From the NCBI GenBank assembly GCA_019038695.1, contig JAHOYZ010000031.1:1-55885 (forward strand): 55,885 nt of DNA, in the 5' to 3' direction. Under the pieces are notes generated by a model. It was given only the letters and a program-made list of their open reading frames with translations, made no database searches and was not told the origin of the DNA. This document shows positions 1 to 55,885 of this stretch, piece after piece. Every line of letters starts with the position of its first letter. Position 1 is the stretch's first letter. The translations under genes and the position numbers were made by a program. This DNA comes from Candidatus Zixiibacteriota bacterium (GTDB lineage Bacteria; Zixibacteria; MSB-5A5; GN15; FEB-12).

Positions 1-82
1 AAAGCAGCATGAATAATATGGATACACACTTTTACACACAACTCTTGACATTACCCACAACTCTGGGTGCACAGTTCCTGCC

Positions 83-853
83 TTAGTGACGCCTTAACCA
101 TCGAACACTTGAGTAAAGCACAACCGTCCAGAACATCCCGGCCCAACTACCTAACCCCAAAGTGTTCACCAGACGAATCTCTAGCGACGGGAAAATCGAA
201 CTATAGAAGATCAAGATTCCGACTGCGAAAAGCGCTGAGGAAATTCCGATTCCTAGCCAGAACCAAAGTTTCTGGTGTTGACTTCGCGAAACATTGTCGG
301 TGATCTGCTCAGGCAAGATAGTTCCCTTGACGGCATAGACCACAATAGCCACTGCTCCCAACACAGTACTGGCATGTTGCATTATGGATACGATATGTAC
401 TTCAAGATTTAGAATGCTAATTCGTGCGTGAAGGAGTGGAAAGTGGTGGGCAATTTCGCCTTCTGCATGCGTGCAGGCATCCCACAGGAAATGGCTGAGG
501 ATACCGACAATAATTGAGCTCAGATAGACAAGCCACCATCGGAGACCGTTCGGTTTCCACCTACTTGCGGCCAGACCGGAAAGCCGACGGTCGAACGGAG
601 ACGGCAGGTTTCGGATGAAGTGGTATTTAAAGAGCCAATGGAAGGCGAAGCCAAACAGTGCCCCAGCCGGCAGACAGAAGAGAAATAATCCTGACCAAGA
701 GTGGCTGACACCCCTCGGAACAGTGGTAGCGATCAGGAAATACAACAGGTCGGGCGCCATCGCGCCAGCCATGAGACCAGTGAGTGAGAAGTACCGCGGC
801 CAGATTGTTTTCAACGGCAGGACAATGGCTGGATGAGAAGTAGTAAAAGGCAT
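83..853 (-). CDS. DUF4184 family integral membrane protein
   Basis: A 256-residue hydrophobic protein with about six predicted membrane spans. The N-terminal start (MPFTTSHPAIVLP) and the following segment with MAPDLLYF match the DUF4184 family, whose members begin with a TxxHPA motif and have conserved Asp and His residues on the membrane face (here MAPDL and HFLWDACTH). The family has no settled biochemical role; the His/Asp pattern resembles membrane-bound metal-dependent hydrolases, but that is a guess. The gene is divergent from rpsU and has no visible operon partner in the window. Its ATG is at 853-851. I am confident of the coding call and moderately sure of the family. Confidence 0.85.
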   Translation of the reverse strand: MPFTTSHPAIVLPLKTIWPRYFSLTGLMAGAMAPDLLYFLIATTVPRGVSHSWSGLFLFCLPAGALFGFAFHWLFKYHFIRNLPSPFDRRLSGLAASRWKPNGLRWWLVYLSSIIVGILSHFLWDACTHAEGEIAHHFPLLHARISILNLEVHIVSIMQHASTVLGAVAIVVYAVKGTILPEQITDNVSRSQHQKLWFWLGIGISSALFAVGILIFYSSIFPSLEIRLVNTLGLGSWAGMFWTVVLYSSVRWLRRH

Positions 854-933
854 ATCTATTATAGTCGGTCAAAACAATCTGGTTGCATCGTTATTGCCAG
901 TTGTTTTGCCGTGTTTCGAGATTCAAATATGTG

Positions 934-961
934 TTGACAAGCTGGCCGATTACGGTATCAT
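934..961 (+). promoter_or_regulatory. Sigma-70-type promoter upstream of rpsU
   Basis: A perfect -35 box TTGACA (934-939) is followed after 16 bases by TATCAT (956-961). This lies about 70 bases before the rpsU start and is the only strong promoter seen ahead of the rpsU-yqeY-cvpA-mutS2-dnaG-recN run. A short hairpin GGGC/GCCC lies in the leader at about 973-987. Confidence 0.7.
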
Positions 962-1029
962 ACCGATAGAAAGGGCATTGTAGCCCTGAGTTGTTTAACC
1001 TCAAGAGTTGTTCGAGGAGGTGTTTAGTA

Positions 1030-1227
1030 TTGCCGGGCGTAAAAGTACGGGACGATGAGTCCTTTGAAAAAGCCCTACGTCGTTTCAACAAATTCTGTGA
1101 GAAGTCGGGAGTTCTCTCTGACATCAAGAAGCATCAGCATTTTGAGAAACCGTCGGAGGCCCGCAAGCGGAAACTTGCAGCAGCCAAGCGTAAAGTCAGA
1201 CGACTGAGACGATTGGAACGACATTAA
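1030..1227 (+). CDS. rpsU: 30S ribosomal protein S21
   Basis: Encodes a 65-residue small-subunit protein that binds near the mRNA exit platform and helps initiation. After the start the protein reads PGVKVRDDESFEKALRRF, the standard S21 N-terminus, and ends in a Lys/Arg-rich tail. The start is the TTG at 1030: it puts the protein in register with other S21 sequences, and an AGGAGG ribosome binding site lies at 1015-1020, nine bases upstream. An in-frame ATG at 991 would add 13 unrelated residues and has no such site. It is the first gene of the replication and repair run; yqeY starts five bases after its stop. Confidence 0.95.
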   Translation: MPGVKVRDDESFEKALRRFNKFCEKSGVLSDIKKHQHFEKPSEARKRKLAAAKRKVRRLRRLERH

Positions 1228-1232
1228 GATCG

Positions 1233-1679
1233 ATGAGTCTTCTCGATAGAATAGACAAGGATCTGATTAAGGCCCTGAAAGCGCGTGAAAAAGAAAAAGT
1301 CACGGTGCTTCGGGGCCTTAAGTCTGACCTGAAATACCGGCGCATTGACAAGCAGGAAGATTTAAACGAGGAGGACATAATCACGGTCCTCTCCAGCTGT
1401 GCTAAGAAATGCAGGGATTCTTTGGTCGACTTCGAGAGGGGTAACCGGGATGACCTGGTGAAAAAGACCCAAGTTGAACTCGACATAATCAAGGTTTATC
1501 TCCCGGAGCAATTATCTACTGAGGAATTGCAAGACCTTATCAGGGTCACTATTGATGAAACAGGGGCGGATTCTCCACAGAAGATAGGGCTGGTAATGCA
1601 GGCTGTTATGCCGAAAATACGCGGCCGCGCCGATGGTAAGGTCATCAGCAAGCTGGCCTCACAAATGCTTGCCAACTGA
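1233..1679 (+). CDS. yqeY: GatB/YqeY domain protein
   Basis: A 148-residue protein covering the whole YqeY domain (SLLDRIDKDLIKALKAREKE at the start, IGLVMQAVMPKIRGRADGK near the end). The same fold forms the C-terminal tail of the GatB subunit of the tRNA-dependent amidotransferase, where it contacts tRNA. Stand-alone YqeY proteins are common next to rpsU and their role is unproven. The gene follows rpsU by five bases, so the two are almost certainly cotranscribed. The length is normal for the family. Confidence 0.93.
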   Translation: MSLLDRIDKDLIKALKAREKEKVTVLRGLKSDLKYRRIDKQEDLNEEDIITVLSSCAKKCRDSLVDFERGNRDDLVKKTQVELDIIKVYLPEQLSTEELQDLIRVTIDETGADSPQKIGLVMQAVMPKIRGRADGKVISKLASQMLAN

Positions 1680-1740
1680 TTTAACAACTCCCTATATTTC
1701 TCCTAAGAGCTTCTCCAATCCTATATCGGAGTGAGGATGA

Positions 1741-2373
1741 ATGAATTGGGTTGATGCTGTGCTTCTGGCGCTGTTGCTGGCGATGGTAATTGTTGGCATG
1801 AAGAAGGGACTGATTCGAGAATTGACAGCCCTGGTGATTTTCTTTGTCGCTATCATTATTTCAATTAATTACATAGATCACTTTGCTGTCTGGGTCCACA
1901 ATCAGTTAGGTGGCTCGCCCGTTGTATCCGCCTTTTTGTCCTTTGTGATTCTTTTGACCGGAAGCTATGCCGCCTTCAAGATCGTTGGCCTGATTTTCTA
2001 CAAGATCGCCGACATCAAATGGACTGGTAAGAAAGATCAGATGGGCGGTGCGCTGGTCGGATTCCTTCGTGGCTGGCTCTTGATAGGCTTTGTTACTTTC
2101 CTGGCTTTTTTATTGCCGTTGCCCAATTCTTTCTACATATCGTTTGAGAACTCTCTATTCGGTCCTGCGATTGCCAAGACCGTACCTTTGATATATGATG
2201 GGACATCGCTTTTACACCCGAACAATCCGGATTTCATAGAAAAGATCGAAACTACACTGCTAATGACCCAATCACAGACCGAGGGAGGAGCAACGTCGGA
2301 GGCCAGGGATGAGGTCTATACCGCACTACAGAATCTTCATCGGTTTTTCAATACTGGACTGGGTAGTTCCTGA
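1741..2373 (+). CDS. CvpA family membrane protein
   Basis: A 210-residue protein with four predicted membrane segments in the first 135 residues. It begins NWVDAVLLALLLAMVIVGMKKGLIRE, with the family's D near residue 5 and the G-x-x-K/R-G-x turn, and contains GALVGFLRG before the fourth span. CvpA proteins are linked to colicin V production and to envelope homeostasis; their molecular role is unclear. The soluble C-terminal tail (about 75 residues) is poorly conserved. CvpA beside mutS2 is a common arrangement in many phyla. Confidence 0.88.
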   Translation: MNWVDAVLLALLLAMVIVGMKKGLIRELTALVIFFVAIIISINYIDHFAVWVHNQLGGSPVVSAFLSFVILLTGSYAAFKIVGLIFYKIADIKWTGKKDQMGGALVGFLRGWLLIGFVTFLAFLLPLPNSFYISFENSLFGPAIAKTVPLIYDGTSLLHPNNPDFIEKIETTLLMTQSQTEGGATSEARDEVYTALQNLHRFFNTGLGSS

Positions 2374-2415
2374 TTTGCCTTTCATTTCCATATGATCTGC
2401 TTATATTGTGTCCGG

Positions 2416-2437
2416 CCGACGGGGAAGTTACCGTCGG
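2416..2437 (+). other. Hairpin between cvpA and mutS2
   Basis: CCGACGG (2416-2422) pairs perfectly with CCGTCGG (2431-2437) around an eight-base loop. No T-run follows, so it is not a standard terminator. It could be an RNA stability or attenuation structure within the operon. Confidence 0.4.
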
Positions 2438-2474
2438 TCAGTGGTTTGAACTATGCTAACACCACTCGCGGGAC

Positions 2475-4838
2475 ATGATGATGTTTGATAGCCACACTCT
2501 GGAAGTACTGGAGTTCCCCAAGATCCTCGAGCTGATCTCCGGCCGGTGCATGACTCCGTTCGGTCGTGCTGTCGTGGAAGAGATTGGCCCGCTCTCCGAT
2601 ACTGACGAAATCGAACGCTGTGGGACTGAGATATCGCAGATGAAGGACATCATCATCTTCGGTCAGGCCTTTCCTCTCTATCGATTAGAGGACTGCCGTG
2701 AGCTGTTGAGAACATCTCAGACTGAGGGTGTTTTCATTGACCCGGAGGAGATGCTCAAAGTTCTTGAACTGGTTGAAGTATCGATGGATATCCATGACTA
2801 CGACGTAGAGCGTCGTGAGCATTTTCCGACAATAGCTGTCTACCTTGAGAAAGTGCGCGCATTCCCGGAATTGAAAAAGGAAATACGGCGTTCTATCGAC
2901 GAGGATGGTCACATTCGAGACAGCGCCTCATCGAAACTGAAGCAAGCGCGGATTGACCTGGCGAACAGTCGAAGACGCATTATGGCTCGTCTTCAGAATA
3001 TGCAGGCAGATCAGCCGAAACAGGCCGGATACCAGGACGATGTCGTTACTATGCGTAACGGCCGATATGTCATTACGGTTCCATCTCACCGGTATAAGAG
3101 CAGTCTCGGGATTCTTCACGATCGCAGTCAAACCGGTGCCACTTTGTATATCGAGCCACAGGAGACGGTGGAACTCAACAACCGGATCAACATGCTGATG
3201 CAAGAGGAACGGTTAGAGATGGACCGTATTTTGCGCGCTATCACTGCCGAAATCGCTACACGCTCCGAGGCTCTTCTGGAGAATACGCGGTTGATAGGCA
3301 GTCTTGATGCGATTCATGCCTGTGCAGAGTTCTCCAAACGGACCGAAGGCAACCGCGCCACTGGAGCCGACAGAGCATCCTTTAATCTCATTGAAGTACG
3401 TCATCCTTTGCTCCTAATGCAAGCCGGCAAAGCCGAAGATGTTGTCCAAAATAGTCTGGAACTGAACGAAACGCGACAGGCGATTCTCGTCACCGGCCCG
3501 AACACCGGGGGCAAGACGATCGTTTTGAAGACGGTCGGCCTGGCTGTAGTGATGGCTCAGTCGGGGTTGCATATTTCTGCTGACGAAAAATCATCGGTGG
3601 GGCTATTTACGAATGTTCTGGCTGACATTGGCGATGAGCAATCGATTGAGTTGTCCTTATCGACGTTTTCGTCGCACATGGTTAATTTGATCCGGGGTGT
3701 TAAGCAGGCATCTGAAGATACGCTCCTGTTGTTTGACGAGATTGGTGCCGGAACCGATCCCAGGGAAGGGGCTGCGTTGGCGGAGGCAATCATTCTCCAT
3801 GCCATCGACCACGGGGCACGCCTGTTGGTCAGCACGCACTATTCGCAATTGAAAACATTGGCCATGGATCACCCGGAGCTGGAGAACGCCTCGCTTGAAT
3901 TTGACCGCAAGACTTTAGCACCCACCTACAGGCTACGGCTTGGAATCCCCGGTTCGTCCTACGCCGTTGAAATCGCCCGGCGGCTGGGTTTGCCGGATGA
4001 GTTATGCGGCGTGGCATTTGATCTGGTCGGTAGCAGTGAGAAATCCCTGACCAATCTGATCGCCTCTCTCGAAGGAGAACTGGCAATCGTCAGGAAAGAC
4101 CGGGCAGATTTGACTGAACGACTGGCCCGGGCTACTGAGCTTGAACAATATTATAAAGTCCGCTCCGAGAATCTCAAGAATGACATCGAGCAGGAGAAGA
4201 AGCAAGCTCTCCAGGAGACAGAGCAATTTCTCGATCAAACCCGACGCGAGATCGAGGCGCTGGTGGCCGAAATCCGACATTCGCAAGCTGACCAGAGCAA
4301 GGTGAAGGAGTTTCATCATCAGGTCAAGAGTCGTCAGAAACGAGCCAGGGACCTTCGGAATAAGATGCGCCCCGCGCCCTCGGCACCGGATCGATTCGAT
4401 GTCGGTAACAGAGTGGAGATTCTCTCACTGAGTCAGAAAGGGGAGATCGACGAGTTGATCGGGAAGAACAAAGCGAGGGTGAAGGTCGGCAATGTTCTGA
4501 CCACCGTTGATATTCGTAATCTTCGCAAACTCAATCAGCCTGCCGGCCCGGCACCGCAGCCGACCTCTGCCCGCGTATCTGTGGACAGCGATCTCTCTCC
4601 AGAGATTCATCTGCTCGGCATGACTGGCGACGAGGCCAAGGAGGCGATGGACAAGTTTCTCGACCAGGCTTCTCTGGCTGGACTGTCGCAGGTTTACGTT
4701 GTGCATGGCAAGGGAACAGGGGCGCTTCGACGCATTCTGACAGCGTACTTGAAGGGTCGTCGTGAAGTCGACTCCATTCGCCTTGGTAATTGGAATGAAG
4801 GCGGTTCTGGAGTTACAATCGTCAAGCTGAAGAAGTAA
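2475..4838 (+). CDS. mutS2: Endonuclease MutS2
   Basis: A 787-residue MutS-like ATPase without the mismatch-recognition domain. MutS2 proteins act on branched DNA to limit recombination, and some rescue stalled ribosomes. The core and clamp region is followed by the Walker A motif GPNTGGKT near residues 341-348, Walker B LLLFDEIGAG near 417-426 and STHYSQL just after. A coiled coil spans about residues 520-620, then a KOW-like segment, and a C-terminal Smr domain (about 705-787) with HGKGTGAL. The usual LDLRG motif at the start of Smr reads IHLLGMTG here. The start has three adjacent ATG codons (2475, 2478, 2481). dnaG starts one base after the stop. Confidence 0.96.
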   Translation: MMMFDSHTLEVLEFPKILELISGRCMTPFGRAVVEEIGPLSDTDEIERCGTEISQMKDIIIFGQAFPLYRLEDCRELLRTSQTEGVFIDPEEMLKVLELVEVSMDIHDYDVERREHFPTIAVYLEKVRAFPELKKEIRRSIDEDGHIRDSASSKLKQARIDLANSRRRIMARLQNMQADQPKQAGYQDDVVTMRNGRYVITVPSHRYKSSLGILHDRSQTGATLYIEPQETVELNNRINMLMQEERLEMDRILRAITAEIATRSEALLENTRLIGSLDAIHACAEFSKRTEGNRATGADRASFNLIEVRHPLLLMQAGKAEDVVQNSLELNETRQAILVTGPNTGGKTIVLKTVGLAVVMAQSGLHISADEKSSVGLFTNVLADIGDEQSIELSLSTFSSHMVNLIRGVKQASEDTLLLFDEIGAGTDPREGAALAEAIILHAIDHGARLLVSTHYSQLKTLAMDHPELENASLEFDRKTLAPTYRLRLGIPGSSYAVEIARRLGLPDELCGVAFDLVGSSEKSLTNLIASLEGELAIVRKDRADLTERLARATELEQYYKVRSENLKNDIEQEKKQALQETEQFLDQTRREIEALVAEIRHSQADQSKVKEFHHQVKSRQKRARDLRNKMRPAPSAPDRFDVGNRVEILSLSQKGEIDELIGKNKARVKVGNVLTTVDIRNLRKLNQPAGPAPQPTSARVSVDSDLSPEIHLLGMTGDEAKEAMDKFLDQASLAGLSQVYVVHGKGTGALRRILTAYLKGRREVDSIRLGNWNEGGSGVTIVKLKK

Positions 4839-4839
4839 T

Positions 4840-6564
4840 TTGATTCCATCGGAGACCATAGAGCAAGTACGCCTCGCGACTGATATCGTTCAAGTTATCG
4901 GCGGGTATCTCAAGCTGAAGAAGCGGGGATCACGTTATCTGGCCGTCTGTCCATTTCACACAGAGAAAACGCCGTCATTTAGTATCTCGCCGGATAGACA
5001 ACTCTACTATTGTTTTGGATGCGGACGGGGTGGGACAGTGTTCACTTTCCTGTCCGAACACGAAGGTATGTCATTTGTTGAAGCGGTGAAGTATCTGGCC
5101 GACAAGGCCAATATTCCAATTCGCGAAGACCGCGCATCAGACCAACGTCGGGAACAGACAGAAAAGATCGCTTTCGCCAACCAGGTTGCGCTGGAGTATT
5201 TTCGGAAACAACTGTCAGAGCCACGTTATGCTAAGGTGTTGGATGCTTATCTCATGACGAGGCGTGGTATCACAGCCGAATCGATTGAGAGCTTCTCACT
5301 GGGGCTGGCCGGTGAGGGATGGGACGGCCTCATCAATTATGCTAAACCGAAGGGACTGACAGCGAAGGATTTGGCCGATAGCGGCCTGGCTATCTTCTCA
5401 GAGAAGAGTGGTAAACACTTTGACAGGTTTCGGCACCGGTTGATGATCCCGATTTTCAGTTTGAGTCAGAAGCCGGTGGCATTCGGCGGTCGCACTCTGA
5501 AAAAGGGCGAACCGGCCAAGTACGTCAACTCTCCCGAGACAGCTATGTATTCTAAAGGGAATGTTCTCTACGGACTCAACACAGCTCGGGATTACATCAA
5601 GAAGACATCCTCTGCTATTGTGGTCGAAGGGTATTTCGATGTCATTTCTCTTTGGCAGGCAGGCGTCAGAAACGTCGTTGCTTCGTCGGGAACAGCTTTC
5701 ACATTGGCCCAGGCAAGATTGTTGGCTCGATTTGCTGAAGAGGTCTTCCTGTTTTTCGATGCCGACTCAGCTGGCCGTAAGGCGGCTATGCGTTCGGTGG
5801 ATGTTCTCTACGAAGCCGGTTTGGAAGTCAAGGTTGTGGTCGCTCCGGCTGGAGAGGACCCGGACTCGGTGGCGCGCGAACATGGCGAGGAAGGGATAAA
5901 AGAGCTTCTTGAGGCTTCCCGTGATTACCTCACTTTTCGTCTGCATGACCTTGATGTCGGGTCAGCAGGTATTATCGGGCGTGAAAAACTCGTCAAGGAA
6001 CTGGGCGCTCTGGGCAGTAGAATCAGCGATCCTACTCGTCGCTCGCTTTTTCTGGCCGAGGCAGCCGCTGTCCTTGGAGTCGCCGTTGATCTGATCACCA
6101 ACGTGCCGAGTGAACCAAGTCGATTTGTCGAAGACGAACAGAATCGCCCCCATCGACTGCATGCGGTTGAATCGGACCTGCTGTCACTTCTTATGAGCAA
6201 TCCCGGAGCTATTGATAGTGTCTTCGAGCAGATTGGCCCCGACGATTTCGAATCGCCGGAACTTCCCCGGCTGTTTGCAGCCATGGCGCAGCAATATCGT
6301 GATCTGAGTCAGTTGGACGCGGGAGCGCTTGTTGACGCAGTACAGGATAACAAACTGGGATCATTGATTTCTTCAATCGCGGCCAAAGAGTGGAACAAAG
6401 ATAAGATCGACAGCGAACTACACAGCGTTTTCACTCAATTCCTACAGAAGAAACAGAAGCGAATTCGCGAACGGTTGAGAGGAGAGCTGGAACAAGCGGA
6501 GGCGACCGGTAACCAGGAGGCGGCTAACCGCATAATGGAAGAACTGAAGAAACAAGGGTTATGA
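4840..6564 (+). CDS. dnaG: DNA primase
   Basis: A 574-residue primase that makes RNA primers for replication. It has a CHC2 zinc finger (Cys37, His40, Cys58, Cys61), the RNA polymerase core, and a TOPRIM domain with EGYFD (Glu263) and FFDADSAG (Asp307, Asp309). The last 130 or so residues form a helicase-interaction-type region. The start is a TTG at 4840, one base after the mutS2 stop; it gives the normal primase N-terminus (IPSETIEQVRLATDIV), and an in-frame ATG appears only far downstream. recN overlaps the stop as ATGA. The usual neighbour rpoD does not follow. Confidence 0.97.
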   Translation: MIPSETIEQVRLATDIVQVIGGYLKLKKRGSRYLAVCPFHTEKTPSFSISPDRQLYYCFGCGRGGTVFTFLSEHEGMSFVEAVKYLADKANIPIREDRASDQRREQTEKIAFANQVALEYFRKQLSEPRYAKVLDAYLMTRRGITAESIESFSLGLAGEGWDGLINYAKPKGLTAKDLADSGLAIFSEKSGKHFDRFRHRLMIPIFSLSQKPVAFGGRTLKKGEPAKYVNSPETAMYSKGNVLYGLNTARDYIKKTSSAIVVEGYFDVISLWQAGVRNVVASSGTAFTLAQARLLARFAEEVFLFFDADSAGRKAAMRSVDVLYEAGLEVKVVVAPAGEDPDSVAREHGEEGIKELLEASRDYLTFRLHDLDVGSAGIIGREKLVKELGALGSRISDPTRRSLFLAEAAAVLGVAVDLITNVPSEPSRFVEDEQNRPHRLHAVESDLLSLLMSNPGAIDSVFEQIGPDDFESPELPRLFAAMAQQYRDLSQLDAGALVDAVQDNKLGSLISSIAAKEWNKDKIDSELHSVFTQFLQKKQKRIRERLRGELEQAEATGNQEAANRIMEELKKQGL

Positions 6565-8222
6565 TTCTCAAGCGACTTACAATTCGCAACTTCGCTCTCA
6601 TCAATGAGGCCATAATCGATTTCGAAGCGGGCCTTACGGTCTTAACAGGCGAGACAGGCGCCGGCAAATCGGTTGTGGTCGGCGCGTTGGCGTTGGCCCT
6701 TGGCGGTCGAGGGGACAAAGAGTTCATTCGTCACGGTTGCGACTCGGCTAATGTTAGGGCTGTGTTTGACAATCCATCGGATGCGAAAGAGATAGAGATA
6801 AGTCGCCAGGTCAGCCGGAAGGGTGCCTCCAAAGTAAGAGTAGACGGTCAGCCATCATCAGCAAAGCAATTGCGTGAATTGACCGCGCCAACGGTTCAGA
6901 TTGTCAGTCAGCATGCCGGTCAACTACTGACGGACGAGGAGAACCATCTTGACTTTCTGGATCATCTGGCTGGTACCTCGGAACTGTGTGAGGAAGTTGC
7001 GGATCTTTATGCGAGTTGGCAGCACAGCGCAGTCGAACTCCGTCGGGTTTCAAATCGACGCCAACAGTTGATCAACGAGCGTGAACTGTTGCTGTTTCAG
7101 AAGGGTGAAATCGAGCAGGCGTGTCTTCGATCCGGGGAAGAGGAAGAACTGATAACAGAGCGCAGACGTCTTGACTCGACCCAGAGTTTGATGGCTTCCG
7201 CATCTCAGATTGTGGGGAATCTTTCCGGTGACGCTGATCATTCGGGAGTGGTGGATATGGTGGGTGCGGTTCGCAAAGAACTGGAGAACATGGCCGAAGA
7301 TGATCCGACGCTCAGCAAACAAGTCGAAGCGGTGGCAGAGATTGATTTTCAAGTTGAAGAACTAAGGCGTTCTATTGAGCAGTATGGTGGAACGCTTCAT
7401 GATGATCCGGTTCGTCTAGAGGAAGTCAATCTGCGGTTGGATGAAATATATAAATTAAAAAAGAAGTATGGCGGTTCCGAAGAAGCTGTACTGGTGACGC
7501 TGGAGGATATTACAGCTCATTTGAAGGACCGTCCAGATATTGACGGCTTGCTCGACACACTGACTGCCGAGACGGACAAACGACGTCAGACCTATGCTGG
7601 GAAAGCGGTTGCGCTTCATCGAGCACGGAAGAAAGCCACAAAGGATATTGGTCGGAACGTCGTTAAAGAACTATCCGGTCTGGCTATTGACGGCGCTCGA
7701 TTTGAATGTGAATTGGTAAGTGATGATGATGATGACGGAATTTTCGTTAATGGCCGTGCTCTCAAACCATCCTCTTATGGTTTGGAGACAGCCCGGTTCC
7801 TCTTCTCCGCAAATCCGGGTGAGCCTATGAGGTCGTTAGTGAAGACGGCATCAGGGGGCGAGATGTCCCGTGTTCTGCTGGCGTTGAAATTGATTGAGCG
7901 AGGTCGCGCCGGACTAAAAGAGAATCTGTTAGTGTTCGATGAGGTTGATGTCGGTATCGGCGGCCGTACGGCGATTGAGGTTGGGCGCAAATTGAAGACG
8001 TTGTCGGAGAGTTGTCAGGTCGTTGTCATTACTCATCTGCATCAGATCGCCCGCCTTGCCGACCACCACTTCCTGGCTACAAAGATCGGCGAGAGCACGA
8101 GTGACATATCTGAGAAGAGCGGAATCCGTACGACAATAACGATCCGTAAGCTGGACGCAGTAAATATTGATTCTGAACTGGCGCGGATGGTGGCGCTCCC
8201 GGAAGAAGAAGTACAACCGTAG
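6561..8222 (+). CDS. recN: DNA repair protein RecN
   Basis: A 553-residue SMC-like ATPase acting in double-strand-break repair. Walker A (GETGAGKS) is at residues 30-37 and the ABC signature (SGGEMSRVLLALK) near 430. Walker B (LLVFDEVDVGIGG) lies near 456-468 and is followed by the H-loop VVITHLHQIA. The middle is two coiled-coil arms around a short hinge. The family length is about 550, so the gene is complete. Its ATG overlaps the dnaG stop by four bases, indicating translational coupling. Confidence 0.97.
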   Translation: MILKRLTIRNFALINEAIIDFEAGLTVLTGETGAGKSVVVGALALALGGRGDKEFIRHGCDSANVRAVFDNPSDAKEIEISRQVSRKGASKVRVDGQPSSAKQLRELTAPTVQIVSQHAGQLLTDEENHLDFLDHLAGTSELCEEVADLYASWQHSAVELRRVSNRRQQLINERELLLFQKGEIEQACLRSGEEEELITERRRLDSTQSLMASASQIVGNLSGDADHSGVVDMVGAVRKELENMAEDDPTLSKQVEAVAEIDFQVEELRRSIEQYGGTLHDDPVRLEEVNLRLDEIYKLKKKYGGSEEAVLVTLEDITAHLKDRPDIDGLLDTLTAETDKRRQTYAGKAVALHRARKKATKDIGRNVVKELSGLAIDGARFECELVSDDDDDGIFVNGRALKPSSYGLETARFLFSANPGEPMRSLVKTASGGEMSRVLLALKLIERGRAGLKENLLVFDEVDVGIGGRTAIEVGRKLKTLSESCQVVVITHLHQIARLADHHFLATKIGESTSDISEKSGIRTTITIRKLDAVNIDSELARMVALPEEEVQP

Positions 8223-8258
8223 GCATATGAATTTTGACAGCTGCGATACTAACCATCT

Positions 8259-9296
8259 ATGAATATCGAACTATTTGACTACGAATTACCACGCGAGCTG
8301 ATCGCCCAGTTTCCGGCTCGTCGGCGAGATCAATCGCGTCTCATGATTCTGAACCGCGACGATGACAAAATATCGCGTATCTGTTCGTTTGGGAATATTA
8401 CCGATTATCTTCATTGTGGCGACGCGCTCGTTGTTAACAATACGAAAGTGTTCAAGGCTCGTCTGTTTGGCCATCGTAAGACCGGTGCCAGGGTTGAGGT
8501 CTTTCTTATCCGCACAGTCGGTGACGACAAGTTGGCCTGGTATGCTTTTGTCTCTCCATCGCGACGAGTCAAAGTAGGTGAGACGGTTCTATTTGACGTA
8601 TTGGGATTGCTTCTGGAGCAAGATGTCGGTGGTGGGCGTTGGATAGTTCGGTTTGGATCACTATCTCAGCGTGAGAAGATCATCAGTCGCTATGGCCATG
8701 TGCCCTTACCACACTATATCAAGCGTGATGATATCCCCGGTGACCTACGCCGGTATCAGACGCTTTTTGCAGATCAATCGAAGATCGGAGCAGTTGCAGC
8801 ACCTACGGCTGGATTTCATTTCACTCGCCCATTGTTGGGTTCGTTAAAGGAAAAGGGCGTTCGTCTTGTTGAACTTACATTGCATGTCGGTCCCGGCACG
8901 TTCAAGCCTGTCTCGGTTGATAAAATTGAGGATCATGTGGTCGATCCGGAGTTTGCGGAATTGACGCCGGAATCGACAACAATCCTAAATGAAGTCCGAC
9001 GAGAAGGGGGGCGAGTCATGGCCGTTGGCACGACATCAGTGCGAACGCTCGAATCGGCGCCGATTGTCGATGGTGTTATCCAACCCTTTTCCGAGATGGT
9101 CGATCTGTATATTCGACCAGGATACGATTTCAAAGTTGTTGACCACTTGATTACAAATTTCCACCTGCCCAAATCTTCATTACTGATCTTAGTTTCCGCC
9201 CTGGCTGGGCGGCAGCGTATTATCGAAGCCTATCACGAGGCGATTAGGCAACGTATGCGCTTCTACAGTTATGGCGACGCAATGCTGATACTATAA
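8259..9296 (+). CDS. queA: tRNA preQ1(34) S-adenosylmethionine ribosyltransferase-isomerase
   Basis: A 345-residue enzyme that transfers and rearranges the ribose of S-adenosylmethionine onto preQ1 in tRNA, giving epoxyqueuosine. The N-terminus carries FDYELPRELIAQFPA, and diagnostic blocks include VVNNTKVFKARL, AAPTAGFHFT, LHVGPGTFKPV and VGTTSVRTLES, followed by TNFHLPKSSLL. The length is standard. The gene follows recN by 36 bases in the same direction. No other queuosine gene is in the window. Confidence 0.97.
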   Translation: MNIELFDYELPRELIAQFPARRRDQSRLMILNRDDDKISRICSFGNITDYLHCGDALVVNNTKVFKARLFGHRKTGARVEVFLIRTVGDDKLAWYAFVSPSRRVKVGETVLFDVLGLLLEQDVGGGRWIVRFGSLSQREKIISRYGHVPLPHYIKRDDIPGDLRRYQTLFADQSKIGAVAAPTAGFHFTRPLLGSLKEKGVRLVELTLHVGPGTFKPVSVDKIEDHVVDPEFAELTPESTTILNEVRREGGRVMAVGTTSVRTLESAPIVDGVIQPFSEMVDLYIRPGYDFKVVDHLITNFHLPKSSLLILVSALAGRQRIIEAYHEAIRQRMRFYSYGDAMLIL

Positions 9297-9337
9297 AACC
9301 CTTTCTTGACCGAAGTGTCACACTTATATTCAACAAC

Positions 9338-10036
9338 ATGAAGATCGGTGCCATTATCGTAGCGGCTGGTAGTTCGGTTCGCTTTGGTGGAGATGTCCCC
9401 AAGCAGTTCCGTCAGGTATGTGGTCGACCATTGCTGTCATGGACAATCAGCCGGTTTCAGGCATCTCAGCGGGTTAGTCAGATAATAGTGGTGGTGGCTG
9501 AAGAACACCTGTTGTTCGCGGCTGAGAAAGTGGTTGATCCGTTTCGATTTGACAAGGTAACCAATATTGTCAAGGGCGGTGATACGCGGCAAGAGTCGGT
9601 AGCTCGTGGTCTCGCGGCGTTGCCAATCTCTACGGAGTATGTGGCTATTCATGACGGCGCACGTCCGCTGACCTCGACAGGCGATATCGACCGCGTGATT
9701 GACACGGCCGTCAAAGAACGGGCGGCAATACTGGCCGTGCCGGTGGCCGACACGGTCAAACGGGCCGCTGATGGCTATGTCATTGCCACACTTGATCGGT
9801 CGCGGTTGTACGGGGCGCAGACACCACAGGTGTTTCAGTACGATCTCATAATAGAGTCTCACCAGGCTATGGAGACGGGTGATTGTGAATTCTCCCCGAC
9901 CGATGATTCGGAATTGATCGAAGCGCGTGGATTCAAAGTCAAACTGGTTGAGCCAGAAGACATCAATCTAAAAGTAACCACCCGCGATGATCTGGCAATT
10001 GTTGAGGCCATTCTTCTGAGGGACAATAATGACTGA
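9338..10036 (+). CDS. ispD: 2-C-methyl-D-erythritol 4-phosphate cytidylyltransferase
   Basis: A 232-residue enzyme of the MEP isoprenoid pathway that joins CTP to methylerythritol phosphate. The nucleotide-binding loop ([19 protein letters not shown]) opens the protein. AIHDGARPL and VPVADTVK match the substrate and metal regions, and DDSELIE lies near the end. The stop overlaps the start of ispF by eight bases, so the two consecutive-pathway enzymes are coupled. The length is typical. Confidence 0.96.
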
Positions 10037-10517
10037 GATAAGAATTGGATCTGGTTTTGATGTTCACAAGCTGGTGGAAGACCGCGATCTTGTTATCGGC
10101 GGAGTCAGGATTCCGTATGAGCGTGGGCTGGAGGGTCACTCCGATGCCGACGTATTGCTCCATGCAATCATGGATGCTCTACTCGGTGCGGCAGGGTTGC
10201 CTGATATCGGGCAGCAGTATCCGCCTTCTGATCCTGCTTACAAAGATGCCGACTCGAAGGGGTTGTTGGCTCAAGTAGTTCGCATCGTACAGGATGCAGG
10301 TTTCGGACAGATCGTGAACATTGATGCGACTATCATAGCTGAACGACCGAAGATGGCGAACCATATTCCAGCAATGAAAACGGCGATAGCTAACCTCCTG
10401 AAGATCGACCCTGGGCGGGTGAATGTGAAGGCAACTACCACCGAGGGGCTTGGGTACATTGGCCGAGAGGAAGGAATAGCCGCCAGCGCGGTTTGCCTTA
10501 TCAGCAACGATGGGTGA
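10029..10517 (+). CDS. ispF: 2-C-methyl-D-erythritol 2,4-cyclodiphosphate synthase
   Basis: A 162-residue enzyme that cyclises the CDP-methylerythritol phosphate intermediate in the MEP pathway; the family forms homotrimers with a zinc site. The zinc ligands are visible as Asp11 and His13 (GSGFDVHKL) and His45 ([12 protein letters not shown]). The C-terminal block [21 protein letters not shown] is intact. The gene overlaps ispD by eight bases and the next gene by eight bases, forming a tight run ispD-ispF-DedA-ddl. Confidence 0.97.
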
Positions 10518-11136
10518 AAATGTTCAACAAGTAAGCCAGTGGTTGGATTGGATATTTACCTATGGTTCAGGATGGGTGTATGTCGTTCTTTTCGTGGTCT
10601 GTTTCATAGAGAATGTGTTTCCGCCGTTTCCGGGTGACAGTTTTATCGTTGCTACGGGAGTACTCGTGGCGTTTGGTCGACTTGACTTTGTGTTGAGCGG
10701 TGTTCTTATCGCGGCCGGTGGACTTTCGTCGGTGATGCTCATGTATTATCTCGGACGACGATATGGACGAGATTTCTTTATGCGAAGGAACTTCAAGTAT
10801 TTCCCAACTGATGATATTGTTCGTTTTGAGAAACAACTCAAGAAGTGGGGGGCATTGCTGATGATCTTCTCGCGTTTCGTAGTCGGTTTCCGTTCAGCGA
10901 TTGCGGTGGGTGCCGGTATGGGGCGCTACGCTCCGGTGCGTATGGTTGCCTATTCATTCATTTCGTACACTTTGTTTGGCGGTTTGTTGATCTATTTGGG
11001 TTACGCATTGGCCGAGAACTTCGACCGTATCGCATATCTCTGGCGCACCTATAACTCAGTAGCCTGGGGTGTCGTTATCGTTCTGGTTAGCAGTCTGGTT
11101 ACCTGGAGAGTCCTTAAGGTGAGGAGAGGAGTATAG
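10510..11136 (+). CDS. DedA family membrane protein
   Basis: A 208-residue inner-membrane protein of the DedA/VTT family, members of which move lipid carriers such as undecaprenyl phosphate across the membrane. Family marks are [10 protein letters not shown] near residue 35, [11 protein letters not shown], and [19 protein letters not shown] with the conserved Arg residues. About five membrane segments are predicted. It overlaps ispF by eight bases and ends immediately before the ddl ATG. Placement between isoprenoid synthesis and peptidoglycan precursor genes fits a lipid-carrier role, which is inference. Confidence 0.92.
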
Positions 11137-12150
11137 ATGAAAGTGCTTCTGTTAGCAGGCGGCAGCAGCTCCGAGCGGGAGGTTTCTTTTGATTCCGGAC
11201 GGGCCATCTATGAGGTGCTGCATCGTCTGGGACATGAGGTGACGGCGCTTGATCCTGCTTTTGGGGTTGGACTTCTAAATGAAGACCAACGATATGTTAT
11301 CCCCGAATCAATAGAGGGGGAAACGTTACCCAATACGATTGACGAACGGGCCGTCGTTACTTCACTGACACCTGACGCGCTCGAAGATGTAGACGTTGTT
11401 TTTATCGGTCTGCACGGCGGGACCGGTGAGAATGGGACGATCCAATGTCTGCTTGATCTGGCTGGGAAGAAATACACCGGGTCCGGCATGACTGCCTCGA
11501 CGGTGGCGATGGATAAGAATATGACCAAACGTCTCGCAAGGTCAGCCGATGTTCGCACTCCGACCTGGGCACTCTGTTCCATCGAGGACGGCATAGAAGA
11601 GACGGAGATCCTCGAACAGATTCGCAGCAATTTCAGTCTACCTTTGATAGTAAAACCCAATCAGGGTGGTTCGACGGTCGGCCTGACAAAGGTCGAGACC
11701 CTTCGACAACTCTATCCAGCACTGGTAAAGGCTTCTGCGGAGTGTCCTCAGGTGTTGGTGGAGCAGTACATCAAGGGCCGTGAACTGACAGCAGCGGTGT
11801 TGGATGGTGAGGCATTACCGGTGGTCGAGATAGTACCCGAAGGCGGCCTGTATGATTATGAAGCGAAATACACCGAGGGGAAGTCTAACTATATTGTCCC
11901 GGCGGAGATTAGCCGCGAGATCAAGGAGGGGTTGCAGGAAGATGCGACCATCTTATATGACATGGTGGGGGCGTCAGGTTTGGCACGAGTAGATTTCAAA
12001 CTTGATGAGAACGAGAAGCACTTCTTCCTGGAAATAAATACATTGCCAGGAATGACCGCGCTATCTCTGGCACCTATGGCGGCCAAGGCAGGTGGGATCA
12101 CATTTGACGATTTAATTATCAGGCTTCTGGATTCGGCACTCAAAAGATAA
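11137..12150 (+). CDS. ddl: D-alanine--D-alanine ligase
   Basis: A 337-residue ATP-grasp enzyme that makes the D-Ala-D-Ala end of the peptidoglycan precursor. It has the N-terminal LLAGGSSSEREVSFDSG loop, GLHGGTGENGTIQ, the ATP-binding KPNQGGSTVGL loop, and LEINTLPGMT near the end with the metal-binding Glu and Asn. The length and order are normal. The start directly abuts the preceding DedA gene, and a GAGGAG motif lies just upstream. Confidence 0.96.
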   Translation: MKVLLLAGGSSSEREVSFDSGRAIYEVLHRLGHEVTALDPAFGVGLLNEDQRYVIPESIEGETLPNTIDERAVVTSLTPDALEDVDVVFIGLHGGTGENGTIQCLLDLAGKKYTGSGMTASTVAMDKNMTKRLARSADVRTPTWALCSIEDGIEETEILEQIRSNFSLPLIVKPNQGGSTVGLTKVETLRQLYPALVKASAECPQVLVEQYIKGRELTAAVLDGEALPVVEIVPEGGLYDYEAKYTEGKSNYIVPAEISREIKEGLQEDATILYDMVGASGLARVDFKLDENEKHFFLEINTLPGMTALSLAPMAAKAGGITFDDLIIRLLDSALKR

Positions 12151-12159
12151 GGTACGTTT

Positions 12160-12897
12160 GTGGATAAGTTATCACCAAAGGCAGTCATTTTTGACCTCGG
12201 ATCAACACTAATCGAATACGAAACGCTCGGTTGGAGTGAGTTGGCCATGCAGGCCACAAACAGTACCTGGGATTTTTTGTCTTCCCGGGGATATGAGATT
12301 CCTGAGAAGGAACACTATGTTGAAGTGTTCGAGAGCATCAAACATCGCTATCGCGATCATGCTCTCAAGACTCTCCAGGAGTGGACTGTTCCTCAGGTTG
12401 CGACTGAGGTGTTGAAGGGGCTGGGATTGGAGCCGGACGGTAAGTTGATCGATGATTTCTTTGCCGCCTACTATGCTCCGGTAGAGGCGCAGTTGTTCGC
12501 CTACGACGACACTATTGAAACTCTTGAGAAGATTCGAGGGACCATTCCGGTCGTGGGTTTGATCTCCAACACGATCTTCCCTGAGCAAACGCATCATGGC
12601 GAACTAGAACGTTTTGGAATAACACCCTTCCTGGATTTCACACTCTTCAGCTCCACTTTTGGCAAACGCAAACCGCACGAGGATATCTTTATCAAGGCGG
12701 CTAATCTTGCCGGACTGGCTCCGGCGGAATGTGTGTATGTGGGGGACCGGTATGTCGAGGACATTGAGGGTCCATCCGGAGTGGGGATGTCGGCTATTCT
12801 CAAGATCAAGGAGGGTCGGGAGTATCCTGAAGAGATGCCTCTGGCGACGCGCAGGATTCACACCCTGGCTGAGCTTGAGGAGCATCTCGAATTATGA
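12160..12897 (+). CDS. HAD family hydrolase
   Basis: A 245-residue haloacid-dehalogenase-fold protein, probably a phosphatase. Motif I is VIFDLGSTL with nucleophile Asp12; the usual second Asp is Gly, as in several YjjG-like HADs. Motif II is GLISNT, motif III is GKRKPHEDIF with the Lys, and motif IV is VYVGDRYVEDIEG. The long helical insertion after motif I is a C1-type cap. The start is a GTG at 12160, nine bases after the ddl stop. The substrate cannot be told from sequence. Confidence 0.9.
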   Translation: MDKLSPKAVIFDLGSTLIEYETLGWSELAMQATNSTWDFLSSRGYEIPEKEHYVEVFESIKHRYRDHALKTLQEWTVPQVATEVLKGLGLEPDGKLIDDFFAAYYAPVEAQLFAYDDTIETLEKIRGTIPVVGLISNTIFPEQTHHGELERFGITPFLDFTLFSSTFGKRKPHEDIFIKAANLAGLAPAECVYVGDRYVEDIEGPSGVGMSAILKIKEGREYPEEMPLATRRIHTLAELEEHLEL

Positions 12898-12991
12898 GTG
12901 GACGAGTAATGCGGGGTGGATTATATTCTCTGAATGTCCCGACCGCCGCACGAAACGGCAATGAAAGACACGAGTAATTAATGGAGATAAT

Positions 12992-14068
12992 ATGGATCGC
13001 ACAGAACTCTTGCTAAAAGAAATCACCGAGGCCAATGGCGTGTCCGGCTATGAAGGTGAGATTCGCCAGATACTGAAGCGCGAAATGGAAGGGCTGGTTG
13101 ACGAAATTCAGCATGACCGGCTCGGATCGATTATCGGCATCAAACCTGGAACATCCGACCGACCCCGTGTGATGATGATTAGCCACATGGACGAAATTGG
13201 CTTTATGGTCAAGGAAATCACATCTAACGGCTACATCAAGTTCCTGCCCCTTGGAGGTTGGTGGGGTCATTTAGCTATGGGCCAGCGTGTGCGGGTTATG
13301 ACATCCAAGGGACCGGTATTGGGAGTCGTTGGTTCTCAACCACCTCACATGGTGCCGATGGAAGACCGCAAGAAGGTTGTGGAACTTAAAGATATGTACA
13401 TCGATGTGGGTGTTCAGAAGAAGTACGACATCAAAAAGAAACTGAGTATAAAGGTAGGCGATCCGATCGTACCCGACAGCGAGTTCACAATTATGGGCAA
13501 TCGCAAGATGTATATGTCCAAGGCGTTTGATAATCGGGTTTCCTGCGCCATTGTTCTTGATGTTCTGAGGAAACTCCAGAAGACCAAACACGCCAGCACA
13601 ATCCTTGGTGCTGCTAGTGTGCAGGAAGAGGTTGGCCTTCGTGGTGCTCAAACAGCCGCGTTTGTCGGCGACCCTGATGTCTGCATCGTTATTGATACTG
13701 GTATCGCTCGTGATATGCCGCCGGAGGGGATGGATCGTGACGAGCGTCTGGGAGCCGGACCCGCAGTGTTGATATATGACGCTGTGATGATCCCAAATCT
13801 CAAATTACGCGATCTGGTGATTAGTACAGCCGAAACCAAGAAGATACCATATCACCTGTCGTATATGGAACGAGGTGGCACAGATGGTGGTCCCGTACAT
13901 AAGACAGGTGCCGGAGTACCTTCGATTGTGATCGGTCCGCCCGTTCGGTACATTCATACCCATAATGCAATTCTGAATCGTACCGACTATGACAATACGG
14001 TCAAGCTGGTTGTGGAAGTGATTAAAAAACTCAACGACCGGACAGTTAAGTCATTTACGAAGGATTAA
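12992..14068 (+). CDS. M42 family metallopeptidase
   Basis: A 358-residue di-metal aminopeptidase of the M42 family (tetrahedral aminopeptidase type). Metal ligands and catalytic residues are visible: His65 and Asp67 (ISHMDEIGF), bridging Asp180 (KAFDNRVS), catalytic Glu212 and Glu213 (VQEEVGLRGA), Asp235 (VIDTGIA) and the C-terminal His in RYIHTHNA. The protein is probably cytoplasmic, since no signal peptide is seen. Some members are labelled endoglucanase M in databases, but peptidase activity is the supported role. A GGAG ribosome binding site precedes the ATG. Confidence 0.95.
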   Translation: MDRTELLLKEITEANGVSGYEGEIRQILKREMEGLVDEIQHDRLGSIIGIKPGTSDRPRVMMISHMDEIGFMVKEITSNGYIKFLPLGGWWGHLAMGQRVRVMTSKGPVLGVVGSQPPHMVPMEDRKKVVELKDMYIDVGVQKKYDIKKKLSIKVGDPIVPDSEFTIMGNRKMYMSKAFDNRVSCAIVLDVLRKLQKTKHASTILGAASVQEEVGLRGAQTAAFVGDPDVCIVIDTGIARDMPPEGMDRDERLGAGPAVLIYDAVMIPNLKLRDLVISTAETKKIPYHLSYMERGGTDGGPVHKTGAGVPSIVIGPPVRYIHTHNAILNRTDYDNTVKLVVEVIKKLNDRTVKSFTKD

Positions 14069-14075
14069 AACGACT

Positions 14076-15479
14076 ATGGCGCTGAGATTCAAGAACAGCT
14101 TTACGCGGACCAAGGAAGAATTTCGCTCGATTGACGAGGGCAAAGTGCGTATGTACACCTGCGGCCCGACGGTTTACAACTATGCCCATATCGGCAATTT
14201 TCGGACATATATGTTCGAGGATTTGTTACGACGGTATCTCAAGTACAAGGGTTACGATGTAACCCAGGTGATGAACCTGACAGATATTGATGATAAGACG
14301 ATTCGTGATTCGCAGAAGGAAGGCGTGTCGCTGAAGGAGTTCACGGACCGGTTTGTCAAGGCGTTCTTTGATGACCTGGACAGTTTGGGTATCGAGCGTG
14401 CTGAGCACTATCCACCTGCTACCGAACATATCCCCGAGATGGTAGTGTTGATCCAGAAACTGGTCGAGAATGGACTTGCCTACGAAGTCGATGGCAACTA
14501 CTACTTCCGCATATCAGCGTTCAAGGACTACGGCAAATTAGCTCATCTTGACTTGGATGGCCTCAAAGCTGGAGCGCGTGTTGCGGCTGACGAATATGAA
14601 AAAGATTCAGTCTCGGATTTCGCACTCTGGAAAGCATGGGATGAAGCCGACGGTGATGTCTACTGGGAAACGGAACTTGGCAAGGGCCGTCCGGGTTGGC
14701 ATATTGAATGTTCGGCTATGTCGATGAAATTTCTTGGCGAGACATTTGACATTCACACCGGCGGCGTGGACAATATGTTCCCCCACCATGAGAATGAGAT
14801 TGCTCAATCGGAAGGGGCTACCGGTAAGAAGTTTGTCAACTACTGGATGCACAGCGAGTACCTCATTGTTGAGGGACGCAGGATGTCCAAGTCCCTGGGC
14901 AATTTCCACACGCTTCGAGACCTGATGAAAAAGGGATACTCCGGCGTTGCCGTACGATATTTGCTACTGGCGACTCATTACCGCCAGCAGTTGAACTTCA
15001 GTCTTACCGGTTTGGATGCTGCAAGAAAGGCGGTCAATAGGTATCTTTGCTGCGTGTCGAATCTGGGCGAGTATTCCGGAGGAGATTCTTCGGGAGGTGA
15101 GGTCGAGAAAGTTATCGAAAAGGCGAAGTCCGGGTTTGAATTGGCGCTGGATGATGATCTTAATATCTCGGGAGCACTGGGTGTCGTGTTTGATTTCATT
15201 CGCGACATCAATCGGCTCAAAGCGGAGAATCGACTTTCAATTGAAGAGCGCGACAATGCCCTATCCACGATTCGTCGGCTTGATGAAGTCCTGAATTTCT
15301 GCTTTGAGGCTGGAGAAGAAGGCATCGATGCTGAGATTGATGGCCTGATTGAGCAGCGAGCAGAAGCCCGTAAGAACAAGGATTTCGCATTGGCCGACAA
15401 AATACGAGATGACCTGGCTGCGTGTGGAATTATTCTTGAGGACACTGCTCAAGGTGTAAAGTGGAAGCGGAAAGCATGA
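14076..15479 (+). CDS. cysS: Cysteine--tRNA ligase
   Basis: A 467-residue class I aminoacyl-tRNA synthetase. It has the zinc- and cysteine-binding MYTCGPTVYNYAHIGNFR segment, which contains the HIGN form of the HIGH motif. WHIECSAMS and HTGGVDNMFPHHENE follow, and the KMSKS loop reads RMSKSLGN. The C-terminal DALR and anticodon-binding regions are present. The length is normal. It starts seven bases after the M42 peptidase and ends just before the tRNA-Thr promoter. Confidence 0.97.
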   Translation: MALRFKNSFTRTKEEFRSIDEGKVRMYTCGPTVYNYAHIGNFRTYMFEDLLRRYLKYKGYDVTQVMNLTDIDDKTIRDSQKEGVSLKEFTDRFVKAFFDDLDSLGIERAEHYPPATEHIPEMVVLIQKLVENGLAYEVDGNYYFRISAFKDYGKLAHLDLDGLKAGARVAADEYEKDSVSDFALWKAWDEADGDVYWETELGKGRPGWHIECSAMSMKFLGETFDIHTGGVDNMFPHHENEIAQSEGATGKKFVNYWMHSEYLIVEGRRMSKSLGNFHTLRDLMKKGYSGVAVRYLLLATHYRQQLNFSLTGLDAARKAVNRYLCCVSNLGEYSGGDSSGGEVEKVIEKAKSGFELALDDDLNISGALGVVFDFIRDINRLKAENRLSIEERDNALSTIRRLDEVLNFCFEAGEEGIDAEIDGLIEQRAEARKNKDFALADKIRDDLAACGIILEDTAQGVKWKRKA

Positions 15480-15509
15480 TTCTCATATTTGTCGAGCGAT
15501 CTTAAGGAC

Positions 15510-15538
15510 TTGACAAGGACGTCCGTTTTTCGTACAAC
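15510..15538 (+). promoter_or_regulatory. Promoter for tRNA-Thr
   Basis: Perfect TTGACA (15510-15515), a 17-base spacer and TACAAC (15533-15538). The expected transcript start is a few bases before the tRNA at 15553. Confidence 0.7.
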
Positions 15539-15552
15539 CAAGTGTTGATATG

Positions 15553-15625
15553 GCCGGCGTAGCTCAGATGGTAGAGCAGCTGATTTGTAATCAGCAGGTC
15601 ATCAGTTCGATTCTGGTCGCCGGCT
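15553..15625 (+). tRNA. tRNA-Thr (anticodon TGT)
   Basis: A 73-base cloverleaf. The seven-pair acceptor stem GCCGGCG/CGCCGGC is perfect, the D stem is GCTC/GAGC, and the anticodon stem is GCTGA/TCAGC around loop TTTGTAA, giving anticodon TGT. The T arm is ATCAG-TTCGATT-CTGGT. The discriminator base is T and no CCA is encoded. Confidence 0.96.
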
Positions 15626-15660
15626 TATCTTACACCGCAACAACTTAACAATTGTCAATT

Positions 15661-15707
15661 ATGCGTCTCTGATTGGAGTCAGCAGGTCTCCATCAGGGGC
15701 GCATTTT
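15661..15707 (+). terminator. Stem-loop with short T-run after tRNA-Thr
   Basis: A 16-pair stem with two G-T wobbles and one bulged T joins ATGCGTCTCTGATTGGA to TCCATCAGGGGCGCAT, around an inner loop of about 11 bases, followed by TTTCCC. The stem is long for a plain terminator and could instead be one half of a repeat element. It would end the tRNA-Thr transcript. Confidence 0.55.
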
Positions 15708-15810
15708 CCCACGACAATCGGGCCAGTCCTTTCCAAAGCGCATATTGGGCCACGCCGACATCAGAGAAAGGTACGTTCACATAGACGAACGTGCCATGGT
15801 GGCTGTTCAT
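15679..15810 (-). pseudogene. Possible remnant of a protein-coding gene
   Basis: On the minus strand an open frame of 43 codons runs from an ATG at 15810 to a TGA at 15679-15681, and it stays open further upstream without a start. The predicted peptide (beginning MNSHHGTFVYVNVPF, later ARLSWENAPLMETC) has a balanced, protein-like composition, unlike most shadow frames. It has no good ribosome binding site and its 3' end lies inside the stem-loop at 15661-15704. I do not recognise the family. It may be chance. Confidence 0.25.
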
Positions 15811-15902
15811 GAAGCCCACAGTCCGGTCAGAAAGTTGGGAGTAGGTTGACAAATGAGAATGCGAAGCGTATAGTCGGGATACGCTAACAGAGGAGAGAAA
15901 GA

Positions 15903-16475
15903 ATGAAACAAGTAGCGACTATTCTTATATGTCTACTCACTTTAGGGTGTACTCGAACATCTATACAATCTTTGATACACCCTGAGTTGGGAGACAGGGT
16001 ATATACACATATTTGTGTCCATGGTAATTTCGACAATATTGAATTGAAGAAAGCAATCGAGGATAAGGTAGCTTCTGAAACGAAGAAGCGCAGAGTTGAA
16101 TGTATCAAATTCAGCGAAGTCTATTCGTTCTACTCCAGCGATGATTCTATCCTTGCCGATCTCCATGCTAAACGAGTACAGGCGATACTTGTTATTACGC
16201 CAGGTAAAGCGGGGACAACTGAATTCTATATCCCACCAACAACTACTTCGACAACGACAGGTTCAATAACCAAGACAACTGCATCAGGTGGCTATAGGGG
16301 GGTGAATCCTTGGTCTACCACAACTGCTGAATTATACGACATTCAGACGGGGAATAAAGTTTGGAGAGCATCCGCCTCAACAAAAGGTAACGCTTTTGCT
16401 AATTTTAAAAACTTAGCGCGTTCTGTCGGAGGGAAGATAGTTGTAAAACTTATGCAAGACGGACTTATCCCCTAA
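15903..16475 (+). CDS. Putative lipoprotein, unknown function
   Basis: A 190-residue protein with a short signal peptide (MKQVATILICLLTLGC) ending in a lipobox-like LTLGC; the -3 residue is Thr, so lipid attachment is likely but not certain. The middle is a Thr/Ser/Gly-rich stretch (residues 110-135), followed by TAELYDIQTGNKVWRA. That ending recalls small lipoproteins whose conserved tail describes export of a component by ABC systems, but I cannot name the family. The gene has a good GAGGAGAG ribosome binding site. Its codons look richer in A and T than those of its neighbours, which hints at transfer. It lies between a tRNA and an ABC operon. Confidence 0.75.
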   Translation: MKQVATILICLLTLGCTRTSIQSLIHPELGDRVYTHICVHGNFDNIELKKAIEDKVASETKKRRVECIKFSEVYSFYSSDDSILADLHAKRVQAILVITPGKAGTTEFYIPPTTTSTTTGSITKTTASGGYRGVNPWSTTTAELYDIQTGNKVWRASASTKGNAFANFKNLARSVGGKIVVKLMQDGLIP

Positions 16476-16597
16476 TGCACCCTCGCTATTGGTGGCTGTT
16501 CAATTGCTAAGTTGCTCGACCGACAAGCCAAACATTTTCTTGACTTTGTCGTATTGGATATGCAATACAGTTGTAAGAATGCAAATGAAGGAACGTG

Positions 16598-17551
16598 ATG
16601 ACCGTTATTGATGCACAGGAACTGTCCAAGGCCTATACCGATGGGTTCAAGAAACGCAGTATCCTGGCGCTTGATGCCGTCACGTTTTCTGTCACTCAGG
16701 GGGAAATCTTCGGCCTGCTGGGACCTAATGGGGCAGGCAAAACCACGTTTATGAAGGTAGCGCTGGGAATCGTGCAGGCTACATCCGGACGAATAAACAT
16801 TACGGGGCGACGCCCCTCTGATCCTCGATCGCGCCGCAAAGTGGGTTATCTTCCAGAGAATCATCGTTTTCCGATTCATCTTACCGGTCTGGGATTGCTT
16901 CAATTTACCGGTCGTCAATACGGTCTTAGTGCTTCAGAAATCAGTGATCGGACAGATTTGTTGCTTCCGATGGTAGGCATGGACAAGTGGGGAGAAACGA
17001 AGATTCGAAAATACTCCAAGGGCATGCAGCAGCGTATCGGTCTGGCGCAGGCACTGATGCCTGACCCGGATGTGCTGATGCTCGACGAGCCGACTGATGG
17101 TGTCGATCCGGTGGGCAAGGTAGAGATACGCACCGTGCTAGAACGGATCAGGGGGGAGGGGAAGTCGATTGTTCTCAATTCGCATCTGCTGGCGGAGGTC
17201 GAGAGCGTGGCTGATCGAGTCGCTATCTTGTCGCGTGGTCATATAGTACGGATCGCCAGTATCGACGACCTTACCCAGCGTCAGTGCCAGTTCAAAATCA
17301 GAGCTGAGATTGGCAATCGTCTGGTTGAGGTACCCGAGGAAGTGGGTAGAATACTGAGCTTGTCCTCTGGAGGGCTGGTGGTGGAGTTGGTAGACGATGA
17401 TAAGATTAACTTCGTTATCGACGAGCTACGGATGAAGAAAATAGCCATTCGATCCGTAGAGCCACTGAAAGTATCGCTGGAACAGTCTTTCATCGAGGCC
17501 ATAACCCAACCAGTTGCGGACGATGGGGATGGAGAAAAGGCGGAATCATGA
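16598..17551 (+). CDS. ABC transporter ATP-binding protein
   Basis: A 317-residue ATPase of the ABC-2 export type. Walker A is GPNGAGKTT, the signature is YSKGMQQRIG and Walker B is VLMLDEPTDGVDP, followed by the switch His in LNSHLLAEVE. The last 90 residues form the extra domain common in CcmA/DrrA-like and NatA-like ATPases. The start is taken as ATG 16598; a GTG at 16595 is in frame but too close to the AAGGA site (16588-16592). The permease gene overlaps the stop as ATGA. The substrate is unknown. Confidence 0.94.
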   Translation: MTVIDAQELSKAYTDGFKKRSILALDAVTFSVTQGEIFGLLGPNGAGKTTFMKVALGIVQATSGRINITGRRPSDPRSRRKVGYLPENHRFPIHLTGLGLLQFTGRQYGLSASEISDRTDLLLPMVGMDKWGETKIRKYSKGMQQRIGLAQALMPDPDVLMLDEPTDGVDPVGKVEIRTVLERIRGEGKSIVLNSHLLAEVESVADRVAILSRGHIVRIASIDDLTQRQCQFKIRAEIGNRLVEVPEEVGRILSLSSGGLVVELVDDDKINFVIDELRMKKIAIRSVEPLKVSLEQSFIEAITQPVADDGDGEKAES

Positions 17552-18339
17552 ATGGGATGATACATGACTGCCTGCTGGAGATGGTTGACCGCAAAGCTAT
17601 CTGGATGTTCGTGGTGGTGACGATCATTGCCGCACTCATCATAGTGGCTACCAGTTCGTTCAGCGCTCAATTCGAGATCGAGGGTCAACCCGATGTTGAC
17701 CCACTTGGCGGTGTGATCGATGTTGCTGCCACCAAGGGACTGGCGTCGCATCTGGGCTTCATGATGTTTCTGGCTGTGTTTGCAACGGCTGGAATTATCC
17801 CCAATATGCTGGTGCGCGGACGGGCGGAATACTATCTGTCGAAACCGATTTCGCGTACTACTTTCTATCTTGGTCGTTTGGTCAGTATCTGGTTGGTGTA
17901 CGGTGCCACGATTGTTGTTTGTGGCCTTGTTACGTTGCTGCTTCTGTATCTATCCCACGGTTATTCGAATGCGAACGTGGTCTATCTTTTCGTCGAGTGT
18001 TTGTTTTCGTATTTTATATGGCTGAGCATCACGACTTGCGCCGGGATTGTTTTTGGCTCGACGGCGCTGGCGATGATGACCGCTTTTCTGACGTATGTCT
18101 TGCAGATAATATTGAGTTTCCACGAAGTATTCCACGATTTCGTTGGCGATAAGGCTATCGCCAAAGTGGGTGACTTTCTCTACTATATATTCCCGAAGAC
18201 GGGCGAGATCGGTGAGATCGGCGAGAGTTTGGCTATGGGTGAGACAGTTGGTAGCTGGATGCCCGTCTGGTCGTCGCTTCTGTTTGCGCTGGCTCTAATC
18301 TGGACTACAGTGCTTGTGTTCAATCGCAAGGACTATTAA
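17548..18339 (+). CDS. ABC-2 type transporter permease
   Basis: A 263-residue membrane protein with about six predicted spans, the partner of the preceding ATPase. It starts MNGMIHDCLLEMVDRKAIWMF and has a soluble loop after span 1 (QFEIEGQPDVDPLGG). The segment with RGRAEYYLSKPISRTTFYLGR is typical of NosY/ABC-2 permeases. The ATG overlaps the ATPase stop by four bases. Together they form a minimal one-ATPase, one-permease exporter of unknown cargo. Confidence 0.92.
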   Translation: MNGMIHDCLLEMVDRKAIWMFVVVTIIAALIIVATSSFSAQFEIEGQPDVDPLGGVIDVAATKGLASHLGFMMFLAVFATAGIIPNMLVRGRAEYYLSKPISRTTFYLGRLVSIWLVYGATIVVCGLVTLLLLYLSHGYSNANVVYLFVECLFSYFIWLSITTCAGIVFGSTALAMMTAFLTYVLQIILSFHEVFHDFVGDKAIAKVGDFLYYIFPKTGEIGEIGESLAMGETVGSWMPVWSSLLFALALIWTTVLVFNRKDY

Positions 18340-18434
18340 CAACCGGGGCACTGACTCAATCCGCTTTACACTCCAAAGCTTGCGTCATATATTCCGCTAG
18401 CTAAAATTGGTGATAATGACTCAAGGAGGACTCG

Positions 18435-19802
18435 ATGACGCCGTTCGCCTACCTGAAGAAAACTGAGAAGCAACGCAGCAAAGACCTCTTCACATTTCTG
18501 AAATTCCCCTCCGTCTCTGCCAAGTCCGAACACAAAAAAGACGTAGCGGCGTGTGCTCGTTGGCTCAACGATCACTTGAAGGGTATTGGATTCAAATCCC
18601 GCGTCGTCAAGACAGCTGGACATCCAATAGTCTATGCCGAGTACATGGTCGACAAGAAACTTCCGACCGTGCTCTACTATGGTCACTATGATGTCCAGCC
18701 ACCAGAGCCGCTTGAGCTATGGAAATCACCGCCATTCAAACCGGAAGTCAGAGCCGGGTACATTTATGCTCGTGGTGCTACCGACGACAAAGGACAGACG
18801 TTTGCCCAGATTAAGGGTCTTGAAGCTGTGATCAAGACGACCGGGACGCTTCCCATCAACGTCAAATTCGTTGTTGAAGGAGAGGAAGAAACACACTCGG
18901 TCAACCTCCCGAAGTTTATTCGCCAGAACAAGAAGCTGCTTAAAAGCGATATCGTGGTTGTATCCGACACTGCCCAGTTCAACAAACAGCTACCGGCCGT
19001 AACTTACGGTTTGCGCGGGATTGCATCAGTTGAAGTATTCGTATATGGTCCCAATCGCGACGTACACTCTGGATCATTCGGCGGTGCCATTGCCAATCCA
19101 GTGAATATTCTTTGCTCGATGGTTGGTCAGCTCCATGACAAGAATGGTCGAGTGACTATACCTGGTTTTTACAAAAATGTGAAAGCTCTGACCAAATGGG
19201 AACGTACTCAGTTCCGCAAACTGCCCTATAAGGAAAAGGACTACAAGAAGTCGCTAGGTATCGGGGCGATTCATGGTGAAAAAGGCTACACGACTTATGA
19301 GCGTCAGTGGGCACGTCCTACTTGCGATGTCAACGGAATAACCGGCGGATATCAGGGTGAAGGTGCCAAGACGATCATACCGTCAATGGCGTCCTGCAAG
19401 ATTACGATGCGTCTGGTGCCGAACATGGACCCTAAGGACGTTTGCAACAAGATCGAGAGATTCCTGCAGAAGATCGCTCCCAAATCGGTCAGAGTCAAAG
19501 TTGACAAGCATGGCGGCGCCAAGGGTGTTGTTGTGCCTACCGATGGTCCCTGGCTGGAAGCATCAGCACGGGCTATCAAGGCCGGTTTCGGCAAAGCTCC
19601 GGTATTTATGCGTGAGGGAGGTTCGATCCCGATCGTTGTCGATTTTAAGGAAGTCCTTGGTTTGGATACCCTGCTGATCGGGTTTGGTCAGAACGATGAC
19701 AACATCCATTCACCGAACGAACGTTTCCGAATCGCCGACTTCGAGCGCGGTTGCAAGACATCGGCCGTGCTGCCGGTGGAACTCGCAAAAGTGGACAAGT
19801 AG
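18435..19802 (+). CDS. M20 family dipeptidase
   Basis: A 455-residue di-zinc peptidase of the M20 family, carnosinase/CPG2-like branch. Metal and catalytic residues are seen in YYGHYDVQPPEP (first His and catalytic Asp), ARGATDDKGQ (bridging Asp), VEGEEETHS (catalytic Glu pair) and FGQNDDNIHSPNER (last His). The dimerisation lid domain lies between. There is no signal peptide. An AGGAGG ribosome binding site (18425-18430) precedes the ATG. It probably hydrolyses dipeptides; the exact substrate is unknown. Confidence 0.94.
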   Translation: MTPFAYLKKTEKQRSKDLFTFLKFPSVSAKSEHKKDVAACARWLNDHLKGIGFKSRVVKTAGHPIVYAEYMVDKKLPTVLYYGHYDVQPPEPLELWKSPPFKPEVRAGYIYARGATDDKGQTFAQIKGLEAVIKTTGTLPINVKFVVEGEEETHSVNLPKFIRQNKKLLKSDIVVVSDTAQFNKQLPAVTYGLRGIASVEVFVYGPNRDVHSGSFGGAIANPVNILCSMVGQLHDKNGRVTIPGFYKNVKALTKWERTQFRKLPYKEKDYKKSLGIGAIHGEKGYTTYERQWARPTCDVNGITGGYQGEGAKTIIPSMASCKITMRLVPNMDPKDVCNKIERFLQKIAPKSVRVKVDKHGGAKGVVVPTDGPWLEASARAIKAGFGKAPVFMREGGSIPIVVDFKEVLGLDTLLIGFGQNDDNIHSPNERFRIADFERGCKTSAVLPVELAKVDK

Positions 19803-19804
19803 CC

Positions 19805-20584
19805 ATGGACTTGGGATTGAATGGTAAACGGGCGCTGGTTACCGGCGCCTCGGCCGGGTTGGGCAAAGCGGCCGCGACGGCTCTGGCTCAAGAGGGAGCT
19901 ATTGTTACTATTAATAGTCGCGATCAGGAAAAACTGGCACAGGCAGCCTCCTCAGTTGAAGAACAAACGGGGCAGAAGCCAGCCCTTGCGGTGGGTGATC
20001 TATCAAATCCGGAAGATGTAGCAAAAGTCATTAAGACCGCCGGTCAGGTTGATATTCTCGTATCTAATACGGGCGGTCCGCCACCGGGAGATTTCCTCGT
20101 TCATTCCGCTGAACAATGGACTGAGGCAGGGGAGTTGTTGCTGCACTCAGCGATCAATCTCACCCGTGCGGTTATCGGTCCCATGAAAGAACAGGGCTGG
20201 GGACGGTTGATCTATATTACGTCGGTGGCTGTGCTGCAGCCGGTGGACAGCTTGATATTATCAAACGCGTTTCGGGCTGGATTGACCGGGTTTTGCAAAA
20301 CAATATCAAACACCTACGCCCAGTATGGTATTACCGCCAATACCGTCTGTCCGGGATATACGGCCACTGAGCGTCTACAGCAACTTGCGGATAAATTGGC
20401 TGCCGATGCCGGATCTTCGCCTGATGATATAATGGCGGGATTTGGCGATGCAACTGCGGTCGGAAGAGTTGGCCAACCGGATGAGCTTGCCTCACTGATT
20501 GCGTTTCTCGCCGGAGACCGGGCAGCGTATATCACTGGTACTTCGATTCCGGTCGATGGTGGACTGGTCAAGAGCCTGATTTGA
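19805..20584 (+). CDS. SDR family oxidoreductase lacking the Tyr-Lys pair
   Basis: A 259-residue Rossmann-fold short-chain dehydrogenase. The cofactor loop is VTGASAGLG (12-20), followed by SNTGGPPPG (88-96). The catalytic Ser is Ser141 (YITSVAV). Thirteen residues on, where the Tyr of YxxxK should be, there is Ser154, and the Lys is Arg158 (SNAFR). This pattern is known in a subset of SDRs usually labelled 3-oxoacyl-ACP reductase, so that label should not be trusted here. The start is ATG 19805, two bases after the M20 stop; an upstream in-frame ATG at 19751 lies inside the M20 gene and adds unrelated residues. Confidence 0.9.
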   Translation: MDLGLNGKRALVTGASAGLGKAAATALAQEGAIVTINSRDQEKLAQAASSVEEQTGQKPALAVGDLSNPEDVAKVIKTAGQVDILVSNTGGPPPGDFLVHSAEQWTEAGELLLHSAINLTRAVIGPMKEQGWGRLIYITSVAVLQPVDSLILSNAFRAGLTGFCKTISNTYAQYGITANTVCPGYTATERLQQLADKLAADAGSSPDDIMAGFGDATAVGRVGQPDELASLIAFLAGDRAAYITGTSIPVDGGLVKSLI

Positions 20585-20609
20585 TTCACTGCCCCCAAAG
20601 GGAAGATCG

Positions 20610-21443
20610 ATGAAGATATTTCACCCGCGAGGAAGAGCAATCGAACTAGCTCTGAACAAGCTGAAACAGGATGGTGTTGTACACCCGGAAGCCCAGTTCA
20701 ATTACGAAGCTGAGGACGGTTTAAGGCGAGAAGTGACCTATCGTGACGACGACCTGCAATATCGGCTGGGTAGATCTCCGGCGGAAGTAGAGGTAGTAGA
20801 TACTGCCCTTGAGATGCTCATATCGATGAAGCTTGTGTCTACCGATGCCGGCTACAACAAGCAGAGCTTCGACAGCCTTAGGTTTGCAGTGAAAAAGGAA
20901 TTCAAGGGTTCGTGGACAAGCATTACGCCTGTGATGGAACGCTTGCTGTATATGCTGACTGCGGTCAAGAGACCTAAGCGACTTGTTGAGCTTGGCAGTT
21001 TCTGGGGCAATACGCTGGCCTGGTTTGCGGGTCCCTGTGTTGGACGTAACAGGGAGTACCAGGCAGAGAGAATCTATGGCATAGACATTGATATGAAAAT
21101 GACAGAACTGGCGAAAGAGAACTTCGCCCGATTGGAGAAAACTGAGTCAGTAGAGTTGATTGGCGAGGATGCCGCTGTCACATTGGAAAGAATCGACGCT
21201 CCGATAGATTTTCTGTATCTGGAAGCAAAGGATGAGAACTGCAACAGCGGTTACCTCGAGTTCCTTCAGCAGGTTTATGACAAGCTACCCGAAGGATCGT
21301 GGGTGATCGCGCACGATACGACAGCTTATGATCATCAGGATGATCTGCGAGAATACCTGGTCTGGGTGCGGGATGTACGCAATTTCTCAGAGAGCATTTC
21401 ATTCGATGTCGACCGCTTCGGCCTGGAGCTATCCATCAAGTAG
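20610..21443 (+). CDS. Class I SAM-dependent methyltransferase-like protein
   Basis: A 277-residue protein. After about 110 residues with no recognised motif it shows a SAM-binding signature (RLVELGSFWGNTLAWFAG) and an acidic second strand (YGIDIDMKMTELAKENF). FLYLEAKDENCNSGYLEF and GSWVIAHDTTAYDH follow, an arrangement typical of O-methyltransferases of the Methyltransf_24/cephalosporin-hydroxylase-like group. The substrate is unknown. A weak GGGAAG site precedes the ATG. It sits between an SDR gene and a DMT exporter gene, 11 bases from the latter. Confidence 0.8.
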   Translation: MKIFHPRGRAIELALNKLKQDGVVHPEAQFNYEAEDGLRREVTYRDDDLQYRLGRSPAEVEVVDTALEMLISMKLVSTDAGYNKQSFDSLRFAVKKEFKGSWTSITPVMERLLYMLTAVKRPKRLVELGSFWGNTLAWFAGPCVGRNREYQAERIYGIDIDMKMTELAKENFARLEKTESVELIGEDAAVTLERIDAPIDFLYLEAKDENCNSGYLEFLQQVYDKLPEGSWVIAHDTTAYDHQDDLREYLVWVRDVRNFSESISFDVDRFGLELSIK

Positions 21444-21454
21444 CTGATTACCTG

Positions 21455-22357
21455 ATGAGCAATACAGCACCAGAAAAGTCAGAGGCTACCACATCGGGCG
21501 CTCTGGTCGTTGGTGTTCTGCTAGGGCAGCAACTACTCGGAGCGCTGACGTTTCCAATTGCTAAATTCGGCCTGGACTTAATCGAACCCTTTACATTTGC
21601 CTTCTATCGCTTTGTACTGTCGTCAGTTGTATTGTTGGGTATCGTTCGATGGCGGAAGGCCGGTATTCCGATAGAGCGCAGTGATTACATCAAGATTATT
21701 GGTCTTGGGTTCTTGATTATTCCGTTTAATCAGGTTGCTTATCTGTATGGACAGAGGCTTACTGCCGCCGGGCATGGGGCATTGCTTTTTGCAACGGTGC
21801 CGATTTGGGTGTTCATCGCGGCACTGATTCATCTCAAGGAGAAGTTCGTGTTACGCCGGGCAATCGGAGTTGCCATAGGTCTGATTGGTGTTTCCGTAGT
21901 GGTATCGACTGGCGCTATTGAGTTGGGAACCGAGTATCTTCTGGGAGATCTCATTATCCTCGGAGCGGTGATTGCCTGGGCATACTATTCCGTATGGGGG
22001 AAGCCACTGGTGGAAAAATACGGCGCTCTTCGTGTTACAGCTTATGCTTTGGCCTCCGGGTCGGCTCTGTATTTTCCATTTGGGCTGTATCGGGCAACTA
22101 TCTTCGACTACACTGCAGTATCGATCGGGGCCTGGCTGTCGGTAGTGTACGTGGCCCTGGGTGTATCAGTAGCGGCGTATGTGATGTGGTACTGGGTTTT
22201 GGCGAGGAGAGAGGCTTCAAGTGTCGCGGTTTATCACAATATCCAACCGGTGATTGCTGCGGTGGTAGCTTACGTCTTTCTGGCCGAACCGATCGGCTGG
22301 CCATTCGTAATTGGCGGTGTGGTTGTTCTAGCCGGTGTCGTTATTACTGAGTCTTAG
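21455..22357 (+). CDS. DMT superfamily (EamA) transporter
   Basis: A 300-residue membrane protein with ten predicted spans arranged as two EamA repeats. Typical blocks are PIAKFGLDLIEPFTFAFYRF in the first repeat and VYHNIQPVIAAVVAYVFLAEPIGW in the second. Members export or import small metabolites; the substrate is not predictable. It starts 11 bases after the methyltransferase stop and likely shares its transcript. Confidence 0.92.
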   Translation: MSNTAPEKSEATTSGALVVGVLLGQQLLGALTFPIAKFGLDLIEPFTFAFYRFVLSSVVLLGIVRWRKAGIPIERSDYIKIIGLGFLIIPFNQVAYLYGQRLTAAGHGALLFATVPIWVFIAALIHLKEKFVLRRAIGVAIGLIGVSVVVSTGAIELGTEYLLGDLIILGAVIAWAYYSVWGKPLVEKYGALRVTAYALASGSALYFPFGLYRATIFDYTAVSIGAWLSVVYVALGVSVAAYVMWYWVLARREASSVAVYHNIQPVIAAVVAYVFLAEPIGWPFVIGGVVVLAGVVITES

Positions 22358-22410
22358 CGAGTATCTCCCATTCCGGTGAGTAGCTTTTTCAGCATGATAC
22401 AGTGCAGTAA

Positions 22411-22440
22411 ACGTGGGCAGGCGATTACGCCCGCCCACGT
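22411..22440 (-). terminator. Hairpin terminator for the M29 aminopeptidase
   Basis: Thirteen-base arms (22411-22423 and 22428-22440) around a four-base loop. Read on the minus strand the single odd pair is a G-U wobble, while on the plus strand it is an A-C mismatch, so the stem is better as minus-strand RNA. It is followed there by TTTACTG. It lies 26 bases past the minus-strand stop. Confidence 0.65.
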
Positions 22441-22466
22441 GTGAGCTTGTGACTATTTCTTCAAAC

Positions 22467-23603
22467 TCAAAATGCGTCTGATTTCAGATTCGCCGCAGAG
22501 AAATCCTGCTCCATTTTATCGTCGGTGAACACGCCGTCTTTACGGATCAGTTTGTCGTCAAAGAAAATCTCGCCACCGCCATAGTCTTTGCGTTGAATGA
22601 GAACCAGGTCCCAATGGATAGTCGACTGGTTGCCATTGGGAGCTTCATCGTAACACTGGCCGGGGGTTAGATGGAACGAACCGGCGATCTTCTCATCAAA
22701 GAGCGTGTCTTTCATTGGATGCAAGATGAACGGATTGACACCGATAGCGAATTCGCCGATGAAACGGGCGCCCTCATCGGTATCGAGAATCTCATTGAGC
22801 TTTTTGTCGTCGCCGTCACAAGTGGCCTTGACGATCTTGCCGTTCTCGAAAGTGAACGAAATCCCAGTATACACGTTGCCCTGATATAGCGACGGGGTAT
22901 TATAAGTAATAGTACCATTGATGGAATCCCGCACCGGGGCAGTATAAACTTCACCGTCAGGGATATTCCGAAGACCGTCACATTTGACAATCGGGATATC
23001 TTTGATCGAGAGAGTCAGGTCGGTACCGGGTCCTTTGATATGAACTTTGTCGGTCGCTTCCATCAGGGCCAGCAGGTCATCCTGTGCCCTTGACATTTTG
23101 GGATAGTCAGCGCAGCAGACTTCGAAATAGAAATCCTCGAACGCTTCCTGGGATGTCTCGGCCAATTGCGCCATCGCGTTGTTGGGATAGCGAAGAACAA
23201 CCCAACGGGTGCGCTTAACTCGTTCTTCCAGATGGACAGGTTTATAGAAGATGTGGTTCTGCTTCTCCAGTTGCTTGATCGGGATGTCGGCCATATCAAA
23301 AGGATTGTCCGATCCGCGCAAACCGATGTAGGCGTCAGCGCGTTTCATTAATTCCAGATGCAAGGCCGCCTGGGTTTCGAACTGATCATCATTGGCATGA
23401 CGAATCCATTGGCGCAAGAGCGATTCGTCATTGTAGAACCAGAATGGAATTGCGCCTTTCTCGGTGGCTAGACGAATGATCTGCTTGCCTAATTCAAGCG
23501 TTTGCTTGCCCTTGATTTCCAAGTAGAGGATTTCATCTTTCTGTAGCTTGACCGAGTAGTCGATCAATTGGCGGGCGAGAATCTCGTTACGTCTATCTTT
23601 CAT
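22467..23603 (-). CDS. M29 family aminopeptidase
   Basis: A 378-residue metallo-aminopeptidase of the M29 (aminopeptidase T/AmpS) family, acting in the cytoplasm on peptide N-termini. Family blocks include GTDLTLSIKDIP, IPDGEVYTAPVRDSINGTI, IGEFAIGVNPF and STIHWDLVLIQ, carrying the Glu, His and Asp metal ligands. The start is ATG 23603, preceded by AAAAGGACAC with AAGGA at good spacing; an open frame continues 25 codons upstream but adds residues unlike the family. It is alone on this strand. Confidence 0.93.
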   Translation of the reverse strand: MKDRRNEILARQLIDYSVKLQKDEILYLEIKGKQTLELGKQIIRLATEKGAIPFWFYNDESLLRQWIRHANDDQFETQAALHLELMKRADAYIGLRGSDNPFDMADIPIKQLEKQNHIFYKPVHLEERVKRTRWVVLRYPNNAMAQLAETSQEAFEDFYFEVCCADYPKMSRAQDDLLALMEATDKVHIKGPGTDLTLSIKDIPIVKCDGLRNIPDGEVYTAPVRDSINGTITYNTPSLYQGNVYTGISFTFENGKIVKATCDGDDKKLNEILDTDEGARFIGEFAIGVNPFILHPMKDTLFDEKIAGSFHLTPGQCYDEAPNGNQSTIHWDLVLIQRKDYGGGEIFFDDKLIRKDGVFTDDKMEQDFSAANLKSDAF

Positions 23604-23898
23604 GATGTGTCCTTTTCGGCTTAAGGTCTTATTTGTTTTGGGCCGAAGATACAACATTTCGATATCATTGGCAACCATCCAAGTCGGTGTCGTATGAAAG
23701 TTACACGCTTGGAAGGAGTTAGCGTTTCACTATGAAACGGCCCATCAATTCGTGGAATACCGAGTTTCGACAAGTTCAATAAAAGGACTAAAGGGTTTAC
23801 ACTATGCACCGACATTTTTGGTAATAGGTGGGCTTATGCATGATTCAGAGGTCTCGTGCTATATTGAAGAAAAGAAATCTGCTATAGAGGGAGTTACC

Positions 23899-24399
23899 AT
23901 GGGAACAAGTATTTCTGCAGAACCTGGTCAGTCACTGGGAACGAAGGATTCCGGAGAACTGCTACAGATGGTTTCGTTCAAGATTGCTTCCGAGGAGTTT
24001 GGTGTCGATATCCTGAAGGTACAGGAAATCAACAGAATGGTCGAGATTACGAAAGTTCCACAGGCTCCACACTATGTTGAGGGAGTTATTAACTTGCGTG
24101 GTAAGGTGATTCCGATTGTTGATTTACGTAAGCGATTTGGTCTTCCTGACAAAGAATACGATAAAGATACACGGATCGTAGTCGTGGATATTAGCAGCAA
24201 CATTATGGGTATGGTCGTTGATTCCGTAGCTGAAGTGCTCCGTCTGCCGGCCGATACAATCGAACCAGCTCCGGAAATTGCCGCCGGTGTGAATTCTGAG
24301 TATATCAAGGGAGTCGCCAAGTTGGAGAATCGTCTTCTGATATTCCTTGATCTCTCAAAAGTAATTGATATGTCAGAACTTGCTGGTATGGACGCCTGA
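23899..24399 (+). CDS. cheW: Chemotaxis coupling protein CheW
   Basis: A 166-residue protein. CheW links chemoreceptors to the CheA kinase. After a Ser/Gly/Glu leader the core reads LLQMVSFKIASEEFGVDILKVQEINR, followed by EGVINLRGKVIPIVDLRKRFG and LENRLLIFLDLSKVI, all characteristic. The start is ATG 23899, with AGAGGGAG just upstream; longer in-frame starts lack such a site. No cheA, receptor or flagellar gene is in the window, so it stands alone. A perfect terminator follows. Confidence 0.94.
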   Translation: MGTSISAEPGQSLGTKDSGELLQMVSFKIASEEFGVDILKVQEINRMVEITKVPQAPHYVEGVINLRGKVIPIVDLRKRFGLPDKEYDKDTRIVVVDISSNIMGMVVDSVAEVLRLPADTIEPAPEIAAGVNSEYIKGVAKLENRLLIFLDLSKVIDMSELAGMDA

Positions 24400-24431
24400 G
24401 CTACACGGATGTAAATTGGGTTTGTGAGTGA

Positions 24432-24455
24432 GGCCGGTCAGATGACCGGCCTTTT
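24432..24455 (+). terminator. Rho-independent terminator after cheW
   Basis: GGCCGGTC (24432-24439) and GACCGGCC (24444-24451) form a perfect eight-pair stem with loop AGAT, followed by TTTTATT. Confidence 0.9.
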
Positions 24456-24461
24456 ATTATG

Positions 24462-25190
24462 TCATTTCCGATCTTCGTTAACCCCCTTGCCGGTCATCGG
24501 AACAAAGCGCACCGGGGTAATCTTGGTTTTCTTGAGCTGGCCATTTTCCTTTTCCAGTAGCACCAGTTCCTGCCAATTCACCCCAACCGGGAGAATCATG
24601 CGACCGCCCTCGGCCAACTGCTCAACCAGCGGAGAGGGAATCTCCGGCGGCGCACAAGTGACAATAATGGCGTCGAACGGCTCTTTCTCGGGCCATCCCC
24701 GGTAACCGTCACCACATCGGACTACGATATTGGTGTAGCCAAGACTGTCCAGTAGTTTCGCCGCGCGCGTGGCCAACGGTTCTACAATTTCGATAGTGTA
24801 GACGGTATCAACCAGTTCCGCGAGAATCGCAGCCTGGTAACCGGAGCCGGTGCCTATTTCAAGAACACGATCAAGGCTGTCCAGCTCAAGCAGGTTGGTC
24901 ATAAGGGCAACGATGTAGGGCTGTGAGATTGTCTGACCGTCACCGATCGGCAACGGATGGTCGTTGTAAGCCAGGGTCTGATGACCTTTCGGCACAAAGA
25001 GATGCCTTGGCACACGACGCATGACCTCCAACAGCAGGGAATCGGAAATGTCTCTGGACTCAATCTGGGTCGATACCATAAGCTTCCTGGCTGGAACATC
25101 CCAGTTGAGATCGTTGGGGTTCCCCTTGTTTGTGTCGTCGCCAGAGGTTGTCGAGAGAAAGAAAACCAATAGTCCGATAATAACGCGCAT
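24462..25190 (-). CDS. pcm: Exported protein-L-isoaspartate O-methyltransferase
   Basis: A 242-residue enzyme that methylates isoaspartyl residues so that damaged proteins can be repaired. The PIMT marks are TISQPYIVALM (87-97) and the SAM motif VLEIGTGSGYQAA (109-121), with TCAPPEIPSPLVEQL further on. Unlike most PIMTs it opens with MRVIIGLLVFFLSTTSG, a likely signal peptide, so it probably works in the periplasm. The start is ATG 25190, with GAGGG seven bases upstream; an ATG at 25202 is also in frame and would keep the signal peptide. It converges on cheW. Confidence 0.93.
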   Translation of the reverse strand: MRVIIGLLVFFLSTTSGDDTNKGNPNDLNWDVPARKLMVSTQIESRDISDSLLLEVMRRVPRHLFVPKGHQTLAYNDHPLPIGDGQTISQPYIVALMTNLLELDSLDRVLEIGTGSGYQAAILAELVDTVYTIEIVEPLATRAAKLLDSLGYTNIVVRCGDGYRGWPEKEPFDAIIVTCAPPEIPSPLVEQLAEGGRMILPVGVNWQELVLLEKENGQLKKTKITPVRFVPMTGKGVNEDRK

Positions 25191-25532
25191 GATAACCCTC
25201 ATTGATTCGACTGATAATCCGCCCACTATTGACATATAGCAGGGCGAGACATATCTTCGAGACGATTTTATGTTCCAAGATGTCAATTTATCAGGAGCGG
25301 GTCAATCGAAATACCTAAATGCGAGTGGCCTGTCTACTGAAACCAAATGGTGCCAAGATCGAACAAAAAGAAGATATATCCGGACCGCCACAACTGGAGG
25401 TGTTGTATACGAACATCGGCTGTGGTCACCCTATCTACTCTAGCCATTTTTTTAGTTAGAATATCCTCTCGGGAAGTGTAGTATTAACTTGGAACGGTAA
25501 TATTGAAATGCTGGTATGGGAAATAGTTGTAT
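25191..25532. other. Intergenic region between two divergent genes
   Basis: About 340 bases between the exported PIMT (minus) and the FHA phosphatase (plus). It should hold both promoters. On the plus strand TTAGAA, 17 bases, TAGTAT (about 25457-25485) is the best match and is weak. I see no RNA gene, repeat or small coding frame. Confidence 0.4.
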
Positions 25533-27185
25533 ATGCTGAAACTTATTGGTAGTGATGGTCGCAAATTGTATTCTTGGGAATTGGAACCGGGAGAGTATTT
25601 GGTGGGACGAACTCCGGAGTTTGATTACTACATATCTGATCGGACCATTTCCAGAAAACATGCCAGGATTACTGTGAGTTCAAGTGGCGATAGTGTCGAG
25701 CTTGAAGACCTTGGCAGTCACAATGGAACTGCCGTAAATGGAGCCAGAGTCGTCGAGCCGGTGAAACTCAAAATTGGGGATACAGTACTCTTCGGTCAGG
25801 TAGAGTTCCGTGTGTCTGGAAAGGGCGAACCGACCGCAACCGCTGTCGGACCGACCACCAAACTGGCCGAGTACGAACCGGAGAAATCGGTTTTCCTGGA
25901 CATTGCCGAAGCTCTCAAGCCTTTGCCATCTAAGATATCTGAGAAGCCGGAGGTTCTGCCTACACTTTTAGAAATGGCTCGAATGCTTGTGTTGCCGGAA
26001 CCACGTGAAATCATGTTACAAAAATCCCTACAACTGGTCTCCAAGGTGATTGACTCGGAACGTCTGGCTATTTTATTTCTGCAGCCTGATAGTGATGAAG
26101 TTTACACAGGAGCTGCTCATCTTACGAGCGGCAAGGACCTCGGACAGTTTCGTCTCTCGCGTACGATCATCAATGAGATTCTCGCCAATCCACAGGTCAT
26201 TCTCATTGGTGATCCAAAACATGACCCGCGCTTTGCTGAGCAGCACTCAATTATTATGTCCGATATGACCTCGGCTATGGCCGTGCCACTCCTCGACGAG
26301 GACAAAGTTCACGGTATTTTGTACGCTGATACGTCCAATCCGATCCATCATTATGACGACGAGTCTATGCGATTGCTGGCTACCTTTGGCCACCTCATCG
26401 GGTCCCGACTTCAGAATTACCAGTTGCTTGAAGAACGCCAAGAAAGGGAGGTGCTCGACGCCGAGCTCAGGCGTGCATCAAATATCCAGAAGACCCTGGT
26501 TCCGCAATCGGTGCCGGACATCGCCGGTTACACCGTGCACGCTTTTCAGGAACAGTGTCGGGCCGTCGGTGGTGACCTTTATGATCTCATTGTTCTGCCA
26601 AATGGTGAACTGCTGTTTATGGTTGCGGATGTGAGCGGCAAAGGAATGGGGGCCGCCTTGTTGATGTCCAATATTCTTGCTTCGTTTCGCATTCTCTATG
26701 ATCAGCCCGAATTTGATCTGTGTCGAGCAGTCAAGTTGGTATCAAATCAGTTGCGCAAACATAGTGCGTCGGAGGATTTCGCTACGCTATTCGTCGGATT
26801 GTTGAATCCGGTGAAGAACGAAGTCCGCTACGTCAATGCCGGACACAATCCTCCTATGTTGATTCGCTCTGATGGAAGTATGGAATTGCTTGATGCCACT
26901 GGGATTATAATAGGAATTATGGATTCTGTTGAATGGACCGAACAGAAGACAACCATGGACGAAAGTGACTTCATCGTGGTTTTCACCGATGGGGTCACGG
27001 AAGCGGAATGCGGCGACGAACAGTATGGGGAAGGGTGCCTTGAGGACAGTTTACACGCAAGTCGACATCTTTCTGCCGTAGAAATTGGGGATAGATTGAT
27101 TGAGGACGTTTTGTCCTTTATAAAGGATACACCTCGGTGCGATGATATCACGTTGACAATTGTGCAAAGGAACAAGTCATGTTAG
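25533..27185 (+). CDS. FHA-GAF-PP2C type (SpoIIE-like) protein phosphatase
   Basis: A 550-residue cytoplasmic signalling protein. It has an FHA domain (about residues 20-90: VGRTPEF, RTISRKHARI, GSHNGTAVNG), which reads phosphothreonine. A GAF-like sensor region follows (about 140-300), then a SpoIIE/PP2C phosphatase domain (about 340-550) with GGDLYDL, VADVSGKGMGAALLMS, NAGHNPP and VFTDGVTEA, which carry the metal-binding Asp residues. The start could also be TTG 25527; ATG 25533 is chosen because the FHA fold begins right after it. It overlaps the following Ser/Thr kinase gene by seven bases, so kinase and phosphatase are translationally linked and probably act on each other or on shared targets. 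Confidence 0.92.
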   Translation: MLKLIGSDGRKLYSWELEPGEYLVGRTPEFDYYISDRTISRKHARITVSSSGDSVELEDLGSHNGTAVNGARVVEPVKLKIGDTVLFGQVEFRVSGKGEPTATAVGPTTKLAEYEPEKSVFLDIAEALKPLPSKISEKPEVLPTLLEMARMLVLPEPREIMLQKSLQLVSKVIDSERLAILFLQPDSDEVYTGAAHLTSGKDLGQFRLSRTIINEILANPQVILIGDPKHDPRFAEQHSIIMSDMTSAMAVPLLDEDKVHGILYADTSNPIHHYDDESMRLLATFGHLIGSRLQNYQLLEERQEREVLDAELRRASNIQKTLVPQSVPDIAGYTVHAFQEQCRAVGGDLYDLIVLPNGELLFMVADVSGKGMGAALLMSNILASFRILYDQPEFDLCRAVKLVSNQLRKHSASEDFATLFVGLLNPVKNEVRYVNAGHNPPMLIRSDGSMELLDATGIIIGIMDSVEWTEQKTTMDESDFIVVFTDGVTEAECGDEQYGEGCLEDSLHASRHLSAVEIGDRLIEDVLSFIKDTPRCDDITLTIVQRNKSC

Positions 27186-30100
27186 AAGCTGGTCAGACAT
27201 TCGCGCACTTCAAAATAATGCGACCGCTCGGGGCGGGCGGCATGGGGGAAGTTTATCTGGCCGAGGATCAGAAGCTGCATCGCGAGGTTGCGATTAAGAT
27301 CCTATTGGCGGATTATTTCGATGATGCGGAACGATTGCAGCGTTTTGAGCGTGAGGCAAAAACAGCCGCTCAGATTTCGCACGCCAATGCTATGGGTATT
27401 TTCGATATGGGAACAACGCCCCATCCGACGACCGGCAAAGATGTGCAGTATATCGTGATGGAAAGGGTGCATGGTGTACCTCTCTTTGAGTTTCTTAAGG
27501 AGCGGCAACTCAGTCTGGGACGAACCATCCGCATCGCTGAGAAAATCGCCTCCGGACTCAGCGCCGCCCACAAGCTCAACATTGTTCATCGCGATATCAA
27601 ATCTACGAACATTCTCGTTGATGACGAAGGCAACCCCAAGATTCTCGATTTCGGGCTGGCCAAGCCAATCGACCCGGTCCAGATGGGGGATGAATCCACC
27701 GACACGGTCTCGCAGGAATTGACCAAGGCCGGGAAGATCGTTGGTACAATTTCGTACATGTCTCCGGAGCAAGCCCGGGGTGAAAAAGTGGATGCCCGTT
27801 CCGACCTGTTTTCTTTTGGAGTGCTTGTGTACCACATGGTGGGCGGCGATTTCCCGTTTTCCGGTCCTTCACAGGTGGCGACTTTGGCTAAGATACTCGA
27901 AGCGAAACATGTGCCCCTCCCTAATGTTCCGCCCGAGCTACAGCGTATCCTCGACAAATGTCTGCAGAAGGATCCTTCTGACCGGTACCAGAGTGCGGCG
28001 GATCTGGTTGTTGATCTGAGAAATCTCCGGCGGCAGGTGGACAGCGGTATCAGTGACTCGATTACCGGGCTGTCGTCAGTAAGTGGCCAGGCTGTGAAGC
28101 AGGTCTTTGTATCTCGGTTATCGGGCCGGGCAAAATTGTGGTCTATAGTAGGTGTTGTATTTGTTATTGCCTTGATCGTGGCTATCATTGACAACACCAA
28201 TGAAGCGAGTCAGCCCGTCATTGATACCTTCCCCGTTGAAGCAATAGAGGGTGATGCGCTGGCGGTATTGAGTTTCAAGAACAAGACTGGTGACCCCGAA
28301 TTCGATTGGATGGAAACGGGTCTCCCCGAGATTCTCACCACTGATCTGGCTCAGAGCGCAACTATCTCGGTCATCAGTCGTGAACGAATTCTTGACTATC
28401 TCAACCATCAGCATAGAACCGGGGAAATTGAAGGTGGTGAAGGTTTTGATCAACTCGGAGATGCTATATCCCAAGCGGTTGCCAAATCTCTGGAGGGTGT
28501 ACCCGGCGCTGCCGATGCGCTCAAGGAGATAAGAGCGCAGGCTCGCGGCAAATCGTCCCCTCGTTACGACCATGCGGCCAAGCTTGAGGCGGCCAGAACA
28601 CTCGGCGCGACAAACGTGCTATCGGGTTCGTTCTACAAGATGGGGGATAAGATACGCATAGATGCCCGTCTGGAGGACATTGCCTCCGGCCAGATCGTTC
28701 TCGGAGAAAAAGTAGTTGGGAGTGATCCTTTTGCGTTGGTCGATAGCCTGACGATAAAAATTGTGGCGTCACTTAACATCTCAGGAAGCTCGATACCGGC
28801 TAAGGCGGTAGCTTCGATGGTGACATCCTCGCCGGAGGCATATAGGCTGTATCTGGAAGGGCAAGAGTTGTTCCATCGGAATCTGTTCGAGCAATCCATT
28901 GAAAAATACAATCTGGCTATTCAGATCGACCCCGCCTTTGCTATGGCCTATATGCGTCTTGGTGTTTCGCATGTCTTCAGTGGTCATCAGCAGGAAGGGG
29001 CGGTACAGTTTGCTCTGGCCCAGGAATATAAGAGCAAACTACCCATCAGAGAGAAAAGTCTGCTTGACGTGTATTCCGACATATGGTTGGTCCAGGAGTA
29101 TGATGCGGCCTTTGTGAAGTTGGCAGCCTATGTGGACAACTATCCCGATGACAAGGAAGTGCGATCTCTGTATGGCATCACTCTACGTCAGTTCAATCAG
29201 GATACGGTCGGAGCCTTTGCCCAGTGGGATACGGTTCTCGCCACCGATCCGGGCTACCAATGGGCTCTCTCAAACTATGCTCAGTCATACCGACGTTACG
29301 GGAATCCAGACTTGGCTCTGGTGTACCTGAAGCGCTTGCGCCAGCACCATCCGGATTCTCCCGAACCATATCGAGATATGGGTGCCCTCTATCGTGAAAT
29401 GGGTCGCATAGACGAAGCTATTGCGGAATACGAATTGGCTTATGAACTGTTCCCTGAGAAGACAAGTAGCCTGACAAGTCTGGGAATCCTCTATATAAGA
29501 AAACGGCAATTTAGCAAAGCAGCCGAAACATTTGAGAAGTTCGGTGAGGCAGTGATCGACAACCCTTACCAAATGACGGCATACTATGCTGGACTCGCCA
29601 ATCTTGCTAATTGGGAGGGGAAGTTTATTGAGTCCAGAAAATATCTCTTGTCAGTTCTGGAAGAAGCACATAAGAGTGGAGACAGTGGATATGTGGCCGG
29701 GGCACTGCAGAGGATATCGGATCATTATCTTCGATTCGACATGGCAGATAGTACTATCTACTATAGCAAACAGTCAAGTCTGTGGGAGCGGCAGTTCCGT
29801 GGACTCAATTATTGTCTTCAGGTGGTTGCCGTCGATCCGAGTCGATGTGGTGAGGTTCGGCAGACTATGGAATCAGCAGTGACTACGTTCAAGGAATCAA
29901 TGCCAGCTGGACTGTGGCCACTTGTTGATGCTGTGGAAAAATTGTTCGAGGCTGGATGTGCCGCAGATACGGTGTTAGCCATTGCCGCTATGCAGGATCT
30001 TATGGTCTCTCAGGGATCACAAAACGAAGTTGAAACCAAGCGCGGTATTGGTGTGTTGATGATCCACATCGGCGACTTCCAGGCTGGAAAGGAACTAATC

Positions 30101-30310
30101 CAGGACTACTTGACTGGGCCAAGACAGGGTACGTCAGGATATAGCTACCCGCTCACTCTCTACATGATGGGACGCGCCAACGAAGGTCTGGGTAACACCG
30201 CTGAGGCGATCAAGAACTTCGAGGAGATGCTGAAATACTGGAGTAATCCTGAGATTGAGACCAAAGAGATCAAAGACGCCCGCGAGAGGTTGGCCCGGCT
30301 GACGAGTTAG
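27179..30310 (+). CDS. Transmembrane Ser/Thr protein kinase with TPR sensor region
   Basis: A 1043-residue kinase. The N-terminal kinase domain (about 10-285) has the glycine loop GAGGMGEVYLA (18-28), Lys40, the catalytic loop HRDIKSTN (Asp139), DFG (157-159) and YMSPEQARG. One membrane span follows near residues 320-340. The outer part starts with ALAVLSFKNKTGDPEFDWMETG, a FlgO/adenylate-cyclase-associated type domain. Eight or so TPR-like helical pairs then run to the C-terminus. The outer region therefore probably senses an envelope protein. The gene overlaps the FHA phosphatase by seven bases. Confidence 0.94.
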   Translation: MLEAGQTFAHFKIMRPLGAGGMGEVYLAEDQKLHREVAIKILLADYFDDAERLQRFEREAKTAAQISHANAMGIFDMGTTPHPTTGKDVQYIVMERVHGVPLFEFLKERQLSLGRTIRIAEKIASGLSAAHKLNIVHRDIKSTNILVDDEGNPKILDFGLAKPIDPVQMGDESTDTVSQELTKAGKIVGTISYMSPEQARGEKVDARSDLFSFGVLVYHMVGGDFPFSGPSQVATLAKILEAKHVPLPNVPPELQRILDKCLQKDPSDRYQSAADLVVDLRNLRRQVDSGISDSITGLSSVSGQAVKQVFVSRLSGRAKLWSIVGVVFVIALIVAIIDNTNEASQPVIDTFPVEAIEGDALAVLSFKNKTGDPEFDWMETGLPEILTTDLAQSATISVISRERILDYLNHQHRTGEIEGGEGFDQLGDAISQAVAKSLEGVPGAADALKEIRAQARGKSSPRYDHAAKLEAARTLGATNVLSGSFYKMGDKIRIDARLEDIASGQIVLGEKVVGSDPFALVDSLTIKIVASLNISGSSIPAKAVASMVTSSPEAYRLYLEGQELFHRNLFEQSIEKYNLAIQIDPAFAMAYMRLGVSHVFSGHQQEGAVQFALAQEYKSKLPIREKSLLDVYSDIWLVQEYDAAFVKLAAYVDNYPDDKEVRSLYGITLRQFNQDTVGAFAQWDTVLATDPGYQWALSNYAQSYRRYGNPDLALVYLKRLRQHHPDSPEPYRDMGALYREMGRIDEAIAEYELAYELFPEKTSSLTSLGILYIRKRQFSKAAETFEKFGEAVIDNPYQMTAYYAGLANLANWEGKFIESRKYLLSVLEEAHKSGDSGYVAGALQRISDHYLRFDMADSTIYYSKQSSLWERQFRGLNYCLQVVAVDPSRCGEVRQTMESAVTTFKESMPAGLWPLVDAVEKLFEAGCAADTVLAIAAMQDLMVSQGSQNEVETKRGIGVLMIHIGDFQAGKELIQDYLTGPRQGTSGYSYPLTLYMMGRANEGLGNTAEAIKNFEEMLKYWSNPEIETKEIKDARERLARLTS

Positions 30311-30382
30311 ATCATAATGTCAAATCGATAGGCAGCTTAACCTACTGAAGACAGTTTAGACCTCTGTCACCTATCTTCCTCT

Positions 30383-30405
30383 GGCAGGAGCACAGGGCTC
30401 CTGCC
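30383..30405. repeat. REP-like hairpin repeat unit
   Basis: GGCAGGAG (30383-30390) and CTCCTGCC (30398-30405) form a perfect stem around CACAGGG, followed by CTACC. There is no T-run. The form resembles short dispersed palindromes of bacterial chromosomes; only one copy is in this window. Confidence 0.45.
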
Positions 30406-30473
30406 CTACCAACGCTGTATTATTATTTGCAACGCTTGTTTGATTGCGAGATGGGCTGTTTATTGGGCAGACT

Positions 30474-31697
30474 ATGTTGAATAACAGTCTTGGATACGTT
30501 CGTCAATTTGACAGGAATCTGTGGATTCTATCTATTGGCTGGCTCGTCAGCGCTGTCGGATTTGCCGCCTCTCTGCCGTTTATTGCAATATATTTCCACA
30601 ACGAGTTCGGGCTGTCAATGACTGACATTGGTCTTTTCTTTGCCCTCATGGCCGTCGTTCGCTCGGTGTTTCAGTTGGTAGGTGGGGAGATTTCAGATCG
30701 TATTGAGAGGCGTTCGGTCCTGATTTATTCTCAGTATGCCAGAGGTATCGCATTTCTGGGAATGGCGGCCGCGATCTATCTGGACTGGGGGTTCTGGATG
30801 GTGGCTACGTTTCTGCTGGTTAATTCTATCTTTGGGGCAGTTTTTCAGCCTGCCGCCAACGCTATGGTGGCAGATATTCTTCCCGAAAGACAGCGATTGG
30901 ATGGGTATGCCATCACGCGAGCAGCGGGAAATCTTGGTTGGGCGCTCGGACCAGCGATAGGTGGTTTCCTTGCCACAAGTTCCTATGCTCTGCTCTTTCT
31001 AATATCCGCTGGGCTGACATCGATTTCCGGTCTGATCGTAGCACTTTGGCTGACAGCACCGAACTCCATAAAAGCATCCGACCGATTCAAGCTCAAGGAT
31101 ATTGTAGCGGTCAAAGATGACGCCAATCTGGCTATTCACCTTAGTCTGTTAATAGTACTCTACTTGGTTGTGGCACAATTGATCGTTCCGTTTTCAGTTT
31201 ACGCGGTCGATGTGGCAGGCATGACTGAGACACAACTGGGATACCTTTTTTCTCTCAATGGTCTTCTGGTTGTGGCCCTACAAATTCCAGTTACGCGGAT
31301 TCTTTCTCGATATAAGCTGACGGCACAACTGGCGGTAGGCTCGCTGTTGTATGCGATTGGATACGGGTGCATGGGCGTTCTGGTTGGATTTGGCTACTTT
31401 GCGATGGCCGTCACCGTGATCACTATAGGTGAGGTGTTTATGTCACCTCCTTCTTTGACCCTGACCTCTCGTCTCGCCCCGGCCGGGAGAATGGGTCGTT
31501 ACATGGGCATTCATGGTTTTGCACTTGCGGCTGGCTGGTCGTTTGGACCGCTTTACGGGGGTGCCTTGCTGGATGCTTTCTCAGACCAACCGATAACAGC
31601 CTGGATGCTGATTTCATCACTGGCACTGGTATCGTTTATCGGCTATTCTCTATTCCAGCGAAGATTGCCCCATGATGTCAATATCAGAGAAACGTGA
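30474..31697 (+). CDS. MFS transporter
   Basis: A 407-residue protein with twelve predicted membrane spans. The motif between spans 2 and 3 reads GGEISDRIERRSV, the form of motif A seen in drug and sugar exporters, and PAANAMVADILPERQR is another family block. It is probably a small-molecule exporter; the substrate is unknown. The start is ATG 30474; a TTG at 30444 is in frame but has no better site. It converges on the large surface-protein gene that ends at 31701, with three bases between them and no terminator. Confidence 0.92.
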   Translation: MLNNSLGYVRQFDRNLWILSIGWLVSAVGFAASLPFIAIYFHNEFGLSMTDIGLFFALMAVVRSVFQLVGGEISDRIERRSVLIYSQYARGIAFLGMAAAIYLDWGFWMVATFLLVNSIFGAVFQPAANAMVADILPERQRLDGYAITRAAGNLGWALGPAIGGFLATSSYALLFLISAGLTSISGLIVALWLTAPNSIKASDRFKLKDIVAVKDDANLAIHLSLLIVLYLVVAQLIVPFSVYAVDVAGMTETQLGYLFSLNGLLVVALQIPVTRILSRYKLTAQLAVGSLLYAIGYGCMGVLVGFGYFAMAVTVITIGEVFMSPPSLTLTSRLAPAGRMGRYMGIHGFALAAGWSFGPLYGGALLDAFSDQPITAWMLISSLALVSFIGYSLFQRRLPHDVNIRET

Positions 31698-31700
31698 CAA

Positions 31701-34331
31701 CTACTCGATAATGACAATCTTGCCGATTTGGTACTTCTTGTCCGATTCCACAACGAAGTAATACATTCCGGACACGACAGCCTGAGTGTTTCGAGTGACG
31801 AGGTCCCATGAATCATGAGCCGACTGGGGATCTCCCGGCGGAACTTCATGATCAATTTCCCGTACCAGGTCTCCGTCCAAACTGAATATACTTATCTTGC
31901 ACTTGTGTGGTAAATTGGCAAAATGTATCTCCCGCAGACGGTAGTCGGGTTTGTCGAGAACCCCTCGACCTTCGAATCCCATATGGCGATAATCGGCATC
32001 AATACGGTATGGGTTGGGATAAACGTAAACAGAATCCCCTGCGGACAGGTGTCCCGCACCCAACTGAGGGTACTCAACAACCATGTTATTGATCGGCTTT
32101 GATTCCAACGCGGGCAATTCTACGGCTGGCGAGCCGAAATCGAACGACGTCACAGCGCAGTAGTACGGCACAGTGGGCAGGAGATTGCCAATAACGTATT
32201 CATATTCGTAGTACTTTGGCAACGGCTCACCATAATCATCAACAAGCTCGGATTCCGACCACATTTCAGGATTGGAGTGCGGCTCAGACGCATATGGATA
32301 CACCTTACGAATCGTACCGATCAGATCAAGGTAAGATTGATTGAAATCCTGAGCCTCAAAGTAATAGAAGTTGCCGCTATGTGTATATGGATTGGTACGC
32401 GAGTATGCCAGGGGATCAAACTCCGGATCCTGGAACAGGATTCTGAGGGAGTCGATGGTGAATGGGATATCCTCGAGTACCCATTCAAGCTGCCCCGACG
32501 TGGACTCTCGCAACCGATATCTATTATAGTTCTCTCGATCATATGAGGTCAGTACAGAGAAACTGCCGGGGCGATCATCACGTGAAATGTAGACCCGATA
32601 GCCCTCAAAATCTACTTCGCCCAGGAAAAAGTCCGGTGTTGTTTCTGAATAGTATCCATTCCACCTGATCGTCAATTGGCTCTGGCCAGGAATGACACGC
32701 ATGCGCGGTGCTGGAGGAGGTCCAGCTCCCCGGAAATCAGGTACGCCATCACCTTTAGTCCACTGCAAATCGGCTGCTGTAATCTCCCACAAAGTATCCA
32801 ATTGAATGGGGTCCACCGTAATTGTGTCGATGTTGTAAATGGCGGAATCCCGAGCGCAGATGCGCTTTTCGCCGAAATAGCCGTCACCGTCGGTGTCGAT
32901 GCCAGGGTTATCATAGACCCACGAAGCCCAAAGCGAGTTGGCGGCAAGTTTGTCGAAGTTGAGCGCATTGTAATAGATATGGGGCTGGCTTGGTGACCAT
33001 AATCTTTCGAAATCATCCGGCCTCTGGTGAAAATCTTCACCGCCGACCCAGGCAAAAGAAACCGGCAAGCTCTGACCGGGGGATATGTTGAAGGGACCAA
33101 ACGAAAGGAGATAACGACAGTCGTAGCCGTCGGCAAAATCATCAGCATACTCAGGTTTGGGAAACCAACCAATACGCGAATGATCCACAGCTGTGTACAT
33201 AAGATCGTAATCGAATTCCTCACGCCGCATGACGTAGTACTTGTTGCGATCTCCTTGAGGCGTGCCGAACATGAGACCGAAGTTGCGATATGGTTCCTCA
33301 TCGGTCTCGCTTTGGCGTGGTCCGAAATCGTATTGAGGATTCGTATAGCCTGTAATCCACCAATTGAAGGAGTACTCCAACTCCTTTGAAGGTGTGCGAA
33401 CTACTCGCACTCCAACCGCACTCCTGGTTGATTTGGCATTCCACATACCGTCCTCGGGGTCGCCGTCGTTGTCGGCATGAAAGGCAACGTTGATAGTATC
33501 AAGGGAGCCTTCACATTTGGGAGAGGGGTGGGTAGGATAGAATCCAACAATGTCGTCGGTCCATCCAGGAGCACCACGATTGATTAAATGCCAAACATCG
33601 CCATCGACATAGATGCCGAGGTAGACATCCTCTAAATTCTTGGTGCCAATGTTCTGGACGCGGTAGTCAAATAATATGAAGTCGTCGGCGTAGGAGAAAC
33701 TCCAGGACATGGAACGTTGATAGATTCGTACTCCCAGTGGGATATGCGATCGACCGTCAACCGGGTCGGACTGCACAAAGGCCGGGTCAGCATAAGTGTC
33801 TGAATATTCGCAGGTGATGTCCTGCTCTGAATAAGCATCGGGATCATAGAAGGGGCTGTTGATGTCGATCGAGGAATAGGTGAAGGGTTCGAATCCGCCC
33901 ACATCAGGCCATAGTTCTCTGGTTTCGTAGTAGTCGTCCATGCCGATCGATACCAGAGTGTCACGACCTACAATAGCACCGATCCACATTGAGGCTACCC
34001 AAAGGTACACCAGGTCAGTGTTCTTGGGATACTCACATGACTGGATCTCAAATCCGGTGAAAGGGTCGGCAACGCCTCTACCCTCAGTTCCGAACGTGCC
34101 GTTGTTGGCGATGGCTAACTCGATGTTGCCTCGATTGTGAACTGCAAATGCTACTGAAGGTGCAGATGCTGATACCAGAGTGGACATATCCTTCTGACTT
34201 TTGTCCATCTTGGGATTGAAACTGCGGCTACATAACTGGGATGGAATGATGAAGCAAAACAGAACCGACAAGATTGGCAATGTGAATCGGTGGAATTGAC
34301 GAGATGATATGCTCAAGGTCGGAATTCTCAC
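31701..34331 (-). CDS. Large exported surface protein, YPNPY-type C-terminal domain (copy 2)
   Basis: An 876-residue exported protein. A basic N-terminus and hydrophobic stretch (residues 17-33) act as the signal. The body shows RGNIELAIANNGTFGTEG and WIGAIVGRDTLVSIGMD, a Ca-binding type DTDGDGYFG loop near the middle, and fibronectin-like beta blocks. The last 110 or so residues start VYVYPNPYRIDADYR and end in a Lys-rich beta strand, the form of a type IX or FlgD-like sorting/beta domain. It is a paralogue of the gene upstream. Its GTG start overlaps that gene's stop as GTGA. No enzymatic motif was recognised. Confidence 0.85.
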   Translation of the reverse strand: MRIPTLSISSRQFHRFTLPILSVLFCFIIPSQLCSRSFNPKMDKSQKDMSTLVSASAPSVAFAVHNRGNIELAIANNGTFGTEGRGVADPFTGFEIQSCEYPKNTDLVYLWVASMWIGAIVGRDTLVSIGMDDYYETRELWPDVGGFEPFTYSSIDINSPFYDPDAYSEQDITCEYSDTYADPAFVQSDPVDGRSHIPLGVRIYQRSMSWSFSYADDFILFDYRVQNIGTKNLEDVYLGIYVDGDVWHLINRGAPGWTDDIVGFYPTHPSPKCEGSLDTINVAFHADNDGDPEDGMWNAKSTRSAVGVRVVRTPSKELEYSFNWWITGYTNPQYDFGPRQSETDEEPYRNFGLMFGTPQGDRNKYYVMRREEFDYDLMYTAVDHSRIGWFPKPEYADDFADGYDCRYLLSFGPFNISPGQSLPVSFAWVGGEDFHQRPDDFERLWSPSQPHIYYNALNFDKLAANSLWASWVYDNPGIDTDGDGYFGEKRICARDSAIYNIDTITVDPIQLDTLWEITAADLQWTKGDGVPDFRGAGPPPAPRMRVIPGQSQLTIRWNGYYSETTPDFFLGEVDFEGYRVYISRDDRPGSFSVLTSYDRENYNRYRLRESTSGQLEWVLEDIPFTIDSLRILFQDPEFDPLAYSRTNPYTHSGNFYYFEAQDFNQSYLDLIGTIRKVYPYASEPHSNPEMWSESELVDDYGEPLPKYYEYEYVIGNLLPTVPYYCAVTSFDFGSPAVELPALESKPINNMVVEYPQLGAGHLSAGDSVYVYPNPYRIDADYRHMGFEGRGVLDKPDYRLREIHFANLPHKCKISIFSLDGDLVREIDHEVPPGDPQSAHDSWDLVTRNTQAVVSGMYYFVVESDKKYQIGKIVIIE

Positions 34332-36895
34332 ATTATTATGACTAGTTTTCCGATGTGTGTCTTATTTCCCTCAGACTCCACCGTGAAATAGTACAGACCG
34401 GATGTCGCCAACTGGGTATTGCGTGTGATCAGGTCCCAGGTCTCATGCGAGGCTTCAGGGATAGACGGATCGACATCGTGGTCAATTATTCGGACCAGGT
34501 CACCATCAAGTGAATAGATACTGATAGTACACTTGGCTGGGATGTTGGCAAAATGGATTTCCATCTGACGATGTTCAGGTCGATCAGGGATCCGGCCTTC
34601 GAAACCGCTTGGTCGATACGAGGCGTCTACACGATATGGGTTCGGATACACAAGCACTTCCAGGTTACTCTCGGCGACAACATTTGCATCCGCCATAGGA
34701 TACGCCGAATCGTAACCAACTGTGGGCGATGTCTCCAGAACACCAACACCAAACTCAGGGGAGCCGTAATCAAAGGCGGTTACATTAACAAGGTATTCGA
34801 CTGTCGGTAGCAAGTTTTCAATCACGAACCCGTACTCGTAGTATTTCAGGTAACCGTCGGGTGTAAGCTCGTCAGGGCGAGCCGAATCGGCGATCAATAT
34901 AGAAGGACGAGGCTGGTCAGGATACAATTTGTAGATACTGTGTTCGAGTCCGATCTCAGATACATTGTAGCCCTGTGGTTCGAAATAGAAAAAGTGTTCA
35001 GTTGTGTCCGTTACTATATAGGGATGAACGCGACTATAAGATAAAGGATCAAGATCGGGATCGTTGAAGTACTCGCGTAAGTCGGCCAGTTCCATTGGTA
35101 ACTTGATCAGTTCCCATGTATTGGACTTGTACTCGAAAATGTTATAGTCTTCACGATCGTAAGATGAAATCACCTGGAAGCTCTCACGTCTATTATCGCG
35201 AGCGATGTAGATATTGTAACCTTCGAAGTCTCTCTCACGAGTAAACAAGTCGCGGGCAGTTTCGCTGCGAAGGCCGTTAATTCGGATAGTCAGCCGACCA
35301 TTATCAGAACTCAACCAGAAGACAGGGGCCGGGGGAGGAGCAGCTCCTCTGAAATCGGGTACGCCATCACCCCTATACCAGTCAGTGTCGAGCGCTACTT
35401 GTTCGACCTGAGCAACCTGGTAATCGGCATCTCTATCCGACCAAGGGCTTGAAGCGGCCTTGTTAATCTCACAAGTACGGAATTCCCCGCGATAACCATC
35501 CCCATCAGTATCAATGCCGGGGTTGTCATAGACTTTCTCAGCCCAAGTAGAATTAAGAGCAAGGTCTTCAAAGTGTAGACTGTCATAGAATCTGTGTGGC
35601 ATCATCGGAAGATTGATCTCTACATTGTCTGCCCAGGTGTGCAACCCCTCACCGCCTAAGTACGCGAATGACAATGGCAGACTCTGGCCCACGGCAATGT
35701 CGAATGGCCCGAACGAGAGAAGATAGCGAGTGTCAAGTCCGTCCGCCCATTCGTCCACACCTTCCTGCAGCGGCAGCATCCAGAGCGGATCAGTTGTCTG
35801 AATACTGGCAACCCAGGCCTGGTCATAGTCAAACTCACCGTTTCGCATAATATAATATTTATTACGATCCCCTTCGGGTGTACCCAGTCCGCCTGTTCCA
35901 AAGTCCCGAAAATCCTCCATCCACTGCCCAACCCCAGCTTTCTCACGGGGTCCGAAGTCAAGAACCGAGTTGCTATTACTGATCCACCAATTGAAAGAAA
36001 CATTCAGCTTTGTAGCTGGGGTGCGAATAATTCTCATCGCAGTGAGATCAGGTGATGGATGAGGGGTTTTCAGATCACCATCGGCATCGGCTGTCCAGGC
36101 CACATTAATCGTATCAAGAAATTCGCAATCGTGAAATTTAGTATTCATAGTGGGAAGGAACCCAGCAATGTCGTCCATATAATGGGTGCCGTCATCGAAA
36201 CCGACATCAGCATCGACATAGAACCCCATATAGACATTCTCCAACAATCGAGTTCCAATGTTCTTGATTCGGTAATCGAATAGAACAAAATCTTCGGCGT
36301 ACGAATACGACCAGGCGTATGAGGATTGCTTGATTTCAACATTTAGCGGCATGTGCCTCTGGCCAAAAGCATCAGCATCAATGCCTGTGATAAAGGTGTC
36401 CGTATAAACGCAAATATAGTCTTCCTCCGACACAGCCCCCTCAAATCGAGGTTTGTCTGGGTCGAGAATGGATCGATGCATCATATACCCAAAAGGCGCG
36501 ATATCAGGCTTCAACTCCCGTACAAACGACCAGCCGTCAGCACCCACTGATACCAAAGTATCCCGCCCTACAATTGCTCCGATCCAGAAAGCTCCCGCAA
36601 AAAGGTGGTCGATCGACGAGCCCTTCGGGAACTCGCAGGAGGGGACCTGCCATCCAGTGAAGAAATCAGCTCCTCCTCCCTCAGAAAAGCCTGTTCCGAA
36701 GGTTCCGTTATTCTGAATCCCGAGTCTGATGTTGCCTACCCTGTGGGCTGCATTGCACAATGCATACTGAACGGTAACAAACGAGCGATCAGAGTCTTTC
36801 CGGGGATCCTCGCTAAACTCGGCCCGACCCCAAACCGACGATCCCAGTATTAAGCATAAGGCAAATATCACAACAAGTGATCTAAGGCTCATCAT
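34328..36895 (-). CDS. Large exported surface protein, YPNPY-type C-terminal domain (copy 1)
   Basis: An 855-residue exported protein starting MMSLRSLVVIFALCLILGSSVWG, a clear signal peptide. It shares its layout with the next gene: GNIRLGIQNNGTFGTG, FWIGAIVGRDTLVSVGADG, a DTDGDGYRG calcium-type loop, and VLVYPNPYRVDASYRPSGFEGR at the start of the C-terminal domain. Between these the two copies differ a great deal. The start is uncertain: ATG 36895 has AGGA 11 bases upstream, while the ATG at 36913 has a site too close. The role is unknown; such proteins are probably attached to or released from the cell surface. Confidence 0.83.
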   Translation of the reverse strand: MMSLRSLVVIFALCLILGSSVWGRAEFSEDPRKDSDRSFVTVQYALCNAAHRVGNIRLGIQNNGTFGTGFSEGGGADFFTGWQVPSCEFPKGSSIDHLFAGAFWIGAIVGRDTLVSVGADGWSFVRELKPDIAPFGYMMHRSILDPDKPRFEGAVSEEDYICVYTDTFITGIDADAFGQRHMPLNVEIKQSSYAWSYSYAEDFVLFDYRIKNIGTRLLENVYMGFYVDADVGFDDGTHYMDDIAGFLPTMNTKFHDCEFLDTINVAWTADADGDLKTPHPSPDLTAMRIIRTPATKLNVSFNWWISNSNSVLDFGPREKAGVGQWMEDFRDFGTGGLGTPEGDRNKYYIMRNGEFDYDQAWVASIQTTDPLWMLPLQEGVDEWADGLDTRYLLSFGPFDIAVGQSLPLSFAYLGGEGLHTWADNVEINLPMMPHRFYDSLHFEDLALNSTWAEKVYDNPGIDTDGDGYRGEFRTCEINKAASSPWSDRDADYQVAQVEQVALDTDWYRGDGVPDFRGAAPPPAPVFWLSSDNGRLTIRINGLRSETARDLFTRERDFEGYNIYIARDNRRESFQVISSYDREDYNIFEYKSNTWELIKLPMELADLREYFNDPDLDPLSYSRVHPYIVTDTTEHFFYFEPQGYNVSEIGLEHSIYKLYPDQPRPSILIADSARPDELTPDGYLKYYEYGFVIENLLPTVEYLVNVTAFDYGSPEFGVGVLETSPTVGYDSAYPMADANVVAESNLEVLVYPNPYRVDASYRPSGFEGRIPDRPEHRQMEIHFANIPAKCTISIYSLDGDLVRIIDHDVDPSIPEASHETWDLITRNTQLATSGLYYFTVESEGNKTHIGKLVIIM

Positions 36896-37074
36896 ATTGA
36901 GTGAATTCCTCATCTCCAGTCTGTTGATTGACGTACCAGACATTGACGATAATTGACACAGCCGGTAAGTGTACAACAGCGTATAGCATTTCTTTAATAT
37001 TATTGTAGTAACCGTCATTCCGCAAGGGATTTCCCTCGTCAGTACGTGAGCGAATCGTGTTAGATCACAAAGCA

Positions 37075-37101
37075 GAAGCGCCGTCCATCAGGCGGCGCTT
37101 C
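37075..37101 (-). terminator. Hairpin downstream of the subtilase
   Basis: A perfect nine-pair stem GAAGCGCCG/CGGCGCTTC with a nine-base loop, 35 bases past the subtilase stop on the minus strand. The minus-strand tail TGCTTTGTG is only weakly T-rich, so the call is modest. Confidence 0.5.
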
Positions 37102-37135
37102 GAAAAATCAACATGAATACCAACTACTAATTTTC

Positions 37136-39493
37136 TCAGCAGCCACAAGGTGGGTCACCCCCAAGGAACAGATATTCAACAAATAGAGTGAGGTCTGCGA
37201 TATTAATCTCCCCATCGCAATTTACATCACCGGACTCAATTGGTGACGGTGCGAGCCCACCAGCAAAGAGATATGCCACGAAGTATGTCAGATCAGAGAC
37301 CACTATCCCGGGTGTTCCATCCATGTCGCCGCGAGGTTGACAGATTGAGACTATCCCGGACGCAATCCGAGGTTCATACAGTAGTATTGGTCCGTTGAAT
37401 ACTGGGGTGTAGGAGGAGCCGTAGCCACCCAGCTGTATCGTGGTAGTCTGGCCGAATTGAGCCGAAGGAGACACTGAGAAATACAGCTTTACAACGGGGC
37501 CGATTCCGGACTCCATATTAGGCGTTGTCCCATTCTGTGAAGAGGCCAGTTTCAGTGTCTTGCGTTTCGCCCAGGGATCCTCGTGAATGAACATTGTATC
37601 CTCGAACTGATCCGTGCGACAGCCAGCGGTAGAGAACGAGTCGAGGTCCAGGTCAAGATCTCCGGCATATTCGATTGGAATCTCGATAGTGTGAAGCGGA
37701 ATGGTATTCCTGGCGTACACGGCTACTTCAACAGTCTCACCGGCTGAGCCTTCGGCGTCATAAGAGAGCATCGTATCAGCCAGCGCCACGACATAGTTTG
37801 CTCGCTCAGCAGCTCGAATATCACCTCCGGCATTGACCTCCAGCCTCACGTCGAACATTCCCTGGTCAGTGTAAGTGTGGGCTGGTGATTGTATTAGAGC
37901 AGAATCACCGTCACCGAAATCCCATGTCCATGTATCAACTGACAGACCCGAACTGGCTGTGAAGTTGATATCATATGGAACCCAGCCGATAGTCGTATCG
38001 GCCGTGAAAGAAACACCGACAATTTCATAGACCGATCCTTGAAGGTCGGGTAACGGGCCGATGAGCTTACCGTGCGGGGCTTGTGGAGTTGAATGAGATA
38101 TGAGCATGGTTCGCATCTCAGCATGGTTTAGAATGCGGCCATGAGCGGCCAGATGCACTCCCTGTAGACAGGCACACGCCCCAACAATAATTGGAGAAGC
38201 GCTGGAGGTTCCGGCAAAGGACGAAGTGTAATGATTGTTTGGATTGGAACCATAGAGATCACCGTAACCAAGCGTGTAGACATCCCACGTCCCAAAGCCA
38301 TGAACATCAACACGTTCACCATGGTTAGTGAAAGACGCAGGATAGTGGTACGAATTAGAAGCGCCTACGATAATGGCTCCCGAGTTGCGATAATTGGTGT
38401 CAAAGAGACTACCGTACAATCCCACATCATCGAAATCCTCGTTTCCATTGCCGGCTGCTTCAACAACAATCCGACCAAGGGCCGAGGCGGTCAGGATAGC
38501 GTCAAAGTTCTCCTGCCAGTACTCCATACAGACATAGCCCAGTTGATCATCGCGTGGTTCAAAATCATAGTGAGGTCCCGGCGCGTGCAATTCAATGAGG
38601 ATGATATCACCTGTGTCGGAGTTATTTGTTGCCGTTACCAGGGCTTGCGCGGTGGTCATTGACCCGATTGATACTGTTCCAAGGTCAACATTAAATGCAA
38701 TACCGGTCATGCCGAAGCTATTGGAGTCAGCAGCGATTTCGCCCAGTACAGCCGTTCCATGATTCCACCAGCTAGGGTCGTCGTAGCGGTAACCGGCGAT
38801 GTGGAAATTATCGGTACCGCCGTGAAGGTCTTCATGAGTTTCTATCCAGTTGCCTTCAATGTCAATCACTTTGACACCTTCGCCTTTACCTCCCGGGAAG
38901 CCCCAGGCATAATAGGCGTCAATGCCAGTTGGAGCGGCTTGCAAATAGTACTGTTCCGATTCCCAGCCCGGTGAAACATTCGTTTCATTGATGCTGGCCA
39001 GTTCGGGGATGGGAGCGAAATAGGCGATTTCGACTATTTCCAGAGCATTCAATTCGTTCACCCGGGCCAGTCGATCCTCAGGTGACATTGATTCTGGAAG
39101 TGCCAGACGGTGGTAGAGAGAAAGATCCGGCAACAACGTGCCCAGACGCTCCGAGCCGACCATCCGCATCTGGTCCAGCGTAGTCTTGTCGGTCTGAAAA
39201 TGTGACTGCACACTGAGCGCCTTATTCGATGAAGCAATGGCTGTGTTGAGACGGTCCCATTCATCACCAGTTCGAAGGAACCGGGTGCCATCAAACTCCG
39301 GCTGGCCCATTCCTTCGGCCAGTTTGAAGACGATTTCGTCGAGGTTCTCGTTAAGCGGTAATTGGTCGTAGGACGGTTTGTCGACGACCCTGCGCTTGAG
39401 TTCGGGGGCCATACTCGCCAGGGCCGATCCTGCAAACACGACCATGAATAGTAAAATTGTTGGGAACACCCAAGAGCGACTCGAAAACACCAT
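37136..39493 (-). CDS. Secreted S8 subtilisin-like protease with PKD and dockerin-like domains
   Basis: A 785-residue secreted serine protease. A signal peptide (residues 1-27) is followed by a propeptide region to about 180. The catalytic triad is Asp211 (VKVIDIEGN), His245 (NHGTAVLGE) and Ser430 (GTSSASP), with the oxyanion Asn349 (AAGNG). A PKD-like domain (about 495-570, with WDFGDGDS) follows. A cohesin-like beta region then leads to a C-terminal dockerin-like pair (about 735-785: GDMDGTPG and GDVNCDGEINIADL). Instead of a YPNPF sorting domain it ends with the dockerin and a CGC tail. A GAGGTGA site precedes the ATG. Confidence 0.93.
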   Translation of the reverse strand: MVFSSRSWVFPTILLFMVVFAGSALASMAPELKRRVVDKPSYDQLPLNENLDEIVFKLAEGMGQPEFDGTRFLRTGDEWDRLNTAIASSNKALSVQSHFQTDKTTLDQMRMVGSERLGTLLPDLSLYHRLALPESMSPEDRLARVNELNALEIVEIAYFAPIPELASINETNVSPGWESEQYYLQAAPTGIDAYYAWGFPGGKGEGVKVIDIEGNWIETHEDLHGGTDNFHIAGYRYDDPSWWNHGTAVLGEIAADSNSFGMTGIAFNVDLGTVSIGSMTTAQALVTATNNSDTGDIILIELHAPGPHYDFEPRDDQLGYVCMEYWQENFDAILTASALGRIVVEAAGNGNEDFDDVGLYGSLFDTNYRNSGAIIVGASNSYHYPASFTNHGERVDVHGFGTWDVYTLGYGDLYGSNPNNHYTSSFAGTSSASPIIVGACACLQGVHLAAHGRILNHAEMRTMLISHSTPQAPHGKLIGPLPDLQGSVYEIVGVSFTADTTIGWVPYDINFTASSGLSVDTWTWDFGDGDSALIQSPAHTYTDQGMFDVRLEVNAGGDIRAAERANYVVALADTMLSYDAEGSAGETVEVAVYARNTIPLHTIEIPIEYAGDLDLDLDSFSTAGCRTDQFEDTMFIHEDPWAKRKTLKLASSQNGTTPNMESGIGPVVKLYFSVSPSAQFGQTTTIQLGGYGSSYTPVFNGPILLYEPRIASGIVSICQPRGDMDGTPGIVVSDLTYFVAYLFAGGLAPSPIESGDVNCDGEINIADLTLFVEYLFLGGDPPCGC

Positions 39494-39855
39494 TTCACCT
39501 CATGAAATAAATTTAGAATATTTCTTCATAGCAGTATCTCAGACGGTTAGGTCATCAATAAAGATACCCCAATCCCGGTAATTTGCAAGACAAAACCGCT
39601 GGATCAACGGAAGTATTCTTGTCAGGAAGAGCCCCGTGCGCCAGCCGTCCTCAGCGATAAGGTATGTGTACAGTGGACACGGCATTTTGCAGGGAATCCC
39701 AATCACAACGGTCGCTCATATATTCTATTGACAAAGCAATTACTTCGCTGTTAATTTGACGCCAAGTTTGACGGCACATTGTACTAAACATCTGATGCCG
39801 CTACAAACGTCTATGTTGGAAAGAGAAACGGACATACATATTCGAGGATTGCTCA
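39494..39855. other. Intergenic region upstream of the beta-barrel-like gene
   Basis: About 360 bases between divergent genes. It holds a likely promoter for the plus-strand gene at 39728-39756. No coding frame, RNA gene or repeat was found in the rest. Confidence 0.5.
39728..39756 (+). promoter_or_regulatory. Candidate promoter for the barrel-like gene
   Basis: TTGACA (39728-39733), 17-base spacer, TTAATT (39751-39756). The same -10 form occurs ahead of tRNA-Phe. It leaves a leader of about 90 bases. Confidence 0.5.
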
Positions 39856-40539
39856 ATGAATAGGATTTCGATTCTGGTTACAGTTCTGCTGGTACTCACT
39901 TTGAGTTGTGTCGCCCTGGCGCAAGAAGATGAAGAGACTGGTGATATTCTGGAAATTACGCTGTCCGGTGGAATGGCTATACCGATGAGTGGGCTTGCCG
40001 ACTGGCAAACAGGCTTCGACCTCGAAGATCAACCTGAGATTGTCGATCGTGCCCCAAACAACGGGTGGGATATTGGTATCGATGTTGGATACTTCATCAA
40101 TCCCAAGCTGATCGTTGGGCTCAATTTCACGTACACTGCCTTTGGGATCGACACCGATGTGGATCTTGATCATCGGCATCGCCTGTTTAGTCCTGCTCTT
40201 TATGGTAAGTATTACTTTGAAGGAGAGACGAATCTAGTGCCGTACGTCAAAGCCAGTGTCGGGCTGGAGAATGCCAAGTTCAGCACATTTGTTGAGAATC
40301 CTGGTGGACGACGGTTCCGCGAAATTTCGTATGATCCGACTCTTTTCTACGCTGCTGCTCTAGGATTATTTTATTACACAGCTGACTATAGTGGAGTCTT
40401 CATTGAGGCTGATTACAAAATGGCCAGCGCTGAGAGTACCGAAAGTGTATATCTCGACGACACCTATTTGTTTGGCGAGAATATTGCCGTTCTACAGATC
40501 AATTTCGGCGTTCGGCTGCTGGTTGGTTCTGGAGACTGA
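39856..40539 (+). CDS. Outer-membrane beta-barrel-like protein
   Basis: A 227-residue exported protein. The signal peptide ends at VALA, before QEDEE. The mature part has alternating hydrophobic strands (WDIGIDVGYFINPKLIVGLNFTY, GKYYFEG, VPYVKASVGLENAKF) and a C-terminal strand with aromatic and hydrophobic residues, as in eight-stranded OmpA/OmpW-like barrels. The function is unknown; it may be a small porin or structural barrel. A strong terminator follows, so it is probably a single-gene unit. Confidence 0.85.
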   Translation: MNRISILVTVLLVLTLSCVALAQEDEETGDILEITLSGGMAIPMSGLADWQTGFDLEDQPEIVDRAPNNGWDIGIDVGYFINPKLIVGLNFTYTAFGIDTDVDLDHRHRLFSPALYGKYYFEGETNLVPYVKASVGLENAKFSTFVENPGGRRFREISYDPTLFYAAALGLFYYTADYSGVFIEADYKMASAESTESVYLDDTYLFGENIAVLQINFGVRLLVGSGD

Positions 40540-40560
40540 GATAAACAGATACTGAAAGAA

Positions 40561-40587
40561 ACCCGTCGGCTACCGGCGGGTTTTTTT
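40561..40587 (+). terminator. Rho-independent terminator after the barrel-like gene
   Basis: ACCCGTCGG (40561-40569) pairs with CCGGCGGGT (40573-40581) with one G-U wobble and loop CTA, followed by six T. It lies 25 bases before the response-regulator start. Confidence 0.92.
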
Positions 40588-40611
40588 GTGACTTGAGGGC
40601 AATTGGAAACT

Positions 40612-41985
40612 ATGCAGAAGAGTGTTATACCGAAGACAAGGCTGCTACTTGTTGATGACGAGAAATCGCAACGAGAGCTCCTGGGGGGTTTCCTGTCCAA
40701 AAATGGTCTCGATGTCACCTTGGCCTCGACTGGAGAACAAGCCCTGGAATGTTACCATCATGTATTTGCTCCGGTAGCGTTGGTGGACATGAAAATGCCC
40801 GGAATGGGGGGGATCACGTTATTGCAACGGCTGCGAGAAATCAACCCGTTTATCCAGGTGATTGTCCTCACTGCTTTTGGTACTGTCGAGACGGCTGTAG
40901 CGGCTATGAAGGCAGGGGCGTTTGACTACCAGACTAAACCGGTCAACGACCTGGAGGAGCTACTACTGAAATTACGCAAAGCTGCCGACCAGAATAAGCT
41001 GGTAGTGGACAATGCCGTAATGATGGAACGCCTCGCCGAAGTCTTCCCGACGACTGAAATATTAGGCGAATCAGAAGCCATACTACGTGTCAAGGAGTTG
41101 ATTACGTTGGTCGCTCCCAGAGAGGCGACAGTTCTGGTTACAGGGCCATCAGGAACCGGGAAAGAGCTGGTCGTCAGGGCCATACACGCTTTGTCGCAAC
41201 GGGCTAATAATCGTCTGGTTGCTATCAACTGTGCGGCGTTTCCGGAACATCTGCTGGAGTCAGAGTTGTTTGGCCACGAGAAAGGGGCTTTCACAGGAGC
41301 GGATAGGGCAAAACAGGGACGCTTCGAACTGGCCGACGGTGGTACGCTTTTTCTGGACGAGATCGGTGATATGCCGCTGTCTATGCAAGTGAAACTGCTG
41401 AGAGTTATTGAAGAAAAGAAAATACAGCGACTGGGATCGGTCAAAGAAATTTCGCTGGACATTCGTATCATCACCGCCACCAATCGCAGCCTGGAGAAAA
41501 TGGTCGCCGACGGTTCTTTCCGAGAAGATTTGTACTATCGTCTAAATGTTATCGCGATCAATCTTCCTTCTCTGGCCGAACGGCAGGGTGACATCTTATT
41601 GTTGGCCGAGAGTTTCATAGATCGGTTTGCCCAAAAAACCGGGCGGAATATTTCCGGTATCGATCCCGAGGCGGCCGACATTCTGGTCAATTACTCCTGG
41701 CCGGGTAATGTCCGGGAGCTTGAGAATATGATTGAGCGGGCGGTTGTAATGTGTCGCTCGGATTGTATTACCGCCGATGATCTGACAGGTCTGGCGAAGT
41801 CTGGGGAGGGCGCAACATCGGCGCGCAAAGTCATGCCCTTGGCTGAGATTGAGAAAGAGCACATCGCCTTCTGTCTCGACCAACTTGATTGGAACCTCGG
41901 GCTTTGCGCTGAGAAACTGGGCATCCATCGCAATACTCTTCGATCCAAGATCAAAGAATATGACCTTACGCGCGAATCGGATTAG
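40612..41985 (+). CDS. Sigma-54-dependent response regulator (NtrC family)
   Basis: A 457-residue activator. The receiver domain (about 9-120) has VDDEK (Asp15, Asp16) and phospho-acceptor Asp59 (LVDMKMPG). The AAA+ domain (about 138-375) has Walker A GPSGTGKE, the sigma-54 contact loop GAFTGA (225-230) and FLDEIGDM. The C-terminal Fis-type helix-turn-helix (about 415-457) is WNLGLCAEKLGIHRNTLRSKI. It should act only with sigma-54 RNA polymerase. There is no histidine kinase next to it. The start may instead be TTG 40603. A near-consensus sigma-54 promoter lies 125 bases past its stop. Confidence 0.95.
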   Translation: MQKSVIPKTRLLLVDDEKSQRELLGGFLSKNGLDVTLASTGEQALECYHHVFAPVALVDMKMPGMGGITLLQRLREINPFIQVIVLTAFGTVETAVAAMKAGAFDYQTKPVNDLEELLLKLRKAADQNKLVVDNAVMMERLAEVFPTTEILGESEAILRVKELITLVAPREATVLVTGPSGTGKELVVRAIHALSQRANNRLVAINCAAFPEHLLESELFGHEKGAFTGADRAKQGRFELADGGTLFLDEIGDMPLSMQVKLLRVIEEKKIQRLGSVKEISLDIRIITATNRSLEKMVADGSFREDLYYRLNVIAINLPSLAERQGDILLLAESFIDRFAQKTGRNISGIDPEAADILVNYSWPGNVRELENMIERAVVMCRSDCITADDLTGLAKSGEGATSARKVMPLAEIEKEHIAFCLDQLDWNLGLCAEKLGIHRNTLRSKIKEYDLTRESD

Positions 41986-42008
41986 TTCCTTCTGACTTTC
42001 ACATTTCC

Positions 42009-42032
42009 GTGCATGATCGACTTGGGATGCAC
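42009..42032. promoter_or_regulatory. Candidate activator-binding inverted repeat
   Basis: GTGCAT (42009-42014) and ATGCAC (42027-42032) form an inverted repeat spaced by 12 bases, about 80 bases upstream of the sigma-54 promoter, where enhancer-binding proteins usually bind. A second perfect palindrome, TCTCTATAGAGA, is at 42049-42060. Confidence 0.4.
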
Positions 42033-42109
42033 AAATATTGTGCGTCGCTCTCTATAGAGACAGTTTCTCTCATAACTTAACATGCGTGCTGGTAATGGCT
42101 TGAATCATT

Positions 42110-42125
42110 TGGCACGAATGTTGTT
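42110..42125 (+). promoter_or_regulatory. Sigma-54 (-24/-12) promoter
   Basis: TGGCACGAATGTTGTT matches the consensus TGGCACG-N4-TTGCW with the exact spacing; the only departure is T for C in the -12 GC. The expected start is near 42136, about 43 bases before the lipoprotein ATG. It directly follows a sigma-54 activator gene. Confidence 0.7.
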
Positions 42126-42178
42126 ACTATCTTACTCAGACAACAGCAATCCAATGGATTTGGAATGGAGAAATCAAG

Positions 42179-43033
42179 ATGTTGAACAAGTTATTTCCGC
42201 TTATCGCTTTGATCGGTCTGCTTCTGGTAGCCGGGTGTGAAGACGATGAAAAAGTATACGATCCGGCCCCAGAACCACCGCAAGGCGTTCTGTCCATAAC
42301 TGGTGACGGTGAAGTTACGATTGAATGGATGGGACCTTACGATCGAGATATTGATGAGTTCATTGTGTATCGCAATAGTGAGGCCATTGATGCCCAATAC
42401 ACCGAGATCGGTCGCGTAGCGGCGGTGGCTGATGCTGGAGTTCACCTTGATATCTACACCTATGTCGATGACGAAGTAACCAACGGCATTACCTATTTCT
42501 ATGCAGTGGGGTCTGTCGATCATGCGGGTCAGGTGTCGGATTTATCGGCCGAGGACGTCTTTGACACGCCTCGTCCCGAAGGAATTGAGTTTCTGGAGGA
42601 TATTTTCACTGATACGTTAGATGCGGGATTCAACTTCGAAAGCCAGTCAGTTATCTCTGCTCTTAGCTCGCTTTGTGATATCTACGTCGATTCGTATGAA
42701 GGTATCATGTACTTCAATGCCGGACAAATCGGAGATCCCCGAGAGACTGTGATTCAGGATATGGGTTACACTGGTCATTGGGATGACATTGGTTGGGCTC
42801 CGACTATCGGATGGTCCGAACTGGGTTATGTCGAGGTCATACGCAACCACACTTATGTGATTTGCACGGATGACACCACATATGCAAAAGTCTTAGTGAA
42901 AGCAATAGATGGTGGTGCTGGTGTTACTTTCCAATGGGCGCATCAGGAAGTGCCGGGCAATCCCGAGCTGACAGCACCCAATGGCAATACCGACATTTCG
43001 AATAATGACAAGAGCGACGTGTCGCTCCAGTAA
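42179..43033 (+). CDS. Lipoprotein with fibronectin-III-like domain
   Basis: A 284-residue lipoprotein. The signal peptide ends in a good lipobox (LLVAGC, Cys20), followed by EDDEK. The part to about residue 120 is fibronectin-III-like (VTIEWMGPYDRDIDEFIVYRNSE, ITYFYAVGSVDHAGQVS). The rest contains aspartate- and aromatic-rich strands (HWDDIGWAPTIGWSELGYVEV) with no recognised fold. It is the first gene after the sigma-54 promoter and is followed after 20 bases by the DUF4384/PEGA gene with the same orientation. It is probably attached to the outer membrane or inner-membrane face of the periplasm. Confidence 0.83.
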   Translation: MLNKLFPLIALIGLLLVAGCEDDEKVYDPAPEPPQGVLSITGDGEVTIEWMGPYDRDIDEFIVYRNSEAIDAQYTEIGRVAAVADAGVHLDIYTYVDDEVTNGITYFYAVGSVDHAGQVSDLSAEDVFDTPRPEGIEFLEDIFTDTLDAGFNFESQSVISALSSLCDIYVDSYEGIMYFNAGQIGDPRETVIQDMGYTGHWDDIGWAPTIGWSELGYVEVIRNHTYVICTDDTTYAKVLVKAIDGGAGVTFQWAHQEVPGNPELTAPNGNTDISNNDKSDVSLQ

Positions 43034-43053
43034 TGGAAAGATGAGGTGAGATC

Positions 43054-44661
43054 ATGTTACGACGAATCATACCTACGTTAATAGTGGCTGTCCTGGCTGT
43101 CATCTTGATGGCACCTGTGGCATCGGCCCAGAATATCGCCCGTCAATACGATGACGACGACTATCGGTATCAGCAGGAGGACTACACTCCTCGCTACGAT
43201 GATCCTCAGGTTGGTGATCGTGGACGAGTAGATCGCTACCTGGATGCCGAGGTCTGGACCAATCATGACGATGGTGAGTACTACGAAGGTGACAACATCA
43301 CGATCCATTTTCGGGTTAACCGTGATGCTTTTATCGTTATCTACACCATCGATACCCGGGGACGTCTGAATATGCTGTTCCCGACCGATCCGACCGAGAG
43401 CAACTTTGTCAACGGCGGTGTAACTTATCATCTGCCGGCTGGATGGGATGACTACGATCTCGTCGTCACTGGTCCGGAAGGAGTAGAGACGATCCAGATC
43501 ATCGCCTCTCGCGAACAGATTCCGATCCCGGATTGGTATCCTCAGTCGGGGGTGGTGTGTGATTGGGAGGATCGTCACGAATTTCTTGACTACGTCAACG
43601 ATCGCCACTTTGTGCGCTACGAAGGACAACGGTTTGCCTACGACCGGGCCTCGATTTACGTCGATGAATGGGAAGAACACTACTTCCGACCGGTGTACCA
43701 ACCAGTGTACCACCACTGGACCATGTGCGGCAATGTATACCTGGATTATCCGTTTGGAGCCTCGGTCTATGTGAATGGCATCTACTGGGGATGCACACCG
43801 TTGTATCTGCCGCGCGTCTATGTTGGCTGGCATACGTTCACTATCTATGATGAATGGGGTTATTGCTGGGAATCAGACATTCATGTTTCTCGTTACAATA
43901 CGGTCGTACTTGATTACAACGTGGTACGACCGAGACCGCATGTGCAGTCCAAGTTCAAGCAAGTCAGACAAGTTGCGTATCGTAACCCGGCCAAGAATGG
44001 CTACCCCAAGTATGTCGCCCGGAAAACGGCTATCCTAAATTCCAAAAAGGTAAGCCGGAAGAACGTTGTCCTGGCAGATAAGTCAGGTAATAACGTTACC
44101 AAGATGGTGACGGTAGGATCGAAAAGAAATATTCGGGGTAGTGGCTCAATGACGAAGAGTGAGCGTGGATGGGGAACAACCGGATTGATTGGAAGTGCAA
44201 GCTCCAAAGCAAAGCGCGACAAATCGACGCGCCGGTCTGCAATTGGTGAATCGTCAAATGATTGGAGAAGCAAGAGCGGTACTCGGACCAAAGACTATTC
44301 TTCGAAATCTGCGGGTAGCTCCAGCAGCGGGAAGTCTCGAGGTTCGTCTGTGTCGAGGAGCAGCCAGTCATCGGGGTCATCATCGAAGGCCAAGGCGGCT
44401 CAGAGAAAGACGGTAACCCGTAGCAAGGAATCATCCTCAGGTTACTATCAGAAAAAGTCTTCCGGCTCGCCTTCCAAGAGCAAGAGTTCAAAAGGGAAGT
44501 CCGGTTCGGTTAAAAAATCGAAATCATCCGGCGGTTCAAGCAGTTCCGGATCGAGTGTGAAAAACTCGGGCAGCAAATCATCAGGCACGAGTACGAAATC
44601 AACAGGAACCAAGAGTAAGTCATCCGGATCGAAGTCTAAGGGAAAAGGAGGCCGGAAGTGA
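43054..44661 (+). CDS. DUF4384/PEGA-type exported protein with Ser/Lys/Gly-rich tail
   Basis: A 535-residue exported protein. The signal peptide ends near residue 25 (VASA). An acidic linker (QYDDDDYRYQQED) leads into a DUF4384-like domain (about 62-152: AEVWTN, GDNITIHFRVNRDAFIVIYTID, GRLNMLFP). A PEGA-like domain follows (about 226-290: LDYPFGASVYVNGIYWGCTPLYLP). From about residue 295 on the chain is basic and then almost only Ser, Lys and Gly. PEGA and DUF4384 domains are found on surface proteins of many bacteria. The tail is likely disordered and strongly positive. An AGGTGAG site precedes the ATG. Confidence 0.85.
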   Translation: MLRRIIPTLIVAVLAVILMAPVASAQNIARQYDDDDYRYQQEDYTPRYDDPQVGDRGRVDRYLDAEVWTNHDDGEYYEGDNITIHFRVNRDAFIVIYTIDTRGRLNMLFPTDPTESNFVNGGVTYHLPAGWDDYDLVVTGPEGVETIQIIASREQIPIPDWYPQSGVVCDWEDRHEFLDYVNDRHFVRYEGQRFAYDRASIYVDEWEEHYFRPVYQPVYHHWTMCGNVYLDYPFGASVYVNGIYWGCTPLYLPRVYVGWHTFTIYDEWGYCWESDIHVSRYNTVVLDYNVVRPRPHVQSKFKQVRQVAYRNPAKNGYPKYVARKTAILNSKKVSRKNVVLADKSGNNVTKMVTVGSKRNIRGSGSMTKSERGWGTTGLIGSASSKAKRDKSTRRSAIGESSNDWRSKSGTRTKDYSSKSAGSSSSGKSRGSSVSRSSQSSGSSSKAKAAQRKTVTRSKESSSGYYQKKSSGSPSKSKSSKGKSGSVKKSKSSGGSSSSGSSVKNSGSKSSGTSTKSTGTKSKSSGSKSKGKGGRK

Positions 44662-44722
44662 TATCAGCTTTTGGACTGGTCATGTCGATCTGTGGGACAA
44701 TTGACAGACATGAGGTGAGAAG

Positions 44723-45037
44723 ATGAAACGAATTCTGACATACATTCTGGTGGTCTGTTTTGCGGCGGTGTCTGTTGGCGGCAATTCGTGGGCGGTCAAG
44801 AAGAAGACCAACAAGAAAAAGGTCACGGTTGTAAAAAAGGCACCGGTAAAGAAACCGATTGTTAAAAGCGTCAAAGGCACCAAGGGTGCGAAAAAGAAAT
44901 ACGATACGTTTATTGATAAGAACAAGAACGGTATCGACGATCGCCGCGAGAACCTCAAGAGCACCAAAGGCAAGAAGAAAGCCGCCAAAGCGAAGAAGAC
45001 CACCAAGACCAAGAAGAGCGACTCGAAGAAGAAATAG
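44723..45037 (+). CDS. Small exported lysine-rich protein
   Basis: A 104-residue protein. A signal peptide (about residues 1-24, ending NSWA) is followed by an 80-residue mature part in which I count 32 lysines. In the middle is YDTFIDKNKNGIDDRREN, a loop like the calcium-binding repeats of thrombospondin or dockerin. The sequence is histone-H1-like in composition but has an export signal, so it should lie outside the cytoplasm. It follows the SK-rich protein by 61 bases, with an AGGTGAG site. The function is unknown. Confidence 0.8.
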   Translation: MKRILTYILVVCFAAVSVGGNSWAVKKKTNKKKVTVVKKAPVKKPIVKSVKGTKGAKKKYDTFIDKNKNGIDDRRENLKSTKGKKKAAKAKKTTKTKKSDSKKK

Positions 45038-45098
45038 CCTTGTAGGTCACGGTTGTTTGCATCCTGATACAATGTCAGGACTGGAAGGGTCTCCTGAT

Positions 45099-47276
45099 CT
45101 ACTTCAGAAGCAGCATCTTTCGCGTGACGGATTCAACGTCGGAGCGCAGTCGATAATAGTATATTCCACTGGCGACCGGGAGACCGTCATCATCGGTCCC
45201 TTCCCACATTATCTGGTGCTCACCCTCAGAGAAGAACGCCACATGGCGGTACACTTGTTCGCCGAGTACATTAATAATCACCAGTTCTACAGTCTCAAAC
45301 TGAGAGACATAGAAGGGAATCGCCGTACCGGTGTTGAACGGGTTGGGGTAGTTCTGATACACCGTGAAACGGTCGGGCAGCCCCGGTTCCGTATCCGATT
45401 TGGTGGGCAAATTGTCTAGAATCGTCAGATCGACGGGATAGCCTTCGTAGGTCGCGAAAGACGCATCAAGCAACTCACTTCCTGGGGGATAGGACAGGAG
45501 CAAGCCGCTGGAGATGTACTCAGATCCAATGTCGTATACCAACACATGAGTGGCGCTGTCATCAAGTCGGTAGGCGTATTTCATACCCATCTGATCGGCG
45601 AGTAGCGTCGGAGATATTACACCATTGAATACGAGGTATGCCGCACCGAGAGGCCAATCGGTCTGGATTCCGATATTTGTTTCTTCAACCATCATACTCA
45701 CCGGAGTTATTGGCGGGTCTGGTGGATAGGGGAGAGCGTCGCCGACAATAATGCGGATTTGATACACAAAATCCTGGATTGTAAGAGTTATGCCGTCTTT
45801 GTTCACGTCGGATTGTGAAATCTGTGCTTGTTGGTTATCGAAGACACTCAAACCGTAGACGAAGTAGTTGGCATACAGCACGGCGTCGGCGATCTCGTTG
45901 GCAATCCCATTGATATTGATGTCGCCCCGGTTAGCCTCAACTGAGTCGCAGCCGATTATGTCAATGCCGCCATTGATGAAGTCGACATAGCGAATCGGGG
46001 TTTGCACAGCACCTTCGAGGCAGATGTTTGGCGCTCCAAAGTAGGTTGGGAGGGCTGCCTCTGGATCAGTCAACTCGCTACCGTAATCGTAATCGAATAC
46101 AAAGCGAGAAACCCCTGTCGATATCGAATACGGGTTCTGATCATCGGTCCGATGAAAGGTCATGACATTATCGCCGCAATCCTCCCAATAGAACCTGATG
46201 GGAGCATAATAACACTCATATGTGCGATCGTCGGTGACAAGGAAGTCCATGGTAAACAGCGTGAACGGCTTGGTCTCAAGGTTGTAACAAGTGGGATGAT
46301 ACGGGCCATTATTAGTTTCGGCCATACCGAACACTCGCAGCCGCCCTCGAGCACCTCCAGGTTCCTCACCGGGGAGGTAATTGTAGCGATAAGTGAAATA
46401 CTCCCAATCGCATGCTTCGTAAATCTCACCTTCGGTAATTGTTTGGAAGGCCATGGCTGAGGCATTGAAGACAATCAGAAGATCGAAGCCGAGTATGCCG
46501 AAATCGCCTGCCTCAAGCGTGACGTCGATGTACTCATGCATACCTTGCAGGCTGTTGTGAGTCTTTTCGATGCGGAGAACGTAGGGTTCGGGAATGACGG
46601 ATTCTGCGCGAACGTTGAAGAAAACCTCACAATAGCTCGTGTCCTTACCGTCAGTGGCTCCGCAGACGATTCTAAAGACCTTTCCGGTATCCGGTGCCGT
46701 TGCTTCAAGGTGTAGGATACCGGCCTCTGCGTAGTGAAGCCAACCCGATGGTTCGGGTTCTACTGCAGCAATAAAATTCGTGGTAGGGTCGCACGGATCT
46801 ATGTCGTGCGAAAAAATCCATATGGTGTGGTTGCCAAGCCCGTTGAAGTCATACCATGAGCCGCACTCGCCAATATTGGGAGAGAGAGTGGGAACAGAGT
46901 TCGTAACGGTCACATCAAAACGACAAGCTTTACTACCAGTTGTAATGTTCCGGCCTTCGACAGCCGCGATTACGACCGTGTAGGTCATGCCTGATTCTTC
47001 TATAGAAGGACTCCATTCCCAGACACCGGTGCGAGAATCGACAACGCCAGGACCTGACAACACACGATACTTGATCGGGCCAAGCCGGACATCAGGCACG
47101 AGCACACGGCTTTTCGCTTTGACCGTAGCGGTGAATGTCTCGCAGTGCGAACCGGACATGTCGTCGGGTCGTTCGGTCCATTCAGGCGAGCGGTAGTGCT
47201 GGCCCTGGATGGTGGAGAGCGGAATGACGACCGCAACAAGTAGTATCAATAGGCAGACGAGCGTGTTTTTGTTCAT
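45099..47276 (-). CDS. Exported cohesin/dockerin-like protein with YPNPF C-terminal domain
   Basis: A 725-residue exported protein. A signal peptide (1-26) is followed by a block with KSRVLVPDVRLGPIKYRVLSGPG, shared with the upstream gene. The middle (about 225-385) looks like a cohesin-type beta domain (LEAGDFGILGFDLLIVFN, GRLRVFGMAETN). A dockerin-like stretch (about 450-515) has GDININGIANEIADAV and DVNKDGITLTIQDFV. The last 89 residues (637-725) are a YPNPF-type sorting domain. No enzyme motif was seen. Its ATG overlaps the upstream stop as ATGA. Confidence 0.86.
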   Translation of the reverse strand: MNKNTLVCLLILLVAVVIPLSTIQGQHYRSPEWTERPDDMSGSHCETFTATVKAKSRVLVPDVRLGPIKYRVLSGPGVVDSRTGVWEWSPSIEESGMTYTVVIAAVEGRNITTGSKACRFDVTVTNSVPTLSPNIGECGSWYDFNGLGNHTIWIFSHDIDPCDPTTNFIAAVEPEPSGWLHYAEAGILHLEATAPDTGKVFRIVCGATDGKDTSYCEVFFNVRAESVIPEPYVLRIEKTHNSLQGMHEYIDVTLEAGDFGILGFDLLIVFNASAMAFQTITEGEIYEACDWEYFTYRYNYLPGEEPGGARGRLRVFGMAETNNGPYHPTCYNLETKPFTLFTMDFLVTDDRTYECYYAPIRFYWEDCGDNVMTFHRTDDQNPYSISTGVSRFVFDYDYGSELTDPEAALPTYFGAPNICLEGAVQTPIRYVDFINGGIDIIGCDSVEANRGDININGIANEIADAVLYANYFVYGLSVFDNQQAQISQSDVNKDGITLTIQDFVYQIRIIVGDALPYPPDPPITPVSMMVEETNIGIQTDWPLGAAYLVFNGVISPTLLADQMGMKYAYRLDDSATHVLVYDIGSEYISSGLLLSYPPGSELLDASFATYEGYPVDLTILDNLPTKSDTEPGLPDRFTVYQNYPNPFNTGTAIPFYVSQFETVELVIINVLGEQVYRHVAFFSEGEHQIMWEGTDDDGLPVASGIYYYRLRSDVESVTRKMLLLK

Positions 47277-48760
47277 TCGATTAGCATCATCTTTCTGGTA
47301 TGAGTCTCATCACCTATTGTGATTCGATAGAAGTATATCCCACTGGCGACTGGTTGGCCTGCATCGCTTGTTCCATCCCACGTTAACACTTGGTCGCCTT
47401 CGTAGAAATGCGAGGCTTGATGATGGACCTGTTGTCCGAGCATGTTGTAAATCACCAATTCGACAGTTGTCGATTGCGGGACATAGAAAGGAATAGTCGT
47501 GCTGCCGTTGAACGGGTTAGGGTAGTTCTGGGCTGGTGCTTCTGATCGGAGCATGATCATCGACCCGACGGTTGACTCACCATCAATTGTGACGCGATAG
47601 AAATACACACCGGGGGATACAGGCTCCCCTGAGTTATTGGTTCCGTCCCAAGTGAACTTGGTGGAGCCAGCTTCATAGTGCCCGGTCGTATCGTAGACCA
47701 ATTCCCCCAGTATGTTGAATATCTCCAGGGTTACATCATTTTCGGTCATCAGGTACACTGTTATGGTCGTAGAAGTACTAAATGGATTTGGGTAGGGCTG
47801 GTATATGTAGTTCTGTGCATGCCATTCCTCAATTCGGACCGGCTGGCCCCTCCAGGTGGCGAGTTCGAGGTTCAGGACATTACCGTTGGGTCTAAGAAAC
47901 GGACCTTGGATTCCCTGGTTCCACTGAAAACTGTAAACCAGCACACGAGTTATATCCTCCTCAGCATCGTAGGCGTAACGCATTTCAACTTCATAGTCCA
48001 TCAGTTCCGGGGTCGCGTTTCCTTCAATGATTATATGTGCAGCCCCCAACCAATCGCCCAAGTCAATATAACTTCCAATTCTCACTCGTACCGTCGCCTG
48101 TTTCGTCCCCCGATAAAACCAGTCGCCGTTAATGTATCGAATATTGCACACAAGGTCTGCCACAGAAAGCACATCTCCGTCGCCGTTGATATCGCTTACC
48201 AGGGACTGAGCTTCGTAATCCCACAATACATCAGGTCCATAGACGAAGTAATCCGTGTACAGTACGGCATCAGCAATTTCAAAGGCCAACTCATTCAAAT
48301 TAAGGTCGCCTATTTTGTGGCATGGCGAATCCTCGCAAAGAATGACCTTGAATCGACAAGCGTCATTACTAGTGGTTATCATTCCGTCTTGAGAAGCGGC
48401 GATCACGACTGTCTGGGTGTCGCAATCTGTGAAATAAGACGGTCGCACATATTCCCACTCTCCGGTTGCCGAGTTGAGTGTGCCGGGCCCCGAGCGGAGT
48501 TGGTATCTGATCGGACCGATTCGGACGTCCGGCACCAAAACTCGACTGCGAGCGCTCACTGTGGTGCGGTAAGCGCCGTCTACGCATGGCACGAACTCCC
48601 CGGGAACATCGACGAATTCCGGCGCTCGCCGGTGAGAAGCCTGAGTTTCAGATACAGTCAAGAGGGCGAAGAGAATGAGACATCCCACCAAATAGGTCAA
48701 AATAGGTGTTCTGTCTTTCTTTGAGTTATCGACTTCAGCGAGGTATCTTTCTTTTGGCAT
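47273..48760 (-). CDS. Exported dockerin-like protein with two tandem YPNPF domains
   Basis: A 495-residue exported protein whose hydrophobic signal lies at residues 21-41, after a charged stretch. The N-terminal block (ARSRVLVPDVRIGPIRYQLRSGPG) matches the downstream gene. A dockerin-like region (about 147-217) has GDLNLNELAFEIADAV and DINGDGDVLSVADLV. Two C-terminal YPNPF-type domains follow in tandem (about 318-407 and 408-495); the second resembles the single one of the downstream protein. The gene is read from the promoter at 48793-48820 and has an AGGGGA site. It is translationally coupled to the next gene. Confidence 0.86.
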   Translation of the reverse strand: MPKERYLAEVDNSKKDRTPILTYLVGCLILFALLTVSETQASHRRAPEFVDVPGEFVPCVDGAYRTTVSARSRVLVPDVRIGPIRYQLRSGPGTLNSATGEWEYVRPSYFTDCDTQTVVIAASQDGMITTSNDACRFKVILCEDSPCHKIGDLNLNELAFEIADAVLYTDYFVYGPDVLWDYEAQSLVSDINGDGDVLSVADLVCNIRYINGDWFYRGTKQATVRVRIGSYIDLGDWLGAAHIIIEGNATPELMDYEVEMRYAYDAEEDITRVLVYSFQWNQGIQGPFLRPNGNVLNLELATWRGQPVRIEEWHAQNYIYQPYPNPFSTSTTITVYLMTENDVTLEIFNILGELVYDTTGHYEAGSTKFTWDGTNNSGEPVSPGVYFYRVTIDGESTVGSMIMLRSEAPAQNYPNPFNGSTTIPFYVPQSTTVELVIYNMLGQQVHHQASHFYEGDQVLTWDGTSDAGQPVASGIYFYRITIGDETHTRKMMLIE

Positions 48761-48792
48761 GTCAAGTCCCCTACATAATGTACACTTGCTTC

Positions 48793-48820
48793 AATATAGC
48801 AGATTGCCGGGTATTGTCAA
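48793..48820 (-). promoter_or_regulatory. Sigma-70-type promoter for the coupled surface-protein pair
   Basis: On the minus strand, TTGACA (48820-48815), 16-base spacer and TATATT (48798-48793). The start of transcription should be near 48786, giving a leader of about 26 bases before the ATG at 48760. Confidence 0.8.
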
Positions 48821-48935
48821 TCGGGCATAGACGCGACGATGTCGCAGAAAAAACTTTCCCCACCTGTCAAAAGACGTAGATTGTACCAACGGATAAGAAC
48901 AATGTACGACGATTGAGAGGTATTCAGGTCGTCCA

Positions 48936-50378
48936 ATGGCGAAGCAGAAAAAGGTCAAACAGAAACGAGTTAAACCACAAATTCTCAAGGGATTCAAGGA
49001 CTACCCGCCCAGCGAGCAGATTGCCCGCGAGAGGATGATCGGCAAGTTGCGTGAGGCTGTCGAGATGATGGGCTTCCTGCCACTGCAAACCCCATCGCTT
49101 GAGTTCGCTGGGACGTTGCTGGGGTCTCACTACAATGAGGATTCACTGGCGGAACTATTTGGTTTTACCGGTCCCGACGATGTAGACATGGCTTTGCGCT
49201 ACGAGTTCACGGTCTCGCTGGCGCGATATGTAGCGGGTAATCCGACCCTGGCTTTACCGTTCAGGCGTTATCAATACGGAAATGCCTGGCGCGTGGATAA
49301 GCCGGGTCCGGGGCGGTACCGCGAGTTCATGCAGTTTGACATTGATATTGTGGGGACGGTTAATCTGCTGGCCGATGCTGAGATCATTGCCGCTATGGTG
49401 ACGATGCTTGAGCGTATCGGTATCGAACGGTTCAGGGTACGCTATAGTGATCGCAAGATTCTCAATGGCTTGATTGAATATGCCGGTATCCCGACCGAGC
49501 AGGGACCGGATGTTATGCGCATAATCGACAAACTTGAGAAACAGGGACGTGAGGCAGTGATCAACGAACTCGGTCCGGGACGTACCGACAAATCGGGCGA
49601 CAAGATCAAAGGTCTGGGGCTTGAGACGGATCACATTGGACAGATTGAGAAATTTCTCGATATTGCATCATTACCCAATGACAAACAACTGGAATCTGCC
49701 GAGCAGATGCTGGGGGATATTGAGGTTTCTCGGGTCGGCATAAATGAATTGCGTGAGATCCAGGGCTACCTTGAGGCAATGAATATCAGCAACGACAAAA
49801 CCGCTGTAGATCTGACTATCGTTCGAGGTCTTGGCTATTACACCGGTCCCGTGTGGGAGACGACGCTTCTTGATTTACCAGATTACGGTTCGATTTTCAG
49901 CGGTGGCCGGTATGACAATCTGGTCGGGCGATTCCAGGGACAACAGGTTCCGGGGACCGGGTCGTCGGTCGGGCCGGATCGACTGCTAGCAGCACTTTTG
50001 GCGACGGACAAGGTTGATATGCAAACGGCTACTTCAGTCGTTCTGGTAACAGTCATGGATCGAGACAGATTGCCGGACTATTTACAAATCGTTCGCCGGT
50101 TGAGAGAGGCGGGGATTGCATCGGAAGTCTACGCTGGCGACACAAAGAACCTGACCAAACAGATCAAGTATGGCGACAAAGTCGGAATCCCGTTTGCGGT
50201 GATTGCCGGTTCTGATGAGTTTGAAGCGGGGACGGTGACGGTGAAAAATCTCGCCGCCGGGCGGGACAAGGCCAAAGAGACAACGGATCGCGAGGAATGG
50301 CTGAAAGCTGATGATATTCAGCAGACAATTCCGCTTGATACACTTGTGGAATATTTGCATGCAAATCATCAGCAGTAG
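48936..50378 (+). CDS. hisS: Histidine--tRNA ligase
   Basis: A 480-residue class II synthetase. A Lys/Arg-rich N-terminal extension (residues 2-14) leads into KGFKDYPP (motif 1 region), then ALRYEFTVSLARYVA and KPGPGRYREFMQFDIDIVG (motif 2), and the His-specific VRGLGYYTGPVWE and FSGGRYDNLVG. A C-terminal HGTP anticodon-binding domain starts near residue 370. The RYEFTVSLARY and YYTGPVWE forms recall the eukaryotic-like class of HisRS (RYDLTVPFARY, YYTGVIYE) rather than the usual bacterial RPEGT type. HisZ is unlikely because the anticodon domain is present. Confidence 0.93.
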   Translation: MAKQKKVKQKRVKPQILKGFKDYPPSEQIARERMIGKLREAVEMMGFLPLQTPSLEFAGTLLGSHYNEDSLAELFGFTGPDDVDMALRYEFTVSLARYVAGNPTLALPFRRYQYGNAWRVDKPGPGRYREFMQFDIDIVGTVNLLADAEIIAAMVTMLERIGIERFRVRYSDRKILNGLIEYAGIPTEQGPDVMRIIDKLEKQGREAVINELGPGRTDKSGDKIKGLGLETDHIGQIEKFLDIASLPNDKQLESAEQMLGDIEVSRVGINELREIQGYLEAMNISNDKTAVDLTIVRGLGYYTGPVWETTLLDLPDYGSIFSGGRYDNLVGRFQGQQVPGTGSSVGPDRLLAALLATDKVDMQTATSVVLVTVMDRDRLPDYLQIVRRLREAGIASEVYAGDTKNLTKQIKYGDKVGIPFAVIAGSDEFEAGTVTVKNLAAGRDKAKETTDREEWLKADDIQQTIPLDTLVEYLHANHQQ

Positions 50379-50433
50379 GACATTGTGCCAGACGGAGATC
50401 GGCAATGATCGAGTTCGGGTGGAATAATTTGTT

Positions 50434-51402
50434 ATGACAGACAATCAAGTTCTGGCAGGGATAGATATCGGGGGGACATCGGTCAAGTTTGGTCTTTTCG
50501 ACACAACCGGTAAGATTCTGCACAAGGAAAGACGCCCGACGATGCCTGAAAAAGGTGCCACAGTGCTGATGCATCTGGTTACCAATATCGCTGAGCGATT
50601 GTTATATTTTGCCGCCGAGGAAGATTACGATGTTCATCACCTGGGTGTTGGTACTCCGGGAGCGGTTGATTTCAATGCTGGTAAGGTCATTGGTACCTGT
50701 CCCAATATAGATGGCTGGCAGGGAATGGAGATTGCGACAATTCTGAAGGAACGGCTGAACATGCCGGTCTGGGTTGATAACGATGTCAACGCGATGGCGC
50801 TATCGGAGTTGCATTTCGGTGCCGCTCGTGGGGCGAAATCGGTTGTGTGTGTAACAGTGGGAACCGGAGTTGGCGGAGCAGTTATGTTCGACGGCAAGCT
50901 CTGGCGTGGAGCTAACCATAGTGCCGGCGAACTGGGACATATGAGTATTGACTACGATTCGCCGCAAGTACATTCCGGCATTCCCGGTAGTATCGAAAGT
51001 TTCTGTGCCTCCAAAGCGATAATCGGACGACTCAAGGAAGCAATGACCGATGGTATGACACCCGCCTTTGAGAAAGTGCTCGACGGGGATTTGTCGCACC
51101 TGACAATCCGTAAACTGTTTGCCGCCGAACGGGCGAGGGATGAACTGGCAATCTCGACTATTGATGAAGCCGCGCGTTATCTTGGCACAGGCCTCGCCGG
51201 GGTCGTGAATCTTTTGAATCCGGAGGTCGTAGTGATAGGCGGAGGGATCGCCGAAGGGGGAGTGCGGTTTGTCGAGACTGCGACCGCGACTATCAGGGAA
51301 CTGGCGTTCGACTCGGCGGTAGAAAAGCTAACTGTGGTGCGCGCCTCGCTTGGCAACGATGCCGGTTTTGTGGGTGCAGGCCTTTTAGGTGAGATTGGCT
51401 GA
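50434..51402 (+). CDS. ROK family sugar kinase lacking the zinc cysteines
   Basis: A 322-residue kinase of the ROK family, usually glucokinases or N-acetyl sugar kinases. The ATP motif is AGIDIGGTSVKFGLFD, followed by GVGTPGAVD, WVDNDVNAMALSE and GTGVGGAVMFDGKLWRG. The sugar-binding block reads HSAGELGHMSID. The CxCGxxGCxE zinc motif that should follow reads VHSGIPGSIE, without the cysteines. The catalytic Asp in DNDVN is present. There is no DNA-binding domain, so it is an enzyme and not a repressor. Confidence 0.92.
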   Translation: MTDNQVLAGIDIGGTSVKFGLFDTTGKILHKERRPTMPEKGATVLMHLVTNIAERLLYFAAEEDYDVHHLGVGTPGAVDFNAGKVIGTCPNIDGWQGMEIATILKERLNMPVWVDNDVNAMALSELHFGAARGAKSVVCVTVGTGVGGAVMFDGKLWRGANHSAGELGHMSIDYDSPQVHSGIPGSIESFCASKAIIGRLKEAMTDGMTPAFEKVLDGDLSHLTIRKLFAAERARDELAISTIDEAARYLGTGLAGVVNLLNPEVVVIGGGIAEGGVRFVETATATIRELAFDSAVEKLTVVRASLGNDAGFVGAGLLGEIG

Positions 51403-51803
51403 TGAGTAATGACAAGGAGAATATCGGTATGAACGAGAAAACAAATGAATGTCCGCTTGTGTTCAAACTCAGCTATTGGTGGGCGTTTGGAATGGCGACG
51501 GTTTTTCTGCTGTATGGCGGAGTTAATATTGTCCTGAGTTTTCTTGACCACAATTTCAAGGACATCTCGCAATCGATTATTTTTCTACTGCTCGGCATCC
51601 TGCTGTTGATTGTGGCCTATGCCTACAAGGGACTCAAGCCGTGGGGATGGTATGCTCAGATCGTAATCAACGGCCTGATTGTGCTTGGGGCGTCTATTGG
51701 TTTTGGACATTATGAGAACATTATTCTGTTGATATTGGCGGCTGGGGCGTTGGTGTCACTTTTTTCTTCGGAGACAAAAGCTCATTTGGCGGGAACGCGC
51801 TAA
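51402..51803 (+). CDS. Small membrane protein, unknown
   Basis: A 133-residue protein with four predicted membrane spans (FGMATVFLLYGGVNIVLSFL, then IIFLLLGILLLIVAYAY, and two more). Its start codon overlaps the ROK stop (TGATG), so they are coupled. A second in-frame ATG at 51429 has AGGAG nine bases upstream and could be the true start. No family was recognised with confidence. It ends just before the tRNA-Phe promoter. Confidence 0.75.
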   Translation: MSNDKENIGMNEKTNECPLVFKLSYWWAFGMATVFLLYGGVNIVLSFLDHNFKDISQSIIFLLLGILLLIVAYAYKGLKPWGWYAQIVINGLIVLGASIGFGHYENIILLILAAGALVSLFSSETKAHLAGTR

Positions 51804-51811
51804 AATAGACA

Positions 51812-51839
51812 TTGACATCGGTCGAAAAGGTAGTTAATT
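51812..51839 (+). promoter_or_regulatory. Promoter for tRNA-Phe
   Basis: TTGACA (51812-51817), 16-base spacer, TTAATT (51834-51839). The tRNA starts at 51861. Confidence 0.65.
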
Positions 51840-51860
51840 GGCCGACTGTAGACGATCTAT

Positions 51861-51933
<73 letters not shown>

Positions 51934-51942
51934 CTTTTTTTG

Positions 51943-51964
51943 AAACGCCGTTAGGCGTTTTTTT
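51943..51964 (+). terminator. Terminator after tRNA-Phe
   Basis: AAACGCC (51943-51949) pairs with GGCGTTT (51954-51960) around GTTA, followed by more T (to 51964). Confidence 0.88.
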
Positions 51965-51999
51965 GTTGGGGGGAAGGAATTCTAAGAGTGATAGCTCTT

Positions 52000-52116
52000 G
52001 TAGGTCGGGTTCCGGTTCGTCTTCGAGCCGAAACCCGACATCGACTTGCACAGTGTCGGGTTTCTCATTCGTCCATCCGCTATCGCGGACTATCCTCATT
52101 CGGAACGCCGACCTAC
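52000..52116. repeat. Multi-hairpin palindromic element
   Basis: The ends are inverted: GTAGGTCGG at 52000 and CCGACCTAC ending at 52116. Inside are a perfect ten-pair stem (AAACCCGACA/TGTCGGGTTT) and a GTCC...GGAC hairpin. The whole could fold as a branched RNA or DNA structure. It resembles non-autonomous palindromic repeats, with no coding content. Confidence 0.6.
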
Positions 52117-52193
52117 GAATAAAGCGGTTGACAAGGGCAATTGTCGAAACTGAAGAAAGTGTCGACCTACTCGGAGAAGCAGATCCTTTGGTT

Positions 52194-52274
52194 TGTCATT
52201 CCTGCGCACGCAGGAATCCAGGCTTATCGTTGGCTGCGAATACTGGGCCCCTGCTTTCGCAGGGGAGACAATGG
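52194..52274. repeat. Dispersed palindromic repeat (GTCATTCCTGCG... family)
   Basis: The segment opens GTCATTCCTGCGCACGCAGG and closes with CCCCTGCTTTCGCAGGGGAG, two hairpins of the very common bacterial intergenic repeat whose core is TCATTCCCGCG...GCGGGAATCCAG. Its translation gives the well-known spurious peptide with FLRTQESR and PAFAGET. Confidence 0.75.
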
Positions 52275-52391
52275 TAAAACACCTTTTCGGTAGGATGAAA
52301 AGGATACGAACCTCAACTAATACTTGCAACAGAACAGATCAATGGCGAACTTATCCACAGAAGACAATAGTGGCCTCAGGACAGGATCATA

Positions 52392-53453
52392 GTGGAGTAC
52401 GAACGGCGAATTATCATCACCGGTGGAGCCGGGTTTATCGGATCAAACCTGCTCTTACATCTGGTCCCCAAGTACTCCGATACGCTGTTTATCAATGTCG
52501 ATTGTCTTACCTACGCAGGGAATTTGTCAAACCTCAAAACAATCGAGTCAGCCGACAACTACACTTTTGAGCATATCAATATCTGTGACTTCGCCGCGCT
52601 GGAGGATTGTTTCAAACGACATCAATCAACCGGGTTAGTTCATCTTGCCGCTGAGTCGCATGTTGATCGATCAATTATGGGGCCAACGGCGTTTATCGAA
52701 ACCAATATCATTGGCACCTTTAATCTCCTCGAATTATCTCGACGCATGATGGACAACAACCGAGCCAATGGCCGTTATAGATTTGTTCATGTTTCTACCG
52801 ACGAAGTTTTCGGATCGTTGGGAGAGACGGGGTATTTCACCGAAGAAACGCCCTACAATCCTAACTCTCCATACTCGGCATCGAAAGCATCGAGCGATCA
52901 TTTGGTGCGGTCGTATGGTCAGACTTATGGGCTGGATGTGGTGACGACAAACTGTTCCAACAACTATGGGCCATATCAATTTCCGGAGAAGTTGATTCCG
53001 TTGATGATCCGCAACGCCCATGCTGGAGTCGCGTTGCCTGTTTATGGTGATGGTCGATATATTCGGGACTGGCTCTATGTCGAGGATCATTGCCGCGCGA
53101 TTGACATTGTGCTGCACAATGGACGCACGGGGGAGACGTACAATGTTGGTGGCCATAACGAAATCGAGAATATCAAACTGGTGCAATTGATTTGCGAAAC
53201 ATTGGACGAGTTGCTTGGTGGCGGTCCACGTTCGGATTTGATTGAGTTTGTCAAGGATCGCCCCGGACACGACCGCAGGTACGCAATCGATGCGAGCAAG
53301 ATCGAGCGTGAGCTTGGATGGACACCGAGTGTGACATTTCAAGAGGGTATCCAAAAAACGATCAAGTGGTATCTTGCAAATGAGGCATGGCTGGAAAACT
53401 GTATCACTGGTCAGTATCGTGAATACTATGAGAAGATGTATGCCAAGCGATAG
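52392..53453 (+). CDS. rfbB: dTDP-glucose 4,6-dehydratase
   Basis: A 353-residue enzyme, second step of dTDP-L-rhamnose synthesis. It has the NAD-binding GGAGFIGSN, HLAAESHVDRSI, the STDEVFGS segment with the catalytic Asp-Glu pair, the YSASK motif (Tyr-x-x-x-Lys), and RDWLYVEDHCRAI. The start is a GTG at 52392. It is the first gene of a four-gene rhamnose operon: rfbB, rfbA, rfbD and an rfbC-like gene, in the unusual order B-A-D-C. The product goes into lipopolysaccharide or other surface polysaccharide. Confidence 0.97.
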   Translation: MEYERRIIITGGAGFIGSNLLLHLVPKYSDTLFINVDCLTYAGNLSNLKTIESADNYTFEHINICDFAALEDCFKRHQSTGLVHLAAESHVDRSIMGPTAFIETNIIGTFNLLELSRRMMDNNRANGRYRFVHVSTDEVFGSLGETGYFTEETPYNPNSPYSASKASSDHLVRSYGQTYGLDVVTTNCSNNYGPYQFPEKLIPLMIRNAHAGVALPVYGDGRYIRDWLYVEDHCRAIDIVLHNGRTGETYNVGGHNEIENIKLVQLICETLDELLGGGPRSDLIEFVKDRPGHDRRYAIDASKIERELGWTPSVTFQEGIQKTIKWYLANEAWLENCITGQYREYYEKMYAKR

Positions 53454-53465
53454 GAAACGACAGCC

Positions 53466-54359
53466 ATGAGCAGCAACATCAAGAAGGGGATAATCCTGGC
53501 CGGTGGCAGTGGCAGACGGCTTTATCCTGTAACGCAAGTGGCGTGCAAACAACTGATGCCGATCTATGATAAGCCGATGATCTACTATCCGCTGTCCACG
53601 CTGATGTTATTTGGGATCACGGAGATATTGATTATATCCACACCGCAGGACATGCCCAAGTTCGAGCAACTATTCGGTGACGGGCACCAACTGGGTCTCA
53701 ATATCAGTTATAAGGTGCAGGAGAAGCCGGAAGGGATCGCGCAGGCATTTCTTATCGGCGAGGAGTTTATTGGTGATGACGGCGTCGCACTTATTCTGGG
53801 AGATAATATATTCTACGGTGTGTATGATTTTCTCCGGGATGCTCAATCATTCGATGATGGTGCGCTTGTTTTTGGCTACTATGTCAAGGACCCGGAGCGA
53901 TACGGAGTGGCCGAGTTTGATGATGACGGACGGATTCTTTCTATCGAAGAGAAGCCACAACAACCGAAATCCAATTACGCCGTGACTGGGCTTTATCTTT
54001 ATGACAACGATGTCGTTTCGATTGCCAGGGGACTGAGCCCCTCCGATCGAGGGGAGCTGGAAATAACTGACATCAACCGAACGTATTTCGAACGTGGTAA
54101 ACTTCAGGTAGTCCGGTTGGGACGAGGTATCGCGTGGCTCGATACGGGGACTCATGAGAGCCTGCTGGACGCGAGTAATTTTATCGCTACGATAGAAAAA
54201 CGACAGGGACAGAAGATAGCTTGTATCGAAGAAATCGCTTATAGAATGCATTTCATCAATCGCGACCAGATGAACGCGCTGCTGGAAACGATGGGAACTA
54301 GTTCCTATCGCCAGTATTTGCAGGATGTTGTCACCGAGGTAGACGGTGACCGATCGTAA
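53466..54359 (+). CDS. rfbA: Glucose-1-phosphate thymidylyltransferase
   Basis: A 297-residue enzyme, first step of dTDP-L-rhamnose synthesis; it joins dTTP to glucose-1-phosphate. The nucleotide loop is [17 protein letters not shown], followed by [30 protein letters not shown] and [26 protein letters not shown] and [14 protein letters not shown] complete the signature. The length is normal. The next gene, rfbD, overlaps its end by 14 bases. Confidence 0.97.
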
Positions 54360-55251
54360 GATACTCGTAACGGGCTGTCGCGGGCAGTTGGGAAGCGATT
54401 TGATGCGAGGTCTTTCGGCTTATTATGATGTGAGTGGTATTGATATCGAAAACGCCGATCTCACTGACGCCAATTCAGTCAAACGTGCCATTGAAAAACA
54501 ACGGCCGATGGCCGTGCTTCATACGGCGGCTTTCACTGATGTAGACGGTTGTGAATCGGACCGTGACCAAGCTATGGCAGTTAATGCCGACGGCGCTGAG
54601 AACGTAGCCCGAACGTGCAGTGCAATTGACGCCCGGATGATATATTATTCGACCGACTATGTTTTCGATGGTGAGATGAAATTGCCCTATGTGGAATCAG
54701 ATATTCCTGATCCGAGGACGGTGTATGGACAGAGCAAACTTGAAGGGGAGAGACGAGTTGAAACTATTCTTGGTGATTACGTTGTCCTTAGATTAGCGTG
54801 GCTCTATGGAGAACAGGGTGGGAACTTCGTGCGTACAATAATCAAAAAGGGCTACGAACAGCAACGAGCGGTACAGCGTGGTGAGATCATTGAACCACTA
54901 AAAATCGTTGATGACCAAATTGGCAATCCGACCTGGACTGTTGATGTTGTGCGTCAGACTCGGACCATACTGGAAAGCGACTTGACAGGCGTTGTACATT
55001 GTTCATCAGAAGGGGAGACGTCCTGGTATGGTTTGGGGCAGACGGTTTTTAAATATCTGGGAATGCCAGTCCAAGTACGACCGTGCAACAGCGAAGAATA
55101 TCACAGCCCAGCCTCTCGTCCAAAGAGATCAGCGCTGGAGAATAGGCGCTTGCATGAGTTGGGACTGAATCGTATGCGCCTTTGGCAAGTTGCACTGAAA
55201 GAGTTTCTATCAGGCAGCAAGGAGAAGTTGTTTTCATGCCATGTGAAATAG
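54346..55251 (+). CDS. rfbD: dTDP-4-dehydrorhamnose reductase
   Basis: A 301-residue SDR that performs the last step, reducing dTDP-4-keto-L-rhamnose. It has [12 protein letters not shown] at the start, [23 protein letters not shown] and [10 protein letters not shown] with the Tyr-Lys pair. The start is a GTG at 54346, overlapping rfbA by 14 bases. The C-terminal region overlaps the next gene by 16 bases. The four genes are thus translationally coupled. Confidence 0.95.
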
Positions 55252-55706
55252 AAGGGATCGAGGTTCGCGATTTGAAGCGACACGATGATGACCGGGGTTG
55301 GCTGGTCGAGTTGTTTCGTCAAGACGAGGTGGATGAGAACGTTTATCCGGTTATGAGTTATGTTTCTCTCACTCGTCAGGGAGTGGTGCGCGGCCCGCAT
55401 GAGCATAGAGAGCAAACCGACTTGCTGTGCTTTGTGGGGTCATCAACCTTTCGTTTGTACTTGTGGGACAACAGAAACAACTCCTCGACGAGCGGGAAAT
55501 ACGCGGAGATGGAGTTTGGTGAGAATCACTGGGCGACAGTGATTATTCCGCCAGGTGTGGTTCACGCGTACAAGAATATAGGATCGCGCGATGGCCTAGT
55601 CTACAATGCCCCTAATCGCCTGTATGCCGGAGAGGGACACAACGAACCTGTTGATGAAATCCGCCACGAAAACGACACAGGATCTAAATTTCATATCCGG
55701 GACTGA
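55236..55706 (+). CDS. RmlC-like sugar epimerase (short, divergent)
   Basis: A 156-residue cupin that should fill the dTDP-4-dehydrorhamnose 3,5-epimerase step. It is shorter than typical RmlC (about 180) and divergent. The start is ATG 55236, with AAGGAGA upstream; the longer in-frame start at 55182 lies in rfbD. The block RDLKRHDDDRGWLVELFRQDE matches the family start, and RGPHEHREQTDLLCF holds the conserved His. The proline-linked PPGVVHAYKN cupin strand is intact. Position in the operon supports an epimerase role; sequence alone would allow another ketosugar epimerase. Confidence 0.85.
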   Translation: MPCEIEGIEVRDLKRHDDDRGWLVELFRQDEVDENVYPVMSYVSLTRQGVVRGPHEHREQTDLLCFVGSSTFRLYLWDNRNNSSTSGKYAEMEFGENHWATVIIPPGVVHAYKNIGSRDGLVYNAPNRLYAGEGHNEPVDEIRHENDTGSKFHIRD

Positions 55707-55802
55707 ATTTGCCAGGTTTATGCAATATTGGGGTTGATTTTTTGACTTTAGTATGTTTATTGTGCTCTGAGTTTCGGTCGTAAGGTCGATACTTTCCATA
55801 TT

Positions 55803-55885
55803 GGTGGGGTTCCCGAGTGGTCAAAGGGAACAGACTGTAAATCTGTCGGCGAAGCCTTCGGAGGTTCAAATCCTCCCCCCACCAC
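55803..55885 (+). tRNA. tRNA-Tyr (anticodon GTA)
   Basis: A long-variable-arm tRNA. The acceptor is GGTGGGG/CCCCACC, the anticodon stem ACAGA/TCTGT surrounds loop CTGTAAA (GTA), and the variable arm is about 13 bases (CGGCGAAGCCTTC). The T arm is GGAGG-TTCAAAT-CCTCC. The body ends with discriminator A at 55884. The window ends one base later, so any encoded CCA end cannot be judged. Confidence 0.95.

Follow-up and report, generated by a model that had tools for sequence, protein, structure and literature searches.

A short ORF in DNA from a Candidatus Zixiibacteriota bacterium raises the question of what so lysine-rich a protein would do once it was exported. The ORF lies in a window of 55,885 nucleotides (contig JAHOYZ010000031.1), the whole of the stretch that we analyzed. 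A first-pass annotation, made from the letters of the DNA, had counted lysine at 32 of about 80 mature residues of the product and had placed the sequence DKNKNGIDDR in its middle. Both observations were accurate: the mature part, after residue 24, consists of 80 amino acids, including 32 K, 2 R, 5 D, and 1 E (net charge of about +28 at pH 7), with DKNKNGIDDRRE as its midportion, and DKNKNGIDDR occupies residues 65 to 74. In the whole ORF, 33 of 104 residues are lysine (31.7%). Among 44 nonoverlapping window ORFs of at least 90 amino acids, a set chosen greedily in which an antisense ORF had replaced the loop-protein ORF, the maximum was 11.5%, and the mean over 40 window ORFs of at least 150 amino acids was 4.6%. 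The features discussed below are collected in Table 1.

TABLE 1 Coordinates of the loop protein gene, its segments, and neighboring genes in the window
Feature	Coordinates	Strand	Basis
Lysine-rich loop protein gene	44723..45037	+	104 aa; ATG at 44723, TAG ends at 45037
Signal peptide, residues 1-24	44723..44794	+	Proposed cleavage SWA|VKKK (picked by pattern); hydrophobic core; AF2 helix 2-22
Lysine-rich linker, residues 25-59	44795..44899	+	AF2 low-confidence coil, read as disordered
Conserved loop block YDTFIDKNKNGIDDRRENLK, residues 60-79	44900..44959	+	Conservation; lowest dN of the segments; single match in window
Lysine-rich tail, residues 80-104	44960..45034	+	AF2 low-confidence coil, read as disordered
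Exported DUF4384 and PEGA protein	43054..44661	+	Pfam DUF4384 1.5e-20, PEGA 1.8e-05; AF2; tail charge
Acidic lipoprotein	42179..43033	+	FN3-like by sight, no Pfam match above cutoff; mature net charge -41
NtrC-type sigma-54 response regulator	40603..41985	+	Pfam; synteny in 28/41 loci, some cut short
Small outer membrane beta-barrel protein (OMP)	39856..40539	+	Pfam OMP_b-brl 6.1e-07; synteny in 21/41 loci, some cut short
Two adjacent T9SS-type sorting-domain proteins	45099-48760	-	Second has two such stretches; downstream of loop gene

The ORF at 44723 to 45037 is a real gene. A candidate ribosome-binding site, GAGGTGAG, lies a short distance 5' of the ATG, and the lysine codons are mixed (21 AAG and 12 AAA), so the gene is not a simple run of A. 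Comparison with the same-genus genome G001 gave a dN/dS ratio of 0.156, with a bootstrap 95% interval of 0.06 to 0.33 drawn from the 434 of 500 replicates in which dS was finite. The dS value was high (1.65) and was saturated in the signal and linker segments, for which no ratio could therefore be given; dN was lowest in the loop (0.04), followed by the tail (0.21) and by the signal and linker (0.39 each). This ratio, together with the conservation of the family, led us to reject a chance or artefactual ORF. The antisense ORF (44680-45072), which spans the entire gene and mirrors its lysine codons, was also rejected. In the AF2 model, pLDDT was 85 to 92 over residues 1 to 20, which form the signal helix, 76 and 69 over residues 61 to 80, and 56 to 66 elsewhere, and we read the predicted structure as disorder flanking one partly ordered block.

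A search with the single protein found relatives in 74 of 98 related genomes at a loose cutoff (E ≤ 1). The profile of an alignment of 30 sequences, A2, found a relative at E ≤ 0.01 in 72 of the 83 class genomes that were at least 90% complete, and the acidic lipoprotein was present in 81 of these 83, counting strong matches only (E ≤ 1.4e-70). Ten genomes had a strong lipoprotein match but no match to the A2 profile. L131 to L133 among them hold a diverged loop ORF, L124, L125, and L130 end at a contig or fetch limit, and in L126 to L129 the locus runs as far as hrcA but has no loop ORF. By name, 44 of 52 GTDB loci belong to Zixiibacteriota, Zixibacteria, or GN15 and 4 to "bacterium," with 1 each assigned to TA06, WOR-3, Verrucomicrobia, and Ignavibacterium. 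The Ignavibacterium entry (L120) was discarded, being identical in contig coordinates and score to class genome G059, as was the Verrucomicrobia match (L114), which sits among phage-like genes and looks convergent. The L114 ORF (2374-3066) encodes a membrane protein whose C-terminal end, GFVDANKNGIDDRLENLKAEVK, is strikingly like the loop block; this end matches phrog_20410, also a membrane protein, at E 0.0023, and convergence is probable. The 22-residue loop block itself had no match at E ≤ 10 among phages and plasmids. For the loop protein, searches of Pfam, NCBIfam, PHROG, and the PDB yielded no credible family: NCBIfam matches fell far below threshold, PHROG matches to the window protein were weak (E 0.24 and 0.83), and PDB matches by sequence were at chance level (E 0.4 to 0.56 for A2 and 0.14 for L162). 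Nor was the family named in the literature searched, which covered lysine-rich Zixibacteria proteins and lysine-rich, low-complexity periplasmic proteins of bacteria.

Export of the protein is well supported by sequence. A hydrophobic N-terminal core is present in all 37 family rows, including the window protein. The signal peptide proposed in the first-pass annotation held up, and cytoplasmic relatives, which would have spoken against it, were not found. In 29 of 30 rows, the residue before the proposed cleavage site is small; the exception is a mispicked site. Mature proteins in A2 mostly begin with [VI][ED]KK or a similar sequence; the site was chosen by pattern (wrongly for L042) and the [VI][ED]K start thus arises partly by construction, but the alignment consensus AVEKK is independent of site picking. 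The proposed cleavage site lacks a Cys, and Pfam and NCBIfam searches found no T9SS-type C-terminal sorting domain on the protein. The earlier placement of the protein outside the cell was not supported, as a Sec-type signal alone leads to the periplasm.

The loop consensus in A2 is [YF][DN]xF[IVL]DxNxNG[IV]DDRxE, in which F-2, D1, N5, G6, D9, and E12 are each present in 30 of 30 sequences and N3, D8, and R10 in 29. A2 comprises 28 of 37 ORFs that passed a strict motif screen, plus L002 and L025 as the only additions from a further set of new sequences; of the 37, two near-duplicates (L046 and L050) and seven longer or more diverged sequences (L044, L061, L064, L065, L066, L069, and L070) were omitted, and the 30/30 counts accordingly concern closer relatives. 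Across all 37 ORFs, N5 and R10 are each kept in 35 and E12 in 34, the last position otherwise being D (1 ORF) or K (2 ORFs). At 4 of 41 loci (L045, L060, L067, and L068), the copy failed the strict screen yet is present. Beyond A2, E12 is replaced by K in L060, L069, L070, L131, and L133 and by I in L132, position 5 is D in L060, L068, L069, L070, L131, L132, and L133, and G6 is lost in L060 (R) and in six WOR-3 variants. A degenerate form of the loop pattern gave a single match in the window and none in 100 shuffles. The corresponding DNA pattern matched once in each of 13 of 21 genomes, with codons that differed between matches; the match was the loop gene in 11 of the 13 and lay elsewhere in G055 and G058.

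The lysine content is far less constant. The mature lysine fraction ranges from 0.13 to 0.45 (median, 0.27) across the 30 A2 relatives, placing the window protein near one end, and the net charge ranges from -1 to +32 and is positive in 28 of 30. Because some relatives are near zero or negative, a strong polycationic character is not needed everywhere. The earlier description of a protein that is 40% lysine is therefore true of the window protein but does not define the family. Judged from the alignments, the conserved element is the calcium-type loop and not the lysine content; along with the loop, the family keeps its export signal and its gene order. Binding of Ca2+ by the loop is plausible by analogy, since such loops are Ca2+ sites in many settings and EF-loop-like sites bind the ion in disordered proteins; the absence of the last ligand from several deep members weighs against such a site.

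The loop gene ends a conserved series of genes for exported proteins. AF2 models the PEGA protein encoded just upstream as folded over residues 57 to 376, approximately, and with very low confidence over residues 379 to 535. This 157-residue tail contains 60 S, 29 K, 10 R, and 5 D/E (net charge, +34), in agreement with the earlier remark that the preceding gene ends in an SK-rich stretch. The further suggestion that basic tails are a theme shared by the two genes is borne out by comparison: all 40 PEGA proteins compared have a net positive charge over their last 100 residues (8 to 29; median, 16), whereas the charge medians of control proteins (OMP, regulator, lipoprotein, HrcA, GrpE, DnaK, and DnaJ) fall between -11 and +6. 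By fold, the PEGA protein resembles PDB entries in a generic, Ig-like way (best E value, 3.2e-04, to an S-layer protein; TM, 0.19). Cys20 of the lipoprotein is invariant (15 of 15 rows aligned), and the mature net charge of this protein lies between -16 and -46 across 32 loci (-41 in the window). Among seven exported window proteins compared, the PEGA and loop proteins alone are basic, and four others are acidic, at -6.8 to -9.4 per 100 residues. Elsewhere in the window, a minus-strand gene (37136-39493) encodes a subtilase with a PKD domain and a subthreshold dockerin match at its C terminus.

The comparison of gene neighborhoods took in the window and 40 further loci, 41 in all, of which several are cut short. 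BLAST clusters placed relatives of the PEGA protein in 40 of them, of the lipoprotein in 36, of HrcA in 33, of DnaK in 30, of GrpE in 29, of the NtrC-type regulator in 28, of DnaJ in 25, and of the OMP in 21; hrcA, grpE, dnaK, and dnaJ were named by sight from sequence. In 66 of the 71 genomes that have both genes, counting the best match per genome and lipoprotein matches at E ≤ 1.4e-70, the loop and lipoprotein genes lie on one contig and strand, 1.4 to 3.0 kb apart; in the other 5, they are on separate contigs. The genes upstream in the window are as in the relatives, and the downstream side differs, with the minus-strand T9SS-type proteins instead. A shared operon with hrcA-grpE-dnaK-dnaJ was rejected: these genes are near in many relatives, yet CIRCE-like sites (up to 4 mismatches, counted without a shuffle control) occur in 22 of 53 loci, one genome being counted twice, so the heat shock genes look like a separate unit. 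Sigma-54 promoters for the neighboring regulator were likewise discounted, with 0, 1, 0, and 1 matches in four gene sets versus 0.85 to 1.15 expected from simple shuffles. Two deep-branching class members, L132 (4044-4412) and L135 (3883-4254), carry one additional small gene, for a lipoprotein-like product, between those for the acidic lipoprotein and the PEGA protein. This product has a CYDCH (CxxCH-type) motif, a basic C-terminal end, and no NCBIfam match, and in these two genomes it is a third basic-ended exported protein of the cluster.

The loci named TA06 (L097) and WOR-3 (L098) lead into one phylum, where the lipoprotein occurs in 52 of 141 genomes (E ≤ 1e-30). At 15 of 20 lipoprotein loci fetched from WOR-3, a downstream ORF carries loops or a loop variant, and several of the loci have one gene more between the lipoprotein and the loop-type protein. 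Among these 15, L162 and L173 have six loops, L170 four, L158 (cut) three, and L159, L161, L163, L166, and L168 one; L097 and L098, counted apart from them, have five each. Some WOR-3 relatives multiply ordinary DxNxDG or DxDxDG loops. The variant, D.DSN.[VI]ND followed by [QR]RE and without G6, is found in L167, L169, L171, L172, L174, and L175. As for the remaining five loci, L160, L165, and L176 end before or nearly before the place, L177 encodes a 70-residue lysine-rich protein without a loop, and no loop ORF was seen at L164. Within this phylum, Pfam confirmed the DUF4384 and PEGA domains for just two loci, L098 and L162. The PEGA proteins of L097 and L098 have no Ser/Lys tail (net charge of +5 over the last 100 residues), and their basic stretch is near the N terminus instead (+15 over residues 26 to 75); in L162, the corresponding value is +4, and the product of the preceding gene carries a basic tail (+25). 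Thus the loops differ in number, the proteins in lysine content, and the loci in which product bears the basic stretch, while place and export stay. In L098 (3128-3393) and L097 (2504-2935), the gene 3' of the loop gene encodes a small protein that we take to be archease-like.

The charges of the basic proteins and the acidic lipoprotein were also compared across loci. At the 32 of 36 lipoprotein loci that have a strict-motif ORF, the charges gave rho values of -0.44 (P = 0.011) for lipoprotein versus PEGA, -0.33 (P = 0.063) for lipoprotein versus loop, and 0.55 (P = 0.001) for PEGA versus loop, the last being one of three pairs tested; the corresponding phylogenetic contrasts were -0.40 (P = 0.02), -0.23 (P = 0.21), and 0.50 (P = 0.004). 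GC content does not account for the covariation. Control pairs, taken without phylogenetic correction, were also correlated (OMP versus lipoprotein, 0.81; DnaK versus PEGA, -0.72; HrcA versus loop, -0.42), which weakens the case for a specific pairing of the lipoprotein with the basic proteins and shows that the covariation is not specific; a genome-wide or habitat effect is possible. We regard the PEGA-loop link as suggestive and the link of the basic proteins to the lipoprotein as weak. A more acidic DnaK tends to accompany a more basic PEGA protein across loci (n = 25 for the rho of -0.72), and the OMP shows the same, weaker trend (rho = -0.43, P = 0.066, n = 19); this is possibly a habitat effect such as salinity.

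With the gene, the family, the gene order, the signal-peptide-like N terminus, the conservation of the loop, and the charge pattern established, we considered what the protein does. The reading that we tentatively favor, as possible and still short of probable, is that the protein is a disordered polycation, exported from the cytoplasm and carrying a loop that may bind Ca2+, and that it acts with its neighbors on anionic polymers of the envelope. The loop gene would be the last of a conserved three-gene envelope cluster, after those for the acidic FN3-like lipoprotein and the DUF4384/PEGA protein. A Sec-type signal would export the product, most of whose chain would stay disordered and polycationic, while the single D-x-N-x-N-G-[IV]-D-D-R-x-E block would fold around Ca2+, or dock on a partner, to give one ordered node. 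The lysine-rich arms may then bind lipopolysaccharide (LPS), peptidoglycan, polysaccharide, or the coencoded acidic lipoprotein, and the loop protein and the basic tail of the PEGA protein would together serve as an electrostatic glue that organizes the periplasm or the outer membrane surface. We counted against it the loss of ligands in deep members, the mostly Asn residue at position 5, the near-zero or negative charge of some relatives, the PEGA proteins of L097 and L098, which have no Ser/Lys tail, and of L162, whose end is close to neutral (+4), the unspecific covariation, the loop-less loci L126 to L129, and the acidic nature of the disordered proteins studied in PMC8391695. A related and quite unlikely variant is a calcium-tuned polyelectrolyte layer, in which the lipoprotein (-41) and its two disordered basic partners (+34 for the tail and +28 for the loop protein) would condense to a degree set by the calcium loops; loop number would be the tuned variable, at one in the Zixiibacteriota relatives read and four to six in some WOR-3 members.

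The loop block could instead be mainly a docking motif for the PEGA protein or lipoprotein, with the lysine arms as a flexible, loosely selected spacer. Where G6 or E12 is lost, D9 persists, mostly with D8 or N8 and with R10 or Q10, which favors a second role for the block such as docking, and the wide lysine variation and conserved gene order fit as well; on balance we hold docking as the main role to be unlikely, though deserving of weight, because most ORFs of the class sample retain every ligand (E12 in 34 and N5 in 35 of 37) and some WOR-3 relatives multiply their ordinary loops. A periplasmic protein that simply binds peptidoglycan or the inner leaflet of LPS, unlinked to its neighbors, would suit a polycation that carries a Sec-type signal and has neither a Cys at the proposed cleavage site nor a T9SS domain, but its clustering with other exported proteins is conserved in two phyla, and we consider this rather unlikely. 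The first-pass annotation had suggested that an exported histone-like tail could bind DNA, LPS, or acidic polysaccharide outside the cell. For a histone-like role on DNA that is extracellular or being taken up speaks the 40% lysine of this species, yet neither lysine richness nor net charge is conserved, the conserved part is a calcium-type loop, and no DNA uptake gene was recognized among the conserved neighbors examined. Nothing points specifically to DNA or to LPS; DNA is an unlikely partner, and the histone-like reading as a whole is very improbable. Least probable of all is a polycation that organizes mineral or silica as diatom silaffins do, together with the Ser/Lys/Gly-rich PEGA tail. 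Tails rich in S, K, and G with YYQKKS-type stretches occur in many relatives, and silaffin-1A, listed by its S, K, G, and Y groups, promotes silica precipitation according to an excerpt of PMC11733937, but the likeness is one of composition, and the same excerpt attributes silaffin activity largely to modifications.

These results give a first coherent account of a family that has no name, although 72 of the 83 genomes examined from its class, one known largely from metagenomes, contain it. The family reaches into the WOR-3 phylum as well, again next to this lipoprotein. Should the electrostatic reading hold, the locus would represent a bacterial envelope component in which disordered polycations and a polyanion are encoded side by side and would offer a handle on the gain and loss of calcium-type loops.

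How does the protein compare with known systems? The TSP3-type loop consensus has D1, D/N3, D/N5, G6, a hydrophobic residue at position 7, D9, and an acidic residue at position 12. Its ligand set (D1, D/N3, D/N5, G6, D9, and D/E12) is present in 30 of 30 A2 sequences, the window protein included, and thrombospondin type 3 repeats and TSP3_bac (PF18884), like the loop protein, place this spacing in exported proteins. The Zixiibacteriota relatives read differ in having a single loop and no loop cysteines. The Pfam TSP3_bac model matched neither the window protein at E ≤ 1 nor the 22-residue loop at E ≤ 10, and L170, from WOR-3, gave a subthreshold match (E 0.098). Dockerin type I domains consist of two loop-helix repeats; the single loop differs from these, and the window protein had no dockerin Pfam match (PF00404) at E ≤ 1. 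Neither TSP3_bac nor dockerin was among the 25 of 45 families listed for the 30 relatives. Of the earlier likening to "thrombospondin or dockerin loops," the TSP3-type ligand spacing survives and the dockerin resemblance does not; the Pfam TSP3 model does not fit either. Histone H1-like tails are lysine rich and disordered, as the loop protein is, but it differs in its export, its calcium-type loop, and its unconserved lysine; a histone-like protein would be cytoplasmic with a conserved basic character, whereas the signal-like N terminus is present in 37 of 37 rows and net charge runs from -1 to +32.

The DUF4384/PEGA surface proteins (for PEGA, PMC2447325) are represented by the neighbor, which combines both domains with its basic disordered tail; the loop protein has neither domain. 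A typical EF-hand follows Dx[DN]xDGx[ILV], with a hydrophobic residue at loop position 8, in the excerpted text of PMC3123361. The loop does not fit this pattern: in A2, position 8 is D in 29 and N in 1 of 30 sequences, and position 5 is N in all 30. As to flanking helices, AF2 predicts only a 4-residue helix (residues 73 to 76) at the loop end, with low confidence. The same excerpt, by Rigden and colleagues, describes short Dx[DN]xDG calcium loops in many contexts, and the present loop may be a further one, differing by Asn5 in 35 of 37 strict-motif ORFs where Asp is usual. EF-loop-like sites in disordered proteins bind Ca2+ at about 100 µM, and the Excalibur motif is DxDxDGxxCE in proteins that are acidic, as described in the available portion of PMC8391695. 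The loop protein resembles these in having an EF-loop-like site within a chain read as disordered and departs from them in lacking DxDxDGxxCE and a loop Cys and in being basic. Taken together, these comparisons suggest that this family, unnamed in the libraries and literature searched, is best described as a calcium-type loop set in an exported polycation.
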